Assembly (NCBI RefSeq): GCF_004122145.1
Contig: NZ_SBKQ01000005.1
Span: forward strand, 1 to 64,000
Direction of reading: 5' to 3'
From: Flavobacterium piscinae
Lineage (GTDB): Bacteria; Bacteroidota; Bacteroidia; Flavobacteriales; Flavobacteriaceae
Length of the DNA: 64,000 nt
In this document: one piece after another, positions 1 to 64,000 of the stretch
How positions within the stretch are numbered: the stretch's first letter is position 1
Layout of the letters: each line of letters begins with the position of its first letter
Notes under the pieces: generated by a model
The model's input: the letters and a program-made list of their open reading frames with translations, nothing else
What the model was told of the DNA's origin: nothing
Database searches by the model: none
Position numbers and translations under genes: made by a program

Positions 1-33
1 GCGGTTAAGGGACTCGCACCCTCTAGAAAAATA

Positions 34-124
34 ACACCCCGAGAATTAGTTTTTGTAATCCAAATTTGTATTTTTGAACTATTTGAAAAGCTTTCGGGGT
101 GTGTCCTGCGGATGCAGGGCACAC
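34..124. repeat. Two adjacent inverted repeats (structured non-coding DNA)
   Basis: ACACCCCGA at 34-42 pairs with TCGGGGTGT at 94-102. Directly after it a second hairpin pairs 99-109 (GTGTGTCCTGC) with 114-124 (GCAGGGCACAC) across a 4-nt loop, with one G-T wobble. The two stems share bases at 99-102 and could be alternative folds. No reading frame covers them. They may end a transcript entering from outside the window, but no T-tract follows, so the role is unknown. Confidence 0.5.
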
Positions 125-136
125 ACATTGTATAAG

Positions 137-233
137 AGCAATAGCTGGTAAAGTGGTAAAATCAAGGTATTTGCATTTAATAAACTTTGGTGGTGGCAGA
201 CAGGTAATCGCCTTGAAATTCGCTACTGCTCTT
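137..233. repeat. Long imperfect hairpin, attC-like in shape
   Basis: TATAAGAGCAATAGC at 137-151 and GCTACTGCTCTTATA at 219-233 are inverted copies with one mismatch. A second inner pair, TCAAGG near 163 and CCTTGA near 205, fits the same fold, giving a roughly 97-bp hairpin with an asymmetric loop. It sits immediately before two cassette-like genes of unknown function. The shape recalls recombination sites and dispersed palindromes flanking accessory genes in Bacteroidota, but canonical integron core boxes (GTTRRRY) are not clearly present, so attC identity is not claimed. Confidence 0.5.
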
Positions 234-266
234 ATACTTGACCGTTGTCAGTAATTTGAAAATACA

Positions 267-749
267 TTGAACTACGAAATAAAAGAATATAACGAACTAA
301 CAGACTTATTCAACAAATTTCAAATTGTTGAAACAGCTAGTTTATTATTTATACCAGAGAACATTGAAAATGCTGAAAATACTAAAGACTTTATCTACTA
401 TGAAACTACAACAGATTTAAGAAAAGTATTTGAAGGTAAACAACAAATTGATTATCTGACAAAAGACAAACCTCTTTTGCGAACAAGAAAAAGTGCAGAT
501 TGGTTTGGTCCTACAATTCTAATTGGAGCAACAATTCTAACCGAAAACCCTCATTTGATAGAAGTTACATTTGACATTTTATCAAGTTATTTATACGACA
601 TATTTAAAGGTACTACAAAAGATAAAAAAGTGAAATTCGATATTATACTAGAAGACAAAAAGAAAAAACAATTTCAGAAAATAAATTACGAGGGAAATGT
701 TGAAGGAATAAAAGAACTTGAAAAGGTTATTAATAAGCTTAAAAAATGA
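267..749 (+). CDS. Hypothetical protein (160 aa), accessory gene
   Basis: I do not recognise this protein. The frame opens at TTG 267, just after an in-frame stop at 252-254, with no ATG nearby, so TTG is the only reasonable start. It has no signal peptide. A short hydrophobic stretch near residues 81-91 is flanked by charged sequence, and the C-terminal third is lysine-rich, so a soluble cytoplasmic protein is likely. It overlaps the next gene by ATGA (746-749), showing translational coupling and probably joint function. The pair lies between a long hairpin and degenerate tandem repeats, a typical accessory-gene setting. No function can be assigned. Confidence 0.6.
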   Translation: MNYEIKEYNELTDLFNKFQIVETASLLFIPENIENAENTKDFIYYETTTDLRKVFEGKQQIDYLTKDKPLLRTRKSADWFGPTILIGATILTENPHLIEVTFDILSSYLYDIFKGTTKDKKVKFDIILEDKKKKQFQKINYEGNVEGIKELEKVINKLKK

Positions 750-1423
750 TAATTCAATCAATAGAAGTAAAAGAGCTTTTTGAGGAGTTTAATGAGACTG
801 TTGAAAAATCCCAAAACCTTGCAATATTTGCTCGTGATATTGAATTACAAAAAAAGGAGATTGATACATTAGATAAATTTTGTGAAAAAGCTGAAAGTCT
901 TAAGGCTAAAAATTTAGATAATTATACAGAACTTGAATTGAACCTAATTTTATGTTTGATAATAAGTGCTGAAACCATCAAACTAGAATTATCTTTTTTA
1001 ATTAGTTTGAAAAATAATGAAATGGAAGCTGCTTGGGCTAGTTTAGTTACTGCTCAAAATAATATTTCTGTAGTAGCTAGAAATCATCCTATAAATGGCG
1101 AGTACCTAAATGGATATATTCAAAGGTTAGATTTATACGAAAAATTATTGTTTCCAAAAATGACCTTTGCAAGTGTCGGAGGAATTTTTAGAGAAACTAA
1201 ATGTAGTATTTGCAAAAAAGATTATGAAGACTGCGAGCATATGAAAGGGAAAATGTATAAAGGTCAATTATGTGTTCGAGAAATTCATAAAATGGATTTA
1301 GAGGAAGTTTCGGTTGTCGAAAATCCATCAAATAAATTATGTCGTCAATTAACAATAAAATATGACGGAAAAGAAGTAGATTTAATGACCTTAAAAGAAA
1401 AAACTACTGACAAAAATGTATAA
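746..1423 (+). CDS. Hypothetical protein with Cys/His cluster (225 aa)
   Basis: The start ATG overlaps the stop of the preceding gene (ATGA). Residues 1-130 are helical and acidic, without signal peptide or membrane segment. From about residue 151 there is a Cys/His cluster, CSIC-x7-C-x-H, with a further Cys shortly after (GKMYKGQLC), then the phrase LEEVSVVENPSNK. This ordering of CxxC, DCEH, a short K/G segment, C, and a V-S-V-V-x-N-P phrase resembles a zinc-binding segment I associate with phage prohead-protease or structural proteins; that resemblance is from memory and unverified. With its coupled partner it forms an accessory two-gene unit of unknown function. Confidence 0.6.
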   Translation: MIIQSIEVKELFEEFNETVEKSQNLAIFARDIELQKKEIDTLDKFCEKAESLKAKNLDNYTELELNLILCLIISAETIKLELSFLISLKNNEMEAAWASLVTAQNNISVVARNHPINGEYLNGYIQRLDLYEKLLFPKMTFASVGGIFRETKCSICKKDYEDCEHMKGKMYKGQLCVREIHKMDLEEVSVVENPSNKLCRQLTIKYDGKEVDLMTLKEKTTDKNV

Positions 1424-1427
1424 CCTC

Positions 1428-1919
1428 CGCTGACCGAAGTCTACTTAATGGCACGTTGCTCTGCGAATGTCTGCGACCCGCTCACCTAAGTCTTCTTTGA
1501 TAGCACATGCTCTGCGAATGTCTGCGACTTCGCAGCAAATTATAATTCCATTCTCAAAAAGTTATTTTTCAAAGTTCAAAACTAACCACTTTCAAATCAA
1601 GAGAAAAAAAGATGTCTGCAATTCGGAATCTTTTCCTCTGCCAGTCACTCTACGAATATCTCTTAAGATGCGAAGTCATTATTGTATTCTTTTAAAAACC
1701 CGCTGACCGAAGTCTACTTTATGGCACGTTGCTCTGCGAACGTCTGCGACTTCGCAGCAAATTAGCATTCCAATCTCAACAAGTGATTTTTCAAAATTCA
1801 AATCAAGCTACTTAAAATCAAGAAAAAAAAAGATATCTGCAATTCGGAATCTTCCCTTCTGCCAGTTACTCTAAGAATGTCATTAAGATGAGGAGTCATT
1901 ATTGTATTCTTTTAAAAAT
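1428..1919. repeat. Degenerate tandem repeats, about 220 bp unit
   Basis: Two near full-length copies lie head to tail at about 1479-1697 and 1701-1918, and the first 50 bp of the unit occurs a third time at about 1428-1477. Shared blocks include CTGCGAATGTCTGCGACTTC, GCAGCAAATTA, TCTGCAATTCGGAATCTT, and the unit end CATTATTGTATTCTTTTAAAAA. Copies differ by scattered substitutions and short indels, so the duplication is old. A 79-residue frame within the repeats (1467-1706) is low-complexity and not credible as a gene. Similar CGCAGCAAATT-type repeats are, from memory, common between accessory genes in Flavobacteriaceae. Confidence 0.75.
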
Positions 1920-2101
1920 ACGACATTTGCCGTATTGTCCTACGCTTGTTTCACACCTAATTTAGCATCATCATTTTACTTTCAGTAGAATAGCAGTACT
2001 GCCATAGAAGATTGCGTTTACAAATAGCTAAACGAGTTATAATTCGCCTTTTCATCAACTAATCGTAAGAGAAAATAATATTCATTAAAAAGTTAATAAT
2101 T
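1920..2101. other. Gene-free stretch before the secreted protein gene
   Basis: Together with the repeats this makes a 678-base gene-free region after 1423. This part holds no convincing small frame, RNA fold or consensus promoter. The last 60 bases are very AT-rich and must include the promoter or leader of the gene at 2102. Confidence 0.4.
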
Positions 2102-3499
2102 ATGAAAAAACAGTATCTATTTATTTTCATTTTTTTGATTACCTACAACATGTGGGGTCAAAATCCATGGGATCAAATTTATCTCTCAACCACGCTTAGT
2201 CCTGATAATTATCAAAACCTTCAAGGCTATGTTGAAGTAGCTCCCGATAACTCCATTTATGTACTGGAAAGTGAAGCGGTTGTCAATACTTTTGGAGGAA
2301 CAGTTTTTTTAAAACTCAAAAAATTCAATGGAACCGGTTGGGATCAAATTGGTCAAAATCTACTCAGAAATGTAGAAAATAACGAAAGTCATATTGATTT
2401 TATCATTACCCCCTCGGGAGAAATATACTTAGGGATGAAAGATACTATTGCAAAATTCAATACAACTACAAATATGTGGGAGAGTACTACTATCCCAGAA
2501 TATTATGGTGGTCTTTGCTCCGATGACAGCGGTACTATTTATTTCATTCACAGAGTGGACGGTTCTTCCGGTGCGGCCAACTCTGATTTAAGTCTGGCAA
2601 AATTTGATAATGGTGAAGTAACCATAGAAGGAACTTTAGCTACAAATATTTTGATGACACCCAGAAAAGTAAATGCCTCCAATAAAATAATAATCAAAAA
2701 TGATACTTTTTACATTTCAACAGTACGCCAAAGTACCAATCAACTCTATGTATTTAAAGGAAATCCAACTGAAGGTTTTCAAAAATTAGAACAAAGTGCA
2801 CCCAATAATGGTTCTACACTATTTACAGGTTTAGGGCTGAGTTCAATGGTGGTTAGTGCTACCGGAGAGATAATTATATCGTATAGACCGGCTACCGGAA
2901 ATGGTCTGTCAATGGTAACACACAACGAGGCTAATGATACTTGGGTTCCTTTTACTACTACCGGTATTAATGCAACTTTTTCCAGTCATAATTTATTAAG
3001 ATATGATAATAACAATACGCTTTATTTAATTTATCAAGGAGGCAATAACACCGGATTTCTGTTTAAATACAACGGAACATCTTGGGAACACATTGGCCCT
3101 TTATCATTTTGGAGTTATATAACCATAAATGCCTTAGTAAGACCTCATATTGCTTTTAGTGCTTCCAACGAAATCATATTTTCAACCGGCTTTGGCACAA
3201 GTGGATTTCCGTTTCTGGTTTTTAGAGAGAACGAATCACTTGATTTACTAAATATAAACGATAAAAAGCAATTTAGTCTTTATCCAAACCCTACTGCCGG
3301 TAACTTTACCATTGATTTAGGAGCAACGTATGATAATGCCCACATTACAATAACAGATTTGCTTGGCAGAAAAATCATGTCAACTACCCATACACAAGGA
3401 CAACAAGTGAACCTTTCCATTGACGAACTAGCCGGAATTTATTTTGTAACAATACAAACAGCTGACAATAATTCCGTCATTCGATTAGTAAAAAAATAA
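2102..3499 (+). CDS. Secreted T9SS type A sorting-domain protein (465 aa)
   Basis: The first 20 residues (MKK, a hydrophobic core, then NMWGQ) form a Sec signal peptide. Residues 22-385 contain repeated blades such as FNGTGWDQIG, FKGNPTEGFQKL and YNGTSWEHIG, suggesting a beta-propeller-like or sugar-binding fold. Residues from about 390 match a type A T9SS C-terminal sorting domain: YPNPTAGNF, then ITDLLGRKI, then AGIYFV and a terminal VKK. The protein should be exported across the outer membrane by the type IX system and either anchored or released. The ATG at 2102 is supported by the signal peptide. It is transcribed alone and followed by a hairpin. Its substrate or partner is unknown. Confidence 0.85.
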   Translation: MKKQYLFIFIFLITYNMWGQNPWDQIYLSTTLSPDNYQNLQGYVEVAPDNSIYVLESEAVVNTFGGTVFLKLKKFNGTGWDQIGQNLLRNVENNESHIDFIITPSGEIYLGMKDTIAKFNTTTNMWESTTIPEYYGGLCSDDSGTIYFIHRVDGSSGAANSDLSLAKFDNGEVTIEGTLATNILMTPRKVNASNKIIIKNDTFYISTVRQSTNQLYVFKGNPTEGFQKLEQSAPNNGSTLFTGLGLSSMVVSATGEIIISYRPATGNGLSMVTHNEANDTWVPFTTTGINATFSSHNLLRYDNNNTLYLIYQGGNNTGFLFKYNGTSWEHIGPLSFWSYITINALVRPHIAFSASNEIIFSTGFGTSGFPFLVFRENESLDLLNINDKKQFSLYPNPTAGNFTIDLGATYDNAHITITDLLGRKIMSTTHTQGQQVNLSIDELAGIYFVTIQTADNNSVIRLVKK

Positions 3500-3529
3500 T
3501 AGTTTTTCGTTTGTAGTAAATTTATTCAT

Positions 3530-3567
3530 CCCGAAGATGCTTTGTAACATGGCAAAGTGTCTTCGGG
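3530..3567 (+). terminator. Intrinsic terminator-like hairpin between convergent genes
   Basis: CCCGAAGA...CTTTG at 3530-3544 pairs with CAAAG...TCTTCGGG at 3553-3567 around a short loop, followed by a T-rich stretch. It lies 30 bp after the secreted-protein gene and ahead of the convergent acyltransferase gene, so it could serve both strands. Confidence 0.7.
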
Positions 3568-3710
3568 AATTTTATTCATATTCTTTACTTTTTGAAGTTA
3601 TATTGTCCATTTGATGTTTTGCGAATATATGAGACTATGTAGCAATACAACTATACATTGCAGACCAAATGACTTTACGTTTTTTATTTATGAAAACTTC
3701 AATAAATTTT

Positions 3711-5225
3711 CTAAAACTGAAAATAAATAAATGGCTGCGGACCGGCAGAAGCAGTGGCATACACAATCCAATACACAAAAGCCAACACAATGGCTTTACC
3801 AACCAAAGGCGTGGCATCAAATCCTTTTTGGAGTAGTTTGATGATATTGTTGGGTAGAAAATGCCATATAAAACCAATCGCAATCAATAAAAACACATTT
3901 TGATAGCCTTGAGCAATAATCAACCATTGCTGAGGATTAAAAGTCATCTCACCAATGTTAAACATGATTTCAAAGGCGGTATGAAAATCTTTCGCTCTAA
4001 AAAACAACCAACAAAACGCCACAAAATGAAAGGTTAAAAAGACTTGAATCGTTCTAACGAAATAGTTTTTGGGCAACTTAATGAACATCCCAAAATAGCG
4101 TTCAACCGCTAAAGCTAATCCGTGTAAAACGCCCCAAAACACAAACTTCCAGGAAGCTCCGTGCCACAAACCACCTAACAGCATCGTGAGGAATAAATTG
4201 ACATACGTTCTGAACTTCCCTTTTCGATTACCGCCTAAAGAAATGTATAAATAATCCCGTAACCAAGACGATAATGAAATATGCCAGCGTCGCCAAAACT
4301 CCGTTACCGATGTGGATTGATAAGGTGTTCTGAAATTCGGTGGCAACCAAAAACCCATCAATAACGCCAACCCAATCGCCATATCAGAATATCCGGAAAA
4401 GTCACAATAGATTTGAATGGCATAGCCATACGAGGCCATTAAGTTTTCAAAGGAAGTATAACTATTTGGTGCATCAAAAACCCGGTCGACAAAGTTGATG
4501 GAAATATAATCGGAAATCACCGCCTTTTTCAACAAACCACCAATAATCAAAAACAAAGCGGTATTGAATTCTTCTTTCGTCAAATTGAGACGCTTATAGA
4601 TTTGCGGAATAAAATCACTGGCTCTCACAATCGGACCCGCCACTAACTGCGGAAAGAACGAAACGAAAAACAGAAAATCCATGAAGCTCTTGGTAGGTTC
4701 CAATTCCTTTCGATACACATCAATCGTATAACTCAGCGTTTGAAAGGTATAAAAGGAAATCCCAACAGGAAGAATAATATCTTGAAACTCAAAATTTCGA
4801 TCGAACAGTAAATTGGTATTGTCAATAAAAAAGTTGGTGTATTTAAAATAGCCCAACAATCCTAAATTGACCACCAAACTGACAACAAGATAAAACCTTC
4901 GATAGAAATTATCTTCTTCCTCATAAATCAATTTGGCAATCACATAATCCAGCACCGAAGAAAAAATAATCAACAAAAAGAAAATCCCACTTGATTTATA
5001 ATAGAAAAAAAGTGAAAAAGCCACCACATAGGCAATGCGAAGCCGGTGCGTTTTTTGCGTCAGAATATAAAAGAAATAAAAGACAAGAAATAATCCTAAA
5101 AACAATGCACTGTTAAACAAAAGCGGTTTTTGAATGTCAAACACAAACCAACTTTCCACCTGTTCCCAAGTGATTGTTCCAATGTTCTGATCAATCCATT
5201 GATTGAAATTAAAAAGCGGTATCAC
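3711..5225 (-). CDS. MBOAT-family O-acyltransferase (AlgI/DltB-like)
   Basis: This polytopic membrane enzyme (504 aa, about 11 hydrophobic segments) should move acyl, probably acetyl, groups across the cytoplasmic membrane to an envelope polymer. Diagnostic MBOAT sequence is present: LPVGISFYTFQTLSYTIDVY near 152-171, FFPQLVAGPI at 190-199, DFSGYSDMAIG at 275-285, WRRWHISLSSW at 311-321 and GGLWHGAS at 351-358, with the conserved histidine at 355. Length matches the family. It begins with GTG overlapping the upstream stop as GTGA (5222-5225), so translation is coupled. It is the last gene of a three-gene leftward operon with two SGNH hydrolases, the usual partners of MBOAT enzymes in O-acetylation. 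The polymer is not proven by sequence; see the LysM domain in the neighbour. Confidence 0.9.
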   Translation of the reverse strand: MIPLFNFNQWIDQNIGTITWEQVESWFVFDIQKPLLFNSALFLGLFLVFYFFYILTQKTHRLRIAYVVAFSLFFYYKSSGIFFLLIIFSSVLDYVIAKLIYEEEDNFYRRFYLVVSLVVNLGLLGYFKYTNFFIDNTNLLFDRNFEFQDIILPVGISFYTFQTLSYTIDVYRKELEPTKSFMDFLFFVSFFPQLVAGPIVRASDFIPQIYKRLNLTKEEFNTALFLIIGGLLKKAVISDYISINFVDRVFDAPNSYTSFENLMASYGYAIQIYCDFSGYSDMAIGLALLMGFWLPPNFRTPYQSTSVTEFWRRWHISLSSWLRDYLYISLGGNRKGKFRTYVNLFLTMLLGGLWHGASWKFVFWGVLHGLALAVERYFGMFIKLPKNYFVRTIQVFLTFHFVAFCWLFFRAKDFHTAFEIMFNIGEMTFNPQQWLIIAQGYQNVFLLIAIGFIWHFLPNNIIKLLQKGFDATPLVGKAIVLAFVYWIVYATASAGPQPFIYFQF

Positions 5226-6628
5226 TTGCCTGTTTCAGTGTTATAATTTTGTAAAGCTTCTAAAAATGCGTCCGTTAACAATTGTCCTTGTTTTTCGTAG
5301 CCTGCTTTGGTGTAATGCACTCGATCGGCACCAATCAAACCTTCTTTTACCATTTGATTAATGCCAAAAAGACCTCCAAAATGGGCAAACATATCCCAAA
5401 CAGCATAATTTCTCAACTCCGCTTGAGCCAAAATTTCTTTGGTATAATCTGCCACAAACGTATTGGGAAACTTTCGTTTAAATTGTGAAGGCGGCGGAGT
5501 GGTAATTAAAATAGTAACGGAAGGATTTTGGTTGACAATGGTTTCCATCATCAGACTCAATTGCAGGAAATAATCGGCAGTCACTAATTTATCAAAACTT
5601 TCATTGGTTCCCAAAGAAATGATGACCAAATCAGGAGTCAAAGTTTTTAGTTGCTCAAAAAACAAAGGAAACTTGTTATAGTCAGAACTTTTTGCACCGT
5701 TTACACCAATCGTATGGTAAATAATACCCGGACTATTGTTTTCCAATACCAAACCATTTAAAGCAAAATCAGTTTGTTCGAGAGCCGGAATCAGATAGAT
5801 TTTATGTAAAAGCGAATCAGAGGCAAACGAATGAAAACCTTCCTCTCGCAAGGTCTCTATCGGAATAAATTCAGAACGTTCTACCACTTTTTTTTCCATC
5901 TGATTGGATGGAATTTTGAGTGTTTTCCCGGCTCTGATGTTGTTGCTTTTTAAGCTATTTGCCGATTTGATGGATTTGATTGTTACATTATATTTATCGG
6001 CAATAACCGACAAACTCTCACCGTTTCTAATTTTATGCACGATTTTTTTCGGAATATCCGATTCTAATTGAATGATTTTGGAAGCCAACGCCACGTCAAA
6101 CATTTTTTGATTGTTGGGCGTAAAGATTTTCAGTTTAGAAAAACCGCTTTCTTTGGTTTTTACATTCATTTCCAAGGCAAAATCCTTGTTTTTTGTCCAC
6201 AAAGCTATACCACTTAACCCCACAGGATTACCATTATCTGCATAAATGTTTCGCTGACTTTCCCAGGCTTCATTAGAAGAAAATCGTATATCACCGGGTC
6301 CGTTTGTTTTGGCTAAATTATATGGAAAAACAAATCCGCGACCGCCATCGCCAAACTGTTGTTGTAAGTTCTGACGAAATTTACCGGAGAAAAAATCCGC
6401 TTGAATGTGCGAATCACCAATGTGCACGATATTGATTTTCCCACTTTTATCCGCTTGTATTCTATTAATCTTTTCAAAAAGGGGATGTAAGGCTTTTTTA
6501 TTAGTGATTTCATTCACAGCAATTTCAACGGCAGTGGTATCCACTACCACATAGAGCGAATCAGTCTGAGCAGCCACGTTGAAATGCAGTAAACCAACCA
6601 AAAGAAAACAAAGGATTTTATTGAACAT
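5222..6628 (-). CDS. SGNH/GDSL hydrolase-like protein with inserted LysM domain
   Basis: A signal peptide (residues 1-21, ending AAQ) places this 468-residue protein outside the cytoplasmic membrane. SGNH blocks are visible: IVHIGDSH at 67-74 (nucleophile Ser73), GVNGA at 308-312, LGTNES with Asn342, and DRVHY with Asp435 and His438, so the esterase/acyltransferase site looks intact. Between blocks I and II, residues about 197-240 form a LysM domain (HKIRNGESLS, then ADKYNVT, then IRAGKTLKIPS), a peptidoglycan-binding module. It overlaps the upstream SGNH gene by 11 nt and the downstream MBOAT gene by 4 nt. I infer that it acetylates or deacetylates peptidoglycan or a glycan close to it, in the manner of PatB beside PatA. 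Confidence 0.88.
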   Translation of the reverse strand: MFNKILCFLLVGLLHFNVAAQTDSLYVVVDTTAVEIAVNEITNKKALHPLFEKINRIQADKSGKINIVHIGDSHIQADFFSGKFRQNLQQQFGDGGRGFVFPYNLAKTNGPGDIRFSSNEAWESQRNIYADNGNPVGLSGIALWTKNKDFALEMNVKTKESGFSKLKIFTPNNQKMFDVALASKIIQLESDIPKKIVHKIRNGESLSVIADKYNVTIKSIKSANSLKSNNIRAGKTLKIPSNQMEKKVVERSEFIPIETLREEGFHSFASDSLLHKIYLIPALEQTDFALNGLVLENNSPGIIYHTIGVNGAKSSDYNKFPLFFEQLKTLTPDLVIISLGTNESFDKLVTADYFLQLSLMMETIVNQNPSVTILITTPPPSQFKRKFPNTFVADYTKEILAQAELRNYAVWDMFAHFGGLFGINQMVKEGLIGADRVHYTKAGYEKQGQLLTDAFLEALQNYNTETGK

Positions 6629-8099
6629 TCGAGGGAGTCGTTTTAGATGAAACGGAATCTACTGCCGCTTGATTAGGTACTGTTTTTCTATTTTTTCGCA
6701 TTTCTTTGTATTGAGTATACCCGGTTTGAATTTGTTGATACAACAAACCGGCCACTTTTTGTGCTCCTTTGTAATTAAAATGAGTATAATCTTTGGCTGC
6801 TAAGGCAGGAACTTCCTCTTCCACCCATTTAGTCATCGATCCGTCTCCACCCATTGCTTCAAACAAATTGAAATAACCGGCTTTGGATTGCACGGCATAT
6901 TTCCGTTGAGCCATGGTTAACGGAATTACTGCTGAGTCAGTTTTCATTTCCAAATCGTATTTGGTGGCTTTGTCTGCCGTTGAAATCACCAAAACGGTTA
7001 CGCCCGGAAAACAAGCTTTCAAATGATTCACTACACGCGTCATGCTTCGTTCGTACCAATCGTAGTTGTAGGAACCATAATTCAGTACATTCGTTCCGTA
7101 ATGCAAAATGATTAAATCATAGTCAAATCGCTCCTGAAACTCGTTCATCAATTTCACATTAAACGTAGAAATCGGCAAACCGGAATTTCCTCGATTGGAA
7201 AAATTATCTACATGTACCCCTTTCCCATCATCAAAATTAAAGCCATAAATCGGAATTGAATCGGCTTTGTGAAAAGACGCTTTAAAACTTTTTAAGGCTG
7301 TATTGGAAATTGCTAACGTGTTGAGCAACTTCTCCGGACTTAGTTTTTTTACAATAGTGTCTTTTCCGGTTTTGACAATAAGTTCCCCTTCTTGATTATC
7401 AGAATTGCCATAAAACAAAGTGGGATTATTCAGTTGAGAAGTATGCACACCTTGCCCGGCTTTGTAATTCACCCACGGATTGGAAAGGGTATCATTCGCA
7501 AAAAACACATGCCCGTTTACACCAAAGGGTTTGAGAGGTCGTTTCACGTTAAGATAAGACTGTGTTTTCCAATTACCGGAATAGTGATGAGAAATAGAAC
7601 TTCTTGAACCGGCCGATTCAGAAGTAATGGAAACAAAACCCACTCCTTTTCCTCCGTATTTTGATTGCATTGCACTTCTGAAGTCTTGCACAATCAAGTC
7701 ACCATCCGTCATGGAATCACCAAAATAAGCAATGCGGATATCTCCTTTTTGTTCGGTTTCCAACAAATATAATTTTTCGAAGAACGGAATTAAAAACTGA
7801 AAACCTTTGTATTGTTCGTACTCTTCCGGTGGAAAAGCGATGCCTTCAATTTGTTCAAAGACAATTTTCTTTCTTTTAAATGTATCTAGTGCAATTTGAG
7901 CAGTGCTATCCATTTTTTCATCCAACGCGACGGCTTCTAATAAAACACTGTCTACCACCACATTTTTCGATGCGGACTGCGATTCTGAAAAAATACGTTT
8001 TGGTAATACTTCTTTCAAAAACAGAAAGCAGAAAGCAGAAATAAAAATCACTGCCAGCGTTTGAAAAAAATAAGAAATTTTATTGCCCACAACTATCAA
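6618..8099 (-). CDS. Membrane-anchored SGNH hydrolase-like protein
   Basis: A single hydrophobic helix (residues about 9-28) should anchor this 493-residue protein with its bulk in the periplasm. SGNH motifs are IAYFGDSM with Ser129, HYGTN with Asn337, and KDYTHF with Asp437 and His440. The C-terminal tail is basic, then serine/threonine-rich. It is first in the operon and overlaps the LysM-SGNH gene by 11 nt. No ATG lies near the start: TTG at 8099 or GTG at 8090 are the options. The promoter at 8110-8143 predicts transcription starting near 8104, which leaves a more normal leader for GTG. Its likely role is one of two extracytoplasmic acyl-transfer partners of the MBOAT enzyme. Confidence 0.85.
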   Translation of the reverse strand: MIVVGNKISYFFQTLAVIFISAFCFLFLKEVLPKRIFSESQSASKNVVVDSVLLEAVALDEKMDSTAQIALDTFKRKKIVFEQIEGIAFPPEEYEQYKGFQFLIPFFEKLYLLETEQKGDIRIAYFGDSMTDGDLIVQDFRSAMQSKYGGKGVGFVSITSESAGSRSSISHHYSGNWKTQSYLNVKRPLKPFGVNGHVFFANDTLSNPWVNYKAGQGVHTSQLNNPTLFYGNSDNQEGELIVKTGKDTIVKKLSPEKLLNTLAISNTALKSFKASFHKADSIPIYGFNFDDGKGVHVDNFSNRGNSGLPISTFNVKLMNEFQERFDYDLIILHYGTNVLNYGSYNYDWYERSMTRVVNHLKACFPGVTVLVISTADKATKYDLEMKTDSAVIPLTMAQRKYAVQSKAGYFNLFEAMGGDGSMTKWVEEEVPALAAKDYTHFNYKGAQKVAGLLYQQIQTGYTQYKEMRKNRKTVPNQAAVDSVSSKTTPSNVQ

Positions 8100-8109
8100 A
8101 AATAGAGTG

Positions 8110-8143
8110 CAAATGTATTAAATTCAAATCTAAATAAAACAAA
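8110..8143 (-). promoter_or_regulatory. Predicted Bacteroidota promoter for the SGNH-MBOAT operon
   Basis: On the minus strand TACATTTG (8117-8110) is an exact match to the TAnnTTTG -7 box, with TTTG (8143-8140) 22 bp upstream as a -33 box. It lies 11 bases before the first possible start codon, so the leader is very short. The -33 box touches the argS terminator. Confidence 0.55.
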
Positions 8144-8171
8144 AAAGACAGCCTAACTTTGACTGTCTTTT
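8143..8171 (-). terminator. Terminator of argS
   Basis: AAAAGACAG at 8143-8151 and CTGTCTTTT at 8163-8171 form a 9-bp stem with an 11-nt loop. On the minus strand the stem is followed by T-rich DNA, just past the argS stop at 8193. It separates argS from the acetylation operon, although both run leftward. Confidence 0.75.
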
Positions 8172-8192
8172 GTTATCTAAATCGAACTAAAT

Positions 8193-9980
8193 TTACATGC
8201 GTTCCGGCACTTCTATTCCCAATAAAGAGAAGGCTGACTTGATGGTTTCGCCCACTTTTTTGGAGAGTTGCACACGGAATTTTTTCAATTGCTCATCCGT
8301 TTCCGGTAAAATTGGTACTGTTTGATAAAAAGAATTGTATTCTTTCACCAATTCGTACGTATAATTGGCCACCAAAGCCGGACTAAACGATTGTGCCGCA
8401 TGTTGAATGAGTTCCGGGTAGGATTCTAATAACTTTATCAGTTCTTTTTCTTTGGGATGCAAGGTTATTGCAGCTATTTCAGTAGAAAAATCAAAGTCGG
8501 CCTTTCGTAAAATCGATTGAATTCGAGCATACGTATATTGAATAAACGGGCCTGTATTTCCGGCAAAATCAACAGACTCCTCCGGATTAAAGAGCATTGA
8601 TTTCTTAGGATCCACTTTCAACATAAAATACTTTAACGCTCCCAATCCGATGATTTTATACAATCGTTGTTTTTCATCTTCGGAATAACCGTCTAATTTT
8701 CCTAATTCTTGAGAAATTTTAGCGGCGGTTTCGGTCATTTCTTCCATTAAATCGTCAGCATCCACCACAGTTCCTTCACGAGATTTCATTTTTCCGGATG
8801 GCAATTCGACCATTCCATACGACAAATGATATAAATTTTCTGCCCAATCAAAACCGAGCTTTTTCAGGATTAGAAACAATACTTTAAAATGATAATCTTG
8901 TTCATTTCCAACCGTATACACCATTCCGCCCACATCGGGAAAATCTTTGACCCGTTGAATGGCGGTACCAATGTCTTGCGTCATATACACAGCTGTTCCA
9001 TCCGAACGAAGTACAATTTTTCGGTCTAAACCGTCTTCGGTTAAATCAATCCACACTGAACCGTCAGGGTCTTTCTCGAAGATGCCTTTTTCCAAACCGA
9101 ATTGAACCACTTCTTTTCCTAACAAATACGTATTGGATTCGTAATAATAACTGTCAAAATCGACTCCTAAGTTTTTATAGGTTGCATTAAAACCGTCATA
9201 CACCCATTGGTTCATGGTTTTCCAAAGTTCGATGACTTCGGGTTTACCGGCTTCCCAATCAAGGAGCATTTGTTGAGCTTCTTGAATGATAGGAGCATTT
9301 TTTTTAGCTTCTTCTTCGGTTTGACCTTTTCCGATTAATTCATTAATTTCGGATTTGTATTGTTTATCAAAAGCAACATAATAATTCCCAACCAATTTAT
9401 CACCTTTTAAACCGGTTGACTCTGGAGTTTCATTCTTATTTGATTTTTTCCAAGCCAACATCGATTTGCAAATATGAATTCCGCGATCGTTAATGATTTG
9501 GGTTTTATAGACTTTTTTACCGGACGCTTTGATGATTTCGGCTACCGAAAAACCTAATAAATTATTACGAATGTGTCCTAAATGCAGTGGCTTGTTAGTG
9601 TTTGGTGAAGAGTATTCGACCATCACCGCTTTTTCAGCTTGGTTTTGTGGAACAAATCCATAAGAAGCATCATTTTTTATGGAAGAAAAGAATTGGATGT
9701 AATATGTATCGCTAATCACAATATTTAAAAAACCGGAAACCACGTTAAATTTTTCAACAACTTTAACATGGTCAACAAGATAGGTTCCAATTTTATTGCC
9801 TATCTCTGCCGGATTCCCTTTGATTAATTTCAATAGCGGAAAAACAACTACCGTGACATCACCTTCAAAATCCTTTCGGGTAGACTGAAATTCTATTTTT
9901 TCGATTTCAATTTCAAATACTTGCAGAATAGCTTTTTGAATGGAGGAATATAAAATATTTTCTAAGTTCATTTTATTCAT
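8193..9980 (-). CDS. argS: Arginyl-tRNA synthetase
   Basis: This is a class I aminoacyl-tRNA synthetase that charges tRNA-Arg in the cytoplasm. The 595-residue length is normal. The N-terminal additional domain spans roughly 1-110, followed by SSPNTNKPLHLGHIRNN with the HIGH-type signature HLGH at 133-136. The KMSKS-equivalent loop is GKMKSREGT around 396-404, and the anticodon-binding DALR domain occupies about 470-595. Two Met codons are close together (9980 and 9971); the first is kept, because the predicted -7 box TATCTTTG lies 10 bases upstream of it. It has its own terminator and appears monocistronic. Identification is secure. Confidence 0.97.
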   Translation of the reverse strand: MNKMNLENILYSSIQKAILQVFEIEIEKIEFQSTRKDFEGDVTVVVFPLLKLIKGNPAEIGNKIGTYLVDHVKVVEKFNVVSGFLNIVISDTYYIQFFSSIKNDASYGFVPQNQAEKAVMVEYSSPNTNKPLHLGHIRNNLLGFSVAEIIKASGKKVYKTQIINDRGIHICKSMLAWKKSNKNETPESTGLKGDKLVGNYYVAFDKQYKSEINELIGKGQTEEEAKKNAPIIQEAQQMLLDWEAGKPEVIELWKTMNQWVYDGFNATYKNLGVDFDSYYYESNTYLLGKEVVQFGLEKGIFEKDPDGSVWIDLTEDGLDRKIVLRSDGTAVYMTQDIGTAIQRVKDFPDVGGMVYTVGNEQDYHFKVLFLILKKLGFDWAENLYHLSYGMVELPSGKMKSREGTVVDADDLMEEMTETAAKISQELGKLDGYSEDEKQRLYKIIGLGALKYFMLKVDPKKSMLFNPEESVDFAGNTGPFIQYTYARIQSILRKADFDFSTEIAAITLHPKEKELIKLLESYPELIQHAAQSFSPALVANYTYELVKEYNSFYQTVPILPETDEQLKKFRVQLSKKVGETIKSAFSLLGIEVPERM

Positions 9981-9989
9981 TTAATGGGA

Positions 9990-9997
9990 CAAAGATA
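9990..9997 (-). promoter_or_regulatory. Predicted -7 box for argS
   Basis: CAAAGATA on the plus strand reads TATCTTTG on the minus strand, an exact TAnnTTTG match just upstream of the argS start at 9980. No clear TTTG -33 element is seen at the expected distance. Confidence 0.4.
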
Positions 9998-10093
9998 ATT
10001 TTAAATTCTAAAATTTTTTGATGCATTCCATATTTTGTCATAGGGTTTTTTATAATTCGACTGTTTCAGAAATGAAAAAATTAATTCATAATT

Positions 10094-10101
10094 TATATTT
10101 G
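10094..10101 (+). promoter_or_regulatory. Candidate -7 box for the large adhesin gene
   Basis: TATATTTG at 10094-10101 matches TAnnTTTG exactly and lies 128 bp before the ATG at 10230. A -33 box is not evident. Between it and the gene are two related 18-bp segments, TGCATTTCATCGATTTTA at about 10133-10150 and TGCATTTTATCGATGAAT at about 10155-10172, possible tandem regulator sites. Confidence 0.35.
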
Positions 10102-10229
10102 TAAGTATTTTATACAACTATATTACATTTTTATGCATTTCATCGATTTTATTTGCATTTTATCGATGAATATCATTTTATTTGCAGAGTCAAAATTCAA
10201 CTTATTCTTGTTCACCCAAATTTAATAAC

Positions 10230-13200
10230 ATGAAAACGAAATTACTTAACTTCCTGCTACTGCTTCCGCTTGTATGTTTTTCACAAGCGATAACGGTTAA
10301 CACAACAACTTATACTGTACCAGAATTAGTAACCAATGTATTAGTAAGTTCCCCTTGTTTGGACGTAACTAATGTTAATTGGAGTACAGGATCAAATTTT
10401 GGTTCTTCTAACGGAATTGGTTACTTTCAAAATACCAATCCAAATTTTCCAATGCAAAGTGGTGTTATTTTGAGTACCGGAAATGTTTCAAATGCACCGG
10501 GTCCAAATAACTCAATGTTGAATGATGGATTAACTACTTGGCCTGGTGATAATGATTTAGAAGTCATTCTTGCCAATGCCGGCATTTCTATGACCTCAAC
10601 AAACGCAACGGTTTTAGAATTTAATTTTACAGCCTTGTCTCCTCATTTTGATTTTGATTTTCTATTTGCCTCTGAGGAATATGGTAATTTTCAGTGTCAG
10701 TTTTCTGATGCCTTTGCATTTCTATTAACAAATTTGAATACTGGAGTAACAACAAATTTAGCTGTAATTCCGGGTACAAACACCCCTATATCTGTAGTTA
10801 CGGTAAGGGATTTTTTATATAACTCATCATGTCCATCCTCAAATGCTGAATATTTTGGTACATTCAATGGTGGAGCCAATGCAAATTTATCACCAATAAA
10901 CTTTAACGGTCAAACTGTTGTAATGAATGCATCTGCAGTTTTAACTCCCAATACGCCATATAAAATTAAATTGGTGGTTGCGGATAGAATTGACCCACAA
11001 TCTGACTCTGCTATATTCCTTTCTGCCAATAGTTTTAATATAGGCCAAAATGTCTTAGGAGAAGATTTAACATTAGCCTCTAATACAGCTTTATGTGATG
11101 GAGAATCTCATGTGATAAATACCGGTTTAAATCCTAGTGAATATACATTCATTTGGAAAAGAAATGGAGTAATTCTTCCTGCAGAAACAGGTGCCAGTTT
11201 AACAGTTACAGAATCCGGAATCTATGAATTAACCTATTCTAACAATGCGTTTCCATGTCAAACTATAACTGATTCCGTACTTGTGGAATTCAATGGCGTT
11301 TTTAACACTCCCAATCCTATTGACATTCTAAAGTGTGATACAGGAGCTGGAACCTATTCATTCAATCTGGCAATTAACACACCAATTGTAACTGCCGGAT
11401 TAAACCCAAATACAGTTGTATCTTATCATTCATCAGAAGCACAGGCTCATGCAAATACCAGTCCATTAGCGAATGTGATCAACAGCACGGGAAATCAAAC
11501 TGTTTATGTTCGAATCAAAAAACATGACGGGGATTGTTATGTGGTTAAATCTTTTCAACTTTTGGTAACGGACCCACCGATAGTAAATCAAATAGCGGAT
11601 ATTGTTTCCTGCGAACATTTAACAATTCAAGACAAAGCATGGTTTGTTTTTGCACAATCTACTATCAATGCTGTATTGGGAGACCAAAATCCAGCCAATT
11701 TTGTAGTAACCATACACAGAACTCAGGAACAAGCAACAAATGGAACCAACGCAATTGGAGGAAACCAAATATTTACCGTTTCTACTACAGTATATGTACG
11801 TGTGCAAAATGCAACTGACTCATCATGTTTCTCAATTGCTCCAATAAATTTAGTAGTTCAACAACTTCCTGATGTGGATAGTTTTGAAGACGTAATTGTT
11901 TGTGAAAGCTACACCTTGGAGGAAATTACAAATGGTGAATATTATACTGGCCCTAATGGAACCGGAGAACAAAAATTTGCAGGGGATGTTATCACTGAAA
12001 CACAACGAATCTATATTTACAATACGCTACCTACTGAACCTTCTTGTCCGAATGAAAGCAGCTTTTTAGTAACAATTATTGATCCGGATGATATTTCATT
12101 AGGTGATGGACAATATTGTAACAGCTATACACTGCCAACATTGACTTTTGGACAATATTTTACAGGTGAAAACGGAACAGGTACAGAACTTTTTCCGGGG
12201 ATGTCTATTACAACCTCTCAAACTGTTCATCTCTATTATTTATCACCGGAGCCACCTTTTTGTGCTATTGACTTAGGTTTTGATGTTGAAATCATTCCAT
12301 CTCCTGAAGTTGATTCATTACCAACGGTTTTTGATTGTACTGCGTATACGTTGCCAAATTTATCAAATGGTACTTATTATGATGCTGCCAATGGTATGGG
12401 AAATGAGATAGCTCCCGGTACTGTTATTACGGAAACACAAACCATTTATATTTATGCACAAAACGGCATTTGTACAAATCAATCGAGCTTTACTGTTTTT
12501 ATTGGATTAGAAGCTCCAACCTCTACAACCGAATGTGTGAGTTACACCTTACCATCTTTAGCGATTGGAGGGTATTTTACTGAACCAAATGGAGGTGGAC
12601 AACAAATTCCAGCCGGAACAGTTATCAATTCGACACAAACCATCTATGTTTACGCAGAGAGTCAATCAAGTCCAAACTGTACCGATAACTTGAACTTCAC
12701 CATTACCATTTCGTTACCGGTGATTGAAACCCCGGATGTAACTTCTGCCTGTGAGACATACGTTTTACCATCAATTCCGCTAGGTAATTATTTTACTGGG
12801 GAAAATGGTACAGGAACACAATTAACTGAAGGAACAGTAATTGAAGAATCACAAACCATTTATATTTACTTAAATAATGGTCAAGGTTGTCAAAATTCAG
12901 TGAGTTTTGAAGTAACTGTACTTTCACCACCAAAAATTGATTCCAGATCTGATATCGATGGTTGTAATAATTATGTTTTAACAGATTTAGAACTTGGTAA
13001 CTATTTTACCGGTCCAAATGGAACAGGTACAATGTTACAAGGTGGAGATGTAATTACTAATTCACAAGTTATCTATATTTATGCAGAAGAAAATGGATGT
13101 TCTGCTGAAACAAGTTTCCAAATTAATGTATTTGAAATTCAAGCTGATTCATTAGAGGATGTTCAAGTATGTGATAGTTATATTTTACCAACTTTAACAA

Positions 13201-14822
13201 GCGGTAACTTATATTACACTGCTATCGACGGACCAAATGGTTTTGGTACATTATTAGCACCTGGTACACCAATAACATCAACTCAAACTATTTACATTTA
13301 TAAAGAAAATCAAATTCGTCCAGCCTTTTCTTGTATTGATCAAACTTCATTTACAGTTACTGTATATGAAACACCGGATATTGCTCCAATTGCTAATGTT
13401 AACGTATGTAATTCCTATGTTTTACCTGCATTGTCGGTTGGGAATTATTTCACTGAACCAAATGGTGGCGGGACGCAACTCGCAGAAGGAACAGAATTAA
13501 CCGTTTCACAAACACTCTATGTTTATGCTGAAACAGGTACTAATCCGAATTGTTTTGACCAAGAAATATTTACAGTGACAATTTTTAATGTGGATGAAGT
13601 AGAAGATGTTACTATTTGTTCTAGTTATGAACTTCCAACTTTAACAACAGGAAGATATTATAATGGTCCGAATGGAACAGGAGGTCAATTGGCTTTTGGT
13701 AGTTCAATTACAACTTCTCAAACGGTTTATATTTTTGCTCAATCAGGCTTCTCTCCAAACTGTTCAGATGAAAGCTCGTTTGAAGTTACCATTGTACCTA
13801 CTCCGGTTGCAAATGCTGTTCCGGTTGCAAACAGAACAGTTTGTGAAGAGGACGGTACAAATGATGGAGTAACTAGTTTTGATTTGAATAGCCTAAACAG
13901 TATTGTTTTAGGAACACAAACCGGTGCAGAATTTACTGTTGCTTATTATCCAACTTTGGCTGATGCAACTGAAGGAATAAATTCAATTACGGATACAACT
14001 TTATCAACTGTTTATGTAAGAGTAAATAACTCGCTTGCACCGAATTGTTTTGACATACTTCCAATCACGTTTATTGTACATAAAATTCCTGAACCAACTC
14101 CCATAGGTGGAATTGTTTGTGTGGAAAGTGAAACAGGAAATTTATTGAACCCGTTTACAATTGTAAGTGGATTATCCTCCTCAACACACACCTTTGAATG
14201 GTATTTGGATACAACGTTAATTGATGGAGCTACAGGAAGCACTCTTCAAGTTACCGAACCCGGAATCTATAGTGTAATAGCCACCAGCAATGCGACAGGC
14301 TGTTCCTCTGAACCTACTGAAGTAACTGTGGTTGCTTCTGAACCGGCTGCCATAGGCTTTACTGTAAGCATGGCGTTTAGTTCTACTAATTCGATTACCA
14401 TTAATGCTACCGGTGTAGGAGGAAATTATGAATATTCATTAGATGGTGGTCCGTTTCAAGATAGTCCAACGTTTGATAATGTTTCTTCTGGAACTCATAT
14501 AGTAACCGTAAGAGATAAAAATGGTTGTGGAAGTGTAACCGATGAAGTATTGGTTATTAATTATCCTAAATTCTTTACGCCAAACGGTGATGGTCATAAC
14601 GAAACATGGAATATTGTTGATTTAGAAGAACAGCTAAATGCAGTAATCTACATCTACGATCGCTATGGAAAATTACTGTCTCAAATTTACCCATCAAAAA
14701 ATGGTTGGGACGGATACTATAATGGTGCAGCCATGCCATCAACTGATTACTGGTTTACAGTAACTTATGAAGAAAATAATCAAACCAAAGAGTTTAAATC
14801 TCACTTTTCATTAAAGAGATAG
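10230..14822 (+). CDS. Giant T9SS type B adhesin with nine Cys-containing repeats
   Basis: The start is ATG 10230, because MKTKLLNFLLLLPLVCFSQA is a clear signal peptide; the frame extends upstream to a TTG but that would bury the signal. The product is 1530 aa. Residues about 20-272 match the choice-of-anchor L domain (FDFLFASEEYGNF). An Ig-like module and two roughly 90-residue modules follow to about 548. Nine tandem repeats of about 70-80 residues then run from about 558 to 1190, each beginning C-x-[SNT]-Y-x-L and containing NGxG and QTIYIYA-type strands; many carry a second Cys in PNC. Ig-like and SprB-like modules precede a gliding-motility-associated type B sorting domain (YPKFFTPNGDG at about 1446 to the end). 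It is probably exported by the T9SS and held at the cell surface for adhesion. Confidence 0.88.
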   Translation: MKTKLLNFLLLLPLVCFSQAITVNTTTYTVPELVTNVLVSSPCLDVTNVNWSTGSNFGSSNGIGYFQNTNPNFPMQSGVILSTGNVSNAPGPNNSMLNDGLTTWPGDNDLEVILANAGISMTSTNATVLEFNFTALSPHFDFDFLFASEEYGNFQCQFSDAFAFLLTNLNTGVTTNLAVIPGTNTPISVVTVRDFLYNSSCPSSNAEYFGTFNGGANANLSPINFNGQTVVMNASAVLTPNTPYKIKLVVADRIDPQSDSAIFLSANSFNIGQNVLGEDLTLASNTALCDGESHVINTGLNPSEYTFIWKRNGVILPAETGASLTVTESGIYELTYSNNAFPCQTITDSVLVEFNGVFNTPNPIDILKCDTGAGTYSFNLAINTPIVTAGLNPNTVVSYHSSEAQAHANTSPLANVINSTGNQTVYVRIKKHDGDCYVVKSFQLLVTDPPIVNQIADIVSCEHLTIQDKAWFVFAQSTINAVLGDQNPANFVVTIHRTQEQATNGTNAIGGNQIFTVSTTVYVRVQNATDSSCFSIAPINLVVQQLPDVDSFEDVIVCESYTLEEITNGEYYTGPNGTGEQKFAGDVITETQRIYIYNTLPTEPSCPNESSFLVTIIDPDDISLGDGQYCNSYTLPTLTFGQYFTGENGTGTELFPGMSITTSQTVHLYYLSPEPPFCAIDLGFDVEIIPSPEVDSLPTVFDCTAYTLPNLSNGTYYDAANGMGNEIAPGTVITETQTIYIYAQNGICTNQSSFTVFIGLEAPTSTTECVSYTLPSLAIGGYFTEPNGGGQQIPAGTVINSTQTIYVYAESQSSPNCTDNLNFTITISLPVIETPDVTSACETYVLPSIPLGNYFTGENGTGTQLTEGTVIEESQTIYIYLNNGQGCQNSVSFEVTVLSPPKIDSRSDIDGCNNYVLTDLELGNYFTGPNGTGTMLQGGDVITNSQVIYIYAEENGCSAETSFQINVFEIQADSLEDVQVCDSYILPTLTSGNLYYTAIDGPNGFGTLLAPGTPITSTQTIYIYKENQIRPAFSCIDQTSFTVTVYETPDIAPIANVNVCNSYVLPALSVGNYFTEPNGGGTQLAEGTELTVSQTLYVYAETGTNPNCFDQEIFTVTIFNVDEVEDVTICSSYELPTLTTGRYYNGPNGTGGQLAFGSSITTSQTVYIFAQSGFSPNCSDESSFEVTIVPTPVANAVPVANRTVCEEDGTNDGVTSFDLNSLNSIVLGTQTGAEFTVAYYPTLADATEGINSITDTTLSTVYVRVNNSLAPNCFDILPITFIVHKIPEPTPIGGIVCVESETGNLLNPFTIVSGLSSSTHTFEWYLDTTLIDGATGSTLQVTEPGIYSVIATSNATGCSSEPTEVTVVASEPAAIGFTVSMAFSSTNSITINATGVGGNYEYSLDGGPFQDSPTFDNVSSGTHIVTVRDKNGCGSVTDEVLVINYPKFFTPNGDGHNETWNIVDLEEQLNAVIYIYDRYGKLLSQIYPSKNGWDGYYNGAAMPSTDYWFTVTYEENNQTKEFKSHFSLKR

Positions 14823-14851
14823 TTTTATATTGTTTTGTTGTTTAGAAAATT

Positions 14852-14878
14852 AGACCCTCCACGTGAGGGTCTTTTTTT
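14852..14878 (+). terminator. Intrinsic terminator after the adhesin gene
   Basis: AGACCCTC at 14852-14859 pairs with GAGGGTCT at 14865-14872 across a 5-nt loop and is followed by a run of seven T. A textbook rho-independent terminator 30 bp after the stop. Confidence 0.9.
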
Positions 14879-14950
14879 GTTAAATAATGTAACAAACTAT
14901 TCCTTTAAGAGTCTATTAGTAAAAAAAGATAAACATTTGTTAAAATTTTA

Positions 14951-14972
14951 CAATACAAAGTACTTTGTATTG
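14951..14972. promoter_or_regulatory. Perfect 22-bp palindrome, probable operator
   Basis: CAATACAAAGT is followed immediately by its exact reverse complement. The right end contains the TTG (14970-14972) that would be the -33 box of the promoter for the barrel gene, so a bound dimer would block polymerase. No regulator gene lies beside it. PadR-like or TetR-like dimers bind such sites, but which family acts here is unknown. Confidence 0.65.
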
Positions 14973-14999
14973 CATAATAATAAAAAGCGAATACCTTTG
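14970..14999 (+). promoter_or_regulatory. Predicted promoter of the outer-membrane barrel gene
   Basis: TTG at 14970-14972, a 19-bp spacer, and TACCTTTG at 14992-14999 (exact TAnnTTTG) precede the ATG at 15025 by 25 bases. The -33 part lies inside the palindrome at 14951-14972. Confidence 0.6.
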
Positions 15000-15024
15000 C
15001 ATCATCAATCAAAAAATCAATCAA

Positions 15025-17394
15025 ATGAGAATCAAAGTTACCTTTGTATTGCTTTTATGTGCCATTTCATCATTATTTGCACAAACAGCAACCGTAAATG
15101 GAAAAGTTTTAGACAAATCAAACAACTCCCCTATCCCCTTTGCAACCCTAGTTATAAAAATGGGTGACAAAATTATTTCCGGTGGAATTAGCGATGAAAA
15201 AGGTGAATTTTCTATCGACAAAATCGCTTTTGGAAATTATGAATTTGAAGCCCAATTTATTGGTTATACTTCACATTCAGGAAAAATAGATGTTAATACA
15301 AAAAATTTAAATGTAGGTACAATTTATTTATCAGAAGACGCAATGTCACTAGCCGAAGTAGAAGTTGTGGGTGAACGAACTACTATTGAACAAAAAATCG
15401 ATCGAAAAGTGGTAAATGTGGGTCCCGACTTAATTAATGCCGGTCCAACTGCCTCTGATATTTTAAACAACATTCCGTCAGTGAGCGTTGATCCGCAAAA
15501 CAATTCGGTTACCTTGAGAGGAAATCCGAATGTACAGATATTCATTGATGGAAAACCATCACAAATGTCAGCTTCACAAGCGTTGCAACAAATTCCTTCC
15601 ACTTCAATAAAGCAAATTGAATTGATTACCAATCCTTCTGCAAAATATAATCCGGAAGGAATGAGTGGAATCATCAATATCATTTTAAAGAAAAATTCCA
15701 ATCTAGGATTTAATGGAAGTATTAACGCAGGAACAAATTTTGGAGTTACCCCAAAAGCAAACGCTTCATTGGATTTGAATTACCGTGTAAACAAGTTTAA
15801 TTTTTATACCACGTATTCATTAAATCATGGAAAATGGAACAATAAAGGTTACTTGAACACGACCGATGTTGTGGATGCCGATAATTCTAATCGTTCTGAT
15901 TTTATCATCAACAATTTTAATAAAAATCATTTTGTAAAAGCCGGCGTTGATTTTTATATCAATGAAAAAAATACACTTTCTTTCTTTACCAATCAAAACA
16001 TCAATGATTCAGAGGGTGAATTTTACAATCGTATTGATTATTTTTCCGGAATAAACCCAAGCATTGTTCAAAACAACTTAGCTTTGGTTGAAAGTAGAAA
16101 TGAAGTTTATAATTTAGGTTATAAATATGAATTTGAAAAACCGCAAAAAACTTTCGATGTAGAAATCAATTACAACCGCAACGACAGACCGGAAGACAGT
16201 GTGTTTTTGGATGGTGATAATAATTTGTTACAAACCAATCAAATTGAAACATTGGGGAAAAATGTGATTGTAAATGTAGATTTTGTAAATCCAATCAATG
16301 AAAAAACAAAACTTGAACTAGGTTTAGAAAGCCGTTTTGATGGAACAGACAACACTTTTGACCGAGATTTTACCTATTTCTCTGACTTTGACTACAAAAG
16401 AAATATTCAGAGTGCTTATGCCAATTTAGGCAAACAAATGGAAAAATGGAGTTATCAAATAGGAATGCGTTTGGAAAGTTTTCAAGTTGAGGCCAATTTC
16501 AGAAGGATTGGTGAAAACGCAGGACAATTTAAAGATGATATTTTCACCGCTTATCCTTCTGCCTTTTTATCGTATGTTCCTTCCGAAAAAAATACGTTTA
16601 ACTTAAGTTATTCCAGAAGAGTAGATCGTCCAAATCTTGGACAAGTTAATCCTATCAGAAATTGGAGTAGCCCAACTATCGATCAGGAAGGAAATCCAAA
16701 TTTGGAACCGCAATTTACGAATTCGGTGGAATTGAATTATACGCGTGTTACCAAAATTGGAGCCATTACATCCGGTGTATTTTTTAGATATATCAACGAC
16801 CCTATTAATCAGGTATTTATCCAAAGTCCGTATGACCCCAACAAAAAGTTAATGACTTTTGATAATTTTGAAAGTACCACTGAATATGGTATTGAAGCCT
16901 CCGGTAATTTAAACTTAAAAAAATGGTGGAGTGTGAATTATGGTGCCGATGTGTATTTTCGAAATGCAACCGGCGTGGTGGAAGATGTAAATCAAGATTT
17001 AGTTGAAAAAACTGTTTTATCCGTTCCTTTTAATGCCCGAATGAATCATAACTTTAAAGTGAGTAAAAAAGTAAATATCACATGGTTTTCTATGTACAGA
17101 GCGGGAATTGAAGACATTCAGTTTAGTAATAAAGAAATGTGGCGAACAGATTTAGGAGCTAGATATACCATCTTAAAAGACCAAGGTTCGATTAGTGTTC
17201 GTGTTAATGATATTTTCAATACAATGAGAGCTCGCTTTTATGGTGAAAATCCGGATATAACAACCGGTCAGTTTAGATGGGAAAGCCGAATGGTTAATGT
17301 GACCTTTAATTACCGTTTTGGTTCCGGAAAAAACAGAGCATTGCAACGCAAACAACGTGATCAAAACGAAACCCAAGGCGGTGGAATATTTTAA
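15025..17394 (+). CDS. TonB-receptor-like outer-membrane beta-barrel protein
   Basis: ATG 15025 starts a signal peptide (MRIKVTFVLLLCAISSLFAQ); the longer frame from TTG 14965 would run through the promoter. The 789-residue product has a carboxypeptidase-regulatory-like domain at about 22-105 (NGKVLDKSNNSPIPFATLVI), a plug-like region at about 120-225 (TASDILNNIPSVSVD, LRGNPNVQIFIDG, GMSGIINIILKKN), and then a long beta-barrel with alternating aromatic strands ending in NVTFNYRFG. The layout matches the TonB-dependent, outer membrane protein beta-barrel family common in Flavobacteriaceae, without SusC hallmarks or a SusD partner. Cargo is unknown. It is monocistronic, and the palindrome at the promoter predicts tight repression. 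Confidence 0.88.
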   Translation: MRIKVTFVLLLCAISSLFAQTATVNGKVLDKSNNSPIPFATLVIKMGDKIISGGISDEKGEFSIDKIAFGNYEFEAQFIGYTSHSGKIDVNTKNLNVGTIYLSEDAMSLAEVEVVGERTTIEQKIDRKVVNVGPDLINAGPTASDILNNIPSVSVDPQNNSVTLRGNPNVQIFIDGKPSQMSASQALQQIPSTSIKQIELITNPSAKYNPEGMSGIINIILKKNSNLGFNGSINAGTNFGVTPKANASLDLNYRVNKFNFYTTYSLNHGKWNNKGYLNTTDVVDADNSNRSDFIINNFNKNHFVKAGVDFYINEKNTLSFFTNQNINDSEGEFYNRIDYFSGINPSIVQNNLALVESRNEVYNLGYKYEFEKPQKTFDVEINYNRNDRPEDSVFLDGDNNLLQTNQIETLGKNVIVNVDFVNPINEKTKLELGLESRFDGTDNTFDRDFTYFSDFDYKRNIQSAYANLGKQMEKWSYQIGMRLESFQVEANFRRIGENAGQFKDDIFTAYPSAFLSYVPSEKNTFNLSYSRRVDRPNLGQVNPIRNWSSPTIDQEGNPNLEPQFTNSVELNYTRVTKIGAITSGVFFRYINDPINQVFIQSPYDPNKKLMTFDNFESTTEYGIEASGNLNLKKWWSVNYGADVYFRNATGVVEDVNQDLVEKTVLSVPFNARMNHNFKVSKKVNITWFSMYRAGIEDIQFSNKEMWRTDLGARYTILKDQGSISVRVNDIFNTMRARFYGENPDITTGQFRWESRMVNVTFNYRFGSGKNRALQRKQRDQNETQGGGIF

Positions 17395-17431
17395 AATTGG
17401 TTTTTTTTATATATTGCTTTAGTTAATCAGC

Positions 17432-17461
17432 AAACCCGGAGTAGTGATACTTCGGGTTTTG
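17432..17461 (+). terminator. Intrinsic terminator after the barrel gene
   Basis: AAACCCGGAGTA at 17432-17443 pairs with TACTTCGGGTTT at 17448-17459, with one G-T wobble, a 4-nt loop, and T-rich DNA after it. It lies 38 bp past the stop codon. Confidence 0.85.
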
Positions 17462-17520
17462 TTTTTCTTATGAATTTGATTGATTGCACCTCATCCCTAC
17501 CCCAGATTGCAACGGAAAGC

Positions 17521-17613
17521 ATTTTGGGCAAAAAAAAGTTAGAATTCTTAAAGCAAAAAAGCGACTAGCAGAAGCTCTTTTTGGTTTGTTGAATTCTTTT
17601 TTTTGCCCAAAAT
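17521..17613. repeat. Dispersed extragenic palindrome (REP-like)
   Basis: ATTTTGGGCAAAAAAAAG at 17521-17538, then GAATTC at 17542-17547, pairs with 17591-17613 (GAATTC, eight T, GCCCAAAAT), forming a 93-bp hairpin with 3 extra bases on one side; the interior AAGCAAAAAAGC also pairs weakly with GCTCTTTTT. The outside phrases CCCCAGATTGCAACGGAAAGC and ATCTTGTAGTGAAAAGC resemble, from memory, a palindrome family scattered between Flavobacterium genes. It lies between convergent genes and may stop both transcripts. Confidence 0.6.
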
Positions 17614-17647
17614 CTTGTAGTGAAAAGCTGGAAAAAGGTTCAAAAAA

Positions 17648-18658
17648 TTACCAACGAATAATCGCACTTCCCCAAGTGAAACCGCTTCCGAAAGCGGCTA
17701 ATACAACCAAATCACCTGATTTAATTTTGCCTTGTTCCCACGCTTCTGTTAAAGCGATTGGAATGGAAGCGGCAGTGGTGTTTCCGTAATTTTGAATGTT
17801 GTTATATACTTGCTCATCGGCTAGTTTGAATTTTTGCTGAATAAATTGCGAAATACGCAAATTAGCCTGATGTGGAATCAACATATTGATGTCGGAAACA
17901 TTGAGATTATTGGCTTGCAAACCTTCATGAATTACCTCGCTAAAGCGAACGACTGCGTTTTTAAACACAAATTGTCCGTTCATGTACGGGAAGAAACTTT
18001 CGTCGTTGGGGTCGTTGTCTTTAATAATATCAGTCACCCATCGTTTGCCCATTCCGGGTGCGATAACGGCTAATTCTTCGGCATGTTGTCCTTCGGAGTG
18101 AAGGTGCGTGGAGAGAATCCCTTTGGTAGTATCTTCTTCTCTTGAAATTACAGCTGCTCCGGCACCATCGCCAAAAATAACAGAAACGCCTCTACCTCTG
18201 GTTGTCATATCTAAACCAAAGGAATGCAATTCAGAACCAATTATTAAAATATTTTTATACATACCGGTTTTAATGTATTGATCGGCAATGGAAAGAGCAT
18301 AAACAAACCCTGAACATTGGTTTCTGATGTCTAATGCTCCTACTGTTCGCAGACCTAATTCCTTTTGTACCAACACACCGGGACCGGGAAAATAATAATC
18401 GGGACTCAGAGTGGCAAAAACCACAAAATCTATCTCATCATTTGATAATCCGGAACGTTCGATGGCAATTTTGGCGGCTTTTACCCCCATCGAAGTGGTC
18501 GTATTTCCATCACCTTTTTGTACATGTCTTCGTTCTTTAATTCCGGTTCGCTCTTGAATCCATTCGTCATTGGTGTCAATAATCTTCGATAAATCATCAT
18601 TAGTCACCACATTTTCAGGAACATAAAACCCTAACCCGGAAATTTTTGAATGATACAT
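17648..18658 (-). CDS. fabH: 3-oxoacyl-ACP synthase III family (KAS III)
   Basis: A thiolase-fold condensing enzyme of 336 aa that would join an acyl-CoA starter to malonyl-ACP in fatty-acid or related synthesis. The catalytic triad is visible: Cys115 in RNQCSGFVYALS, His263 in IPHQANLRIS and Asn293 in NYGNTTAASIP. The FGDGAGAAV glycine motif is at 162-170. The N-terminus (SKISGLGFYVPENVVTN) is typical. The gene stands alone rather than beside plsX and rpmF, so it may be a second KAS III copy in this genome with a non-standard starter; that is inference. The symbol should be read as family level. Confidence 0.88.
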   Translation of the reverse strand: MYHSKISGLGFYVPENVVTNDDLSKIIDTNDEWIQERTGIKERRHVQKGDGNTTTSMGVKAAKIAIERSGLSNDEIDFVVFATLSPDYYFPGPGVLVQKELGLRTVGALDIRNQCSGFVYALSIADQYIKTGMYKNILIIGSELHSFGLDMTTRGRGVSVIFGDGAGAAVISREEDTTKGILSTHLHSEGQHAEELAVIAPGMGKRWVTDIIKDNDPNDESFFPYMNGQFVFKNAVVRFSEVIHEGLQANNLNVSDINMLIPHQANLRISQFIQQKFKLADEQVYNNIQNYGNTTAASIPIALTEAWEQGKIKSGDLVVLAAFGSGFTWGSAIIRW

Positions 18659-18687
18659 AATCTGCTTTTTTAATAAAATTAGTCTAA

Positions 18688-18695
18688 CAAATTTA
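18688..18695 (-). promoter_or_regulatory. Candidate -7 box for the KAS III gene
   Basis: The minus strand reads TAAATTTG, an exact TAnnTTTG match, 30 bases before the start at 18658. No TTTG is found at the ideal -33 spacing, so support is moderate. Confidence 0.3.
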
Positions 18696-18846
18696 GCAAT
18701 CTTTTAAAAATAGTCGTCATTGTTAACGTTTTTTTTATGAGTTGATAAAAACCAACCCTCTTAATTTGGCATTATTGTTGTAAAGGTATTTTCAAAATTA
18801 GCGTTTTGTTAAGACTCTTTTTTGATTAAAACAGTATATTTGGACT

Positions 18847-19476
18847 ATGAAAGTGTTTTTTTCCATCCTCTCTATTATATGTTTTTCCCTTACGGGAATG
18901 GCACAGTTTGATACGGGCGGAAAATCGATTTCACCCAGTGGAAACTTTGGTATTAGTCCAAGTACTTCCGGAACATCCATCTTTTCTCCCAAAGAAAAAG
19001 AAGATAAAAAATCTGATAATTATTATGCTCCATTACGCAAAGAAAAAGAAATTGATTTAACCCAAAATTATGGCTTTGCGAAACCTGAATTCAAGCTACA
19101 ACCTAATTTAAATGGTGAGAGCGAAATGATGGAGGAATTTAAACGCGGAAAACATTATGGCAGTTTTATCAGTAAATCAAAATTTGTCAAAGTATTATGC
19201 CGAGATCACCAAGCTATTGATGGCGACCGTGTTAGTATCATCTTAAATGACAAAGTGGTAGAAGCTTCAATTTTTTTGGATGGTGAATTTTCAGTTTACT
19301 ACATTGAACTAGCCCCGGGGTTCAACAATTTAGAATTTGTAGCGTTAAACCAAGGTAATTCTGGTCCAAACACCGCTCAATTTGCAGTTTTGGATGAATT
19401 TGATGCTACCATCATGTCGAATATTTGGAATTTAGCTACCGGAGCAAAAGCTTCAATGAGTATTTTCAGAGAATAA
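18847..19476 (+). CDS. Conserved secreted protein, unknown function (209 aa)
   Basis: Residues 1-19 (MKVFFSILSIICFSLTGMA) form a signal peptide with the mature protein beginning near QFDTGG. A low-complexity Ser/Gly/Pro segment and a Lys/Glu-rich segment run to about residue 75. The C-terminal 110 residues form a compact beta domain with the phrases CRDHQAIDGDRVSI, LAPGFNNLEFVALNQG and NLATGAKASMSI, which I recall as a conserved flavobacterial hypothetical family without known function. TATATTTG at 18835-18842 lies only 4 bases before the ATG; if it is a real -7 box the mRNA would be nearly leaderless. It is followed 103 bp later by an S9 peptidase gene, possibly co-transcribed. Confidence 0.75.
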   Translation: MKVFFSILSIICFSLTGMAQFDTGGKSISPSGNFGISPSTSGTSIFSPKEKEDKKSDNYYAPLRKEKEIDLTQNYGFAKPEFKLQPNLNGESEMMEEFKRGKHYGSFISKSKFVKVLCRDHQAIDGDRVSIILNDKVVEASIFLDGEFSVYYIELAPGFNNLEFVALNQGNSGPNTAQFAVLDEFDATIMSNIWNLATGAKASMSIFRE

Positions 19477-19579
19477 TTCAATCCCAACACACCTCTTTTT
19501 CTTTATTTTAACAGATTTTTTAGAAGTTTGATTTTTATAAGTCTTATTTTAGAGGCTCAATAAATCAATCAAAATCTTT

Positions 19580-21982
19580 ATGAAAATTAAATTACTACTC
19601 CTTTTATGTGTGGGCTATTTTGTTTCGGCTCAAGAAAATTTATCGTATCAAAAGCCACCTAAAGAAATTTTGGAATTGGCCGATTATGAAAGAGCTCCAT
19701 CGGTAAACATGGACAGCAAAAAAGAATATATGCTGTTATCCTATCGAAGTACTTACAAAACCTTAGATGATTTGAATCAGGAAGAAATGCGTTTAGGCGG
19801 ACTTCGAATCAATCCGGTAACCAACATTTCCAGCACAGTTACCTACATTACCAACTTAAAAGTTAGAAAAGTTTCCGAAAAAAATGAAGTACAAGTGAAA
19901 GGTTTGCCTGAGAATCCAAGAATTAGTAATCTTGGAATGTCTCCAGATGAAAAGAAGCTTTCATTTTCAAACACCACAAACACCGGTGTGGAACTTTGGG
20001 TTTTAGATATAGCCACCGCTCAAGCCACCAAATTAACGGATGCAACTGTAAACGCCAACATGGGAAACCCTTTTAGTTGGTTTACCGATAATCAAACAAT
20101 CTTGGTGAGAATGCTGGTAAAAAACCGCCCGGCTTTAATTGATTTAAAAAAAGATTTGCCAACCGGTCCAATCGTTTCAACAGGAGATGGAAGTGTTTCA
20201 CAGAACAGAACTTATCAAGATTTACTTAAAAACCCTTTGGATGAACAGAATTTTGAAACCCTAGTTACTTCCGAATTATACAAAGTAACTTTAGACGGAA
20301 AGGCAGAATTGTTTAAAAAAGCAGATATGTATGCCGGCGAGAGCATTTCTCCGGATGGTAATTATGTGATGATTACCACCCTTCAAAAACCGTTCTCATA
20401 TATTGTTCCTTTGAGTCGTTTTCCTCAAAAATCGGTGGTCTATGACAAATTTGGAAAAGAAGTAAAAGTGGTGAACGAAGTTCCTTTGACGGAAGTTATG
20501 CCCAAAGGTTTTACTTCTGTTAGAAAAGGAAAAAGAAGTATGGGATGGAGAAATGACAAGCCTTCTACCCTATCGTTTGTAGAGGCGTTAGACGAGGGAG
20601 ATCAAGCCAATAAAGTTGACTTTAGAGACGAAGTATTTTTATGGGAAGCTCCTTTTACTGCGAATCCAACATCTTTAGCCAAAACACAACAACGATTTGG
20701 GGGAATAACTTGGGGGAATGACAACATCGCCATTCTTTCTGATTATTGGTATGATACTCGAAATGCTAAAACCTATATCATAAACCCGTCTAATCCTTCA
20801 CAAGCTCCAAAAGTGATTTGGGATAGAAATTACCAAGATATTTATTCGGATCCGGGGAATTTTGAAACAAAGAAAAACCAATATGGTAAATTTGTTTTAA
20901 CCTTGGATAATGATAAAGCTTATTTAATTGGTGATGGATTTACAAAAGAAGGTCAATTTCCGTTTATTGATGAATTTAACTTGAGCACGCTAAAAACCAA
21001 ACGTTTATATCAATCAACTTATAAAGACAGAAAAGAAGATATCCTGTCGGTGGAAGACGTAAAAAAAGGCGAAGCGTTGGTTATGATTCAGTCAAAAAAT
21101 GAATATCCTAATTATTACTACAGAAATTTTAAATCAAAAGGGAAATTAACACAATTAACCCATTTTAAAAATCCATTTGCGAGTATTGAAAATGTTCACA
21201 AAGAAGTGATTAAATACAAACGCAAAGACGGTGTTGAATTATCCGGAACGTTATACCTTCCGGTTGGTTATGACAAATCGAAAAAAGAGAAAAAACCGCT
21301 TTTGATTTGGGCTTATCCAGCTGAATACAAGGACAAAAATTCAGCCGGTCAAAGCGATAAAAATCCAAATGAATTTACGTTTCCATACTATGGTTCGTTT
21401 GTATATTGGGTAACAAGGGGTTATGTCGTTTTAGATGATGCCTCGTTTCCAATTATTGGTGAAGGAACTACTGAACCAAACGACACATTCATTGAGCAAT
21501 TGGTTGCAAATGCAGAAGCTGCGATTGATGCAGTTGATAAACTAGGCTATATAGACAGAACAAAAGTGGGTGTTGGCGGACATTCGTATGGTGCATTTAT
21601 GACAGCCAATTTGTTGACTCATTCCAACTTATTTGCGTGTGGAATAGCACGAAGTGGAGCTTATAACCGAACTTTAACTCCATTTGGTTTTCAAAGCGAA
21701 CAACGTAATTATTGGGATGTTCCTGAAGTTTACAACACTATGTCGCCTTTTATGAATGCCAACAAAATGAAAACTCCATTATTGTTAACACATGGCGAAG
21801 CCGATAACAACCCGGGAACATTTACTTTACAAACCGAGCGTTATTTTCAAGCATTAAAAAATCTTGGTGCTCCGGTTAGAATGGTTATTTTACCAAAAGA
21901 AAGCCACGGTTATGTAGCCAAAGATAATATTTTACACCTGTTGTGGGAACAAGACCAGTTTTTAGAGAAGTATTTGAAATAG
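19580..21982 (+). CDS. Secreted prolyl oligopeptidase-family (S9) peptidase
   Basis: A signal peptide (residues 1-17, ending VSAQ) leads an 800-residue protein. The first 500 residues form the beta-propeller typical of S9 enzymes (SPDEKKLSFSN, SISPDGNYVMIT), and the last 280 form the alpha/beta hydrolase. The catalytic triad is readable: Ser669 in GGHSYGAF, Asp742 in HGEADNNPG and His776 in KESHGY. The layout and size suit the S9D glutamyl-endopeptidase-like group, which cleaves after Glu in periplasmic peptides, though specificity is inference. There is no T9SS tail, so it is probably periplasmic. A hairpin follows the gene. Confidence 0.92.
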   Translation: MKIKLLLLLCVGYFVSAQENLSYQKPPKEILELADYERAPSVNMDSKKEYMLLSYRSTYKTLDDLNQEEMRLGGLRINPVTNISSTVTYITNLKVRKVSEKNEVQVKGLPENPRISNLGMSPDEKKLSFSNTTNTGVELWVLDIATAQATKLTDATVNANMGNPFSWFTDNQTILVRMLVKNRPALIDLKKDLPTGPIVSTGDGSVSQNRTYQDLLKNPLDEQNFETLVTSELYKVTLDGKAELFKKADMYAGESISPDGNYVMITTLQKPFSYIVPLSRFPQKSVVYDKFGKEVKVVNEVPLTEVMPKGFTSVRKGKRSMGWRNDKPSTLSFVEALDEGDQANKVDFRDEVFLWEAPFTANPTSLAKTQQRFGGITWGNDNIAILSDYWYDTRNAKTYIINPSNPSQAPKVIWDRNYQDIYSDPGNFETKKNQYGKFVLTLDNDKAYLIGDGFTKEGQFPFIDEFNLSTLKTKRLYQSTYKDRKEDILSVEDVKKGEALVMIQSKNEYPNYYYRNFKSKGKLTQLTHFKNPFASIENVHKEVIKYKRKDGVELSGTLYLPVGYDKSKKEKKPLLIWAYPAEYKDKNSAGQSDKNPNEFTFPYYGSFVYWVTRGYVVLDDASFPIIGEGTTEPNDTFIEQLVANAEAAIDAVDKLGYIDRTKVGVGGHSYGAFMTANLLTHSNLFACGIARSGAYNRTLTPFGFQSEQRNYWDVPEVYNTMSPFMNANKMKTPLLLTHGEADNNPGTFTLQTERYFQALKNLGAPVRMVILPKESHGYVAKDNILHLLWEQDQFLEKYLK

Positions 21983-22047
21983 ATGAATGTGAAGAGTTGT
22001 CGGAAGAAAATGATAATTTATAACAGATAACTGACAATAGTCAACAA

Positions 22048-22080
22048 TTAACCCTGAAGTTAAAAAAATTTCAGGGTTAA
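22048..22080. terminator. Bidirectional terminator between convergent genes
   Basis: TTAACCCTGAA at 22048-22058 and TTCAGGGTTAA at 22070-22080 form an 11-bp stem with an A-rich loop. T-rich DNA follows on the plus strand. The stem overlaps the last codons of the ABC ATPase gene (stop at 22077-22079). Confidence 0.8.
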
Positions 22081-23009
22081 TTTTTTGATAAAAACAAAAT
22101 CGTGTGAGATTCTACGTGATTTTCGTTTTCAAAGTATAAAATTCCTTCAGGATAATTTGCCTCAATTAAGTAATAGTTTCCACGAAAGTAGGCATTAGAT
22201 ACTATAACCTTTAAATTTGAATTTGTCACTATTTTTAATTGATGAGGATATAATAATTGATTTTCTTCTCTATCAAAATAGTAACCTGGAATTTCGTTTA
22301 CATCGCCAAAAAGTGAAGCAACATAGTTTGAAGTAGGATTTTGATACAATTCATTTGGGGAATTTTCTGCCACTATTAATCCATGTTGCATAACAAGTAC
22401 TTCATCGGCAAAGGAAAGCACATCGGTACTGTCATGGGTGGCAATTAAGGTGGTTATATTTTTACTTTTTAAGTAGGTAAACAATTTTCTGCGTAAGCTG
22501 TTTTTTCTAAAATTATCAATGTGACTAAACGGCTCATCTAGCAATAGAACTTCCGGTTCAAGTGCCAAAACCCTTGCTAAAGCTACCCGTTGCATTTGTC
22601 CACCACTTAGGAATTTAGCTTTGATGTTAGCAAACTCAGTCATTTCTACGATTTCGAGCAATTCAGCAATGCGTTTCTTTTTTTCGTCGGGATAAAAATT
22701 GGAAAGGTATTTACCTACATTTTCTGCAACGGTTATAAAAGGCATCAAATCAAAATCTTGAGCTAAATACTTCATAAATGACATTCCGGGTAGGAGGTGA
22801 AATTTGGGTCCGAGTACTTCCTGATTATTCCAAAAAATCTTTCCTTCATTTACATCATAAAGGCCATAAATGAGTTTCAAAAGTGTGCTCTTTCCACAAC
22901 CGCTTTCACCAATCATTGCTAAGTTTTTACCTTTTTCAAGAGAAAAATTGACCTTTTTAATGATTTCGTTCTTATCATAGGAGAATGAAACATGGTTAAC
23001 TTGTAGCAT
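22077..23009 (-). CDS. ABC transporter ATP-binding protein
   Basis: ATG 23009 is chosen, giving 310 aa; the upstream TTG at 23036 falls on the likely -7 box (minus-strand TAAATTTG at 23041-23034). Walker A is GESGCGKST at 34-42, the Q-loop is near AQDFD, the ABC signature LSGGQMQR starts at 134, Walker B is LLLDEP at 155-160 and the H-loop His is 192 (ATHD). After the ATPase core a 90-residue C-terminal extension resembles the TOBE-type tails of importers for ions or polyamines. No permease or binding protein is adjacent, so the partner membrane subunit must be encoded elsewhere and the substrate is unknown. Confidence 0.88.
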   Translation of the reverse strand: MLQVNHVSFSYDKNEIIKKVNFSLEKGKNLAMIGESGCGKSTLLKLIYGLYDVNEGKIFWNNQEVLGPKFHLLPGMSFMKYLAQDFDLMPFITVAENVGKYLSNFYPDEKKKRIAELLEIVEMTEFANIKAKFLSGGQMQRVALARVLALEPEVLLLDEPFSHIDNFRKNSLRRKLFTYLKSKNITTLIATHDSTDVLSFADEVLVMQHGLIVAENSPNELYQNPTSNYVASLFGDVNEIPGYYFDREENQLLYPHQLKIVTNSNLKVIVSNAYFRGNYYLIEANYPEGILYFENENHVESHTILFLSKN

Positions 23010-23041
23010 AAAAAGAAGGTTGTGTTTGAGTTTCAAATTTA

Positions 23042-23540
23042 GAGTAAGTTATGAATAAAACTATAATAATTCTAAAAAAGTAAAACTATTTGAGTGAATA
23101 CCAAATTTTGAATAAATCTGTTATTGCAATATTAAGAAGTTCACATGAAAAGAAAAATATTACTCCGATTTTGATAACTTTTTAATTAAATTATTGATGA
23201 AAATAAATTTATTAATTCAATAATTAAACTACTCATTTATTAAATATAGCATAATTATGCCCCTAATAAATTCAATAATAAATAATTTCACAATATCTTT
23301 TTGTAAGAATAAAGCTTTTTTCACCAATACAAAAACACAACATTATATTTTTTGCAAAATTTTAAATGCACAGAAACAAAATAAATTAGCTACTCTATGA
23401 AGCCTTGAAATACAGCTATTACAGTTGAAATAGAATCAACGAAAACGTTTTAATTGGCTGTATAGTTTTTGTACAGTTATAAAAAAACTATTGTATATAT
23501 TATAAAATTAAATTTGAATGTCTAAAAAATCAATTTAATA
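23042..23540. other. AT-rich gene-free stretch with one inverted repeat
   Basis: About 500 bases with no convincing gene. Nearby are AT-rich near-repeats of AATAAATTTATTAATTCAATAA and TAATAAATTCAATAATAAAT. ATAGTTTTT at 23462-23470 and AAAAACTAT at 23483-23491 form an inverted repeat about 50 bp before the next gene. TAAATTTG at 23509-23516 is an exact -7 box match but lacks a well-spaced -33, so the promoter of the gene at 23541 is only suggested. Confidence 0.4.
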
Positions 23541-26500
23541 ATGAAAAAATTTACTTTACTTATTATGTTATTCTTATCAATGATAGGAATTTCACAGAAC
23601 TTACTCACCAATGGTGATTTTGAAAATGGAACTACAGGTTGGGTTTTTGGCCCCCCTGGAGTAGTTGCTTCAGGAGAAGCTTTTTACAGCACTGCAAATG
23701 CTGCAGGAAATCCTTGGGACACGGAACTCAAACAAACAAACTTGTCATTTACAGGAGGTGAGTCATACACGTTAACCTTCAAAGCACGTGCAGCTGCAAA
23801 CAGAACCATGTCTGTTAATATTCAAAATACAGGTATTTGGAATGATCAATTCAGAAATAATGCTGTTGCTTTAACCACTACGATGACTACTTACAGTTAT
23901 ACATTTAACGCTACGTCAACTAATAACAACGCTCAACTTAATTTTCATATGGCTAATATGGGAGTCAATACAACTGAAGCTGTTTATATTGATGATGTTG
24001 AACTTATTCTAAACGAAGGTGGAGGCGGTGAAACTCCTCCAGCACAACCTGTTGGTTTTGTGGCAAATACACCGACATCTTCGAGTGTATTTTTAGCTAT
24101 TGGGCCTAATCAAGTAGGTGGAGAAATTGAATATCGCCTATTTTACTCACCAACAGCAACTGCTCCTGGAAACCCATTAACCGCAACTCAATACTCTTTT
24201 GGTAGTACTCCGGGAGATGGAAATGGTTTCAGTGCATTTGGATTCACCTTAACGGGATTAACTTCAGGTACAGAATACACTTTTTGGTTATACCAATATA
24301 ATTCTACAACAGATTTATACTCCTCTCCTAATGCAGTAACGGCAACAACTCTTTCAGGTTCTTTATTACCGCAGCCGGTGGGATTTGTTGCAGTCAGTCC
24401 GACTTCATCAAGTATTTTTTTAGCAGTAGGATCAAATAATACAGGTGGTGATATTGTTTATAAATTATTTTATTCACCAACTGCAACAGCACCAGTTGAT
24501 CCTTTAACTGCTACAGAATATATGTTTGGTAGTACTCCTGGAGATGCAAATGGTGCAAATGCATTTGGTTTTGCTTTGGGAGGTCTTGATTCAGCAACGA
24601 ATTATACTTTTTGGTTATATCAATATAATACTGTAACATCAGCATATTCTCTTCCTGCTTCATCAACAAATACCACATTAGCTCCTCCACCGGTTTTGGT
24701 TCCACCAACAACTAATGCACCAATTCCAACACGGAATTCTGCTAATGTAGTTTCGGTTTATAGTGATACATATACAAACATTGCAACTAATTATGATCCT
24801 AACTGGGGACAATCAGGCCATACTTTAGTCAATACTGCTTTTGAAGCTGTATCAGGTTCTGGTAATAACATCTTACATTATCCTAATTTTAATTATCAAG
24901 GAACTGAACTTACAGGAACTGATTTGTCTTCTATGGAATTTTTGCATGTTGACCTTTGGACAAATGCACCTACATCCACAGCAATAGTTCAAGTAAGCCC
25001 TATTAACGCAGGTACTGGTGCTGGTGAATTTTTAGTAACTATCAATCATGTTCAGGGTCAATGGGTTAGCGTTGATTTGCCTAAAAGTCTATTTATTGGT
25101 ATGACATGGGATAATGTGATACAAATGAAATTTGCTGCAAATGGACCAGGAAGTACAACACCAATTGACATCTATTTAGATAATGTGTATTTTTGGAATA
25201 ATCCAGGTGTAAGCACAGATGCTACTTTAAGTGATTTACAGGTAGATTTTGCATCAGTAGATGGATTTGATTCTTCTCAACTTTCATACACTTATAACAT
25301 ACCATTCGGTACTATTGATATTCCTCAAATAACATCAGCTACACCAAACGATGGTTTAGCATCAGCTGTAATTACACAAGCTTCTACTTTACCAGGTAGT
25401 GCAACTGTATTAGTTACAGCCGAGGATCCTTCAGTACAATTGACTTATACAGTGAATTTTGCTTTCCCTCCACCACCGGCTCAACCAGTTGGATTTGTAG
25501 CATTTAACCCAACTGCAACAACAGCATTTTTAGCTTGCGGTCCAAATAATGTTGATGGTAACATTGTCTACAGATTATTTTATTCACCAACTGCAACAGC
25601 TCCTGTAGATCCAACAACTGCAACAGAATATAATTTTGGTGAAACAGCAGGTGATGGTGGCGGAGCTAGTCCTTTTGGATTTAATATTCCAGGGCTATCA
25701 CCAAGCACAAACTATACTTTTTATTTATATCAATATAATACTGAAACGAACCAATTCTCTTCCCCAGGTACTGCTTCGTTAACAACATTAGCTCCTCCAC
25801 CTGTTCTTTGGTATGCTGACAATGATGACGATGGTTTTGGTGATGATAATGACACACTTTTAGCTGTTGACCAACCAATTGGCTATGTAGCCGTTGGGGG
25901 CGACTGCGACGACACTAACGACACAGTTTATCCGGGAGCGACCGAAATCTGCTACGATGGTCGGGACAACGATTGTGATGGCATCATCGATAATGGTTGT
26001 ACGCCAATAGTATCGGTTGTTCAACCGGCACAGTGTGGAATAACGTTACCAACCATTGACAGTTATGTTTATGCCAACTTGGTAGCGGGAGCACAAGGAT
26101 ACCGTTTTAGAGTAACCAATTTATCAACCAATGAAGTACAAACCATTGACAGAGCTTTACGTGTTTTCCGTTTTACACAATTAACAAGCTATGCTTTTGC
26201 AACCGAATATTCGGTTGAAGTTTCTGTGAGAATCAATAATGTATGGCAACCGTTCTACGGCACACCATGTACTGTTTCTACACCGGATACCACTACGCAA
26301 ATTCAAGCTTCTCAGTGTAATACCGCTATCAGTAACTTGAACAATTCAATTTTTGCTGATATTGTACCTTTTGCAACGGGTTACCGATTCAGAGTAACGA
26401 ATACGTTGAATCCAATCGATGTACAAACCATTGACCGTCCGATTAGAGATTTTAGAATGACTAATTTGGCTACTGTAGAATTCAATACCACTTACAATGT

Positions 26501-27155
26501 GGAAGTAGCAGTTAGAAATACAGACGGAACGTATTTATCATATGGTGCTGTTTGTAACATTACTACGCCTATGTTCCCAACTGTTGGCTTGGAAGATGCA
26601 CAATGTGATGAGTACTTAGTAAGTTCTAACACAGAAACATTATTTGCAGAATCTTACCCTGGTGTTGAACAATACCGATTCTTATTGGAAAACGTAAGTT
26701 TAGCATACAACCAAACAGTAGACAGAGCCACAAGAACAGTTACATTGAATAATTTCACAGGTTTAGTACCGGGAGAGATGTATACCGTACGCGTTTCAAT
26801 TCGATTAAACGGTGTTTGGGGACCTTATGGAAAATCGTGTAGTATCATTACTCCTGGTGGAGTTGGTAGAACAGACGAGGTTTCAAGAGTGGATGCAGAT
26901 ACTGTGAATGAATTCAAAGCAGTAGCATATCCAAACCCATTTGCAACAAGCTTTACCCTTGATGTGAGAACATCCAACACTGAAGCAGTAAGCTTGACCG
27001 TGTATGACATGGCAGGAAGACTTTTAGAAGTGAGAGAGGTAAAAGCTCAAGACGTTACCAACTACCAATTCGGTAATCAATATCCATCCGGAGTTTACAA
27101 TGTGATTGTAACACAAGGAGAAGAAACGAGAAGTATACGAATGATTAAAAATTAA
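23541..27155 (+). CDS. Large mosaic secreted protein, T9SS type A
   Basis: A signal peptide (1-18) is followed by a carbohydrate-binding-like domain at about 20-158 (LTNGDFENGTTGW to YIDDVEL). Three closely similar modules of about 107 residues start QPVGFVA at about 167, 277 and 646, each with LFYSPTATAP and YTFWLYQYN-type strands. Between modules 2 and 3 are a second binding-like domain (about 385-555, ending DIYLDNVYFWN) and a cadherin-like domain (558-640). Residues about 752-821 form a calcium-binding-type segment (DNDDDGFGDDND, then GGDCDDTND, then DGRDNDCDG). Three Cys-starting repeats of about 90 residues precede a type A sorting domain (YPNPFATSF to the end). It has no visible catalytic motif and is most likely a surface or released carbohydrate-binding scaffold. 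Confidence 0.85.
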   Translation: MKKFTLLIMLFLSMIGISQNLLTNGDFENGTTGWVFGPPGVVASGEAFYSTANAAGNPWDTELKQTNLSFTGGESYTLTFKARAAANRTMSVNIQNTGIWNDQFRNNAVALTTTMTTYSYTFNATSTNNNAQLNFHMANMGVNTTEAVYIDDVELILNEGGGGETPPAQPVGFVANTPTSSSVFLAIGPNQVGGEIEYRLFYSPTATAPGNPLTATQYSFGSTPGDGNGFSAFGFTLTGLTSGTEYTFWLYQYNSTTDLYSSPNAVTATTLSGSLLPQPVGFVAVSPTSSSIFLAVGSNNTGGDIVYKLFYSPTATAPVDPLTATEYMFGSTPGDANGANAFGFALGGLDSATNYTFWLYQYNTVTSAYSLPASSTNTTLAPPPVLVPPTTNAPIPTRNSANVVSVYSDTYTNIATNYDPNWGQSGHTLVNTAFEAVSGSGNNILHYPNFNYQGTELTGTDLSSMEFLHVDLWTNAPTSTAIVQVSPINAGTGAGEFLVTINHVQGQWVSVDLPKSLFIGMTWDNVIQMKFAANGPGSTTPIDIYLDNVYFWNNPGVSTDATLSDLQVDFASVDGFDSSQLSYTYNIPFGTIDIPQITSATPNDGLASAVITQASTLPGSATVLVTAEDPSVQLTYTVNFAFPPPPAQPVGFVAFNPTATTAFLACGPNNVDGNIVYRLFYSPTATAPVDPTTATEYNFGETAGDGGGASPFGFNIPGLSPSTNYTFYLYQYNTETNQFSSPGTASLTTLAPPPVLWYADNDDDGFGDDNDTLLAVDQPIGYVAVGGDCDDTNDTVYPGATEICYDGRDNDCDGIIDNGCTPIVSVVQPAQCGITLPTIDSYVYANLVAGAQGYRFRVTNLSTNEVQTIDRALRVFRFTQLTSYAFATEYSVEVSVRINNVWQPFYGTPCTVSTPDTTTQIQASQCNTAISNLNNSIFADIVPFATGYRFRVTNTLNPIDVQTIDRPIRDFRMTNLATVEFNTTYNVEVAVRNTDGTYLSYGAVCNITTPMFPTVGLEDAQCDEYLVSSNTETLFAESYPGVEQYRFLLENVSLAYNQTVDRATRTVTLNNFTGLVPGEMYTVRVSIRLNGVWGPYGKSCSIITPGGVGRTDEVSRVDADTVNEFKAVAYPNPFATSFTLDVRTSNTEAVSLTVYDMAGRLLEVREVKAQDVTNYQFGNQYPSGVYNVIVTQGEETRSIRMIKN

Positions 27156-27179
27156 GTTTTATAATTTAAGCAAATTAAA

Positions 27180-27207
27180 ATGCCTCTCTTAACTGAGAGG
27201 TATTTTT
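27180..27207 (+). terminator. Terminator after the mosaic protein gene
   Basis: TGCCTCTC at 27181-27188 pairs with GAGAGGTA at 27195-27202, with one wobble and a 6-nt loop, followed by T-rich sequence, 25 bp after the stop. Confidence 0.75.
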
Positions 27208-27282
27208 AATTTGTTTTTTCTACTAAATATTTTCTTAGAAGCAAAAGAGAGCATGTCACGAAAGGTGAAAACAAAAACAGTT

Positions 27283-29595
27283 ATGAAAAACTTTAAAATC
27301 TTATTCACACTATTATTTTTTAATTCAGTAGTAAATAGTATAAATGCACAAGTTGGAATAGGGACAACCACTCCAACAGCAGCTTTAGAAATTACTTCAA
27401 CTGATGAAGGGCTTTTGATTCCAAGAGTGGCATTAGTGAATACAACAACAGTAACCATTTCAACAGGAACAATATCTGAATTAGTTTACAATACCGCCAC
27501 AACCGGTGATGTAACCCCGGGATTTTATTATCTAAGCACGGCTACAGGCCCTTGGATAAGAATAGCCACAGGTGGTTCAGGTTGGCAAATTACAGGAAAT
27601 ACCGATATTGTAGACAATGTTAATTTTATGGGAACTGCAGCAGGAAATAATGTGGATGTTGCTTTTAGAAGAAATAATGTGGCAGCAGGAAAAATAGCTA
27701 CAACTAGCACCTCGTTTGGAGTTGGAGCATTAACAGCAGGTACAGCAACAAATAGTTCCGCTTTTGGAAATAATGCTTTGGTACTCAACACAGGCGACAA
27801 TAATGTTGCCGTTGGAAACGGTACTTTAGCCACCAATACCACCGGAATACAAAACACGGGTGTTGGAAATAGTGCACTAACATTAAACACCGGAAGTGCC
27901 AACTCTGCTCTTGGATTTGAAGCATTACGAACCAATTCCAGCGGCAACAACAACACCGGAGTTGGCTTTGAGGCAATGCGAGGAAATACCACGGGTAGCA
28001 ACAATACCGGAATAGGATTCCAAACTTTACGAAACAACTTGGTAGGATCGGATAATACCGCTTTAGGATTTCAAGCATTAAATAATAATCGAGCAAGTTT
28101 TAATACCGCGGTAGGAACACAAGCATCATCCGCTCTTACAACCGGAGCTTCAAATACTTCAATGGGATATCAGGCACATTCTACAGCGACCTCAGGAGTT
28201 CAAAATGTTGCTATTGGTGAGCGATCACTTGGAAGAAACAACGGAAGTGCCAACACCGTGATTGGTTGGGAAGCCATGTTTGGTGCAACTTCAACTGCAA
28301 GTAATTCAACTGGAATCGGATGGCATGCTTTATTTAACAACTCCGGTTCTAACAATACAGCTGTAGGTTGGAATGCTTTACAAGGTAATGCTGGGGCGAC
28401 AAATAACACAGCTGTAGGTGCAGGTTCATTAAACAACAACAGTGCTGGTTCCCGCAATACAGCAGTTGGACGTGATGCAGGTTTTGCAGCAACATCATCG
28501 GATGGAACATTTGTTGGGTATAATGCAGGTGGCTTTTCAACGGGTGCTCAAAACACTGCTATTGGAGCAAATGCTTTAGATGCCAATGCTGCTACCGCTC
28601 GAAGCGTAGCTGTTGGATATAACGCTTTAACAAACACTACTGGTACAAATAATACAGCTGTAGGACATAGTGCCTTACTGAACGTTGCAGCCGGATCAGG
28701 AAATGTAGCCTTAGGTTATCAAGCAGGTTTGGCAGAAACTGGTTCAAATAAATTATATATTTCAAATACAAATTCAACACCGGCCACTTCATTGATTTAT
28801 GGAGAATTTGCTCCCACTAGAATTCTAAGAACAAACAGTACTTTCCAAATTGGTGATCCTACCGGAACTGGATATCAATTTCCGGCGACTCGAGGTGCTG
28901 ATACTCAAATTTTGCAAACCTATGCAACGGGCGTATTATCTTGGGTAAACCCGAGTGCATTGACTGTTACCGAAACCGATCCGCAAGTTTCTTCCGTTAC
29001 GGCAAATGCAGTTCCGAAGTGGGATGGCACTACCCTAGTAGACGGAATTATCACTGACAATGGCACGAGTGTGAACGTGGCAGGAAATACCACTACCACC
29101 ACTTTTCAAATGACAAACGGAGCTACAGCTAATTATATTTTGCAAAGTGATGCTACCGGAAATGCTTCTTGGGTTCCTAATCCTTTGACTACACTATCAG
29201 CTATGCGAATTAACTTGAGTGCTAATCAGACGTTGGGCATTACAGGATGGGAAAAAATAAATTTTGACACCACGGTTATTGATACAAAATCTGAATTTGC
29301 AGGTGGTACATTTACGGCTGCTACTGCCGGAATCTATCAAGTGAATGCCGGGTTTCATACAGACAACCAAAGCAATGGCCAATTTTACTCCATTGGTGTG
29401 TATGTTAACGGTACATTATATCAAGAAACTACCGGAAACCATTACAACAATGGTCCTGTTCACAGAAACATTAATTGCATGGTGAACTTAGCCGCTGGCG
29501 GTACTGTGGAAATTTATGTACAAAACTACCAACCTACTGTAGCCATCGACTCGTTTGCTACCAAAACCTTCTTTGAAGTACAACAAATTAGATAA
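27283..29595 (+). CDS. YadA-head-like repeat protein with C1q-like C-terminus
   Basis: ATG 27283 is chosen since the next 23 residues (MKNFKILFTLLFFNSVVNSINAQ) are a signal peptide; the frame runs back only to a TTG. The 770-residue protein has an N-terminal VGIGTTTPTAALEI segment, common in flavobacterial surface proteins. About 20 head-type repeats of 14-17 residues follow at about 155-486 with the consensus NTAxGxxAL (for example NTALGFQAL, NTAVGWNAL, NVALGYQAG). Repeats of this type build left-handed beta-rolls in trimeric adhesins. Residues about 638-770 form a C1q/TNF-like beta-sandwich (TAATAGIYQVNAGFH, YVNGTLYQET), itself usually trimeric. Neither a YadA membrane anchor nor a T9SS tail is visible, so its surface attachment is unexplained. 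Confidence 0.8.
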   Translation: MKNFKILFTLLFFNSVVNSINAQVGIGTTTPTAALEITSTDEGLLIPRVALVNTTTVTISTGTISELVYNTATTGDVTPGFYYLSTATGPWIRIATGGSGWQITGNTDIVDNVNFMGTAAGNNVDVAFRRNNVAAGKIATTSTSFGVGALTAGTATNSSAFGNNALVLNTGDNNVAVGNGTLATNTTGIQNTGVGNSALTLNTGSANSALGFEALRTNSSGNNNTGVGFEAMRGNTTGSNNTGIGFQTLRNNLVGSDNTALGFQALNNNRASFNTAVGTQASSALTTGASNTSMGYQAHSTATSGVQNVAIGERSLGRNNGSANTVIGWEAMFGATSTASNSTGIGWHALFNNSGSNNTAVGWNALQGNAGATNNTAVGAGSLNNNSAGSRNTAVGRDAGFAATSSDGTFVGYNAGGFSTGAQNTAIGANALDANAATARSVAVGYNALTNTTGTNNTAVGHSALLNVAAGSGNVALGYQAGLAETGSNKLYISNTNSTPATSLIYGEFAPTRILRTNSTFQIGDPTGTGYQFPATRGADTQILQTYATGVLSWVNPSALTVTETDPQVSSVTANAVPKWDGTTLVDGIITDNGTSVNVAGNTTTTTFQMTNGATANYILQSDATGNASWVPNPLTTLSAMRINLSANQTLGITGWEKINFDTTVIDTKSEFAGGTFTAATAGIYQVNAGFHTDNQSNGQFYSIGVYVNGTLYQETTGNHYNNGPVHRNINCMVNLAAGGTVEIYVQNYQPTVAIDSFATKTFFEVQQIR

Positions 29596-29625
29596 CTACA
29601 ACTGTGCCTACTTAGGACAGTGTAG
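29596..29625 (+). terminator. Hairpin directly after the repeat-protein stop
   Basis: CTACAACTGT and CCTA at 29596-29609 fold onto TAGG, ACAGT and GTAG at 29612-29625 with one bulge. The stem begins on the base after the stop codon. A short T-run occurs 10 bases later, so termination is plausible but not textbook. Confidence 0.55.
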
Positions 29626-29676
29626 CAAAAGTTCATTTTTTGGAAGCCCTATAAAGTAACTTACTTCCTATTTAGT

Positions 29677-29721
29677 AAACCCGAAACTGTATGACCATGT
29701 GTATGCATGGTCATTGGGTTT
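29677..29721 (+). repeat. Second strong hairpin in the intergenic stretch
   Basis: AAACCC at 29677-29682 with GGGTTT at 29716-29721, and ATGACCATG at 29691-29699 with CATGGTCAT at 29706-29714, form a two-part hairpin followed by AT-rich DNA. It may be a backup terminator. Confidence 0.5.
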
Positions 29722-29725
29722 ATAT

Positions 29726-30000
29726 TTTATCCCTACTTATTGTTTTTAAAAGGCACGATAAACTCTGTTTAATTTACTGCAATTTATATATTAGTCATAT
29801 ACTGTATATACTTTTGAAAGGCTTTGGTATTCAGGTAAGTCTCCCCGCTCAAAGATGTCTCCACACCTCGCAACAAACCAACCCAACTTATGCAACTATT
29901 TTCTATCTTTGGAAGAATTTAATAAACAAATTGTTTATGATTGTGACACCCAAACTAGAAAAGTGTACTTTATATTATCCATAATTTTTTATATTATACC
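29726..30000. other. Gene-free stretch with possible repeat remnants
   Basis: No credible gene: a 97-codon open frame at 29691-29984 starts inside the hairpin and has no protein-like composition. The piece at 29843-29879 (CCCCGCTCAAAGATGTCT, then CTCGCAACAAA) looks like a shortened relative of the repeats at 1428-1919. CAACTATTTTCTATCT at 29893-29908 recurs exactly at 30436-30451, flanking the lipoprotein gene between. Confidence 0.4.
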
Positions 30001-30393
30001 ATGGAAAAAATAAAATTAGTTTTAGTGAACTGTTTACTTCTCTTACTTTACTCTTGCGGAAGCTCTGAAGATTATCAAGGCAAATGGAAAGCAGTTAACT
30101 TAGAGGGAGACAAATATGAAATTACTTTTTTGCAAAAAAAAATTACTATAAAAGAGATTTCAGGAAATACAGTCCAACATACTTTTATTCAAACAGGTAT
30201 GGGTCATCAGGGATCAACTGAAAGAACAATTGACAACTATACTATTTTACTAAACAATGGTGCCAAATACCAAATTTATTTTCCAAAAAATGACGAAACT
30301 ATAGGCATCATTTTAGATGAAAACGGAGTACCATTATTTACCATAAGCAGAAAGGACTTTTTAAGCTATGATACCTTTTCAAAACTAGAATAA
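30001..30393 (+). CDS. Small lipoprotein, unknown function (130 aa)
   Basis: A signal sequence ends in the lipobox LLYSC, with Cys at about residue 19, so the protein should be lipid-anchored. The mature part (about 110 aa) begins GSSEDYQGKWK and alternates short polar beta-strands, in the style of small lipocalin-like domains, but no family is recognised with confidence. A 16-bp direct repeat flanks the gene at 29893-29908 and 30436-30451. It lies 84 bp before the methyltransferase gene, with a weak AGAGC/GCTCT hairpin between, so it is probably a separate unit. Start ATG 30001 is fixed by the signal sequence. Confidence 0.7.
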   Translation: MEKIKLVLVNCLLLLLYSCGSSEDYQGKWKAVNLEGDKYEITFLQKKITIKEISGNTVQHTFIQTGMGHQGSTERTIDNYTILLNNGAKYQIYFPKNDETIGIILDENGVPLFTISRKDFLSYDTFSKLE

Positions 30394-30477
30394 CCAACGC
30401 TAGAGCAAACATTAGCTCTTAATCTCCATACTATTCAACTATTTTCTATCTCCAAAAAGAAAATAAAACACCAAACA

Positions 30478-31113
30478 ATGGACAAATACAAGGAAACATT
30501 TCACACTTGGAACAACATTGCTTCACTATACCAAGACAAGTTTATGGAATTAGACTTGTATAATGATACGTACGATTTTATTTGCAAAACAATTGACAAA
30601 CCCAAAGCCAAACTGTTGGAAATTGGTTGCGGACCAGGCAACATCACGAAATATATTTTGTCAAAAAGACCGGACTTTGACATATTTGGAATTGATATTG
30701 CACCCAATATGATTGAACTAGCAAAGCAAAACAACCCAACAGCAGATTTTGCGGTAATGGATAGTCGAGACATTCACTCGCTTGACACACACTATGACGG
30801 CATTATTGGTGGGTTTTGTTTGCCCTATTTATCGCAAACGGAGTGCAACGAACTAATTGCAAACACATATGATTTATTAAACGAAAATGGCTTGATTTAT
30901 TTAAGTTTTGTAGAAGGCGATCCTGAAAAATCTGATTTTAAAGTGGGTAGCAGCGGACGTGTTTATTTTTATTACCACAAATTAGAAGACATTTTACAAC
31001 AATTGAATCGTTTTCAATTTGAAGAAATAAATACGTTTAAAGTGAAGTATAAAACTTCGAAAACGGAGTTTGATATTCACACGATTGTAACGGCGAAAAA
31101 AAAAGCACAATAA
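30478..31113 (+). CDS. Class I SAM-dependent methyltransferase
   Basis: A 211-residue cytoplasmic enzyme with the Rossmann-like methyltransferase fold. Motif I is LLEIGCGPGNI at about 46-56, which binds S-adenosylmethionine; FGIDIAPNMIELA follows as motif II, and DGIIGGFCLPYLS fits the post-motif acidic strand region. The C-terminal strands (VYFYYHKLEDI, HTIVTAKKK) complete the fold. The substrate cannot be told: the group covers small molecules as well as proteins. The gene appears isolated, with no partner enzymes nearby. The ATG is at 30478, directly after an AAACA-rich leader, as usual in this phylum. Confidence 0.85.
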   Translation: MDKYKETFHTWNNIASLYQDKFMELDLYNDTYDFICKTIDKPKAKLLEIGCGPGNITKYILSKRPDFDIFGIDIAPNMIELAKQNNPTADFAVMDSRDIHSLDTHYDGIIGGFCLPYLSQTECNELIANTYDLLNENGLIYLSFVEGDPEKSDFKVGSSGRVYFYYHKLEDILQQLNRFQFEEINTFKVKYKTSKTEFDIHTIVTAKKKAQ

Positions 31114-31242
31114 CTGAATATATGTATTAGGTAAACTTTAAAGACCTCTTAATAAAACTATTATAAAGTAGTTGTTTTTGTTTTTTATATTTATTACTAA
31201 CTTAATAGACTTTATATACCGAAGTATAATAACTTAAATTAG

Positions 31243-31554
31243 ATGAGAAACCTAAGATTAAAAACTTCACTTTTATTTATTGTTATTTTAACAATTACTA
31301 GTGTTTTTACATTAAAAGAAAACACTAAAACAATTGACTTTGTACCTATAAAAAATAGCAGTTATAGAAATTCAAATTTGGATAAAATACTGGAAATTAA
31401 AGATGTGGAAACAAGAAAAGTAGAAGGTAGAAACTTTCTCAATAAATTAAATAAAAAATATTCAAAAGATCAAAAAAGTAATTCAAAGATTTTTTCTCTG
31501 GTGAGTTCTACTATTTTTATTTGTTTAATTTGTATAATTATTTTTTCTATTTAG
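31243..31554 (+). CDS. Small membrane protein, unknown (103 aa)
   Basis: I do not recognise this protein. Residues about 8-24 and 85-102 are hydrophobic helices; the 60 residues between are basic and polar (KILEIKDVETRKVEGRNFLNKLNKKY). The first helix could be a signal sequence or a membrane anchor. The protein would then span the membrane twice with a positively charged loop. The codon pattern and ATG start are ordinary for the region. It ends 30 bp before the DinB-like gene and could be co-transcribed with it. It has no close sequence cue to function, and it could be a species-limited gene. Confidence 0.55.
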   Translation: MRNLRLKTSLLFIVILTITSVFTLKENTKTIDFVPIKNSSYRNSNLDKILEIKDVETRKVEGRNFLNKLNKKYSKDQKSNSKIFSLVSSTIFICLICIIIFSI

Positions 31555-31584
31555 CTATTTCAAAAAAGATAAAACAGTAATTTT

Positions 31585-32043
31585 ATGACCAAAAACATTT
31601 TTACTCCAGAAGTAACCCAAGAATTAATAAGCCGCATCAATCAAATCACTCCTACCCAGCAACCATTATGGGGAAAAATGAATGCCGACCAAATGCTTGC
31701 TCATTGCAATGTCGCTTATTCGTATACATTTGAACCCGAAAAGTTTAAAAAACCCGGCTTAATAATGGGTTTTATGTTAAAGACTTTCATTAAAAAAATG
31801 GTAACGGGAGAAAAACCTTATCCCAAAAACAGTCGGACTTCTCCTGAGTTTGTTATAGTGGGATCAAAAGATTTTGAAACAGAAAAAGCAAAACTCATTG
31901 CGTATGTTCGCAAATGTCAAGAATTGGGCGAATCGTATTTTGAAGGAAAAGAAAACCACTCGTTTGGAAAAATGTCCTCCAAGGAATGGAATGTTTTATT
32001 TTATAAACATTTGAACCATCATTTAACGCAGTTTGGGGTGTGA
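31585..32043 (+). CDS. DinB-like / DUF1569 family protein
   Basis: The 152-residue protein resembles the DUF1569 branch of the DinB fold, a four-helix bundle. The signature near the N-terminus is WGKMNADQMLAHCNVAY (residues about 29-45), where the His in MLAHC is the usual first metal ligand. The C-terminal KHLNHHLTQFGV supplies further histidines typical of the metal site, and SYFEGKENHSFGKMSSKEWNVL completes the family pattern. Family members are thought to be metal-dependent, sometimes thiol-linked transferases, but this group has no proven reaction. It is soluble, with no signal peptide, and followed by a short terminator hairpin. Confidence 0.78.
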   Translation: MTKNIFTPEVTQELISRINQITPTQQPLWGKMNADQMLAHCNVAYSYTFEPEKFKKPGLIMGFMLKTFIKKMVTGEKPYPKNSRTSPEFVIVGSKDFETEKAKLIAYVRKCQELGESYFEGKENHSFGKMSSKEWNVLFYKHLNHHLTQFGV

Positions 32044-32083
32044 TTTCCATAAAATAAAATACTATATAATTTTAAAAGTGACT

Positions 32084-32105
32084 CCTAGAAACTAGGTTTT
32101 TTTTT
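32084..32105 (+). terminator. Short hairpin and T-run after the DinB-like gene
   Basis: CCTAG at 32084-32088 and CTAGG at 32092-32096 with an AAA loop are followed by a run of nine T. The stem is short but the T-run is good. Confidence 0.65.
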
Positions 32106-32163
32106 ACTTTTCTAGTAAAAACTATTAAATTGCAGCTCAAGATTACAAAAGAAAATAAAAGAA

Positions 32164-32799
32164 ATGAAAACTACTTTTTTATTTATAACCTGGCTTTTTA
32201 TTCATTTTAACGAAACCTATCAATTTGATTATCGGTTAGTTTATGAAAATATTTCCGTAAAAAATAATACTAGAAAGATTCAACACTTTTATACCAACAG
32301 CGAAAATAATCATTTTCATGCTGTTACTTATAATCTTGAAAAAGACACCATGAAATTCTATTTCCGAGACAATAACAAAATGACGATAATGCTAAATTTG
32401 GAAGGAAATTATAAAAGCCCGGGGAAAGTTGTTATTCCGGACTCCCTCACAACTAATTGGAGTGGAAAAAATATAGCTAAAGAGCATTATTTTTTTTCTA
32501 AAATGAACGATACAATAATAGGTGAAAAGAAATATACTCAAATAAAACTTTCCTCATTAAATCCTAAAAGAGCAAAACGCAAAAAAATTGGTTATGAAAT
32601 CTATTTAGTAGATACAAATATCAAGATGAAACCCTTTTTTAACGAACCGCTTGCGTTTGAGGTTTGGAGAGAGAAAAAAAACTTTCCAGATGGACTTGTC
32701 GTTGAAAAACATTATTATTCTTATGACGGAAAACTTTCCTACAGTCAAGTTTTAAAAGAAACATCTCCGGTTAGTTTTGAATTGATAATTAAAAAGTAG
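32164..32799 (+). CDS. Hypothetical, possibly exported protein (211 aa)
   Basis: I do not recognise this protein. The first 14 residues (MKTTFLFITWLFIH) are hydrophobic and could be a signal sequence, though the cleavage site is unclear. The rest is beta-rich and polar with many Tyr, Lys and Asn (FDYRLVYENISV, HFYTNSENNHFHAVTY, EVWREKKNFPDGLVVEKHYYSYDGKL). This pattern of YExxxVKNN followed by repeated strand segments resembles small periplasmic proteins of this phylum that begin a FDYxLVY strand, but no function follows. It is 45 bp before the esterase lipoprotein gene and may share its transcript. Confidence 0.6.
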   Translation: MKTTFLFITWLFIHFNETYQFDYRLVYENISVKNNTRKIQHFYTNSENNHFHAVTYNLEKDTMKFYFRDNNKMTIMLNLEGNYKSPGKVVIPDSLTTNWSGKNIAKEHYFFSKMNDTIIGEKKYTQIKLSSLNPKRAKRKKIGYEIYLVDTNIKMKPFFNEPLAFEVWREKKNFPDGLVVEKHYYSYDGKLSYSQVLKETSPVSFELIIKK

Positions 32800-32844
32800 G
32801 TCTATAAAAGTTTATACCGTCTAATATAATTAAAATATAAATAT

Positions 32845-33651
32845 ATGAAAAACATTTATGTATTCTTAGCCTGTTTATTATTAATCGCTTGCCAAAACAA
32901 TGCTCAACCGCAAGATCCGATTCCAACTCACGATTCGTTTACAATAGAATCCAAAATACTGAGTGAAACTCGAACAATCAATGTGTGGACACCACCAAAT
33001 TATAAAAAAAGTAGTGACTCTCTGACTGTTTTGTATATGCCTGATGGTGGTATCAAGGAAGATTTTCCGCATATTGCCAATACGTTGGCACAGCTAATCG
33101 AAAGTAAACGAATCAAACCAGTCATTTTAGTTGGTATTGAAAACACGGTGCGTCGCAGAGACCTTTCCGGTCCTACCGAAGTGGAAGAAGACAAGAAAGT
33201 TGCACCGGTAATTGGCGGTGCAGAAAAGTTTAGAACTTTTATGAACAAAGAACTTTTTAAAGAAGTAGAGAAACGCTACCGCACCAAAGCTGAAAAAGGA
33301 ATCATTGGTGAATCACTAGCCGGACTTTTCATCGTAGAAACGCTATTTAACCATCCCGATATGTTTGATTTTTATATTGCGATGGATCCTTCGCTGTGGT
33401 GGAATAATCAACATTTGGTTAAAAACGCAAAATCCAATTTGGCTCAGTTTCCTACATCTCCCAAACAATTTTGGTTTGCCGGTTCCAATGCGAAAGACAT
33501 CGCAAAACACACAAAAGAATTAGCGAAAATCCTGACTGAAGTAAATCCTACTAACTTAAAATGGACATATTCCAACGAACCTAAAGAAAAGCATCATACC
33601 ATTTATCGGGCTACGAAAGAGAAAGCGTTGGTTTGGGCATTAGGCAATTAG
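32845..33651 (+). CDS. Esterase-like alpha/beta hydrolase lipoprotein
   Basis: The signal peptide ends in a lipobox (LLLIAC, Cys16), so the mature enzyme should be lipid-anchored in the periplasm or outer membrane. The fold is that of the enterochelin-esterase/esterase D group: TINVWTPPNY at about 44-53, VLYMPDGG at 62-69, the nucleophile elbow GESLAG with Ser157, and a late KEKHHTIYRA with the catalytic His near 250-251. Family members hydrolyse ester bonds of siderophores or acylated sugars; no siderophore genes are nearby, so the natural substrate is open. The 268-residue length is normal. Start ATG 32845 is set by the lipoprotein signal. Confidence 0.83.
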   Translation: MKNIYVFLACLLLIACQNNAQPQDPIPTHDSFTIESKILSETRTINVWTPPNYKKSSDSLTVLYMPDGGIKEDFPHIANTLAQLIESKRIKPVILVGIENTVRRRDLSGPTEVEEDKKVAPVIGGAEKFRTFMNKELFKEVEKRYRTKAEKGIIGESLAGLFIVETLFNHPDMFDFYIAMDPSLWWNNQHLVKNAKSNLAQFPTSPKQFWFAGSNAKDIAKHTKELAKILTEVNPTNLKWTYSNEPKEKHHTIYRATKEKALVWALGN

Positions 33652-33810
33652 TCAATGGGAGAAGATTTTTGGCAGATTAGTGTTTCAAAGAAAATAAATA
33701 CTAAGTAAATCCATTTTCATCTATTATAGCAAAGCTATCAAAATCCAATTGCATCAATTTCATCCGTTGAATCCGTGTTCCATTCACAATTACGTTGTTT
33801 ATGAATTTCT

Positions 33811-33858
33811 AAAAAAGAACAAGAGCGACAAAACTCAAACGTGGAGTGTCGCTCTTGT
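33811..33858 (-). terminator. Strong terminator of the AarF-like gene
   Basis: ACAAGAGCGACA at 33819-33830 and TGTCGCTCTTGT at 33847-33858 form a perfect 12-bp stem with extra pairing (ACTC/GAGT) inside the loop. On the minus strand a T-run (33811-33816) follows, giving a clear terminator for the leftward TetR-AarF operon. Confidence 0.88.
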
Positions 33859-33903
33859 CAACCTAACCAATAAATAAACAAACTTTATATAAACAACTAA
33901 AAT

Positions 33904-35217
33904 TTAGTTGGGAATGTATTTTTCAAATTCTTTGGTCTTCACTCTTGCTTTTAAATCGTGTAAAACATTATATAAACCAAAGAACGTTCTGTTAATGTAT
34001 AAAAAGTGTTTTGAACCTCTGTTTCCGTTCATTTTTCGCAATTGGGTGTCTTTCGAAAACTCCTCGCCCATTTTTGCAATCGCTCCAAAAAATTTTTCAT
34101 CTGAAAAATCAAAGAAATCACCGTGAAACGGTTGCGTAAATAAACTCAACAATTGATGAAATAATCCTGTGAAATACTCAATTTCTTTAGGTGAATCATC
34201 AGTCCGCAATATTTCTAATTCAAATAACTTCTCATTAAATAACTTTGGATTTCCAATCACTTCCGGTCTTGCCAATTCAAAATAAGGCACATAAAATTCC
34301 TCCGGAACTTGTTTGATACAACCAAAATCAATCGCAATCAAATTCGCATTCTCATCAATTAGAAAATTTCCTGGGTGTGGATCGGCGTGCACTTGTTTTA
34401 AATGATGCATTTGATACATATAAAAATCCCATAATGCTTGTCCTAATCTATCTCCTTTAGCTTTATCCGAATTGTGGGACGTAAACTCTGACAAATGCTC
34501 ACCTTCCATCCAATCCATCGTTAAAATTCGCTTTGACGAAAGCTCTTCATAATAGGTTGGAAATCTCAAATTCGGTATCATTGCACACGCTTCGGAGATA
34601 AATTTTCCTTGCTTTAATTCCAACTCATAATCTGTTTCTTCCATTAATTTATGTTCAACCTCCTTGAAATATTTCTCCGAATCTTTTCCTTGGAGGTTGA
34701 ACATCTTAATAGCAAAAGGTTTCACTATTGCCAAGTCTGAACTAATACTTTCCGCTACGCCCGGATATTGAATTTTCACAGCAAGATTTTTCCCATCCTT
34801 TGCGGCTTTGTGCACCTGACCGATGCTGGCCGCATTAATTGAATCAGGCGTAAACGAATCGTATAGTTGTTCAGGATATTTTCCCAAATAATTTTTAAAT
34901 GTCTTTCTTACCAAGGGAGCACTCAACGGCGGCACCGAAAATTGTGCCAACGAAAACTTTTCCACATAGGCTTTTGGCATAATGTTTTTCTCCATACTCA
35001 GCATTTGTGCCACTTTCAACGCACTTCCTTTCAGGTTTTTGAGTCCGTCATAGATATCCTCTGCATTATTCTCGTTCAATTTATCTTTAGTCAAACTTGG
35101 ATTCACCACTTTTTCACCGTAATAGGCTATGTAGTTCCCTCCTACTTTCAAACCGGTTTTCACCAATTGCCCGGCACGTTCAATTTTGTTGGTTGGTATT
35201 TTATCTAAAGTTTTCAA
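33904..35217 (-). CDS. AarF/UbiB/ABC1-family atypical kinase
   Basis: A 437-residue protein of the ABC1/ADCK group, which have a kinase-like fold and support quinone or lipid metabolism. Conserved elements: the N-terminal KxGQ-type element, here KVAQ at 68-71 with Ala in place of Gly; the alanine-rich loop AASIGQVH at 129-136; AVKIQYPG with Lys148; the catalytic loop HADPHPGNF at 277-285 (Asp279, Asn284); and DFG at 297-299. All nucleotide-site residues are present. It follows the TetR gene by 6 bp in one operon. The family is known for ubiquinone support in other phyla; here the cell uses menaquinone (menC at the far end), so the target is uncertain. Confidence 0.88.
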   Translation of the reverse strand: MKTLDKIPTNKIERAGQLVKTGLKVGGNYIAYYGEKVVNPSLTKDKLNENNAEDIYDGLKNLKGSALKVAQMLSMEKNIMPKAYVEKFSLAQFSVPPLSAPLVRKTFKNYLGKYPEQLYDSFTPDSINAASIGQVHKAAKDGKNLAVKIQYPGVAESISSDLAIVKPFAIKMFNLQGKDSEKYFKEVEHKLMEETDYELELKQGKFISEACAMIPNLRFPTYYEELSSKRILTMDWMEGEHLSEFTSHNSDKAKGDRLGQALWDFYMYQMHHLKQVHADPHPGNFLIDENANLIAIDFGCIKQVPEEFYVPYFELARPEVIGNPKLFNEKLFELEILRTDDSPKEIEYFTGLFHQLLSLFTQPFHGDFFDFSDEKFFGAIAKMGEEFSKDTQLRKMNGNRGSKHFLYINRTFFGLYNVLHDLKARVKTKEFEKYIPN

Positions 35218-35223
35218 CGGCTA

Positions 35224-35895
35224 TTAATTAAATTTTTCTTTCCAAACAAATTTTCCCAAATCCATTAAACTGTCCAATGGAGTGGTGTCTAACACATCAA
35301 AAGTAGCTTTTACTGCTTTTTCAATCATCACATCGGTTTTTTCAAATCCTTTGGAAGTATCGTCCAACCAAAATTTCAATATAAATAAGAACTCAACCCA
35401 AGCACCTTCTACATAAAGCGGTTTTGCAATCTTGTTGACTTTAAAATCCTCTTCCGAAGTCTGCGTGTTCATCATATCTACGATAAAACTTTTAAAATGG
35501 TTTCGAAAAGTTTTTAATTGTTGTAAATTTTTCAACATGTTCTTTTCTTCCTTCAAAGCGAACACCACATAACTTCTGTTTAATGTCAAAATTTCAATCA
35601 ATGAAAAATACAACGTAAGTAATTTGTTTTTGTTAGAATAAGTATCATAATTCTTATCCGTCTCCACTGTATTTTTTACATTTTCAAAAAATTTCAACCA
35701 AATGTCTTGTTTCAATGCTTCCAACGAGCCATAAAAAGCATAAAAATCACTTTCTACGATTTTATTTTCTTGACAAAATTGATATACATTTTTAGGTTCT
35801 GCATTGTGTTGTAACACCTGATCCATGTATACGCTTATAATTTCATCGTCGGTAATCGGCTTTTTCTTTGATGATGCTTTCTTTGTTGCTGTCAT
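35224..35895 (-). CDS. TetR-family-like transcriptional regulator
   Basis: This 223-residue protein has the TetR layout: a short basic N-terminus (KKASSKKKP), a helix-turn-helix at about 30-65 (VYQFCQENKIVESDFYAFYG, then SLEALKQDI) and a helical ligand domain. The HTH is divergent, yet the phrase FYAFYGSLEAL fits the recognition helix that normally reads FYxYFxSKEEL. It is first in a two-gene operon with the AarF-like gene, and is divergent from htpG. The promoter region contains palindromes over its own predicted promoter, so it probably represses itself. The ligand may be a lipid or hydrophobic signal, by analogy with many TetR proteins; this is inference. Confidence 0.75.
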   Translation of the reverse strand: MTATKKASSKKKPITDDEIISVYMDQVLQHNAEPKNVYQFCQENKIVESDFYAFYGSLEALKQDIWLKFFENVKNTVETDKNYDTYSNKNKLLTLYFSLIEILTLNRSYVVFALKEEKNMLKNLQQLKTFRNHFKSFIVDMMNTQTSEEDFKVNKIAKPLYVEGAWVEFLFILKFWLDDTSKGFEKTDVMIEKAVKATFDVLDTTPLDSLMDLGKFVWKEKFN

Positions 35896-35917
35896 TATTG
35901 GTCTAATTTATTGACTG

Positions 35918-35949
35918 TAAAGATACTGCTTTGTTTAACTTTTATCAAA
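35918..35949 (-). promoter_or_regulatory. Predicted promoter of the TetR-AarF operon
   Basis: On the minus strand TATCTTTA (35925-35918) is one base off TAnnTTTG, and TTTG (35949-35946) lies 20 bp upstream. The spacer holds one arm of the inverted repeat at 35930-35963, so a bound repressor would cover it. Confidence 0.4.
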
Positions 35950-35972
35950 ATTATTTAAACAAAATATTTGTT
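35930..35972. promoter_or_regulatory. Palindromic operator candidates in the TetR-htpG divergent region
   Basis: TTTGTTTAA at 35930-35938 is inverted as TTAAACAAA at 35955-35963. A second, tighter palindrome, AACAAA-ATA-TTTGTT, lies at 35958-35972. Both sit in the promoter region of the TetR gene, so autoregulation is the simplest reading. Confidence 0.5.
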
Positions 35973-36023
35973 AAAGTTTTTTCAAAAAAAATAAGTAGAT
36001 ATAGAAATTAATCTCTACGTCAA

Positions 36024-36056
36024 TTTGTCAGGTTGATTGAATTGGTATTGCTTTTG
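36024..36056 (+). promoter_or_regulatory. Weak promoter candidate for htpG
   Basis: TTTG at 36024-36027, 21 bp, then TGCTTTTG at 36049-36056 resembles -33/-7 elements with one mismatch in the -7 box, 42 bp before the start. No heat-shock (CIRCE-type) inverted repeat is seen. Confidence 0.3.
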
Positions 36057-36097
36057 TATAGGGAGATAGTAATAATGTTTAACTTAAAATTCAAAAT

Positions 36098-37984
36098 ATG
36101 ACAACCGGAAAAATTAATGTTTCTGTAGAAAACATCTTTCCTTTAATTAAAAAGTTTTTATACAGTGATCACGAAATTTTTCTTCGTGAATTAGTGTCTA
36201 ATGCAACCGATGCTACTTTAAAATTAAAACACTTAACCAGCATTGGTGAAGCCAAAGTGGAATACGGCAATCCGAAAATTGAAGTTAAAATCGATAAGGA
36301 CAACAAAAAACTCCACATCATCGATCAAGGTTTAGGGATGTCAGCTGATGAAGTAGAAAAATACATTAACCAAGTAGCATTCTCCGGTGCTGAAGAATTT
36401 TTAGAAAAATACAAAGATTCTGCCAAAGATTCAGGTATCATTGGTCATTTTGGACTTGGTTTCTACTCTGCTTTTATGGTGGCTTCCAAAGTGGAAATCA
36501 TCACCAAATCCTATAAAGACGAACCGGCTGCTCACTGGACGTGTGATGGAAGCCCGGAATTCACTTTAGTTCCTCATGACAAAACAGAACGTGGTACCGA
36601 AATCATTTTACACATCGCCGATGACTCTACCGAATTCTTAGAAGAATTCAAAATCCGTGAATTGTTAAAAAAATACAACAAATTCATGCCGGTGCCGATT
36701 AAATTCGGAACCAAAAAAGAAAGCCTTCCCAAACCGGAAGATGCTCCGGAAGACTTTAAAGCAGAGGAAGTTGAAGTTGATAACATCATCAACAACCCTA
36801 CTCCGGCTTGGACCAAAGCCCCAACGGAATTGAAAGACGAAGATTATAAAGAATTCTACCGCGAATTATATCCGATGCAATTTGAAGATCCGTTGTTCAG
36901 CATTCATTTGAACGTGGATTATCCATTTAATTTGACCGGAATTTTATATTTCCCAAAAATGTCGGCGGATTTACAAATTCAAAAAGACAAAATTCAATTG
37001 TACCAAAATCAGGTTTTTGTAACCGATAATGTGGAAGGCATTGTACCTGAATTTTTAGTGATGCTTCGCGGAGTGATTGACTCTCCGGATATTCCCTTGA
37101 ATGTTTCGCGTTCGTATTTGCAATCGGATGGCAATGTGAAAAAGATTTCCAACTACATTACCCGAAAAGTAGCGGATAAATTGAAATCGTTATTCAACGA
37201 AAACCGAGAAGATTTTCAACAAAAATGGAATGACATTAAAATTGTGTTGGAATACGGAATGCTGTCTGAACCGAAATTCTATGAAAAAGCAGGCGAATTT
37301 GTGTTGTATCCAACTGTTGATGAAAAGTATTTCACGTTAGCTGAATTAAAAGAAAAAATTGCTGCCAATCAAACCGACAAAAACGGAAAAGTGGTGGTGT
37401 TATATGCATCCAACAAAGAAGCACAACACGGCTACATCGACATAGCTAAAGAAAAAGGGTATGAAGTATTGTTGTTAGACAGTCCGATTGTATCCCATTT
37501 AATTCAAAAATTAGAAGCCGATAATGAAAACTTGACGTTTGTTCGTGTCGATTCCGATCACATTGACAAATTGATTCAAAAAGAAGACACACAGATTTCA
37601 AAATTATCAGAAGAAGAATCAACCAAATTGAAAACAGTTTTAGAAGAATTGGTTCCTAAAGCAACATATACCGTTCAATTAGAAGCCATGGATAGCAATG
37701 CAGCACCCTTCATGATTACGCAACCGGAATTCATGCGAAGAATGAAAGAAATGAGTCAAACCGGTGGCGGTGGAATGTTTGGAATGGGTAACTTCCCGGA
37801 AATGTATAATTTGGTGGTGAATACCAACTCGAATTTGGCATCGACAATACTTTCAACAGAAGACAAATCAGCTCAGGAACATCTGGTCAAACAAGCGATG
37901 GACTTAGCCAAAATCTCGCAAGGATTGTTGAAAGGCGAGGAATTGACAGCTTTTGTGAAGCGAAGTTTCGAGATGATTAAGTAA
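36098..37984 (+). CDS. htpG: Molecular chaperone HtpG (Hsp90)
   Basis: The 628-residue ATP-dependent chaperone acts in the cytoplasm on partly folded client proteins. The N-terminal GHKL ATPase shows FLRELVSNATDA at 28-39 (Asn35 binds Mg-ATP), DQGLGMS at 76-82 and the glycine-rich lid IGHFGLGFYS at 115-124. The middle domain has the catalytic-loop phrase LNVSRSYLQSD. A C-terminal dimerisation domain follows with a Gly/Met-rich loop (GGGGMFGMGNFPEMY). Full length, no damage. It is divergent from the TetR-AarF operon and ends at a clear terminator, so it is monocistronic. Confidence 0.97.
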   Translation: MTTGKINVSVENIFPLIKKFLYSDHEIFLRELVSNATDATLKLKHLTSIGEAKVEYGNPKIEVKIDKDNKKLHIIDQGLGMSADEVEKYINQVAFSGAEEFLEKYKDSAKDSGIIGHFGLGFYSAFMVASKVEIITKSYKDEPAAHWTCDGSPEFTLVPHDKTERGTEIILHIADDSTEFLEEFKIRELLKKYNKFMPVPIKFGTKKESLPKPEDAPEDFKAEEVEVDNIINNPTPAWTKAPTELKDEDYKEFYRELYPMQFEDPLFSIHLNVDYPFNLTGILYFPKMSADLQIQKDKIQLYQNQVFVTDNVEGIVPEFLVMLRGVIDSPDIPLNVSRSYLQSDGNVKKISNYITRKVADKLKSLFNENREDFQQKWNDIKIVLEYGMLSEPKFYEKAGEFVLYPTVDEKYFTLAELKEKIAANQTDKNGKVVVLYASNKEAQHGYIDIAKEKGYEVLLLDSPIVSHLIQKLEADNENLTFVRVDSDHIDKLIQKEDTQISKLSEEESTKLKTVLEELVPKATYTVQLEAMDSNAAPFMITQPEFMRRMKEMSQTGGGGMFGMGNFPEMYNLVVNTNSNLASTILSTEDKSAQEHLVKQAMDLAKISQGLLKGEELTAFVKRSFEMIK

Positions 37985-38017
37985 AAGTAATAAGTAACTA
38001 GTAATTAGTGATTAGTA

Positions 38018-38050
38018 AAACCTGTGAGTGGAAACTTGCAGGTTTTTTTT
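38018..38050 (+). terminator. Terminator of htpG
   Basis: AAACCTGTGAGT at 38018-38029 pairs with ACTTGCAGGTTT at 38034-38045 using two wobbles, and T residues continue to 38050. Confidence 0.88.
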
Positions 38051-38101
38051 ATGGCAATATTTTAAGATTTTTAACGTATTGTATTGTATAGTCTATTAGA
38101 A

Positions 38102-38683
38102 ATGAAATATATTTTTGCTTTTTGTTACATTTTATCGACTTCATTTGCTTTTTCGCAGCATGGAATTTCCAGATTCAGAGAGTTTAGCTGTGATTTTGAT
38201 AAAAATGGTACGTTGGATAAAGCCTATTGTACTTTAGAAAAAGGTGAATCTTTCAGTTCCATACAAACAACCATTTATTTTTATGATGAAAATCAAATCA
38301 TTAAAGAATGTATTTCAAAAAAAATAACTTTTGAGGCAAATGATTCGGAGAATAATCCTCAATTAATTTATGTAGCAGTATTTAATTACAATGAGGAAGA
38401 TAATTCAATCTTGTTACTTATTCGTCGAAATAAAATCGATTATTTTTTTAGTTTTGTCTATGATAATTATGATTTTGACTTACTTTATCACAACGAAACT
38501 GACAAAAACGATTATTTTCGATACTTCAAACAAATAAATTTTCGAGAAAAAAAAATCATTATAAACAAAATAGATCCGGAGTCTAATGAGAATTTAATTT
38601 ATAATTTTCCTTATGTAAAAAGCACTATCCCGAAGCTATCTGATTTTGAATTTGGTTCAATTGAATGGCCTAAATTAAAATAA
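38102..38683 (+). CDS. Hypothetical secreted protein (193 aa)
   Basis: ATG 38102 is preferred: residues 1-19 (MKYIFAFCYILSTSFAFSQ) are a signal peptide, whereas the frame extends only to a TTG 18 bases earlier. Mature residues include CDFDKNGTLDKAYCTLEKG, a calcium-loop-like D-x-D-x-N-G-x-x-D sequence also seen in FG-GAP or EF-hand-like proteins, followed by beta strands with many aromatic and acidic residues. I do not recognise a named family. It is downstream of the htpG terminator and has no coupled neighbour. A periplasmic or surface location is inferred; function is unknown. Confidence 0.65.
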   Translation: MKYIFAFCYILSTSFAFSQHGISRFREFSCDFDKNGTLDKAYCTLEKGESFSSIQTTIYFYDENQIIKECISKKITFEANDSENNPQLIYVAVFNYNEEDNSILLLIRRNKIDYFFSFVYDNYDFDLLYHNETDKNDYFRYFKQINFREKKIIINKIDPESNENLIYNFPYVKSTIPKLSDFEFGSIEWPKLK

Positions 38684-38790
38684 ATTCTTATTGATTTAAT
38701 TAATAGAGTTTTAAACTTCGTAAAAGTTCTGATTTTTACAAATTAATTTTCAATTTAATTATTGACTAATGTATGAAGATTAACGAACTT

Positions 38791-38816
38791 TGAACCTGAA
38801 ACCTGAAACCTGAAAC
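38791..38816. repeat. Short tandem repeat CCTGAAA
   Basis: Three copies of a 7-mer, CCTGAAA, run head to tail just before the start codon at 38824. A related pair (CCTGAAACTTGAAAC) occurs near 44153. Their proximity to starts may be chance or a leader element. Confidence 0.6.
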
Positions 38817-38823
38817 GAAAAAA

Positions 38824-39213
38824 ATGACCCTCACTATCGACACTCCCGCCTTACTCTTTTCTGCTACTTCGTTGATTTTATTGGCGTATACCAACCGCTT
38901 TTTAACCATTGCACAAATTGTACGGGGTTTAAAAAAGACCTATGATGAAAAAGAAAACAAAAGCATTTTGATTGAAATTGCAAATTTAAATCTGCGATTA
39001 ACATTGATTCGCTATATGCAATTGGCTGGTGTACTCAGCTTATTTCTATCTGTTTTTGCAATGTTAGTATTGTTTTTTGAATATCAAATGCCGGGTATTA
39101 TTCTTTTTGGAGGTAGTCTTTTGATGCTGCTCATTTCCTTAGGAATTTCGTTTTGGGAAATTAGTATTTCTGTCAAAGCCTTACGGGTACATTTAAAAGA
39201 TTTAGTAGGTTAA
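38824..39213 (+). CDS. DUF2721-like small membrane protein
   Basis: A 129-residue protein with three hydrophobic helices: about 9-22, 66-88 and 94-112. The phrases LLFSATSLILLAYTNRF, NRFLTIAQIVRGL and RLTLIRYMQLAGVLSLFLSVF fit the DUF2721 family, whose members have no known function. The stop overlaps that of the convergent bicarbonate permease by four bases (TTAA, 39210-39213), so there is no room for a terminator between them. A CCTGAAA tandem repeat precedes the start. It lies downstream of a separate secreted-protein gene and appears to form its own transcript. Confidence 0.75.
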   Translation: MTLTIDTPALLFSATSLILLAYTNRFLTIAQIVRGLKKTYDEKENKSILIEIANLNLRLTLIRYMQLAGVLSLFLSVFAMLVLFFEYQMPGIILFGGSLLMLLISLGISFWEISISVKALRVHLKDLVG

Positions 39214-40172
39214 TACGCTTCTATTATTGCCAAATAAATAGGCATCCCAATGGTGATATTGAATGGGAAAGTCACTGCTAATGCCATGGGAACAAAAATC
39301 CCGGGATTAGCTTTGGGTACAGCCATTTTCATCGCTGCCGGTACGGCAATGTAAGAGGCACTGGCCGCTAGAACAGCAAACATAAATCGGTCACCGTTGG
39401 ATTGTGTTATAAATCCACTCAAAATGGCTACAACAATTCCGTTGATTAAAGGAATTAAAATGGCGAATAATGCAGTAAACCAACCCCCTTTTAAAAAGTC
39501 ACCTATTTTCTTTCCACATACAATTCCCATATCCAATAGAAAAATGGCTAAAAATCCTTTAAAAATATCCGTTGTAAAAGGTTTAATTCCCATTGCTTCT
39601 TTATCACTGGCTAAAAACCCAATGATTAAACTTCCCATAATTAAAAAAACACTACCGTTTGTAAAAGAATGTTTGATTATAGACCCCATTTTTCCATTAC
39701 AAGAATTTTTTTGTCCAAATAATCGAATCAAAATGACTCCAACTATAATTGCCGGTGCTTCCATCAAAGCCATGACTGCAACCATGTGACCGTTAAATGA
39801 AATATTTTGAATTTCTAAAAAAGAAACTGCGGTTACAAATGTAACAGCACTTACTGAACCATATGCCGCTGCTATCGCTCCGGAATTTTCAATTGATAAT
39901 TTTCTTTTCAAAATAAAGAAAGTATAAAGCGGAATAGCAATTGCCACAACAATTCCAAAAAACAAAGCCCATAATATGGAAAGATTGAGTTCACTGTGAA
40001 CTAATTCCTGACCACCTTTGAATCCGATTGAAAACAAAAGATATAATGAAATGAACTTTGAAGAATTATTCGGAATTTCCAAATCGCTTTTAAATCGTAC
40101 TGCTAAAATTCCAAGTACAAAAAAAAGTAAGGCCGGATTGGTTAAGTTTTGAAGTAAAAGATCTAGTTTCAT
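39210..40172 (-). CDS. SbtA-like sodium-dependent bicarbonate permease
   Basis: The 320-residue integral membrane protein has about ten hydrophobic segments arranged as two inverted halves, as in the SbtA family of Na+/HCO3- symporters. Matching phrases are LTNPALLFFVLGILAVRFKSDL at 11-32, LYLLFSIGFKGGQEL, AAAYGSVSAVTFVTAVSFLE and FAVLAASASYIAVPAAMKMAVP. The start codon overlaps the stop of the Sua5-like gene as TAATG, showing strict operon structure. Bicarbonate is a substrate of Sua5-type enzymes, so the pairing may be functional. The LysR gene beyond the cluster is a plausible regulator. Transport substrate is inferred from the family, not shown. Confidence 0.85.
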   Translation of the reverse strand: MKLDLLLQNLTNPALLFFVLGILAVRFKSDLEIPNNSSKFISLYLLFSIGFKGGQELVHSELNLSILWALFFGIVVAIAIPLYTFFILKRKLSIENSGAIAAAYGSVSAVTFVTAVSFLEIQNISFNGHMVAVMALMEAPAIIVGVILIRLFGQKNSCNGKMGSIIKHSFTNGSVFLIMGSLIIGFLASDKEAMGIKPFTTDIFKGFLAIFLLDMGIVCGKKIGDFLKGGWFTALFAILIPLINGIVVAILSGFITQSNGDRFMFAVLAASASYIAVPAAMKMAVPKANPGIFVPMALAVTFPFNITIGMPIYLAIIEAY

Positions 40173-41203
40173 TAAATAAATATGTTATTAGGTGTAAAAT
40201 TAGTGTCTCTTTTACAGGCTCTTATCAACCTGTCATTGATGGCTTTTCCTAGGCCAACCTCCGGAAACTTTTGTGCAATGAGCAAGTCAAACCCTTTGTC
40301 ATCAAACTTATGCATGGCTGCATATAGATTTTTTGCTGCTTCTTCTAAATCACCACTAGGTGATAAAACTTCAATTTGATAATCGGTGCAAAGTGTTTTT
40401 TTATCAAATACAATTAGGCCAATGTTTTTCCCGATTAAATTTGATGCCGTTTTAATTGGATTGTCACATAAAATCATTGGGGTTTTTGGAGCATAATGTT
40501 TGTCCAACATTCCCGGTGCAATGGGGGTTTTTTGAGTATGTTTTCTAACACTAACGGGGCCTACTACTGACTCTAACATTTCTATTGAAAGAGAACCTAG
40601 GCGATAAATTACAATTTCATTATTTTTAAAACCGATGATGGTTGATTCAATTCCTTTGGAACAAGATCCTCCATCCAAAATAACATCGAGTTTGTTTTTG
40701 AAATATTTTTCAACGTGTTTGGCCGAAGTTGGACTGATTGACCCAAATGGATTAGCACTTGGTGCTGCCAGTGGAACATCAACTGTTTTTATTAATTCCA
40801 AGGCGAGCGGATGATTAGGCATTCGTACGGCAATAGTATTCTTTCCGCCTGTAATTATAGTTGAAATAGATTTATTTTTTTCAAAAATCATGGTTAACGG
40901 ACCCGGCCAAAACTTATCCGCTAATCGATAGGCAACTTCAGGGACATTAATTGCGATTTTATTTAAAGACTGCAAAGAATCAATGTGCACAATCAGCGGA
41001 TTAAAATAAGGGCGATCTTTTATTTCAAATATTTTTTTTAGTGCATTTTCATTGTAAATTGATGCTGCTAATCCATAAACCGTCTCGGTGGGTATGGCAA
41101 CCACCTCGCCTTTGTTTAAATAAAAAGCTGCTTTTTTAACAGATTTTGTAATGCTTCCTCTTTTGTTAGGGGTTGCAGTTGGAGCAGAATTCGGGTGATT
41201 CAT
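40172..41203 (-). CDS. Sua5/YrdC/YwlC-type threonylcarbamoyl-AMP synthase
   Basis: Enzymes of this family make L-threonylcarbamoyladenylate from Thr, ATP and bicarbonate, the first step of the tRNA t6A37 modification. The core (numbered from the chosen start) shows GEVVAIPTETVYGLAA, KIFEIKDRPYFNPLIVHI, WPGPLTMIF, TIAVRMPNHPLA, PLAAPSANPFGSISPTSA and STIIG. A C-terminal Sua5 domain follows, so this is the long form. The frame opens upstream at 41260; ATG 41203 (or 41215) is more likely because it overlaps the preceding gene less, but the overlap is still 38 nt. It shares TAATG with the SbtA gene. Whether it is the main t6A enzyme or a paralogue cannot be told here. Confidence 0.87.
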   Translation of the reverse strand: MNHPNSAPTATPNKRGSITKSVKKAAFYLNKGEVVAIPTETVYGLAASIYNENALKKIFEIKDRPYFNPLIVHIDSLQSLNKIAINVPEVAYRLADKFWPGPLTMIFEKNKSISTIITGGKNTIAVRMPNHPLALELIKTVDVPLAAPSANPFGSISPTSAKHVEKYFKNKLDVILDGGSCSKGIESTIIGFKNNEIVIYRLGSLSIEMLESVVGPVSVRKHTQKTPIAPGMLDKHYAPKTPMILCDNPIKTASNLIGKNIGLIVFDKKTLCTDYQIEVLSPSGDLEEAAKNLYAAMHKFDDKGFDLLIAQKFPEVGLGKAINDRLIRACKRDTNFTPNNIFI

Positions 41204-42008
41204 AGTGTTTTCCATTTGGATATTTTTCAAGCGTTGTGTGACTACATTTTTGACAGGCATAGCGTAAAGCTAAAGTTGATGAAGTGGGAGATTTACACCA
41301 ATTGCATGGAAGTCCTTTAACAACTTCCCGGACATCATAGCCTGGTGTTTCACAATTTGGGCAAAGTGAAGCAACTTTCTTTATCAGCTTTTGTGTTGCT
41401 TGCTCAATTATTTGCATTCGAGTTGGATTTCGGTGAGCCCGCATGTCTGTCTCCACCCAAATCTCTTTCGAATGTTCAGTAAGAGAATCATAACTTAGTT
41501 TTAACTGTTCCCAATCCAAAATGTCTTTATGAATTTTTGAAAATTGGTTTTCCCTATCTTTTAAAAGTAAACCGTGCGATGGAAAGTGAACCTGTTTGGC
41601 AAACTCAATCAATTGTTCATAAGATTGAATTTTTTCTACGGAAAAATTAGTTTCTAAACTAACCGCTCGAGCAATAATTTCAAGATTATTTTTTTGATCA
41701 ATCAGAATTAATAATTCATCATCTGCTTGAGCAAAAAACAAATTGGGATGCGGACCAAACGAACCTTCAGAGGCAATTCCTAAATCATAACCATAATGAT
41801 TCATCGCATCAAGACATTTTTTTCTGACTGTTTCCAACGCATTGGTCGTTCTCGCAATCTCTCCCGAAAAAGTGCCAAACTTGTCCGTATCATAATCCGA
41901 CGGCACAAAAACTTCAACTTGCATGTTTGCTTTGACTAATGGTAAAATCACTTTTTCTTTTTGATGCTTTGTGGCAATGATAAGTTTTCTACCATTAAAA
42001 AACTTCAT
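41166..42008 (-). CDS. DUF6671-like protein with zinc-ribbon tail
   Basis: This 280-residue protein has an N-terminal alpha/beta domain (GRKLIIATKHQKEKVI, TFSGEIARTTNALETVRKKC, DLGIASEGSFGPHPNLFFAQADDE) that fits a family I know as DUF6671. The C-terminal 60 residues hold two zinc-ribbon-like pairs, CPNC...CNWC and CQKC...CSNC, probably binding metal. It is soluble, with no signal peptide. The end overlaps the Sua5 gene and the start overlaps the 100-residue gene by 14 nt, so the operon is tightly packed. Function is unknown; a role tied to tRNA modification or carbamoylation is only inferred from context. Confidence 0.75.
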   Translation of the reverse strand: MKFFNGRKLIIATKHQKEKVILPLVKANMQVEVFVPSDYDTDKFGTFSGEIARTTNALETVRKKCLDAMNHYGYDLGIASEGSFGPHPNLFFAQADDELLILIDQKNNLEIIARAVSLETNFSVEKIQSYEQLIEFAKQVHFPSHGLLLKDRENQFSKIHKDILDWEQLKLSYDSLTEHSKEIWVETDMRAHRNPTRMQIIEQATQKLIKKVASLCPNCETPGYDVREVVKGLPCNWCKSPTSSTLALRYACQKCSHTTLEKYPNGKHYESPEFCSNCNP

Positions 42009-42297
42009 GTTTCTGTTTCTTTTCTACTGCTTTCATTTCAATTGAACCTATAATTTGAATATCAGCATTTGCCTTTTCAAATTCCTTAATGGTTTCTTCA
42101 ATTTTGAGCAATTCGTTCTTTAGCTCAGCGACTCTTTTTTTGGAATGTGGTAATTCTATACCATAGCGTTCATAAGCACTGAACATTTCTAATTCATGAA
42201 AATTAATTTTATCTTTAATTAACGTAAACAAAATATTTTTGGCTTCTGCGGGATGGAATGTTCCATTGATAAGGTCGAAGGATAAATTTGTTTTCAT
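41995..42297 (-). CDS. Hypothetical coiled-coil protein (100 aa)
   Basis: The sequence is acidic-basic and helical, with a heptad-like stretch SKKRVAELKNELLKIEETIKEFEKANAD at about 52-79, predicting a coiled coil. The N-terminus contains NGTFHPAEAKNILFTLIKDKINFHE, which I recall from a small family of proteins that begins FDLINGTFSPxEA, of unknown role. It has no signal peptide. The end overlaps the DUF6671-like gene by 14 nt, and the tiny membrane-protein gene ends 32 bp before its start, placing it inside the same leftward operon. Start ATG at 42297. Confidence 0.65.
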   Translation of the reverse strand: MKTNLSFDLINGTFHPAEAKNILFTLIKDKINFHELEMFSAYERYGIELPHSKKRVAELKNELLKIEETIKEFEKANADIQIIGSIEMKAVEKKQKHEVF

Positions 42298-42329
42298 TGT
42301 GATGTATTTTTAAATTGTTTAATTTTAGA

Positions 42330-42500
42330 TTATTCGATTTTTAGTTTCTTGGACTTGAAAAAATACAGTGTAAACAAGATTCCGAGTCCTAAATAAAAAT
42401 TTAAAATAACATTGTTAGGTTGCAATAAGGTTGCTATTAAACCTGTTAAAAGCCAAATTAAAGCATAGATTAAACCGTATTTGCTAATTTTATTTTTCAT
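42330..42500 (-). CDS. Small two-helix membrane protein (56 aa)
   Basis: A short frame with a good ATG at 42500 and a stop at 42330 encodes 56 aa beginning MKNKISKYGLIYALIWLLTG. Residues about 9-25 and 32-48 are hydrophobic helices separated by a short QPNNV turn; the tail FKSKKLKIE is basic, so both ends probably face the cytoplasm. It is the first gene of the leftward cluster divergent from the LysR gene, 32 bp ahead of the coiled-coil gene. Short length makes homology hard to judge, but the clean amphiphilic layout and position support a real gene. Confidence 0.65.
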   Translation of the reverse strand: MKNKISKYGLIYALIWLLTGLIATLLQPNNVILNFYLGLGILFTLYFFKSKKLKIE

Positions 42501-42553
42501 TACATAAAATTTAATACTGCAAATTTCCTTAAAACATTTTATATATTTTTATT

Positions 42554-42561
42554 TATATTTG
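42554..42561 (+). promoter_or_regulatory. Candidate -7 box for the LysR gene
   Basis: TATATTTG matches TAnnTTTG exactly, 24 bases before the LysR ATG at 42586. No clear -33 box is seen. The 85-bp divergent region would also hold the LysR binding sites. Confidence 0.35.
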
Positions 42562-42585
42562 TAATGAGATACATAAACATTAGTT

Positions 42586-43500
42586 ATGCATTATACCTTA
42601 CATCAATTAATTATCTTTTTGAAGATAACCGAAACCAAAAGCATTACTAAGGCTTCGGAAGCTTTACATTTAACCCAACCGGCTGTTTCAATTCAGTTGA
42701 AAAAATTTCAGGATCAGTTTGATATACCACTTACAGAAGTAATTGGCAGACAATTGTATGTAACCGATTTTGGAAAGGAAATTGCTCTTGCAGCACAAAA
42801 AATTGTTTATGAAATTCAAGCGATTAACTATAAAACTTCCTCGTTTAAAGGGCAATTATCGGGTCGTCTTAAAATTTCGGTGGTTTCTACCGGTAAATAT
42901 GTTATCCCCTATTTTATTACCGATTTTCTGAAAGAAAATTCAGCCGTCGAATTAGAACTTGATGTGACGAACAAACTTAAAGTCATAGAAAGTTTACAAT
43001 ACAATGAAGTAGATTTTTCTCTTGTTTCTCTTTTACCGGAAAATATGGATATTGAAAAAATTGATTTGATGGAGAACAGACTTTATTTTGTAGGAAACAA
43101 AGAATATATTTTTTCGGAAAAAATGAATAACAAATCCATCATTGAAAATATTCCTATCATTTACAGAGAAAAAGGTTCCGGCACCAGACAGGTGATGGAA
43201 CGATTTTTAGAATCGAATAAGCTGCAATTGGTTAAAAAAATGGAATTAACATCAAATGAAGCGGTAAAACAAGCTGTTATTGCCGGTTTAGGTTGTTCCA
43301 TTATGCCGTTGATTGGTATTAAAAATGAGTTAAACAATGGCGATTTACATATTATTCCAATCAAAGGATTACCTTTAAAATCGACTTGGAGTTTAATTTG
43401 GCTCAAACAGAAAAATCTGTCACCCGTTGCAACTGCTTTTACCAATTATTTGCTTAACAATAAAACCAAAATAATGGCCGAAAAATTTTCATGGCTTTAA
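42586..43500 (+). CDS. LysR-family transcriptional regulator
   Basis: The 304-residue protein has the standard N-terminal winged HTH (residues 1-60: LHQLIIFLKITETKSITKASEALHLTQPAVSIQLKKF) and a periplasmic-binding-like ligand domain from about 90. The phrases EVIGRQLYVTDFGKEI and LSGRLKISVVSTGKYVIPYFITDFL are close to the CbbR-type group of LysR proteins, which regulate carbon-uptake genes in autotrophs. It is divergent from the operon holding an SbtA-like bicarbonate permease, so it probably controls that set. Effector is unknown. It ends two bases before the convergent transpeptidase gene. Confidence 0.9.
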   Translation: MHYTLHQLIIFLKITETKSITKASEALHLTQPAVSIQLKKFQDQFDIPLTEVIGRQLYVTDFGKEIALAAQKIVYEIQAINYKTSSFKGQLSGRLKISVVSTGKYVIPYFITDFLKENSAVELELDVTNKLKVIESLQYNEVDFSLVSLLPENMDIEKIDLMENRLYFVGNKEYIFSEKMNNKSIIENIPIIYREKGSGTRQVMERFLESNKLQLVKKMELTSNEAVKQAVIAGLGCSIMPLIGIKNELNNGDLHIIPIKGLPLKSTWSLIWLKQKNLSPVATAFTNYLLNNKTKIMAEKFSWL

Positions 43501-43502
43501 AA

Positions 43503-44096
43503 TTACTCCATAATCCACAACAAAACAGGTCGATCAACAGTTTTTAATTTTTCATCTAAAACTTGCATGAATTCATCAGAAACTGCAGGACACCCCCAGC
43601 TTAATGGTGAATATCTTGGGTAAATTTCATCGTTAGAAACAGCATTCCATGAGTGTAAAACCACTACACGTTCCACCGCATTATTGTTGGTTGATTCTAA
43701 ACCGTGTAACCAATATTTCACATTAATTCCCCACGAACTGTAATCGCGTTTTCCAATCTTAAATTTACCTTTCATTGAGCAATGGCTATTGGTAACATTA
43801 CTAAATTTTGCTGTTTTATATTTGTTTGGATTATCTTGAAATACATCACAAGCACCGTGGGTCACAAGATTTTGATTACTAATTTTTTTAGATTTAAAAT
43901 TATAGACAAAAAAGCGATTTTTTCCCGAGTGGATACTCATGTCTTTTAAAAAATAAAAATCTTGATTAAATTGATTTTCCTGACAAAAAATCAAGGCTTC
44001 ATTGTGAATAGATGTATAATATTTCATCTCTTCAGTTACTGGCGTGTTGTTGCAACAAACAAAACTTAAAACAAAGAGCAAGAGTAACTTTTTCAT
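43503..44096 (-). CDS. L,D-transpeptidase-like (YkuD-fold) lipoprotein
   Basis: A hydrophobic leader ends in a Cys pair (FVCCNN, Cys14-15), consistent with a lipoprotein signal. The 197-residue protein matches the murein L,D-transpeptidase catalytic-domain family: HGACDVFQDNP at 80-90, SSWGINVKYWLHGLE at 120-134, VVVLHSW at 144-150 (His148) and SPLSWGCPAV at 163-172 with catalytic Cys169. The HxxxSxGC-like geometry is intact. It would cross-link or anchor to peptidoglycan in the periplasm. The gene is convergent with the LysR gene (2-bp gap) and stands alone on its strand. Substrate specificity cannot be judged. Confidence 0.83.
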   Translation of the reverse strand: MKKLLLLFVLSFVCCNNTPVTEEMKYYTSIHNEALIFCQENQFNQDFYFLKDMSIHSGKNRFFVYNFKSKKISNQNLVTHGACDVFQDNPNKYKTAKFSNVTNSHCSMKGKFKIGKRDYSSWGINVKYWLHGLESTNNNAVERVVVLHSWNAVSNDEIYPRYSPLSWGCPAVSDEFMQVLDEKLKTVDRPVLLWIME

Positions 44097-44224
44097 AGAC
44101 TTTTCTTATTCTAACTAAAAATCATTTAAAAAAGTATTATCAACTTAAAAAACCTGAAACTTGAAACTTACAACCTGTTACTGACAACTTTTCTCTATAT
44201 TTGCCGGCTTTTAAAAATTTTGGT

Positions 44225-45121
44225 ATGTCAACAAATAGTGTTTTAAAAGGTGTTATTCTGGTTGGTTTGGGTGCCACAAGTTACGGTATGTTAGCCACTT
44301 TTGTCAAACTTGCCTACAAAGAAAATTTCACCACTGCAGAAGTAACTACTGCTCAATTTATTTGGGGAATTATTGGTGTGTTAATTATTAATTCGTTTCA
44401 ACGATTCCAAAATAATAACACAACTGTAACAGCCACAAAAAAGAACATTTTTCAGTTAATGTTGGCTGGAACTTCGTTGGGAATGACCAGTGTTTTCTAT
44501 TACTTGTGTGTACGATACATTGATGTATCAATAGCAATTGTTTTGTTAATGCAAACGGTTTGGATGGGCGTTCTGTTGGAAATGATTTTAGATAAAAAAC
44601 TTCCATCGTTCCAAAAAATAGTCGCAGTCATAATCGTTTTAATTGGTACAATACTAGCAACCAACTTGTTAAAAAATGAAATTAAACTAGACTGGAGAGG
44701 TTTATTTTGGGGAATTTTAGCAGCCGCTTCTTTTACAACTACGATGTTTACTGCAAATCGAATAGCACTAGGAATTTCATCTGCACAACGAAGTTTATAC
44801 ATGTTATTAGGTGGAGCAGTTGTAGTTTTTGTGTTTGCATTATTAACGCAAAACACACCGTTTAATTTTGAAATTTTCTTAAAATGGGGAATTGTTTTAG
44901 CTCTTTTTGGTACAATTATACCTCCCATGCTTTTAAATGCAGGTTTCCCTCAAACCGGAATCGGATTAGGCAGTATTGTTTCATCTTTGGAACTACCTGT
45001 ATCCGTTTTAATGGCCTATTTTCTTCTAAATGAAAACGTGAATCCTTCTCAATGGACTGGAATTATGTTGATTATCTTAGCAATTTGTATTATGAATCTT
45101 AACTTTACCAAGAAAAAATAA
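44225..45121 (+). CDS. EamA-family DMT transporter
   Basis: ATG 44225 is used (298 aa); the frame extends upstream to a TTG at 44201 but that adds only polar residues over a TATATTTG box at 44196-44203. Ten hydrophobic helices form two EamA repeats, the first from about LKGVILVGLGATSYGMLATFVKLA and the second from about DWRGLFWGILAAASFTTTMFTANRIAL. Motifs such as SLELPVSVLMAYFLLNENVNPSQWTG in the last repeat are characteristic. Members export small metabolites or amino acids from the cytoplasm; the substrate here is unknown. A weak hairpin follows the stop. Confidence 0.88.
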   Translation: MSTNSVLKGVILVGLGATSYGMLATFVKLAYKENFTTAEVTTAQFIWGIIGVLIINSFQRFQNNNTTVTATKKNIFQLMLAGTSLGMTSVFYYLCVRYIDVSIAIVLLMQTVWMGVLLEMILDKKLPSFQKIVAVIIVLIGTILATNLLKNEIKLDWRGLFWGILAAASFTTTMFTANRIALGISSAQRSLYMLLGGAVVVFVFALLTQNTPFNFEIFLKWGIVLALFGTIIPPMLLNAGFPQTGIGLGSIVSSLELPVSVLMAYFLLNENVNPSQWTGIMLIILAICIMNLNFTKKK

Positions 45122-45132
45122 TTAATATTTTT

Positions 45133-45148
45133 GTAGAATTTATTCTAC
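45133..45148 (+). terminator. Weak hairpin after the EamA gene
   Basis: GTAGAAT at 45133-45139 and ATTCTAC at 45142-45148 form a small stem, with a T-rich run only about 20 bases later. Termination is uncertain. Confidence 0.35.
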
Positions 45149-45204
45149 TTATGCAGTTATTTAACATTTTTTTTATAAATTCGTAGTAATCATAGCGATT
45201 ATTT

Positions 45205-45561
45205 ATGAATTTATCTTGGCATCTCTACTGCATGGCGGCTATCTATTTTATAGCCGGTTGTAATCATTTTCGTAATCCAAGATTATATTTAAAAATAATT
45301 CCTCCGTTTTTTTCTAAACCTAAATTACTAAATTATATTTCTGGATTGTCTGAAATTGTTTTGGCAATTCTTTTGTGCATTCCACAAACTTCCATTATGG
45401 CAGCTTGGGGGATTATACTTTTATTATTGGCAGTTTTTCCCGCAAATCTATATATGTTTCAAAATGAAAGAGCGGGATTAGGGTTGCCAAAATGGGTACT
45501 TTTTATCCGTTTACCTTTGCAATTTATATTAATTTTTTGGGCTTATCAATATACTAATTAA
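45205..45561 (+). CDS. DoxX-like four-helix membrane protein
   Basis: The 118-residue protein has four hydrophobic segments: about 3-19, 41-58, 63-82 and 98-114. The N-terminal phrase MAAIYFIAGCNHFRNP and the PPFFSKPKLLNYISGLSEIVLAILL segment are typical of DoxX-family proteins, a group of small membrane proteins often tied to redox or sulfur pathways but without one agreed function. It lies 30 bp before aqpZ and could be co-transcribed with it. Start ATG 45205 is preceded by AT-rich DNA only. Confidence 0.8.
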   Translation: MNLSWHLYCMAAIYFIAGCNHFRNPRLYLKIIPPFFSKPKLLNYISGLSEIVLAILLCIPQTSIMAAWGIILLLLAVFPANLYMFQNERAGLGLPKWVLFIRLPLQFILIFWAYQYTN

Positions 45562-45590
45562 TAACTTTATAATAACTAAACAAACAAATC

Positions 45591-46298
45591 ATGAAAAAAC
45601 TATTTGCAGAATTTTTTGGAACCTATTGGTTGGTTTTCGGCGGTTGTGGAAGTGCTCTATTTGCAGCAGGAATACCTAATTTAGGCATAGGTTTTGCCGG
45701 TGTAGCATTAGCTTTTGGTTTAACCGTTTTAACAATGGCTTATGCGGTGGGCCATATTTCAGGTGGTCATTTTAATCCGGCTGTTTCATTTGGACTATGG
45801 GCCGGGGGTCGTTTTGATGCTAAAGAATTAGTACCCTATATTATTTCACAATGTATAGGTGCGTTAGCAGCCGCAGGTACTCTTTATTTCATCATGAATG
45901 GACAAGACAGCTTCTTAGGAATAGACAATACAAAGGCCGGAGCTTTCGCTTCGAATGGTTTTGGAGCTTTTTCACCTTCCGGTTATTCAATGGCTGCTGC
46001 ATTTGTTACCGAATTTGTTTTAACCATGTTCTTTCTATTGGTTATTATAGGAGCCACCGATAAATTTGCTAATGGTAAGTTTGCCGGAATTGCTATTGGT
46101 TTGGCATTGACATTAATCCATTTAATTAGTATTCCAATTACAAACACATCCGTAAACCCAGCTCGTTCAACATCACAAGCGATTTTTGCCGGTGGTGAAC
46201 CTTTGATGCAACTATGGTTATTCTGGCTAGCCCCAATTTTAGGTGCTTTAGCAGCCGGATTTATCTATAAAAATGTTTTACAAAACCACGAAAACTAA
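45591..46298 (+). CDS. aqpZ: Aquaporin Z
   Basis: This 235-residue channel conducts water across the cytoplasmic membrane. Both NPA boxes are present: HFNPAV (Asn62-Pro63-Ala64) and VNPARS (Asn189-Pro190-Ala191), with Arg192 in the selectivity filter. LTLIHL supplies the filter His177 and the N-terminal GTYWLVF the aromatic position, as in water-selective AqpZ rather than glycerol channels. Six membrane helices are readable. It follows the DoxX-like gene by 30 bp and ends at a strong terminator. No regulator is adjacent. Confidence 0.95.
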
Positions 46299-46323
46299 CA
46301 AATTTCAATCTTAAGTTTTCTTT

Positions 46324-46353
46324 AAAGCGATGGTTATTTCCATCGCTTTTTTT
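46324..46353 (+). terminator. Terminator of aqpZ
   Basis: AAAGCGATGG at 46324-46333 and CCATCGCTTT at 46340-46349 form a 10-bp stem with a 6-nt loop and a T-run. It lies 26 bp past the stop and is also the boundary to the AlkB-like gene. Confidence 0.9.
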
Positions 46354-46364
46354 ATTTTTACAAA

Positions 46365-46967
46365 ATGAACTTACTCTTTCCAAAAGATAAAATTGTATTT
46401 GATTTACCGGATGCCGAAATTGAATATTATCCTAATTTTTTCTCTATTGAAAAAGCCAATGTGTTATTCGAAAAACTAAAAACTGAAACTCCTTGGCAAC
46501 AAGACTATATTACTGTTTTCGGTCAAACTCATCTACAGCCAAGACTTACCGCTTTGTTTGGTAATGATGGGAAATCATATTCTTACTCTAATATTACTAT
46601 GCATCCTCACAAATGGAACACATTGTTAATGTTTGTAAAAAATGAAATTGAAGAATTTTGCCAGGAAAATTTCACCACTGTTCTTTTAAATTTGTATCGA
46701 GATGGAAAAGACAGCAACGGTTGGCACGCTGATAATGAAAAAGAATTGGGTAGAAACCCTTTCATTGCCTCTGTAAGTTTTGGGGTCGAAAGAAGTTTTC
46801 ACCTCCAACACAATTCTATCAAAGAAGCCAAATTAAAAATCAATCTTGAACACGGCAGCTTGTTACTCATGAAAGGAACAACACAACATTTTTGGAAACA
46901 CCAGATCCCAAAAACAGCAAAACCCATAGGTCCAAGAATCAATCTCACTTTTAGAATCATCAAATAA
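46365..46967 (+). CDS. AlkB-family 2-oxoglutarate/Fe(II) dioxygenase
   Basis: Enzymes of this family oxidatively remove methyl groups from alkylated DNA or RNA bases. The 200-residue protein shows the HxD iron site in GWHADNE (His121, Asp123), the distal His179 in FWKHQIP, and the 2-oxoglutarate-binding Arg191 in PRINLTFR, with Arg197 also conserved. The first half contains the nucleotide-recognition lid (TVFGQTHLQPRLTALFG). It is soluble and monocistronic between aqpZ and a membrane hydroxylase. The closest named type, from motif layout, is the ALKBH2/3-like bacterial group, but the exact substrate is unknown. Confidence 0.92.
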   Translation: MNLLFPKDKIVFDLPDAEIEYYPNFFSIEKANVLFEKLKTETPWQQDYITVFGQTHLQPRLTALFGNDGKSYSYSNITMHPHKWNTLLMFVKNEIEEFCQENFTTVLLNLYRDGKDSNGWHADNEKELGRNPFIASVSFGVERSFHLQHNSIKEAKLKINLEHGSLLLMKGTTQHFWKHQIPKTAKPIGPRINLTFRIIK

Positions 46968-47004
46968 TTTTATATTTTTAAGTACTTTAAAAAAAAATAT
47001 TGTT

Positions 47005-47829
47005 ATGAATCTTATAATCGATTATTTTGAAACCATCCCTTCCCTTCACAGGGGTTTGATTTTGGTGTGTGGTATTACTGTTTTTTGGTTGATTGAAAAT
47101 GCTTTTCCGCTTTTTAAATTTAAATACAACAAATTCAATCATGCCGGAATTAATATCTTTTTTACCATAACTACAATCATTATTAACTTTGTAATGGCAT
47201 TTATTTTGCTTTTTGCTGCCGACTTAGCTATTCAGCAAAATTTTGGTATTCTACAATGGTTACCAAACCTGAATATTTGGCTTTATACAATAATTGGGTT
47301 ATTGTTATTGGATTTAATCGGTGCTTACCTTGTACATTTAATTGAACACAAAGTAAAATTTTTATGGCGTTTTCACCTCATTCATCATACCGACACATGG
47401 ATTGACACCACTTCGGCCAACCGTCACCATCCGGGAGAAAGCGTGATTCGATTTGTATTTACTGCTCTTGGAGTCCTTATCGTTGGTAGTCCGATGTGGA
47501 TGGTTTTCCTTTATCAATCACTTTCTGTGGTTTTTTCTCAATTCAATCATGCCAATATTCCACTCCCGAAAAAACTGGACAAAATTTTAAGTTTTATTAT
47601 CATTTCTCCGGATATGCACAAAATCCATCATCATTATAAGCTACCTTATACAGACAGTAATTATGGGAATATTTTTTCTTTATGGGATAGAATTTTTGGT
47701 ACTTATTCCTATTTAGACCGTGACAAAATCATATATGGCATCGATACGCATATGAACCCAAATGAACATAATGAATTAGGTAATTTACTGAAGATACCTT
47801 TTCAAAAATACCGTGCTCCCGAAGTTTAA
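47005..47829 (+). CDS. Sterol desaturase-family (fatty-acid hydroxylase) membrane enzyme
   Basis: A 274-residue di-iron membrane enzyme with four helices at about 15-32, 48-74, 91-110 and 148-177. The eight-histidine signature is intact: HLIEH at 111-115, HLIHH at 124-128, RHH at 140-142 and MHKIHHH at 204-210. Family members hydroxylate or desaturate lipids or carotenoids using oxygen; no sterol pathway is expected here, so a membrane lipid or carotenoid substrate is more likely. It begins 37 bp after the AlkB-like gene. Context gives no further clue. Confidence 0.88.
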   Translation: MNLIIDYFETIPSLHRGLILVCGITVFWLIENAFPLFKFKYNKFNHAGINIFFTITTIIINFVMAFILLFAADLAIQQNFGILQWLPNLNIWLYTIIGLLLLDLIGAYLVHLIEHKVKFLWRFHLIHHTDTWIDTTSANRHHPGESVIRFVFTALGVLIVGSPMWMVFLYQSLSVVFSQFNHANIPLPKKLDKILSFIIISPDMHKIHHHYKLPYTDSNYGNIFSLWDRIFGTYSYLDRDKIIYGIDTHMNPNEHNELGNLLKIPFQKYRAPEV

Positions 47830-47934
47830 CTAAAAAAAATGCTGAGGAGTGAAAAAGTAATTTATTTTTTTCTTAATATTGGTTTAAATTTAAAAAACAA
47901 AAAAAGTAATAAATATTAATGTGCTTTTGGACTA

Positions 47935-48210
47935 ATGAAAAAAAGTAAAAGAGTGGAACTGACTCACGAAGAAATTGAACGCGTGATTAGTATGGCTCAA
48001 GAGGAGAAAAAACCTTTTGAAGTGCTTAAAGTTGAATTCGGAATTTCAGAAAACGAAGTAACGGAGCTAATGAGGAAACGACTTTCTAAAGACAATTTTG
48101 AACTTTGGAAAAAGAAGGTTACGGCAAGTAAACCCAAGCCAAAACCTATCATCGATGATTTTGATGATGATTTAGACAGTAAATATTATATCAAAAATAA
48201 ATTTGATTAA
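47935..48210 (+). CDS. TIGR03643-like small protein, copy 1 (91 aa)
   Basis: The first 60 residues (LTHEEIERVISMAQEEKKPFEVLKVEFGISENEVTELMRK) form a compact helical domain with an HTH-like turn (EFGISENEVTEL), followed by an LSKDNFELWKKKV segment and an acidic Asp-rich tail (DDFDDDLD). This matches the short TIGR03643 family, of unknown function. A second, diverged copy follows 74 bp downstream, with the same IxRxIxMA-PFE-FGI-E-ELMRR-FxxW pattern. Copy 1 ends at a terminator hairpin, so the two are transcribed apart. A nucleic-acid-binding role is suggested only by the helical layout. Confidence 0.8.
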   Translation: MKKSKRVELTHEEIERVISMAQEEKKPFEVLKVEFGISENEVTELMRKRLSKDNFELWKKKVTASKPKPKPIIDDFDDDLDSKYYIKNKFD

Positions 48211-48219
48211 TATAAGTTT

Positions 48220-48247
48220 AACTCTTGTTCAGCAAGAGTTTTTTTAT
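48220..48247 (+). terminator. Terminator between the two TIGR03643-like genes
   Basis: AACTCTTG at 48220-48227 and CAAGAGTT at 48233-48240 form an 8-bp stem with a 5-nt loop and a T-run. Confidence 0.85.
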
Positions 48248-48284
48248 TTTAAGTGTTTCTTTGTTCTGTCTTTAAAATTAAATT

Positions 48285-48569
48285 ATGCCAACAACCAAAG
48301 TATTTAGTGATATTCAAATTGATCGCATCATCGAAATGGCTTGGGAAGATAGAACACCATTTGAAGCCATCACTTTTCAATTTGGTATCACTGAACAAGA
48401 AACCATCGAACTCATGCGAAGAGAAATGAAGCCTTCGAGTTTTAAAATGTGGCGTGAACGTGTACAAGGAAGAACAACCAAACATGCCAAATTACGCAAA
48501 AACGGAATTGATCGTTTTAAATGCAAACTACAAAGACAAATTACAGGTAATAAAATTTCTAAAAGATAA
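48285..48569 (+). CDS. TIGR03643-like small protein, copy 2 (94 aa)
   Basis: The core IQIDRIIEMAWEDRTPFEAITFQFGITEQETIELMRREM aligns with copy 1 along its length, and is followed by SSFKMWRERVQGRTTKHAKL. The tail differs: copy 2 is strongly basic (RFKCKLQRQ, KISKR) where copy 1 is acidic. The charge reversal suggests different partners, for example nucleic acid for this copy. It stands between the terminator at 48220-48247 and the alpha/beta hydrolase gene. Function is unknown for the family. Confidence 0.82.
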   Translation: MPTTKVFSDIQIDRIIEMAWEDRTPFEAITFQFGITEQETIELMRREMKPSSFKMWRERVQGRTTKHAKLRKNGIDRFKCKLQRQITGNKISKR

Positions 48570-48633
48570 AATTTAAACATCAATTTAAGATTGATTTAGT
48601 AACTTTATTGCATTATATTCCTAATCAATCGTT

Positions 48634-50028
48634 ATGAAAAAAGTTGTTTTATTAACTCTACTGTTATGTCCTTTTATTTTTTATGCCCAAGACATTACCG
48701 GAAAATGGTATGGTAAATTAAGTGTCATGGGGTCCGAATTGTTATTCGGTTTAGATTTCAGTAAGAATGATACTTCCTACTCCGGAAAAATGGATATTCC
48801 ACAACAAAATGCAAAAGGAATTCCTCTTTCCTCCGTTACTTTTGAGGATAAAACATTGGTTTTTAAATTTGATCAAGCGAAATTTTCTTATACCGGTAAA
48901 TTAAATGCTTCTAATGAATTTGAAGGTGTTTTTTCGCAAAACGGTCAAAATTTTCCACTAAATTTAACTCGTACAGAAACTACTTTAAAAAAAATTAACC
49001 GTCCACAAGAACCAAAACCACCTTTTGATTATAACATTGAAGAGGTCAGTTTTATAAATGAAAAAGACAACATAACGCTAAGTGGTACTTTTACTACTCC
49101 AAAATCTGAAAATTTCCCTCTTGCCATTTTAATTTCTGGAAGTGGTCAACAAGATCGAAATTCCGAGATTTTTGGACACAAACCTTTTTGGGTAATCGCA
49201 GATTATTTGACCAAAAATGGCATTGGTGTATTACGAATCGACGACCGTGGTATAGGAAAATCCGGAGGAAATCCCTCCACCTCTACCACCTATGATTTTG
49301 CAACCGACATTGAAGCTGCCGTCCAATATATAAAAACAAAAAAAGGCGTCAATCCCAAAAAAATTGGTTTAATTGGTCATAGCGAAGGTGGAATGATTGC
49401 ACCCATTGTGGCATCTAAAGATAAAAACATCAGTTTTATAGTTTTGCTGGCTGCTCCCGGTATTCCGTGTGATGAGTTGCTTATGGAACAAACTTTTTTA
49501 ATGGCAAAAGTGAGTGGAGCTTCAGATGCTGAAATTTCAAAATCACAAAAAACCAATAGGATGATTTATGATTTGGTAAAAAGTGACAAAAGCAATGACG
49601 AAATTAAATCTGAATTAGCTAATGTTTTTTATTCGCAATTTAAAAACGACCCTTCGTTTGCCAATTTGAGTGAAACCGATAAAAATCAAATGATTAACCA
49701 ACAAATTCAAAGTGTTACATATCCTTGGATTAGAAGTTTCTTACGTTTTAAACCGGAAGAATATTTAAAAAAAATAAAATGCCCGGTATTGGTTTTAAAT
49801 GGCGAAAAAGACCTGCAAGTACCTCCTCAATCTAATTTAGAAGGCATCAAAACAGCATTTAAAAATGGCGGAAACAAAAAAACAACCATCAAACAATACC
49901 CCAATTTAAACCATCTTTTTCAAGAATGCACAACCGGTTCAACCGAAGAATACGGAGAAATCGAACAAACTTTCTCTCCTCAAGTTTTATCAGATATAAA
50001 AGATTGGATACTCCTTCACGCCAAGTAA
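48634..50028 (+). CDS. Secreted alpha/beta hydrolase with N-terminal beta domain
   Basis: A signal peptide (1-18, FYAQ) is followed by a beta-rich domain at about 20-115 (DITGKWYGKLSVMG...LNLTRTE), lipocalin-like in appearance, then the hydrolase at about 130-464. The nucleophile elbow is IGLIGHSEGG with Ser250. DDRGIGKSGG is typical of the serine aminopeptidase (S33) group, and VLNGEKDLQVP and PNLNHLFQ supply the probable acid and catalytic His. It is probably periplasmic; substrate is an ester or peptide. It precedes an M61 aminopeptidase by 105 bp on the same strand, although a shared transcript is not certain. Confidence 0.87.
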   Translation: MKKVVLLTLLLCPFIFYAQDITGKWYGKLSVMGSELLFGLDFSKNDTSYSGKMDIPQQNAKGIPLSSVTFEDKTLVFKFDQAKFSYTGKLNASNEFEGVFSQNGQNFPLNLTRTETTLKKINRPQEPKPPFDYNIEEVSFINEKDNITLSGTFTTPKSENFPLAILISGSGQQDRNSEIFGHKPFWVIADYLTKNGIGVLRIDDRGIGKSGGNPSTSTTYDFATDIEAAVQYIKTKKGVNPKKIGLIGHSEGGMIAPIVASKDKNISFIVLLAAPGIPCDELLMEQTFLMAKVSGASDAEISKSQKTNRMIYDLVKSDKSNDEIKSELANVFYSQFKNDPSFANLSETDKNQMINQQIQSVTYPWIRSFLRFKPEEYLKKIKCPVLVLNGEKDLQVPPQSNLEGIKTAFKNGGNKKTTIKQYPNLNHLFQECTTGSTEEYGEIEQTFSPQVLSDIKDWILLHAK

Positions 50029-50133
50029 TTTTACCAAAGCCTTAACATTAAAATATTTTTTATATAACGGTTTTTTACTGTTATTTGTAACATAATTAGC
50101 AGTCACGCTACTTATGATAAAATTTTAACTTTC

Positions 50134-51993
50134 ATGAGAAAATCTTTTTTATCGCTTGTACTCACAAGCAGCTTTTTGTTTTTAAGCGGTGTAATTGCTT
50201 TTGCACAAAACAAAAACAATGAAATAGTGGTTGAACTTGATTTAGTGAAAATCAACAACGATCGTGTAGCTGTAAAAATTACACCTCCAAAAATTAAGAA
50301 CGACGAAACGACTTTTTTTCTACCTAAAATTGTTCCGGGAACCTACTCTGAAGATGATTATGGACGATATGCCGAAAATTTTAAAGCCTTCGACAATAAA
50401 GGAAATGAATTGCCTGTTGCTAAAATGGATGAAAATTCATGGGTAATTAAAAACGCTAAAAAGTTGGCTTACGTTTCTTATTTAATCAACGATACGTATG
50501 ATTCGGAATCCGGAACCCAATTTGGTCAAGGTGATATTTTTTCACCGGCAGGTACCAATATTTTAGAAGGCGAAAATTTTGTAATCAACACGCATGCCTT
50601 TATTGGCTACTTTAAAGATTTAAACGAACTTCCTTATCAATTAACCGTAAGCAAACCTTCCCATTTAAATGGTGCTTCTGCCATGGTTGATTTAGATAGT
50701 AGTGATGCTGTAGATGTTTTCAAAACTTCTCGTTACGCGGAATTAGCCGATCATCCCATTATGTATACCAAAGGTAAAAGTGCGTCTTTTATGGTGGACA
50801 ACATGGAAATCATCATCAGTGTTCATTCACCTAAAGGAATGTACACAGCCGAAGATTTTAAACCTGCGATGGAAACGATGATGAAGGCTCAAAAGAAATT
50901 TTTGGGTCCAATCAATAACACAAAAAAATATGCCATTTTGTTGTATTTATCTGATTATGAAAAAGAAGATGCAAAAGGTTTTGGAGCTTTAGAGCACAAC
51001 ACCTCAACCGTAGTTGTTTTTCCGGAGGCAATGCCGGCAGATCAACTGAACCAAAGCATGATTGATGTAGTTTCTCACGAATTCTTTCACATCGTAACTC
51101 CATTGAGTGTGCATTCTAAAGAAATTCATTATTTTGATTTTAATACCCCAAAAATGTCACAACATTTATGGATGTATGAAGGAATTACTGAGTATTTTGC
51201 CAACTTATTTCAGGTCAATCAAGGCTTAATTGATGAATCAGAATTTTATCAGCGAATGGCCGGAAAAATTACTAATTCTCAACGTTTTGATGACACCATG
51301 CCATTTACTAAAATGAGTGCGGAAGTCTTGAAAAAAGAATACAAAGATGCTTATTTAAATGTTTATGAAAAAGGGGCTTTGATAGCCATGTGCCTGGATA
51401 TTGAACTACGTGAATTGAGCAATGGTCAACGTGGAATTTTAGACTTAATGCAAAAACTTTCAAAAGAATACGGTAACGAAAAACCTTTTGAAGACAGTGA
51501 ATTATTTGACAAGATTGTTTCAGTAACCTTTCCTGAAATCAGAACATTTTTAGAAACGTACGTGTCGGGAAACACACCGTTGAACTATGAAGAATTTTTC
51601 GGAAAAGTAGGCGTAAGCAAAACCAAAGTGCAAATTCCGGGTAATATTTTCTTAAAAGGTCAAGTGCCCTATATTACAGTAAACCCAACTACCAAAGAAA
51701 TTATCATTCTCCCCGGAATCGAATTGAATGATTTTATGAAATCAATGGGCTTGCAAGGTGGCGACATTATTGTGTCAATTAATGACACCAAATACAACCT
51801 TGACAACATTTATGATATGATCATCGGAAGTATGTCATGGCAGGAAAATGACCCAATAACTTTTGTAATTAAAAGAGAAGATAAAGAACTTACCTTGAAA
51901 GGAAACGTTAAAGTTCCAATGGACGAGATTGATGGTTACCAAGCCACAGACGAATCTAAAAAAGCACTTCGCGAAGCGTGGCTAAAAGGTTAA
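50134..51993 (+). CDS. Secreted M61-family glycyl aminopeptidase-like protein
   Basis: A signal peptide (1-25, ending FAQ) leads a 619-residue protein. The N-terminal beta domain precedes a gluzincin catalytic domain with the zinc motif HEFFH at 315-319 and the third ligand in WMYEGITEY (Glu349 or Glu353). GALEHNTSTVV is a characteristic M61 phrase (about 284-294). A C-terminal PDZ domain (about 515-600: IELNDFMKSMGLQGGDIIVSIND) may bind substrate or partner. The protein should be periplasmic or surface-exposed. Specificity for Gly or Ala at the N-terminus is a family statement, not shown here. A strong terminator follows. Confidence 0.9.
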   Translation: MRKSFLSLVLTSSFLFLSGVIAFAQNKNNEIVVELDLVKINNDRVAVKITPPKIKNDETTFFLPKIVPGTYSEDDYGRYAENFKAFDNKGNELPVAKMDENSWVIKNAKKLAYVSYLINDTYDSESGTQFGQGDIFSPAGTNILEGENFVINTHAFIGYFKDLNELPYQLTVSKPSHLNGASAMVDLDSSDAVDVFKTSRYAELADHPIMYTKGKSASFMVDNMEIIISVHSPKGMYTAEDFKPAMETMMKAQKKFLGPINNTKKYAILLYLSDYEKEDAKGFGALEHNTSTVVVFPEAMPADQLNQSMIDVVSHEFFHIVTPLSVHSKEIHYFDFNTPKMSQHLWMYEGITEYFANLFQVNQGLIDESEFYQRMAGKITNSQRFDDTMPFTKMSAEVLKKEYKDAYLNVYEKGALIAMCLDIELRELSNGQRGILDLMQKLSKEYGNEKPFEDSELFDKIVSVTFPEIRTFLETYVSGNTPLNYEEFFGKVGVSKTKVQIPGNIFLKGQVPYITVNPTTKEIIILPGIELNDFMKSMGLQGGDIIVSINDTKYNLDNIYDMIIGSMSWQENDPITFVIKREDKELTLKGNVKVPMDEIDGYQATDESKKALREAWLKG

Positions 51994-52014
51994 AATTAAA
52001 AAATAAATTATAGA

Positions 52015-52050
52015 AATCCCTGAAACGTTCGATTCAGGGATTTTTTTTTA
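52015..52050 (+). terminator. Terminator of the M61 gene
   Basis: AATCCCTGAA at 52015-52024 and TTCAGGGATT at 52033-52042 form a 10-bp stem followed by a T-run. Confidence 0.9.
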
Positions 52051-52063
52051 TTAATAATAAAAA

Positions 52064-52144
52064 AGAACACTGATTATAAAAATTTGAGAAATTATAGAAA
52101 TATTAAATTTTGTAAATTTTATAAATTTTTATAATCTGTGTTCT
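52064..52144. repeat. Long inverted repeat with 22-bp arms (dispersed type)
   Basis: The arm at 52064-52085 (AGAACACTGATTATA, then AAAATTT) is inverted at 52123-52144 with one mismatch. The phrase AATCTGTGTTC, and the nearby AATTCGTGGCT at about 52154, recall a dispersed Flavobacterium palindrome; a related phrase, AATCCGTGTTCC, lies near 33770. It could be a mobile MITE-like remnant or part of a transcript end. Confidence 0.65.
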
Positions 52145-52237
52145 AATAATTCAATTCGTGGCTCATTTTTAGAACTTACTCAAAAAAACACCAAAGAATT
52201 TTTAAAAAATCCCTATTTTGCAACCAAATTTCAACGA

Positions 52238-53542
52238 ATGAAAAACGCACCGTACATTACAGACGACACCATCGTTTTTGGATTATTACTATTTTTGTTA
52301 GCATTTGTTTTTTATACCTCTTCCATCAAAGAAGGTTTTTGGAAAAAATTCTACGTTATTTTCCCGTCTTTGTTAATGTGTTATTTACTTCCCTCTGTGT
52401 TTAGTTCGCTAAATATTATTTCACCTGAATGGAGTGAAATAGGTGAAAATGGTGAAACAATCACTAAAAAATCATCCATTTATTTTGTAGCCAGTCGTTA
52501 TTTATTGCCGGCTGCTTTGGTTTTAATGACATTAAGTATCGACTTAAAAGCCATGTTTAAATTAGGTCCAAAAGCATTAATCATGTTTTTCACCGGAACA
52601 ATTGGTGTTGTTTTAGGCGGACCAATAGCAATACTCATTGTATCCCTCTTTTCTCCCGAAACCGTTGGAGGAGCAGGTTTTGATGCTGTATGGCGTGGTC
52701 TCTCCACCTTAGCAGGAAGTTGGATTGGCGGTGGTGCTAACCAAGCAGCAATGTTAGAGGTGTTTAAGTATAATCAAGAAAAATATGGTGCCATGGTGTT
52801 AGTAGACATTGTAGTGGCCAATATTTGGATGGCCGTTCTTCTTTTCGGAATTGGTCGAAAAGAAAAAATTGATAATTGGTTAAAAGCCGATAACAGTTCC
52901 ATTGAAGAACTAAAAAATAAAGTGTCAAACTACGCCGCAAGCGTAACAAGAAACCCAAGTTTAACCGATTTGATGATTATTTTGGGAATCGCTTTCACAG
53001 CAGTCGGATTATCACATTGGGGAAGTAACACTATTTCAGGTGTTCTAAAGGCAAATTTCGAAGCCGTAAACGACCCTACTAGTTTTGTCTCCACATTTGG
53101 AGACCGCTTCTTTTGGATGGTAACTTTTGCCACTGCACTTGGTATCATTTTCTCCTACACCAAACTCAAAGAATACGAAGGAGCCGGTGCCAGTAAGATT
53201 GGAAGTGTTTTCATCTATATCTTAGTCGCTTCCATCGGAATGAAAATGGATTTAGGCTCTGTTCTCAGCAATCCCGGACTATTAATTGTAGGTTTGATTT
53301 GGATGACAATTCACGTACTTTTACTTGTCATTGTCGGAAAAATAATCAAAGCTCCTTTTTTCTTCCTCGCTGTGGGAAGTAAGGCTAATATTGGTGGAGC
53401 AGCTTCGGCACCCATTATTGCCTCGGCATTTCATCCCTCCTTAGCCAGTGTGGGTGTTCTTTTAGCCGTTTTTGGTTACGTAGTTGGCACTTATGGTGCT
53501 TTGCTCTGTGCTTATCTCATGGAAATTTCCGCACCCATTTAA
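52238..53542 (+). CDS. DUF819-family membrane protein
   Basis: The 434-residue integral protein has about 10-12 hydrophobic segments and matches the DUF819 (YjcL-like) family through IVFGLLLFLLAFVFYTSS, YLLPSVFSSLNII, AALVLMTLSIDLKAMFKLGPKALIMFFTGTIG, the conserved GSWIGGGANQAAM loop at about 166-178 and KANIGGAASAPIIASAFHPSLASVG near the end. Function in the family is not established; an ion/solute permease or exchanger is inferred. It ends 28 bp before a DUF4369 lipoprotein gene, probably in one operon. The start ATG is at 52238. Confidence 0.85.
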   Translation: MKNAPYITDDTIVFGLLLFLLAFVFYTSSIKEGFWKKFYVIFPSLLMCYLLPSVFSSLNIISPEWSEIGENGETITKKSSIYFVASRYLLPAALVLMTLSIDLKAMFKLGPKALIMFFTGTIGVVLGGPIAILIVSLFSPETVGGAGFDAVWRGLSTLAGSWIGGGANQAAMLEVFKYNQEKYGAMVLVDIVVANIWMAVLLFGIGRKEKIDNWLKADNSSIEELKNKVSNYAASVTRNPSLTDLMIILGIAFTAVGLSHWGSNTISGVLKANFEAVNDPTSFVSTFGDRFFWMVTFATALGIIFSYTKLKEYEGAGASKIGSVFIYILVASIGMKMDLGSVLSNPGLLIVGLIWMTIHVLLLVIVGKIIKAPFFFLAVGSKANIGGAASAPIIASAFHPSLASVGVLLAVFGYVVGTYGALLCAYLMEISAPI

Positions 53543-53570
53543 TAAATTAATAAAATCAGAATCACTAAAA

Positions 53571-54290
53571 ATGAAAAAAACCGTATTGCTTTTCGTAGCA
53601 TTCAGTCTGTTTATCGCTTGTAAAAAAGAAGAAACCAAAAGCGATGCTAACCTCCACATTACAGGAAATGTAAAAGGAATAAAACAAGGAAAATTATATA
53701 TTCAAATGCTCCAAGATTCCACATTAGTAGTAATGGATTCCATTATTTTTGATGGAAAATCAACCTTTGAAAGCCATTTAAAAATCGATTCACCCGAAAT
53801 GCTTTACTTATTTTTAGACCGTGGACAGACGAATTCGTTAGATAATAACTTAGTAGTTTTTGCCGAACATGGAGACCTATCCATCGAGACTTCTTTGGAG
53901 ACTTTCTATGGTAATGCCCAAATAAAAGGGTCAAAAAATCACGAACTTTTTCAAGACTTCCTAAAAATTAACTCTCGATTTAACAATGAACAATTATTGT
54001 TATTAGAAAAAGAAATCAAAGCAAAACAAGAAAACAATCAAGCCAGTTTAGACAGTATTCAAGTGGAAAATGAAAAACTAATCAAAAGAAAATACTTGTA
54101 TTCTATCAACTTTGCATTAAACCAAAAAGAATACGAAGTGAGTCCTTACATTGCTTTGTCTGAAATACACGATGCCCAATTGAAATATTTAGATACGATT
54201 CATAATTCGATGTCGCCCAAAGTAGCAAAATCCAAATATGGAAAAATGCTGACAAAATATATTGATGAAAGGAGAAAAGAAGAGAATTAA
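53571..54290 (+). CDS. DUF4369-containing lipoprotein
   Basis: ATG 53571 is the likely start (239 aa) because it begins the lipoprotein signal MKKTVLLFVAFSLFIAC (Cys17); the longer frame overlaps the DUF819 gene without a reason to. A DUF4369-like beta domain runs from about residue 27 (NLHITGNVKGIKQGKLYIQ) to 120, and the second half is helical with a coiled-coil stretch (LLLLEKEIKAKQENNQASLDSIQVENEKLI). DUF4369 usually precedes a thioredoxin domain in this phylum; here the thioredoxin part is missing, so the protein may be a truncated or regulatory form. Function is unknown. Confidence 0.75.
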   Translation: MKKTVLLFVAFSLFIACKKEETKSDANLHITGNVKGIKQGKLYIQMLQDSTLVVMDSIIFDGKSTFESHLKIDSPEMLYLFLDRGQTNSLDNNLVVFAEHGDLSIETSLETFYGNAQIKGSKNHELFQDFLKINSRFNNEQLLLLEKEIKAKQENNQASLDSIQVENEKLIKRKYLYSINFALNQKEYEVSPYIALSEIHDAQLKYLDTIHNSMSPKVAKSKYGKMLTKYIDERRKEEN

Positions 54291-54321
54291 TCTAATGGAT
54301 TAACAACATAACTAGTTGAAT

Positions 54322-57300
54322 TTATCGCTTTAAACTAAAATGCGATTTAAAAGTCTTAGGTACTCCATTTTCTGCGAAATCAATCGTAAACCAATAGTCA
54401 CTTGAAAAAACCGGTTGTCCATTGTATGTGCCATCCCAGCCTGTTCCTAAAGGACTGATTTGCTTGATCAATTTACCATAACGATCAAAAATATAAATTA
54501 GGGATGTGCCATCAACTCCGGAAATATTCCATGTGTCGTTTAATCCGTCACCATTGGGAGTAAAAAACTTCGGATAATTTATAATGGTGGCGGTTTCGGT
54601 TAAATTCGTACATGAACTGTCATCCACTACTGTAATTGTATGAAAACCGGGGGCTACATTGGTAAACACATTTGACGTTTGAAAGCCAAAATCATCCAAT
54701 TGATAATAAAACGGTCCTTCACCACCCACAACAGTTACAGTAATGGTTGGATTTTCACTAAATGCTTCCGATTGTTCTATCAATAAGCTTTCACCTAAAA
54801 CAGATTCAACTACCAAAGCCGTTTCTAGAGGAGACACACACCCCGAAATGAGGTTTGTTACCACCACACCGTATTCTCCAATTTGATTTGCTTCATATGT
54901 ACTGTCATTTGCCATTGGAATCAAATTATTTTCAAAATACCAAACAAAACTGTGAGTAGAAATATCCAATCCGGAATCTAATAAATAAGGTTGAGCGGCC
55001 GTATTTCCTGACAATAGACAAATAGCTCCATCTGTTAAAGTTGGAGTTGGAATGGCATACACATTCACAACAATAATAATCGGACTACCGGCACAACCGT
55101 TATTAAAAGGAGTCACAGTATAGGTAACTGTTCCATCGTTTGTAGCTGAAAGCAATTGATTAATTTGGTCACCGCTATCGGAAGTTGCACCTGCAACACC
55201 ATTTTGGTTTACAGTCCAAGAGAATGTGGTTCCTGTTAAATTTGAAGAAAGCAAAATTGCTATGGTTTCCCCGGAACAATAGTCTATATTTCCGCTAAAA
55301 GTTGCAACTGGTACAGGATTTATCGTAATTGTTTCAACATCATTTATTGTTTGAAAGCAAAACGGACTTTGTACTAATTCAACACTCACTAACTGATATA
55401 CGGTTGTTGAATTAATAGCTGAAGTGGTTATTACTGCAGTTCCACTCGCATCCAAATCAATGGTTTGATTGACTCCACTGTTCTCATTATAAGTAACTTG
55501 CGAGTTTGGGGTGCCGGTAAAAGTTAAAGTTACTGTGTCGCCTGCACAAACAGAGGTTGTATTAACAGAAAGCGTGGCTGTTGGTGATTGAACAACTGTA
55601 AAAGTTGTCGATTGATTGATTGACTGTGAACAACCATTTATACCAATCGTTTCCACATCTGTAAGCGTAACAACTGTGGTAGTGGTAATGTTGGAAATTG
55701 TTACAGTTCGTTCACCAATGGCATTTAAAACGATGGATTGAATTGGACCACTATTTACTTCATAATAAACTATTGCATTTGGGGTTCCAACAAATTGGAT
55801 CGTTCCATTAGCTCCTGAGCAAAGTGATTGACCACCAGATATAGTAGCAGTTGGCGGTTGATTAACGGTAATGGTAACTGAATCTGAAACCAATTGATTA
55901 CAACTGGCTGAAACTGGTGAAGCTACACTAACTATACTATAAGTAATCGGTGTATTCAAAACCGGTGTCGTTAGACTCGCTGTACCACTTCCATTCAAAG
56001 TAATGAATTGGTCAGAACCACCCTCTATGGTGTAGGTTACTTCAGCATTTGGTGTTCCATTAAATGTAACATTTGTACTATTTCCGGAACATATTGGCGT
56101 TGTTGCAGAAATGGTTGCTGTAGCCAAAGGGACAATAGTTAAAGAGACCGGCGTTCGGGTATCACTAACACAATTTGAACTTAAGTCAAAGGTTTCAGCA
56201 TAAAAAATTCCGGCCGCAGTGGGTATAAACGTAGTAGAATTTGAAAGTAACAAATTTCCTCCAGATGGGGAATCATACCAATTGACACCTGAACCAGCAT
56301 TGGCAGTTACCGAAAGTGTGGGAAATGGATCGCTGCCACAAATTTCGAAATTGCCATCACTTACAGCAACTGCAGGTGAATTTTGAAACGAAACGGTAAA
56401 AACGTTTGAAATTGTAGAGCAAAAACTATTGTTCAAATTGGCAGCATCTTGTGCCACTTTCGTTCTAATGTAAGTGGCAGAACTGATAGCAGAAGCGGTA
56501 TATGTCGAAGATGTTTCTCCGGAAATATCAGTCCAGGTTGTTCCATCATTACTGGATTGCCATTGATAAAAATGAGGCAAAACTCCCGTTGTAGCAGCTT
56601 GAAAAGTTAAAGACAATGGTATTTCATTCGAACATGCTTGATAAGTTTGTCCGGTTAAAGGTGGACTCGTAACTGTGGTCAATTCGCCACAGGCTCTAAA
56701 TTCAATATCATCTATGGCTAGGTCATTTCCGCAACCACCTACTCCATTGTTCTTCATTTTTAAAACAACTGAGGTTTCACTTCCTGTTGTAAATACAAGT
56801 GCAAACTGTTGCCAAAGCGGTGAAGCAGTTCCCATGATATTTCCGGTATCTCCGGATCCAAGAAGTACCGTTTCGGTATCATTCCAAATTTCAAATCGTA
56901 CATTTATCGGAATTTCACTTGCACCACAAAAACCCGAACCGGGATTGTATACATTCATTACCCAAGCGGAAAACTCAAAAGTGGTATTTATACATAATCC
57001 GGTGACAATGCGTTTGTAAAAATCTCCAGTTGTGCTGGCATTAGCGTTTACAATTAATGCTTTCCCATTTACTCCATTTGTTGCATCCGGAGTATGATCA
57101 AGCGAATAATGCCATGTACTGTAAAGATTAGTTCTGTAATAAAGTGTATAACTACCATCGTTTGGATTTCCTACCACAAAATTGTAATTTGTGGTTCCGG
57201 TAGGTAAAGCAGGACCGTAGTTGGTACCGTTTCCAAAATTTTCAGTAAAAATAGGCTCTCCTTTACTCCCAGTACAAAACCCTAATTGGGCATAGCTTTT

Positions 57301-57351
57301 ATAGGAACAAAAGGAAAGTAGAAAAAAAAATAATGTTGCGAATCGATTCAT
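54322..57351 (-). CDS. Secreted T9SS type B repeat protein (1009 aa)
   Basis: A signal peptide (1-21, SYAQ) precedes a binding-like domain at about 24-220 with paired Cys and an FDD-like turn (LAIDDIEFRACG). Ig-like modules follow, with repeats of the form CSG.....FxGTPNAxVxYxxxxG (about 415, 505, 595 and nearby), each with a pair of Cys. The end (PKFFTPNGDGLNDTWN...FKSHFSLKR) is a type B sorting domain almost the same as in the 1530-residue adhesin gene, showing shared export. It should be displayed by the T9SS. It is downstream of the 842-residue type B gene by 36 bp and probably forms an operon with it. No catalytic motif is seen. Confidence 0.86.
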   Translation of the reverse strand: MNRFATLFFFLLSFCSYKSYAQLGFCTGSKGEPIFTENFGNGTNYGPALPTGTTNYNFVVGNPNDGSYTLYYRTNLYSTWHYSLDHTPDATNGVNGKALIVNANASTTGDFYKRIVTGLCINTTFEFSAWVMNVYNPGSGFCGASEIPINVRFEIWNDTETVLLGSGDTGNIMGTASPLWQQFALVFTTGSETSVVLKMKNNGVGGCGNDLAIDDIEFRACGELTTVTSPPLTGQTYQACSNEIPLSLTFQAATTGVLPHFYQWQSSNDGTTWTDISGETSSTYTASAISSATYIRTKVAQDAANLNNSFCSTISNVFTVSFQNSPAVAVSDGNFEICGSDPFPTLSVTANAGSGVNWYDSPSGGNLLLSNSTTFIPTAAGIFYAETFDLSSNCVSDTRTPVSLTIVPLATATISATTPICSGNSTNVTFNGTPNAEVTYTIEGGSDQFITLNGSGTASLTTPVLNTPITYSIVSVASPVSASCNQLVSDSVTITVNQPPTATISGGQSLCSGANGTIQFVGTPNAIVYYEVNSGPIQSIVLNAIGERTVTISNITTTTVVTLTDVETIGINGCSQSINQSTTFTVVQSPTATLSVNTTSVCAGDTVTLTFTGTPNSQVTYNENSGVNQTIDLDASGTAVITTSAINSTTVYQLVSVELVQSPFCFQTINDVETITINPVPVATFSGNIDYCSGETIAILLSSNLTGTTFSWTVNQNGVAGATSDSGDQINQLLSATNDGTVTYTVTPFNNGCAGSPIIIVVNVYAIPTPTLTDGAICLLSGNTAAQPYLLDSGLDISTHSFVWYFENNLIPMANDSTYEANQIGEYGVVVTNLISGCVSPLETALVVESVLGESLLIEQSEAFSENPTITVTVVGGEGPFYYQLDDFGFQTSNVFTNVAPGFHTITVVDDSSCTNLTETATIINYPKFFTPNGDGLNDTWNISGVDGTSLIYIFDRYGKLIKQISPLGTGWDGTYNGQPVFSSDYWFTIDFAENGVPKTFKSHFSLKR

Positions 57352-57387
57352 TTATGAATATTCAGGATGACAATGGCTTGGAATTTT

Positions 57388-59916
57388 TTAGTAAGGTTTA
57401 TTGATATAAATCCAACCGGTTTTTGTTTCAAGATCATCAAAGTTGATTACGTAATAGTAAGTGCCATCCGGTAATTCATTTCCTTTGTTACATTGTCCAA
57501 ACCATTCATTAGTGTAATTGGCTTTTTTGTATACTGAAACACCATAGCGGTTAAAAATTTGTAATTCTGTTACATTGTAGGAAGATAGGTCAAAACTGTC
57601 ATTGAGTCCATCATGATTGGGTGAAATACCTTTTTGTATAACACAAAGCGTACTCAAGACATCTACCATCTGTTCCTCACTACAACCATTTTGCGTGACT
57701 ATTAATCTGTAAATTCCTGCTGAAGAAATAGTGATTGAATCACTGTTTCCAATTTGAACGGACGAAGAATTAAACCATGCATAAGAAGTTGTGGCATCGG
57801 CTGATTCAATAATTGAATTTAACATATAAACAGAACCTTCACATCCTTGCGAAATAGTAAACTGTGGAATAGGATTAACCGTAATAACTAGTTCAATATT
57901 TCCAATAGCACATTGTCCTGGATCAGGAGTAAACTGATAGGTAGTAGTTTGTGTATTATTAAGTTCCGGTGTCCAAAATCCTGTAACTCCATTTTGAGAT
58001 GTCGTTGGCAATGCATTTAATTCGTCACCCAAACATATAGGACTAACCGATTCAAAAACCGGGGTTATGAGAGGAGATACTACAAACGTTAAGGTTGGAC
58101 TGGATATACACGCAGTTTGATCATCAGGAGTAAATGTATAGGTAGTAGTGGTTGTATTATCCACCAACTCCGGGAACCAACTTCCGGCTATTCCGTTTAA
58201 TGATACAAGCGGTAATTCCGCTAAAACATCTCCTGAACAAATTGGTCCAACGGGATCAAATTCTGGAATAACCTGAGGATTCACAGTTATGGTAACACTT
58301 TTTTCGTAAACACAGGTAAGTGTTTCTACAAGAGAAATATCATCTAAAGCAAAATCATTTCCATTATTAGCAAATTCTAAGTTAAAAATACAAATTGAAG
58401 CAGTTGTGGCAGCTCCGGAATTCCATGTAAAGGAATGCAAAGTCCAAAGACAGGTTACTGAAGGTGCATCTAATGTTTCTGTTAAAGTTACACCATTTAT
58501 CTGTACTTGCATGATGGCAGGATTTTCAGGAGCTACAGAAGCAATATAATAGGAAAAAGTATAATCTGTATTAGGTTCAACATTAATCAGGTTTTCATTA
58601 CACCAAACGCGTATAGTTCCGGTTGGATCGGTAGAACCATCAAACACAATTAAATTCCCGTCTCCGGTGGTATGATCCCCACACGAAGCAAATGGACTAA
58701 ACCAAGAATTTGGATTCTGAACTATATCATAGGAGGATTGAACTCCAAAAGGATTGGGATCAGGAACTTGACTGTAGTCAGTTATAAATCCAACATTACC
58801 TTGGGTAAAATCACCATTAAAAACAAGATTAGTTGTCGACGATTCTTCACCGGAAATAACTGTATACGTAGTGGTTACTAATGGACTTACCGTTAACGTA
58901 GACGCGTTTGGATTGATAAGGGAACTATCTTCAGGATTTGCCGTCCAAGTAAACGAACCCACACCTCCACTAACTGATAATTCAGTTGATTCTCCTTCAC
59001 ATATTGTTGCCGGTTCACTGATCACTAAATCATTTGGTGCAACTAAAACAATGGTCTCAACAGTAAATTCCTCTCCATTATTATCGATTACAGAAACACT
59101 GTATGTGCCTGTTGGAAGGTCAGAAAATATTCCATTTGAATTGGATTGCGTTACAGTACCTGTTAAATTAAAACTTCCATACGGCAAAGAACCTCCCGTT
59201 ACCGTTACACTAATTGAACCATCGGTGGAAGTAGGACAATTAGGGTTTGTAGTGGCTATTGACCCCTCTAAAGGTAGTGACCCTTCTTCGATAACAAAAT
59301 CATCAACAGCAAAATCGTTACCTAATGCACCTCCATTAAGTGTTCGTAATCTAACCAAAATAGCCGGAGCTGTAGCAACAAACGAATAACTTACTTTTTG
59401 CCATCCTTCTTCCGGTAAGGGTGCCAACTTATTGAGAACAGCCGGACTGATATTATTCACACCAACAAAAAAAACACCAATATTTGAACGTGATTCATCT
59501 GATGTAACCTCGTTTGAAACCGACTTTATCCAATAGCTGAACACATAACTAGTCCCTACTGTAAATCCTCCTATCGCCCCACCGGTATCGCTGGTTGTCC
59601 AAAAGAAACCGCCCGGCGAAATAGCACCATCAAAAACTAACATATTTCCTGTACCGGTGGTATGATCTCCACCAGAAATATAATTAGTATTCATTAAGTT
59701 TGGATTCGTTGTACGAGCATATTGACCGGGATTACTAACGCCATTTAATGGGTTAATTAATGTATAATTATTAACAAGAAAACCAACACCACTTCCTCCT
59801 GTTTCAAAATCTCCATTGTTTAATAAATTTTGTGCAGTAAGAGTTGTCCCTACCGTCATAACTGAGATGCACATGAAAACAATTGATTGAACAAAAAAAG
59901 GCGTTTGTATTTTCAT
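57388..59916 (-). CDS. Secreted T9SS type B protein with two binding-like domains (842 aa)
   Basis: A signal peptide (about 1-28, ending LTAQ) is followed by a carbohydrate-binding-like domain at about 30-210 (LLNNGDFETGG... FAVDDFVIEEG), a SprB-like module (TNPNCPTSTDGSISVTV), and an Ig-like module interrupted at about 360-530 by a second domain of the same kind (VFNGDFTQGNVGF...FALDDISLVE). Two short repeats (VGPICSGDVLAELP, VSPICLGDELNALP) follow, then a type B sorting domain GISPNHDGLNDSF. The C-terminal form differs from that of its neighbour. First gene of the leftward pair; the gap to the second is 36 bp. Probable surface adhesin or glycan binder; no enzyme motif is seen. Confidence 0.86.
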   Translation of the reverse strand: MKIQTPFFVQSIVFMCISVMTVGTTLTAQNLLNNGDFETGGSGVGFLVNNYTLINPLNGVSNPGQYARTTNPNLMNTNYISGGDHTTGTGNMLVFDGAISPGGFFWTTSDTGGAIGGFTVGTSYVFSYWIKSVSNEVTSDESRSNIGVFFVGVNNISPAVLNKLAPLPEEGWQKVSYSFVATAPAILVRLRTLNGGALGNDFAVDDFVIEEGSLPLEGSIATTNPNCPTSTDGSISVTVTGGSLPYGSFNLTGTVTQSNSNGIFSDLPTGTYSVSVIDNNGEEFTVETIVLVAPNDLVISEPATICEGESTELSVSGGVGSFTWTANPEDSSLINPNASTLTVSPLVTTTYTVISGEESSTTNLVFNGDFTQGNVGFITDYSQVPDPNPFGVQSSYDIVQNPNSWFSPFASCGDHTTGDGNLIVFDGSTDPTGTIRVWCNENLINVEPNTDYTFSYYIASVAPENPAIMQVQINGVTLTETLDAPSVTCLWTLHSFTWNSGAATTASICIFNLEFANNGNDFALDDISLVETLTCVYEKSVTITVNPQVIPEFDPVGPICSGDVLAELPLVSLNGIAGSWFPELVDNTTTTTYTFTPDDQTACISSPTLTFVVSPLITPVFESVSPICLGDELNALPTTSQNGVTGFWTPELNNTQTTTYQFTPDPGQCAIGNIELVITVNPIPQFTISQGCEGSVYMLNSIIESADATTSYAWFNSSSVQIGNSDSITISSAGIYRLIVTQNGCSEEQMVDVLSTLCVIQKGISPNHDGLNDSFDLSSYNVTELQIFNRYGVSVYKKANYTNEWFGQCNKGNELPDGTYYYVINFDDLETKTGWIYINKPY

Positions 59917-60108
59917 AATTATAGTTTTTTTGATATTTATAAAAATAGTTCATAAAAATTAAGAAATTAAAATTTACAGATTATAAAAACTATACAATTC
60001 ATAATTCACATCAAAATTTAGGCAAGTGTATAATAACAGTTACTCTTCTATACTTAATCTAAAAAAAATAAGCCCTTTTTATTCTTTTGATGTGGTAATG
60101 TATAGTAT

Positions 60109-60137
60109 AGTTAAGTGTATATGCTTAACTTTTTTTT
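60109..60137 (+). terminator. Orphan intrinsic terminator in the divergent region
   Basis: AGTTAAG at 60109-60115 and CTTAACT at 60124-60130 form a stem followed by a run of eight T, but no gene ends nearby on this strand. It may cut short a leader transcript or belong to a small RNA starting near 60000. Confidence 0.5.
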
Positions 60138-60139
60138 AA

Positions 60140-60147
60140 TAAATTTG
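60140..60147 (+). promoter_or_regulatory. Candidate -7 box for the gene at 60174
   Basis: TAAATTTG matches TAnnTTTG exactly, 26 bases before the ATG. If used, the hairpin at 60109-60137 lies upstream of the promoter and serves another transcript. Confidence 0.35.
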
Positions 60148-60173
60148 AACAATAACCAATAAACTAATAAATT

Positions 60174-60587
60174 ATGAACCCAATTCTAAAAAATATTTTG
60201 GCAGTTGTACTAGGAATTGTGATTGGCAGTATTGTCAACATGTGTCTAATTTTAATTAGCAGTTCAATCATTCCACCGCCTGAAGGAGCAGACATAACCA
60301 CGACAGAAGGTCTCAAAGCATCCATTCATTTATTTAAACCTGTCAATTTTATTTTTCCTTTCTTAGCCCATGCCTTGGGAACATTAGTGGGAGCTTTTGT
60401 AGCAGCTAAAATGGCCACAAATCGCAAGATGAAATTTTCCTATGGAATAGGTTTTTTTTTCCTTTTGGGTGGAATTGCCAATATAATGATGATTCCGGCT
60501 CCCATGTGGTTTAATGTAACCGATTTAATTTTAGCCTATCTACCAATGGCCTATTTAGGTGGTAAATTTGCTTTAAAAGCTCAATAA
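60174..60587 (+). CDS. Small four-helix membrane protein (137 aa)
   Basis: Four hydrophobic segments, about 7-29, 60-78, 88-107 and 115-132, with short polar loops. The first loop contains the SSIIPPPEGADITTTEGLKASI segment and the second a conserved PFLAHALGTLVGAFVAAKMA. It resembles small conserved membrane proteins of the phylum whose function is unknown. It begins a rightward set of four genes, with the M23 peptidase 14 bp downstream. Start ATG 60174. Confidence 0.7.
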   Translation: MNPILKNILAVVLGIVIGSIVNMCLILISSSIIPPPEGADITTTEGLKASIHLFKPVNFIFPFLAHALGTLVGAFVAAKMATNRKMKFSYGIGFFFLLGGIANIMMIPAPMWFNVTDLILAYLPMAYLGGKFALKAQ

Positions 60588-60601
60588 ATAAAAATCCATC
60601 T

Positions 60602-61276
60602 ATGAATTCCTTTGAAGAACTTCTTTTCAGTCAAGAAGACTGTTATGTTATTGATAAAAAATTGCCTTACAAGCAGTATGTCCCTCTTGATTTATCGGTT
60701 CACTCAAAAACTTTATTAAATAGAAAATTAGTAACTTCTTTGGATTATGAGGCTTTTTTGGAAGATTATTTAAATCAAAAAGAAGCAAGAGTAGCCTATG
60801 GTGGTTATTTAGAAAAAAGAAATTTATACCAACGAAGTACAATTTTCAATAATACCAAAACAGAAGAACGCAATATTCACATTGGCTTAGATTTGTGGGT
60901 AAAAGCAGGAACTCCGGTTTTAGCCGCTTTAGATGGTGTTATTCACAGCTTTCAAAATAATGCAGCACTTGGCGACTATGGTCCTACTATCATTCTGAAG
61001 CATACGTTAAATAATTGTGAATTTTATACGCTATACGGTCATCTTTCGTTAGAAAGTATAGCTTTGCTAAAAATTAATCAATCATTCAAAAAGGGTGATG
61101 AAATTGCACAATTAGGCGATGCAAATGTAAATGGTGATTATGCCCCTCATTTACATTTTCAAATCATCAAAGATCTTGAAGGGTTTTATGGTGATTATCC
61201 GGGTGTGTGCAGTGAAAAAGAGTTGAATAAGTACAAAAACAATTGTCCTAACCCCGCTTTGCTTTTAAAAATTTAA
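60602..61276 (+). CDS. M23-family peptidase without signal peptide
   Basis: The 224-residue protein has the LytM-type zinc peptidase site: NIHIGLDLW with His93 and Asp97, LYGHL with His147, and APHLHFQ with His183 and His185. Family enzymes cut peptidoglycan cross-links. No signal peptide is seen: the N-terminus is polar (MNSFEELLFSQEDCYVIDKKLP), so either it acts on cytoplasmic muropeptides or other substrates, or it leaves by another route. It is flanked by a membrane protein (14 bp upstream) and a lipoprotein gene (1 bp downstream), an arrangement suggesting co-expression. The catalytic motif is complete. Confidence 0.85.
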   Translation: MNSFEELLFSQEDCYVIDKKLPYKQYVPLDLSVHSKTLLNRKLVTSLDYEAFLEDYLNQKEARVAYGGYLEKRNLYQRSTIFNNTKTEERNIHIGLDLWVKAGTPVLAALDGVIHSFQNNAALGDYGPTIILKHTLNNCEFYTLYGHLSLESIALLKINQSFKKGDEIAQLGDANVNGDYAPHLHFQIIKDLEGFYGDYPGVCSEKELNKYKNNCPNPALLLKI

Positions 61277-61277
61277 A

Positions 61278-61757
61278 ATGAAAAAAGTCGCCTTAATTTG
61301 CTGTTTAACGTTTTTAATAAGCTGTAAATCGGGCAAAACTTCATCTACTTCTGCCACAGCTGGAAACAAACCTGAATTTATAAAGCTTCCCTTAAGTGAA
61401 GTTAGTTCAATAAAAAAAAATCGAGCTTATGAGTTAGGCAAACGCGTTTTGATGACTTGTAACACCTCCTTTTTTAAACCCTTTACTAAAGAAGAAGCAA
61501 CTGAGGAAGTCTTGAAAAAAATTAACAAAGAAAAGATTTCCATGACTTGCCAAAACATCCTCCGAGTATTTGGTCAATTTAATGATATGCAATTAGTTGA
61601 AGTGCTTCGGTTTGATGAAAACCAAACCACTCTTTTCCGATACAAATGCGATTACGAAAAAAAATATAAAACTAAAGAACTCCAAGTTACAATTAACGAC
61701 GAAAACAAAATTACTGCCATTACAACAAAAGACTGGAAAGATGCATACCTCCCATAA
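61278..61757 (+). CDS. Hypothetical lipoprotein (159 aa)
   Basis: A signal with a lipobox LISC (Cys16) predicts lipid anchoring. A Ser/Thr/Gly-rich linker (KSGKTSSTSATAGNKP) is followed by a mixed alpha/beta domain with Cys residues at about 61 and 91 (VLMTCNTSFF, ISMTCQNILR), a possible disulfide, and a strand-rich end (TTLFRYKCDYEKKYKTKELQVTI). I do not recognise a family. It begins 1 base after the M23 stop and overlaps the SnoaL-like gene by 17 nt, so it is inside the operon. Role unknown. Confidence 0.68.
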   Translation: MKKVALICCLTFLISCKSGKTSSTSATAGNKPEFIKLPLSEVSSIKKNRAYELGKRVLMTCNTSFFKPFTKEEATEEVLKKINKEKISMTCQNILRVFGQFNDMQLVEVLRFDENQTTLFRYKCDYEKKYKTKELQVTINDENKITAITTKDWKDAYLP

Positions 61758-62211
61758 TCTAATTTTAAAATTTTACGACTCATTTAGCAAGCTTGATGCG
61801 GATAATATGATTAGCTGTTATCACCCCAAAGTTACATTCAAAGATCCGGCATTCGGAAATTTAAATTATCAAGAAGTTTGTACGATGTGGAGAATGCTTA
61901 TTGAGAAAAGCAACGGAAATCTAACTATTGAATTTTCAAATATTAAAGTTACAAAAAAAAGTGGTAAAGCCAAGTGGATTGCTACCTATACGTTCAGCCA
62001 AACCAATCGGAAAGTTAAAAACATAATTCAAGCAAAATTCAAATTTAAAGATGGTCTTATCATCAGTCATAACGATTCGTTTAATTTTTGGTTTTGGAGT
62101 GGAATGGCCTTGGGATGGAAAGGTTATCTTTTAGGTTGGACTCCCTTTTTTAGAAATAAAGTTCGACAACAAGCCAATTTGTCATTAAAAAAATACATGA
62201 CTAAAAATTAA
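61741..62211 (+). CDS. SnoaL-like / NTF2-fold protein
   Basis: ATG 61741 starts the 156-residue protein; the frame runs back into the lipoprotein gene, but the NTF2-like domain begins here (HNLILKFYDSFSKLDADNMISCYHPKVTFKDPAFGNL). The pattern of an N-terminal helix, YHPxVxFxDPxFG and a curved sheet (FSQTNRKVKNIIQAKFKFKDGLIISHNDSFNFW) is typical of small SnoaL-like proteins, a ligand-binding or isomerase-like fold. It overlaps the previous gene by 17 nt and the convergent menC gene by 11 nt. No active site can be named. Confidence 0.8.
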   Translation: MHTSHNLILKFYDSFSKLDADNMISCYHPKVTFKDPAFGNLNYQEVCTMWRMLIEKSNGNLTIEFSNIKVTKKSGKAKWIATYTFSQTNRKVKNIIQAKFKFKDGLIISHNDSFNFWFWSGMALGWKGYLLGWTPFFRNKVRQQANLSLKKYMTKN

Positions 62212-63244
62212 TTGCTCTTGTGTTCCAACTAACTGATGGATCATACTGTATACTTCCGTTAATAATAGTTAACGGACAATTAAAATTATTTGAATAAAGG
62301 CCACCTGTACCCAAGCCTTGAGGCAAAGGATTCTGTAAGGTGAAAGTCCATTGTGAAATTGCATTCAATCCAATATTACTTTCCAACGCAGAAGTAATCC
62401 ACCAACCGATTTGAAAATCATCGGCAATGGAAATCCATTCCTTAGTTCCGGTAAATCCTCCTACTAAACTCGGTTTTAAAATAATGTATTGAGGTTTAAT
62501 CCGTTCCAGTAATTTACGCTTTTTTTCAATTGAAAAAACGCCAATCAATTCTTCATCTAACGCAATAGGAATCGGTGTTTTTAGACATAATTCCATCATT
62601 TTATCAGACTGATTTTGAGCAATGGGCTGTTCAATACTATGTATTTGATATTCAGCTAATTGATTAAGTCTTTTTAAAGCTTCTTTAGGATTAAAAGCCC
62701 CATTGGCATCTACTCTTATTTCAACGGAATTCGCATCAAAATGTTGTCTAATAAATCGCAATAAACCCAATTCCTTTTCAAAATTTATTGCACCTATTTT
62801 CAATTTTACACAGCGAAAACCTTGAGCTAATTTTTCTTCAATTTGGGCTTTCATATATGATTCTTCTCCCATCCAAACCAGACCATTTATTTCCATATCT
62901 TTTTGTCCGGAAGTAAATGCAGAAGGAAATAATTCAAACGGATTTTTACTTTCCAGCGAAAGAAAAGCCGTTTCAAGCCCAAATTGAATAGAAGGAAATT
63001 CCGTTAAACGTTCCCAAAGTTCATCAATACCCAAATGAATATGTTCGCATACCCACTTCAGTTTTTCTTCATAATCCGGTCGGTCGTCAATGCTCAATGT
63101 TCGCAAAATACCGCACTCACCTATTCCTTTTTTACCGTCCTTTTCTAAGATGATAAACCAAGTTTCTTTTTGGGTCAAAACGCCTCTGGAAGTACCGGAA
63201 GGTCTTTTAAAATTTAAAATATATTTTTGATACGTGGCTTTCAC
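62201..63244 (-). CDS. menC: o-Succinylbenzoate synthase (menaquinone biosynthesis)
   Basis: An enolase-superfamily enzyme of 347 aa that dehydrates SHCHC to o-succinylbenzoate in menaquinone synthesis. The capping domain starts with PSGTSRGVLTQKETWFI; catalytic lysines are in VKLKIG (Lys147, Lys149) and LKPSLVGG (Lys257); the metal site is DANG (Asp179), EQP (Glu205) and DEEL (Asp230). Length and motifs agree with flavobacterial MenC. It follows the MBL-fold hydrolase gene by 3 bp, so both probably form one leftward operon with the gene at the window edge. Dipeptide epimerase-like relatives cannot be wholly excluded, but the pathway reading is favoured. Confidence 0.85.
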   Translation of the reverse strand: MKATYQKYILNFKRPSGTSRGVLTQKETWFIILEKDGKKGIGECGILRTLSIDDRPDYEEKLKWVCEHIHLGIDELWERLTEFPSIQFGLETAFLSLESKNPFELFPSAFTSGQKDMEINGLVWMGEESYMKAQIEEKLAQGFRCVKLKIGAINFEKELGLLRFIRQHFDANSVEIRVDANGAFNPKEALKRLNQLAEYQIHSIEQPIAQNQSDKMMELCLKTPIPIALDEELIGVFSIEKKRKLLERIKPQYIILKPSLVGGFTGTKEWISIADDFQIGWWITSALESNIGLNAISQWTFTLQNPLPQGLGTGGLYSNNFNCPLTIINGSIQYDPSVSWNTRAINF

Positions 63245-63247
63245 TGA

Positions 63248-63925
63248 TTACAGCTCAATTAAATCGCCAATTTCTAATAACATAAGGTCTTTTCCGCTGT
63301 TAAAGAATTTTTTGATCGCTTCAGCGTGGTCAATTTCAATGTATCCGAACGTATCATAGTGAACCCCTAACACCTTATCACATTCCACAAAATCTGCGGC
63401 TGTGATGGCATCTTCTACATCCATAGTAAAATTACTTCCAATGGGAAAAATCGCTAAATCCAACTTCGTGCGAAGCGGAATTAACTTCATATCCAAGGTT
63501 AATGCCGTATCGCCTGAAATATAAATGTTTTTATGTTCGCTTTCAATCACAAATCCGCCGGGATTACCTCCATAGGTGCCATCGGGAAATGAACTGGAAT
63601 GAATGGCGTTGACATATTTTACTTTCCCAAAATCAAACTGCCAACTTCCTCCATGATTCATGGGGTGACTCTGAAAGCCTTTGTTTCCATAATACGTGGC
63701 AATTTCCCAATTGGAAACTATTACGGCATTGGTTCGTTTTGCAATGGCTTCAACATCCAAAATATGGTCTTGATGAGCATGTGTTAACAAAATAAAATCA
63801 GCTTGCAAGGAATGAATATCTATATGAGCTGCTTTGGGATTTCCTGAAATAAAAGGATCTACTAAAATGTGCATTCCGCTCACCTCTATGCCAAGTGAAG
63901 CATGACCGTAAAATGTAATTTTCAT
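63248..63925 (-). CDS. MBL-fold metal-dependent hydrolase (UPF0173-like)
   Basis: The 225-residue protein is a metallo-beta-lactamase-fold enzyme with TFYGHASLGIEV at 4-15, the metal-binding HxHxDH box as HAHQDH (His49, His51, Asp53, His54), GDTALTLDM, and a late GVHYDTFG. This is the UPF0173 pattern, described as metal-dependent hydrolase. Its natural substrate is unknown. It lies 3 bp before menC and just after a hydrophobic-protein tail, so it may assist the menaquinone pathway; this is context only. Start ATG 63925. Confidence 0.85.
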   Translation of the reverse strand: MKITFYGHASLGIEVSGMHILVDPFISGNPKAAHIDIHSLQADFILLTHAHQDHILDVEAIAKRTNAVIVSNWEIATYYGNKGFQSHPMNHGGSWQFDFGKVKYVNAIHSSSFPDGTYGGNPGGFVIESEHKNIYISGDTALTLDMKLIPLRTKLDLAIFPIGSNFTMDVEDAITAADFVECDKVLGVHYDTFGYIEIDHAEAIKKFFNSGKDLMLLEIGDLIEL

Positions 63926-63940
63926 AGCTGTATTTTTTAA

Positions 63941-64000
63941 TTAAACAATAATATCTGAGATAAAATAAATCAAACACAACGAAAGCAGTAAAGAAACCAT
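63941..64000 (-). CDS. Partial CDS at window edge: hydrophobic C-terminus
   Basis: The last 20 codons on the minus strand read as MVSLLLSLCLIYFISDIIV and a TAA stop at 63941-63943; the first codon happens to be ATG at the edge but the gene probably continues beyond. The hydrophobic segment suits the final helix of a membrane protein. With menC and the MBL-fold gene downstream, the tail could belong to menA (DHNA prenyltransferase), which I recall preceding these genes in Flavobacterium. Too short for identification. Confidence 0.4.
   Translation of the reverse strand: MVSLLLSLCLIYFISDIIV

What the first reader, a model, noticed from the sequence alone, without database searches (positions are those of the whole stretch)
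3711..8143. Three-gene SGNH-SGNH(LysM)-MBOAT operon: a predicted peptidoglycan-directed O-acetylation system
Two SGNH-fold proteins and one MBOAT acyltransferase overlap by 11 and 4 nt behind one predicted promoter. The second SGNH protein carries a LysM domain inserted between its catalytic blocks. PatA/PatB and AlgI/AlgJ/AlgX are known MBOAT-SGNH systems, but I do not recall LysM lodged inside an SGNH fold as a described part of them. LysM points to peptidoglycan, possibly a flavobacterial form of the PatA/PatB pathway with two SGNH partners.
Basis: partly seen in the sequence, partly recalled or inferred. Interest (0 to 1): 0.7.

Follow-up and report, generated by a model that had tools for sequence, protein, structure and literature searches.

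The report
Cell-wall acetylation operon with LysM esterase
This Flavobacterium operon looks like a version of a known gene set for adding and removing acetyl groups on the bacterial cell wall, in which one of the two enzymes has an extra wall-gripping LysM module built into it.

Summary
The three-gene operon is real and accurately described, but not new as a kind. Gene order and domains match the O-acetylpeptidoglycan (OAP) cluster ape1b-ape1c-pat reported in 2005 for Bacteroides and Porphyromonas; the two Bacteroides species assayed had 27-69% O-acetylated peptidoglycan (PMC1199599). Both SGNH proteins match peptidoglycan O-acetylesterase Ape1 over its two-domain length (Z 36.0 and 29.1), far above PatB (15.4 and 11.2). 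No PatB (DUF459) passes the curated cut-off in 61 genomes of the genus. What appears new: the LysM is a clean insertion in the second SGNH protein, between two strands of the Ape1-like binding domain, which itself interrupts the SGNH fold. The cluster, with the LysM, is in 12 of 24 genus genomes sampled. Two further wall links exist elsewhere in the phylum: a separate, C-terminal LysM attachment, and in two genomes a LysM, lytic-transglycosylase-like gene overlapping the operon by 4 nt. Best reading: MBOAT plus the membrane-anchored first SGNH protein write O-acetyl groups on peptidoglycan; the LysM-SGNH protein is a wall-tethered eraser. The transferase/esterase assignment is inference. By-product: elsewhere in the phylum the first SGNH family sits in Dlt-like ligase/carrier/MBOAT loci.

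The parts
6618..8099 (-). SGNH1 (Ape1b position): N-terminal membrane anchor (helix 10-36), SGNH domain with inserted beta-sandwich; triad S129/D437/H440, invariant R303-G304; proposed acetyltransferase partner of the MBOAT
5222..6628 (-). SGNH2 (Ape1c position) with LysM: Ape1-like two-domain SGNH protein, triad S73/D435/H438; proposed wall-tethered O-acetylpeptidoglycan esterase
5909..6037 (-). LysM domain, residues 198-240 of SGNH2, beta-alpha-alpha-beta, between strands 183-193 and 244-254 of the inserted beta-sandwich
3711..5225 (-). MBOAT acyltransferase (Pat/PatA-like), FWRRWH at residue 310 and C-terminal FIYFQF
3714..3731 (-). C-terminal FIYFQF hexapeptide, fits the FXYXXF acyl-tyrosine shuttle motif
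8110..8142 (-). candidate promoter TTG-N22-TACATTTG (motif recalled; not tested)
8143..8171 (-). terminator-like hairpin between upstream argS and the operon

Best explanation
A Flavobacterium form of the Bacteroidota OAP cluster. The MBOAT takes acetyl from acetyl-CoA and loads the tyrosine of its C-terminal FIYFQF; the membrane-anchored SGNH1 takes the acetyl on Ser129 and puts it on MurNAc O-6 of peptidoglycan, doing PatB's job with an Ape1-type scaffold. SGNH2, exported, carries the Ape1 architecture plus a LysM that holds it on the sacculus, and removes the acetyl groups again, for instance so that lytic transglycosylases can act. Shown here: genes, domains, predicted folds, catalytic residues, conservation, no PatB over cut-off. 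Inferred: acetyl as the acyl group, peptidoglycan as substrate in this organism, SGNH1 as transferase and SGNH2 as esterase.
For: SGNH2 model (pLDDT 90.0, pTM 0.81) aligns to Ape1 4k3u at Z 36.0, 2.5 A over 334 of 350 residues; best non-Ape1 entry 18.7, PatB 15.4. SGNH1 model (pLDDT 75.0, weaker) aligns to Ape1 at Z 29.1, 3.6 A, 339 of 349; best non-Ape1 entry 12.2, PatB 11.2. Profiles: 4k3u 1.8e-46 (SGNH2, list to E 0.01) and 2.4e-38 (SGNH1, list to E 1), with no PatB entry in either list. Same order ape1b-ape1c-pat in Bacteroides and P. gingivalis, with 69.4% and 27.0% O-acetylation measured in B. fragilis and B. thetaiotaomicron (PMC1199599). FIYFQF fits the FXYXXF shuttle shown for PatA; Tyr at -4 in 63 of 63 survey MBOATs. 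SGNH1 as the MBOAT's partner: of 80 survey loci, 60 have an MBOAT within 6 kb of SGNH1, 29 of them without SGNH2, against one locus with SGNH2 and MBOAT but no SGNH1 beside them; 19 of 19 loci of one spacing class hold a ligase-sized and a carrier-sized ORF in the gap, a Dlt-like set in which SGNH1 fills the DltD place. Strong N-terminal hydrophobic segment in 79 of 79 SGNH1, 17 of 79 SGNH2 (window plus 78 loci, two with short SGNH1 dropped). Wall links: Pfam LysM in 34 of 55 SGNH2 rows; SLT+LysM gene overlapping SGNH1 by 4 nt in L149 and L151 (the SLT match is over its cut-off in L149 and just under it in L151), and in Neisseria the lytic transglycosylase LtgA forms a complex with Ape1 (PMC7083599 passages). 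No OatA-type alternative seen in the own genome: five AT3 matches in frames of 328-414 aa and no AT3-linked SGNH family match.
Against: No chemistry or genetics in any Flavobacterium was found. SGNH1 keeps block II glycines (G304, G307; 48 of 48), whereas PatB has Ser or Asn in place of the block II Gly, proposed as a transferase mark. SGNH1's closest fold is an esterase. 17 of 80 survey loci have SGNH1 with neither MBOAT nor SGNH2 nearby and 2 have SGNH1-SGNH2 without MBOAT (some lie at contig ends). My signal-peptide pattern did not separate the two proteins (57 of 79 SGNH1, 40 of 79 SGNH2). 9 of 55 SGNH2 rows have a DUF459 (PatB family) match, best 2.9e-8. Only 12 of 24 genus genomes hold the cluster, so it is dispensable. 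The 2005 link to peptidoglycan is correlation, not knock-out. One review (PMC11382707 passage) puts Bacteroidota with users of OatA/OatB-type enzymes and Pat enzymes in other phyla.
Confidence: 0.6

Rival explanations
1. Both SGNH proteins are transferases in a relay, somewhat as with AlgJ/AlgX for alginate: SGNH1 takes acetyl from the MBOAT and hands it to the LysM protein, which places it on mature peptidoglycan.
For: Two periplasmic SGNH O-acetyltransferases with one MBOAT is the alginate arrangement (PMC9487903 passages); both triads intact; PatB lacks a wall-binding domain and LysM could supply one.
Against: SGNH2 matches esterase Ape1 end to end; SGNH1 with MBOAT occurs without SGNH2 in 29 of 80 loci, so no relay partner is needed there.
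Confidence: 0.17
2. The operon acetylates another envelope polymer (capsule, exopolysaccharide or lipopolysaccharide) and LysM only places the enzyme in the periplasm.
For: MBOAT-SGNH pairs also act on alginate, cellulose and secondary wall polymers; the own genome has two more MBOATs with FIYFQF; SGNH1 relatives occur in Dlt-like loci.
Against: Neighbours looked at are not polysaccharide genes: full-length argS in 35 of 80 loci, HmuY and SRP54 genes beside F. johnsoniae L067; most other neighbours were not identified. Ape1 architecture, LysM twice over, and lytic-transglycosylase-like neighbours point to peptidoglycan.
Confidence: 0.15
3. Roles reversed: SGNH2-LysM is the transferase and SGNH1 a membrane-held esterase.
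For: SGNH2 has hydrophobic Val437 before the catalytic His, as in the PatB wall (Ile/Val); some SGNH2 homologues match DUF459.
Against: That Val is also in Ape1 (alignment); SGNH1, not SGNH2, is the usual neighbour of the MBOAT.
Confidence: 0.08

Closest known systems
OAP cluster ape1b-ape1c-pat of Bacteroides and Porphyromonas (Weadge 2005, PMC1199599)
   Same: Gene order, two SGNH proteins plus MBOAT, FWRRWH motif, no ape2/patB in the cluster
   Different: Ape1c of that paper lacks the ~100-aa segment after motif I; here the second protein has it, and a LysM within it
Ape1, peptidoglycan O-acetylesterase of N. meningitidis and C. jejuni (4k3u, 8gkd, 8gld)
   Same: SGNH fold interrupted by a carbohydrate-binding module; triad; GDSH; block II NGA (SGNH2)
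   Different: LysM inserted in that module (SGNH2); membrane anchor, GDSM and invariant Arg303 (SGNH1); two copies, and no PatB over cut-off
PatA/PatB of N. gonorrhoeae and C. jejuni (PMC12148441)
   Same: MBOAT with C-terminal FXYXXF working with a periplasmic SGNH protein
   Different: No DUF459 protein over cut-off; the SGNH partners are of Ape1 type
Dlt teichoic-acid D-alanylation system
   Same: MBOAT-SGNH logic; a Dlt-like ligase-carrier-MBOAT set is found with SGNH1 relatives elsewhere in the phylum
   Different: No ligase or carrier gene within the Flavobacterium operon; DltB model matched below its cut-off (173.7 of 375 bits)

Membership tests
OAP cluster, ape1b-ape1c-pat type (PMC1199599) | Order ape1b, ape1c, pat on one strand | tested here: met
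   80 of 80 loci; order
OAP cluster, ape1b-ape1c-pat type (PMC1199599) | Pat is an MBOAT with FW(R/N)RWH | tested here: met
   FWRRWH at residue 310, MBOAT; motif
OAP cluster, ape1b-ape1c-pat type (PMC1199599) | Second protein lacks the ~100-aa segment after motif I (Ape1c definition) | tested here: not met
   SGNH2 has the segment plus LysM; the segment is lacking in L154, L155 and L178 (59-82 residues from block I to block III)
OAP cluster, ape1b-ape1c-pat type (PMC1199599) | Producer has O-acetylated peptidoglycan | not testable with these tools
   needs chemistry on this organism
Ape1 family 1 | Motif I GDS(H/F) | tested here: inconclusive
   SGNH2 GDSH, met; SGNH1 GDSM, not met (F in 4 and H in 0 of 48 rows)
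Ape1 family 1 | Motif VII Dx(V/T)H | tested here: met
   SGNH2 DRVH, SGNH1 DYTH
Ape1 family 1 | Binding module inserted in the SGNH fold | tested here: met
   whole-length matches to 4k3u; module described
Ape1 family 1 | O-acetylpeptidoglycan esterase activity | not testable with these tools
   needs enzyme assay
PatA | C-terminal FXYXXF | tested here: met
   FIYFQF
PatB (DUF459) | DUF459 match over cut-off | tested here: not met
   neither SGNH protein matches at E 0.1; 0 of 61 genus genomes over cut-off
PatB (DUF459) | Block II Gly replaced by Ser or Asn | tested here: inconclusive
   block II glycines kept in both, but the exact residue match was not superposed
OatA (AT3 fused to SGNH) | AT3 domain fused to SGNH domain | tested here: not met
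   the operon has MBOAT, not AT3; own genome: AT3 frames of 328-414 aa only and no PF19040 match
LysM | Pfam match over cut-off and beta-alpha-alpha-beta fold | tested here: met

The most novel reading that the evidence does not exclude
Bacteroidota O-acetylate peptidoglycan without PatB: an Ape1-type esterase was duplicated and one copy (SGNH1) became the MBOAT-fed transferase, the other stayed an esterase and in Flavobacterium was pinned to the sacculus by a LysM grown into its binding module. The same SGNH1 family also serves Dlt-like ligase-carrier-MBOAT systems in other classes of the phylum.
Probability: 0.5. Interest if true: 0.65.

Novelty: new variant of a known kind. Interest (0 to 1): 0.47.

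Why it matters
Peptidoglycan O-acetylation controls lysozyme resistance and lytic transglycosylases, and Bacteroides are reported to be rich in it, but the listings of my paper searches showed no paper that tests their transferase. If the reading holds, proteins labelled Ape1b (an esterase name) in Bacteroidota are transferases, and the operon shows how an eraser enzyme can be tethered to its substrate. Both are directly testable in a laboratory Flavobacterium.

Tried and rejected
PatA/PatB membership: rejected, no DUF459 over cut-off in 61 genus genomes (five genomes with sub-threshold matches, best 24.3 bits, none in the own genome). OatA-type fused enzyme in the own genome: not seen. DltB equivalog: far below cut-off. 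LysM as a chance or degenerate match: rejected. LysM as a general part of this protein: rejected; 21 of 55 aligned SGNH2 rows have no Pfam LysM, one of them (L138) with a degenerate LysM-like stretch. My signal-peptide pattern did not discriminate. My AMP-binding pattern matched none of the ligase-sized ORFs; only the L156 ORFs were checked with Pfam. My WHG pattern for the MBOAT histidine matched 55 of 63 survey MBOATs. A LysM profile of my own found LysM in 81 of 81 SGNH2 of the window and the 80 loci, but it was built from 34 rows of alignment A2, most of them from that same set, so I rest on Pfam. The survey left out the other 11 genus genomes with SGNH1, two further strong SGNH1 hits (G197, a second one in G531) and G496, whose only hit is its SGNH2; several of the 80 loci come from the same genomes. 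AlgX, AlgJ and DltD do not appear among the structure rows shown, which does not exclude them. Paper searches for Flavobacterium or Bacteroides O-acetylation genes gave only the 2005 cluster paper, reviews and papers on other organisms or subjects, as far as the listings show.
Full report
What is there. On the minus strand, downstream of argS (8193-9980), lie SGNH1 (6618-8099), SGNH2 with LysM (5222-6628) and an MBOAT (3711-5225), overlapping by 11 and 4 nt. Pfam confirms GDSL_2, LysM at 198-240 and MBOAT. A terminator-like hairpin (8171-8143) separates argS from a plausible but untested Bacteroidota-type promoter (8142-8110; motif recalled). The named relatives returned are Flavobacterium, Flavobacteriaceae or unclassified Bacteroidetes; this is how I place the window.

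Conservation. The best 80 relatives kept by the scan (of 549 confirmed in a capped list) have all three genes, co-directional, in 80 of 80, with MBOAT C-terminus FIYFQF in 80 of 80; median spacings are -8 and 1 nt. SGNH1 is short in L026 and L052. The scan used a LysM-containing profile, so this is not a frequency. Less biased samples: 17 of 149 family genomes match SGNH2 at 1e-20, of which 6 (own included) span the LysM; I aligned 4 of the other 11 and none has it. In a sample of 395 genomes of the phylum, 78 match the SGNH1 profile (one, G496, only through its SGNH2); 12 of 24 genus genomes do, and the same 12 have SGNH2 matched through the LysM.

Structure. SGNH2 was modelled with an alignment of 46 sequences from the window and named loci: pLDDT 90.0, pTM 0.81. 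The LysM is strand 196-199, helices 206-213 and 217-223, strand 236-239, and sits between long strands 183-193 and 244-254. Its best matches are the Ape1 peptidoglycan O-acetylesterases: Foldseek E 2e-22; Z 36.0, 2.5 A, 334 of 350 residues for 4k3u. The next non-Ape1 entry has Z 18.7, PatB 15.4. Ape1 is known to carry its binding module inside the SGNH domain (PMC9487903, passages). So the LysM is nested: LysM inside the module inside the SGNH fold. SGNH1 (30 sequences) gave a weaker model (pLDDT 75.0, pTM 0.74) with a membrane helix at 10-36, yet again Ape1 over the whole length: Z 29.1, 3.6 A, 339 of 349; next 12.2, PatB 11.2. Sequence profiles agree.

Known precedent. Weadge and colleagues (PMC1199599; I read parts 1-3 of 6, the figures and tables section and passages) described OAP clusters and wrote that ape1b genes start the cluster, followed by ape1c and then pat (Zymomonas excepted), with Bacteroides fragilis, B. 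thetaiotaomicron and Porphyromonas gingivalis as the ape1b/ape1c species. They measured 69.4% and 27.0% O-acetylation in the two Bacteroides. This is the order seen here. In that scheme Ape1c lacks a ~100-residue segment; the Flavobacterium second protein has it, with a LysM inside, so it fails the strict Ape1c definition while standing in its place. Three genomes of one unnamed family (f11) carry a cluster in this order whose second protein lacks the segment: 59-82 residues separate blocks I and III in L154, L155 and L178.

Who writes and who erases. PatB is DUF459; 0 of 61 genus genomes have it over cut-off. The own genome has no match to the AT3-linked SGNH family and only short AT3 frames, so no OatA-type enzyme was seen either. 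Hence one of the two Ape1-type proteins should be the transferase, if the MBOAT works as PatA does (acetyl on the Tyr of FXYXXF, then to the SGNH serine; PMC12148441, abstract, Results parts 1-2 of 3 and Discussion read). I favour SGNH1: it has a strong N-terminal hydrophobic segment in 79 of 79 (SGNH2 17 of 79). Among 80 survey loci, taken from hits to the SGNH1 or SGNH2 profiles, an MBOAT lies within 6 kb of SGNH1 in 60, with no SGNH2 in 29 of these; the reverse, SGNH2 and MBOAT without SGNH1 beside them, is seen once (L147; the genome's SGNH1 hit is elsewhere on that contig). In 17 loci SGNH1 stands with neither, and in 2 with SGNH2 only. SGNH1 has an Arg before the block II Gly in 48 of 48; the position that I match to it by eye in SGNH2 is mostly Ile or Val. 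Against this: SGNH1 keeps its block II glycines, unlike PatB. The role split is inference at about 0.6-0.7.

Why peptidoglycan. Besides Ape1 likeness and the 2005 correlation, three observations point there. First, the LysM itself: 34 of 34 rows with it fall together on the tree (91/93, under the 95 mark; midpoint root), and 8 of its positions are invariant in 46 sequences. Second, in two genomes of one genus (L153, L210) the SGNH2 homologue carries two LysM repeats at its C-terminus instead (profile; Pfam for L153): a separate attachment by position and tree. Third, in two genomes of different families (L149, L151) a gene for an SLT+LysM, lytic-transglycosylase-like protein overlaps SGNH1 by 4 nt, making a four-gene operon (SLT 38.6 bits in L149, 20.5 in L151 against a cut-off of 21.3; LysM strong in both). 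Lytic transglycosylases are blocked by O-acetylation, and in N. meningitidis LtgA forms a complex with Ape1 (PMC7083599, passages). That is 2 of 80 loci, so suggestive only.

By-product. In 19 of 19 survey loci where SGNH1 and MBOAT lie 1.9-2.3 kb apart, the gap holds a 565-586-aa ORF and a 76-81-aa ORF with a GWDS(L/I) motif. In the one locus checked (L156) these are an AMP-binding ligase (1.9e-49) and a PP-binding carrier (6.3e-6). With the MBOAT this is a Dlt-like acylation set with an Ape1b-type SGNH in the DltD place. One paper search on this listed one paper, on AT3 proteins; I did not open it.

Verdict. Novelty of the LysM insertion rests on two paper searches, whose listings and the passages that I opened show no such description in the library held.

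Noticed in passing
L156:5232-10202 and 18 further loci: Dlt-like locus in other classes of the phylum: SGNH1-family protein, AMP-binding ligase, 77-aa carrier protein with GWDSLNHI, MBOAT ending FIYFQF. Gap contents of this size found in 19 of 19 loci; Pfam-checked in one.
   Followed up: partly
L149:3055-9071; L151:5443-11232: Four-gene operon: SLT-like plus two-LysM protein overlapping SGNH1 by 4 nt, then SGNH2 and MBOAT (SLT just under cut-off in L151).
   Followed up: partly
L153:5192-7375; L210:8642-10825: SGNH2 homologue of 727 aa with two C-terminal LysM repeats (515-557, 611-656) and MBOAT ending FVYIEF.
   Followed up: partly
L142, L143, L183, L191, L192, L197-L199, L202, L208: Rearranged cluster SGNH1-MBOAT-SGNH2 with MBOAT C-terminus PIYLQF (Tyr kept) in one family (f18).
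   Followed up: no
L106:1165-2580 and L107:1108-2544 (own genome, contigs C7 and C12): Two more MBOATs with FIYFQF C-termini in the same genome; one neighbour of L107 weakly matches DUF1574 (18.4 bits, under cut-off), which PMC9487903 lists among SGNH families, so these may be other polymer acylation loci.
   Followed up: no
L014, L016, L018, L024, L144-L147, L150-L152: SGNH2 relatives without LysM in which block I reads GGSH instead of GDSH (Gly in 11 of 55 aligned SGNH2 rows at that position).
   Followed up: no
window 10182-14822: 1546-aa repetitive secreted protein whose C-terminus looks like a type IX secretion sorting domain (by eye, recalled; no search made).
   Followed up: no
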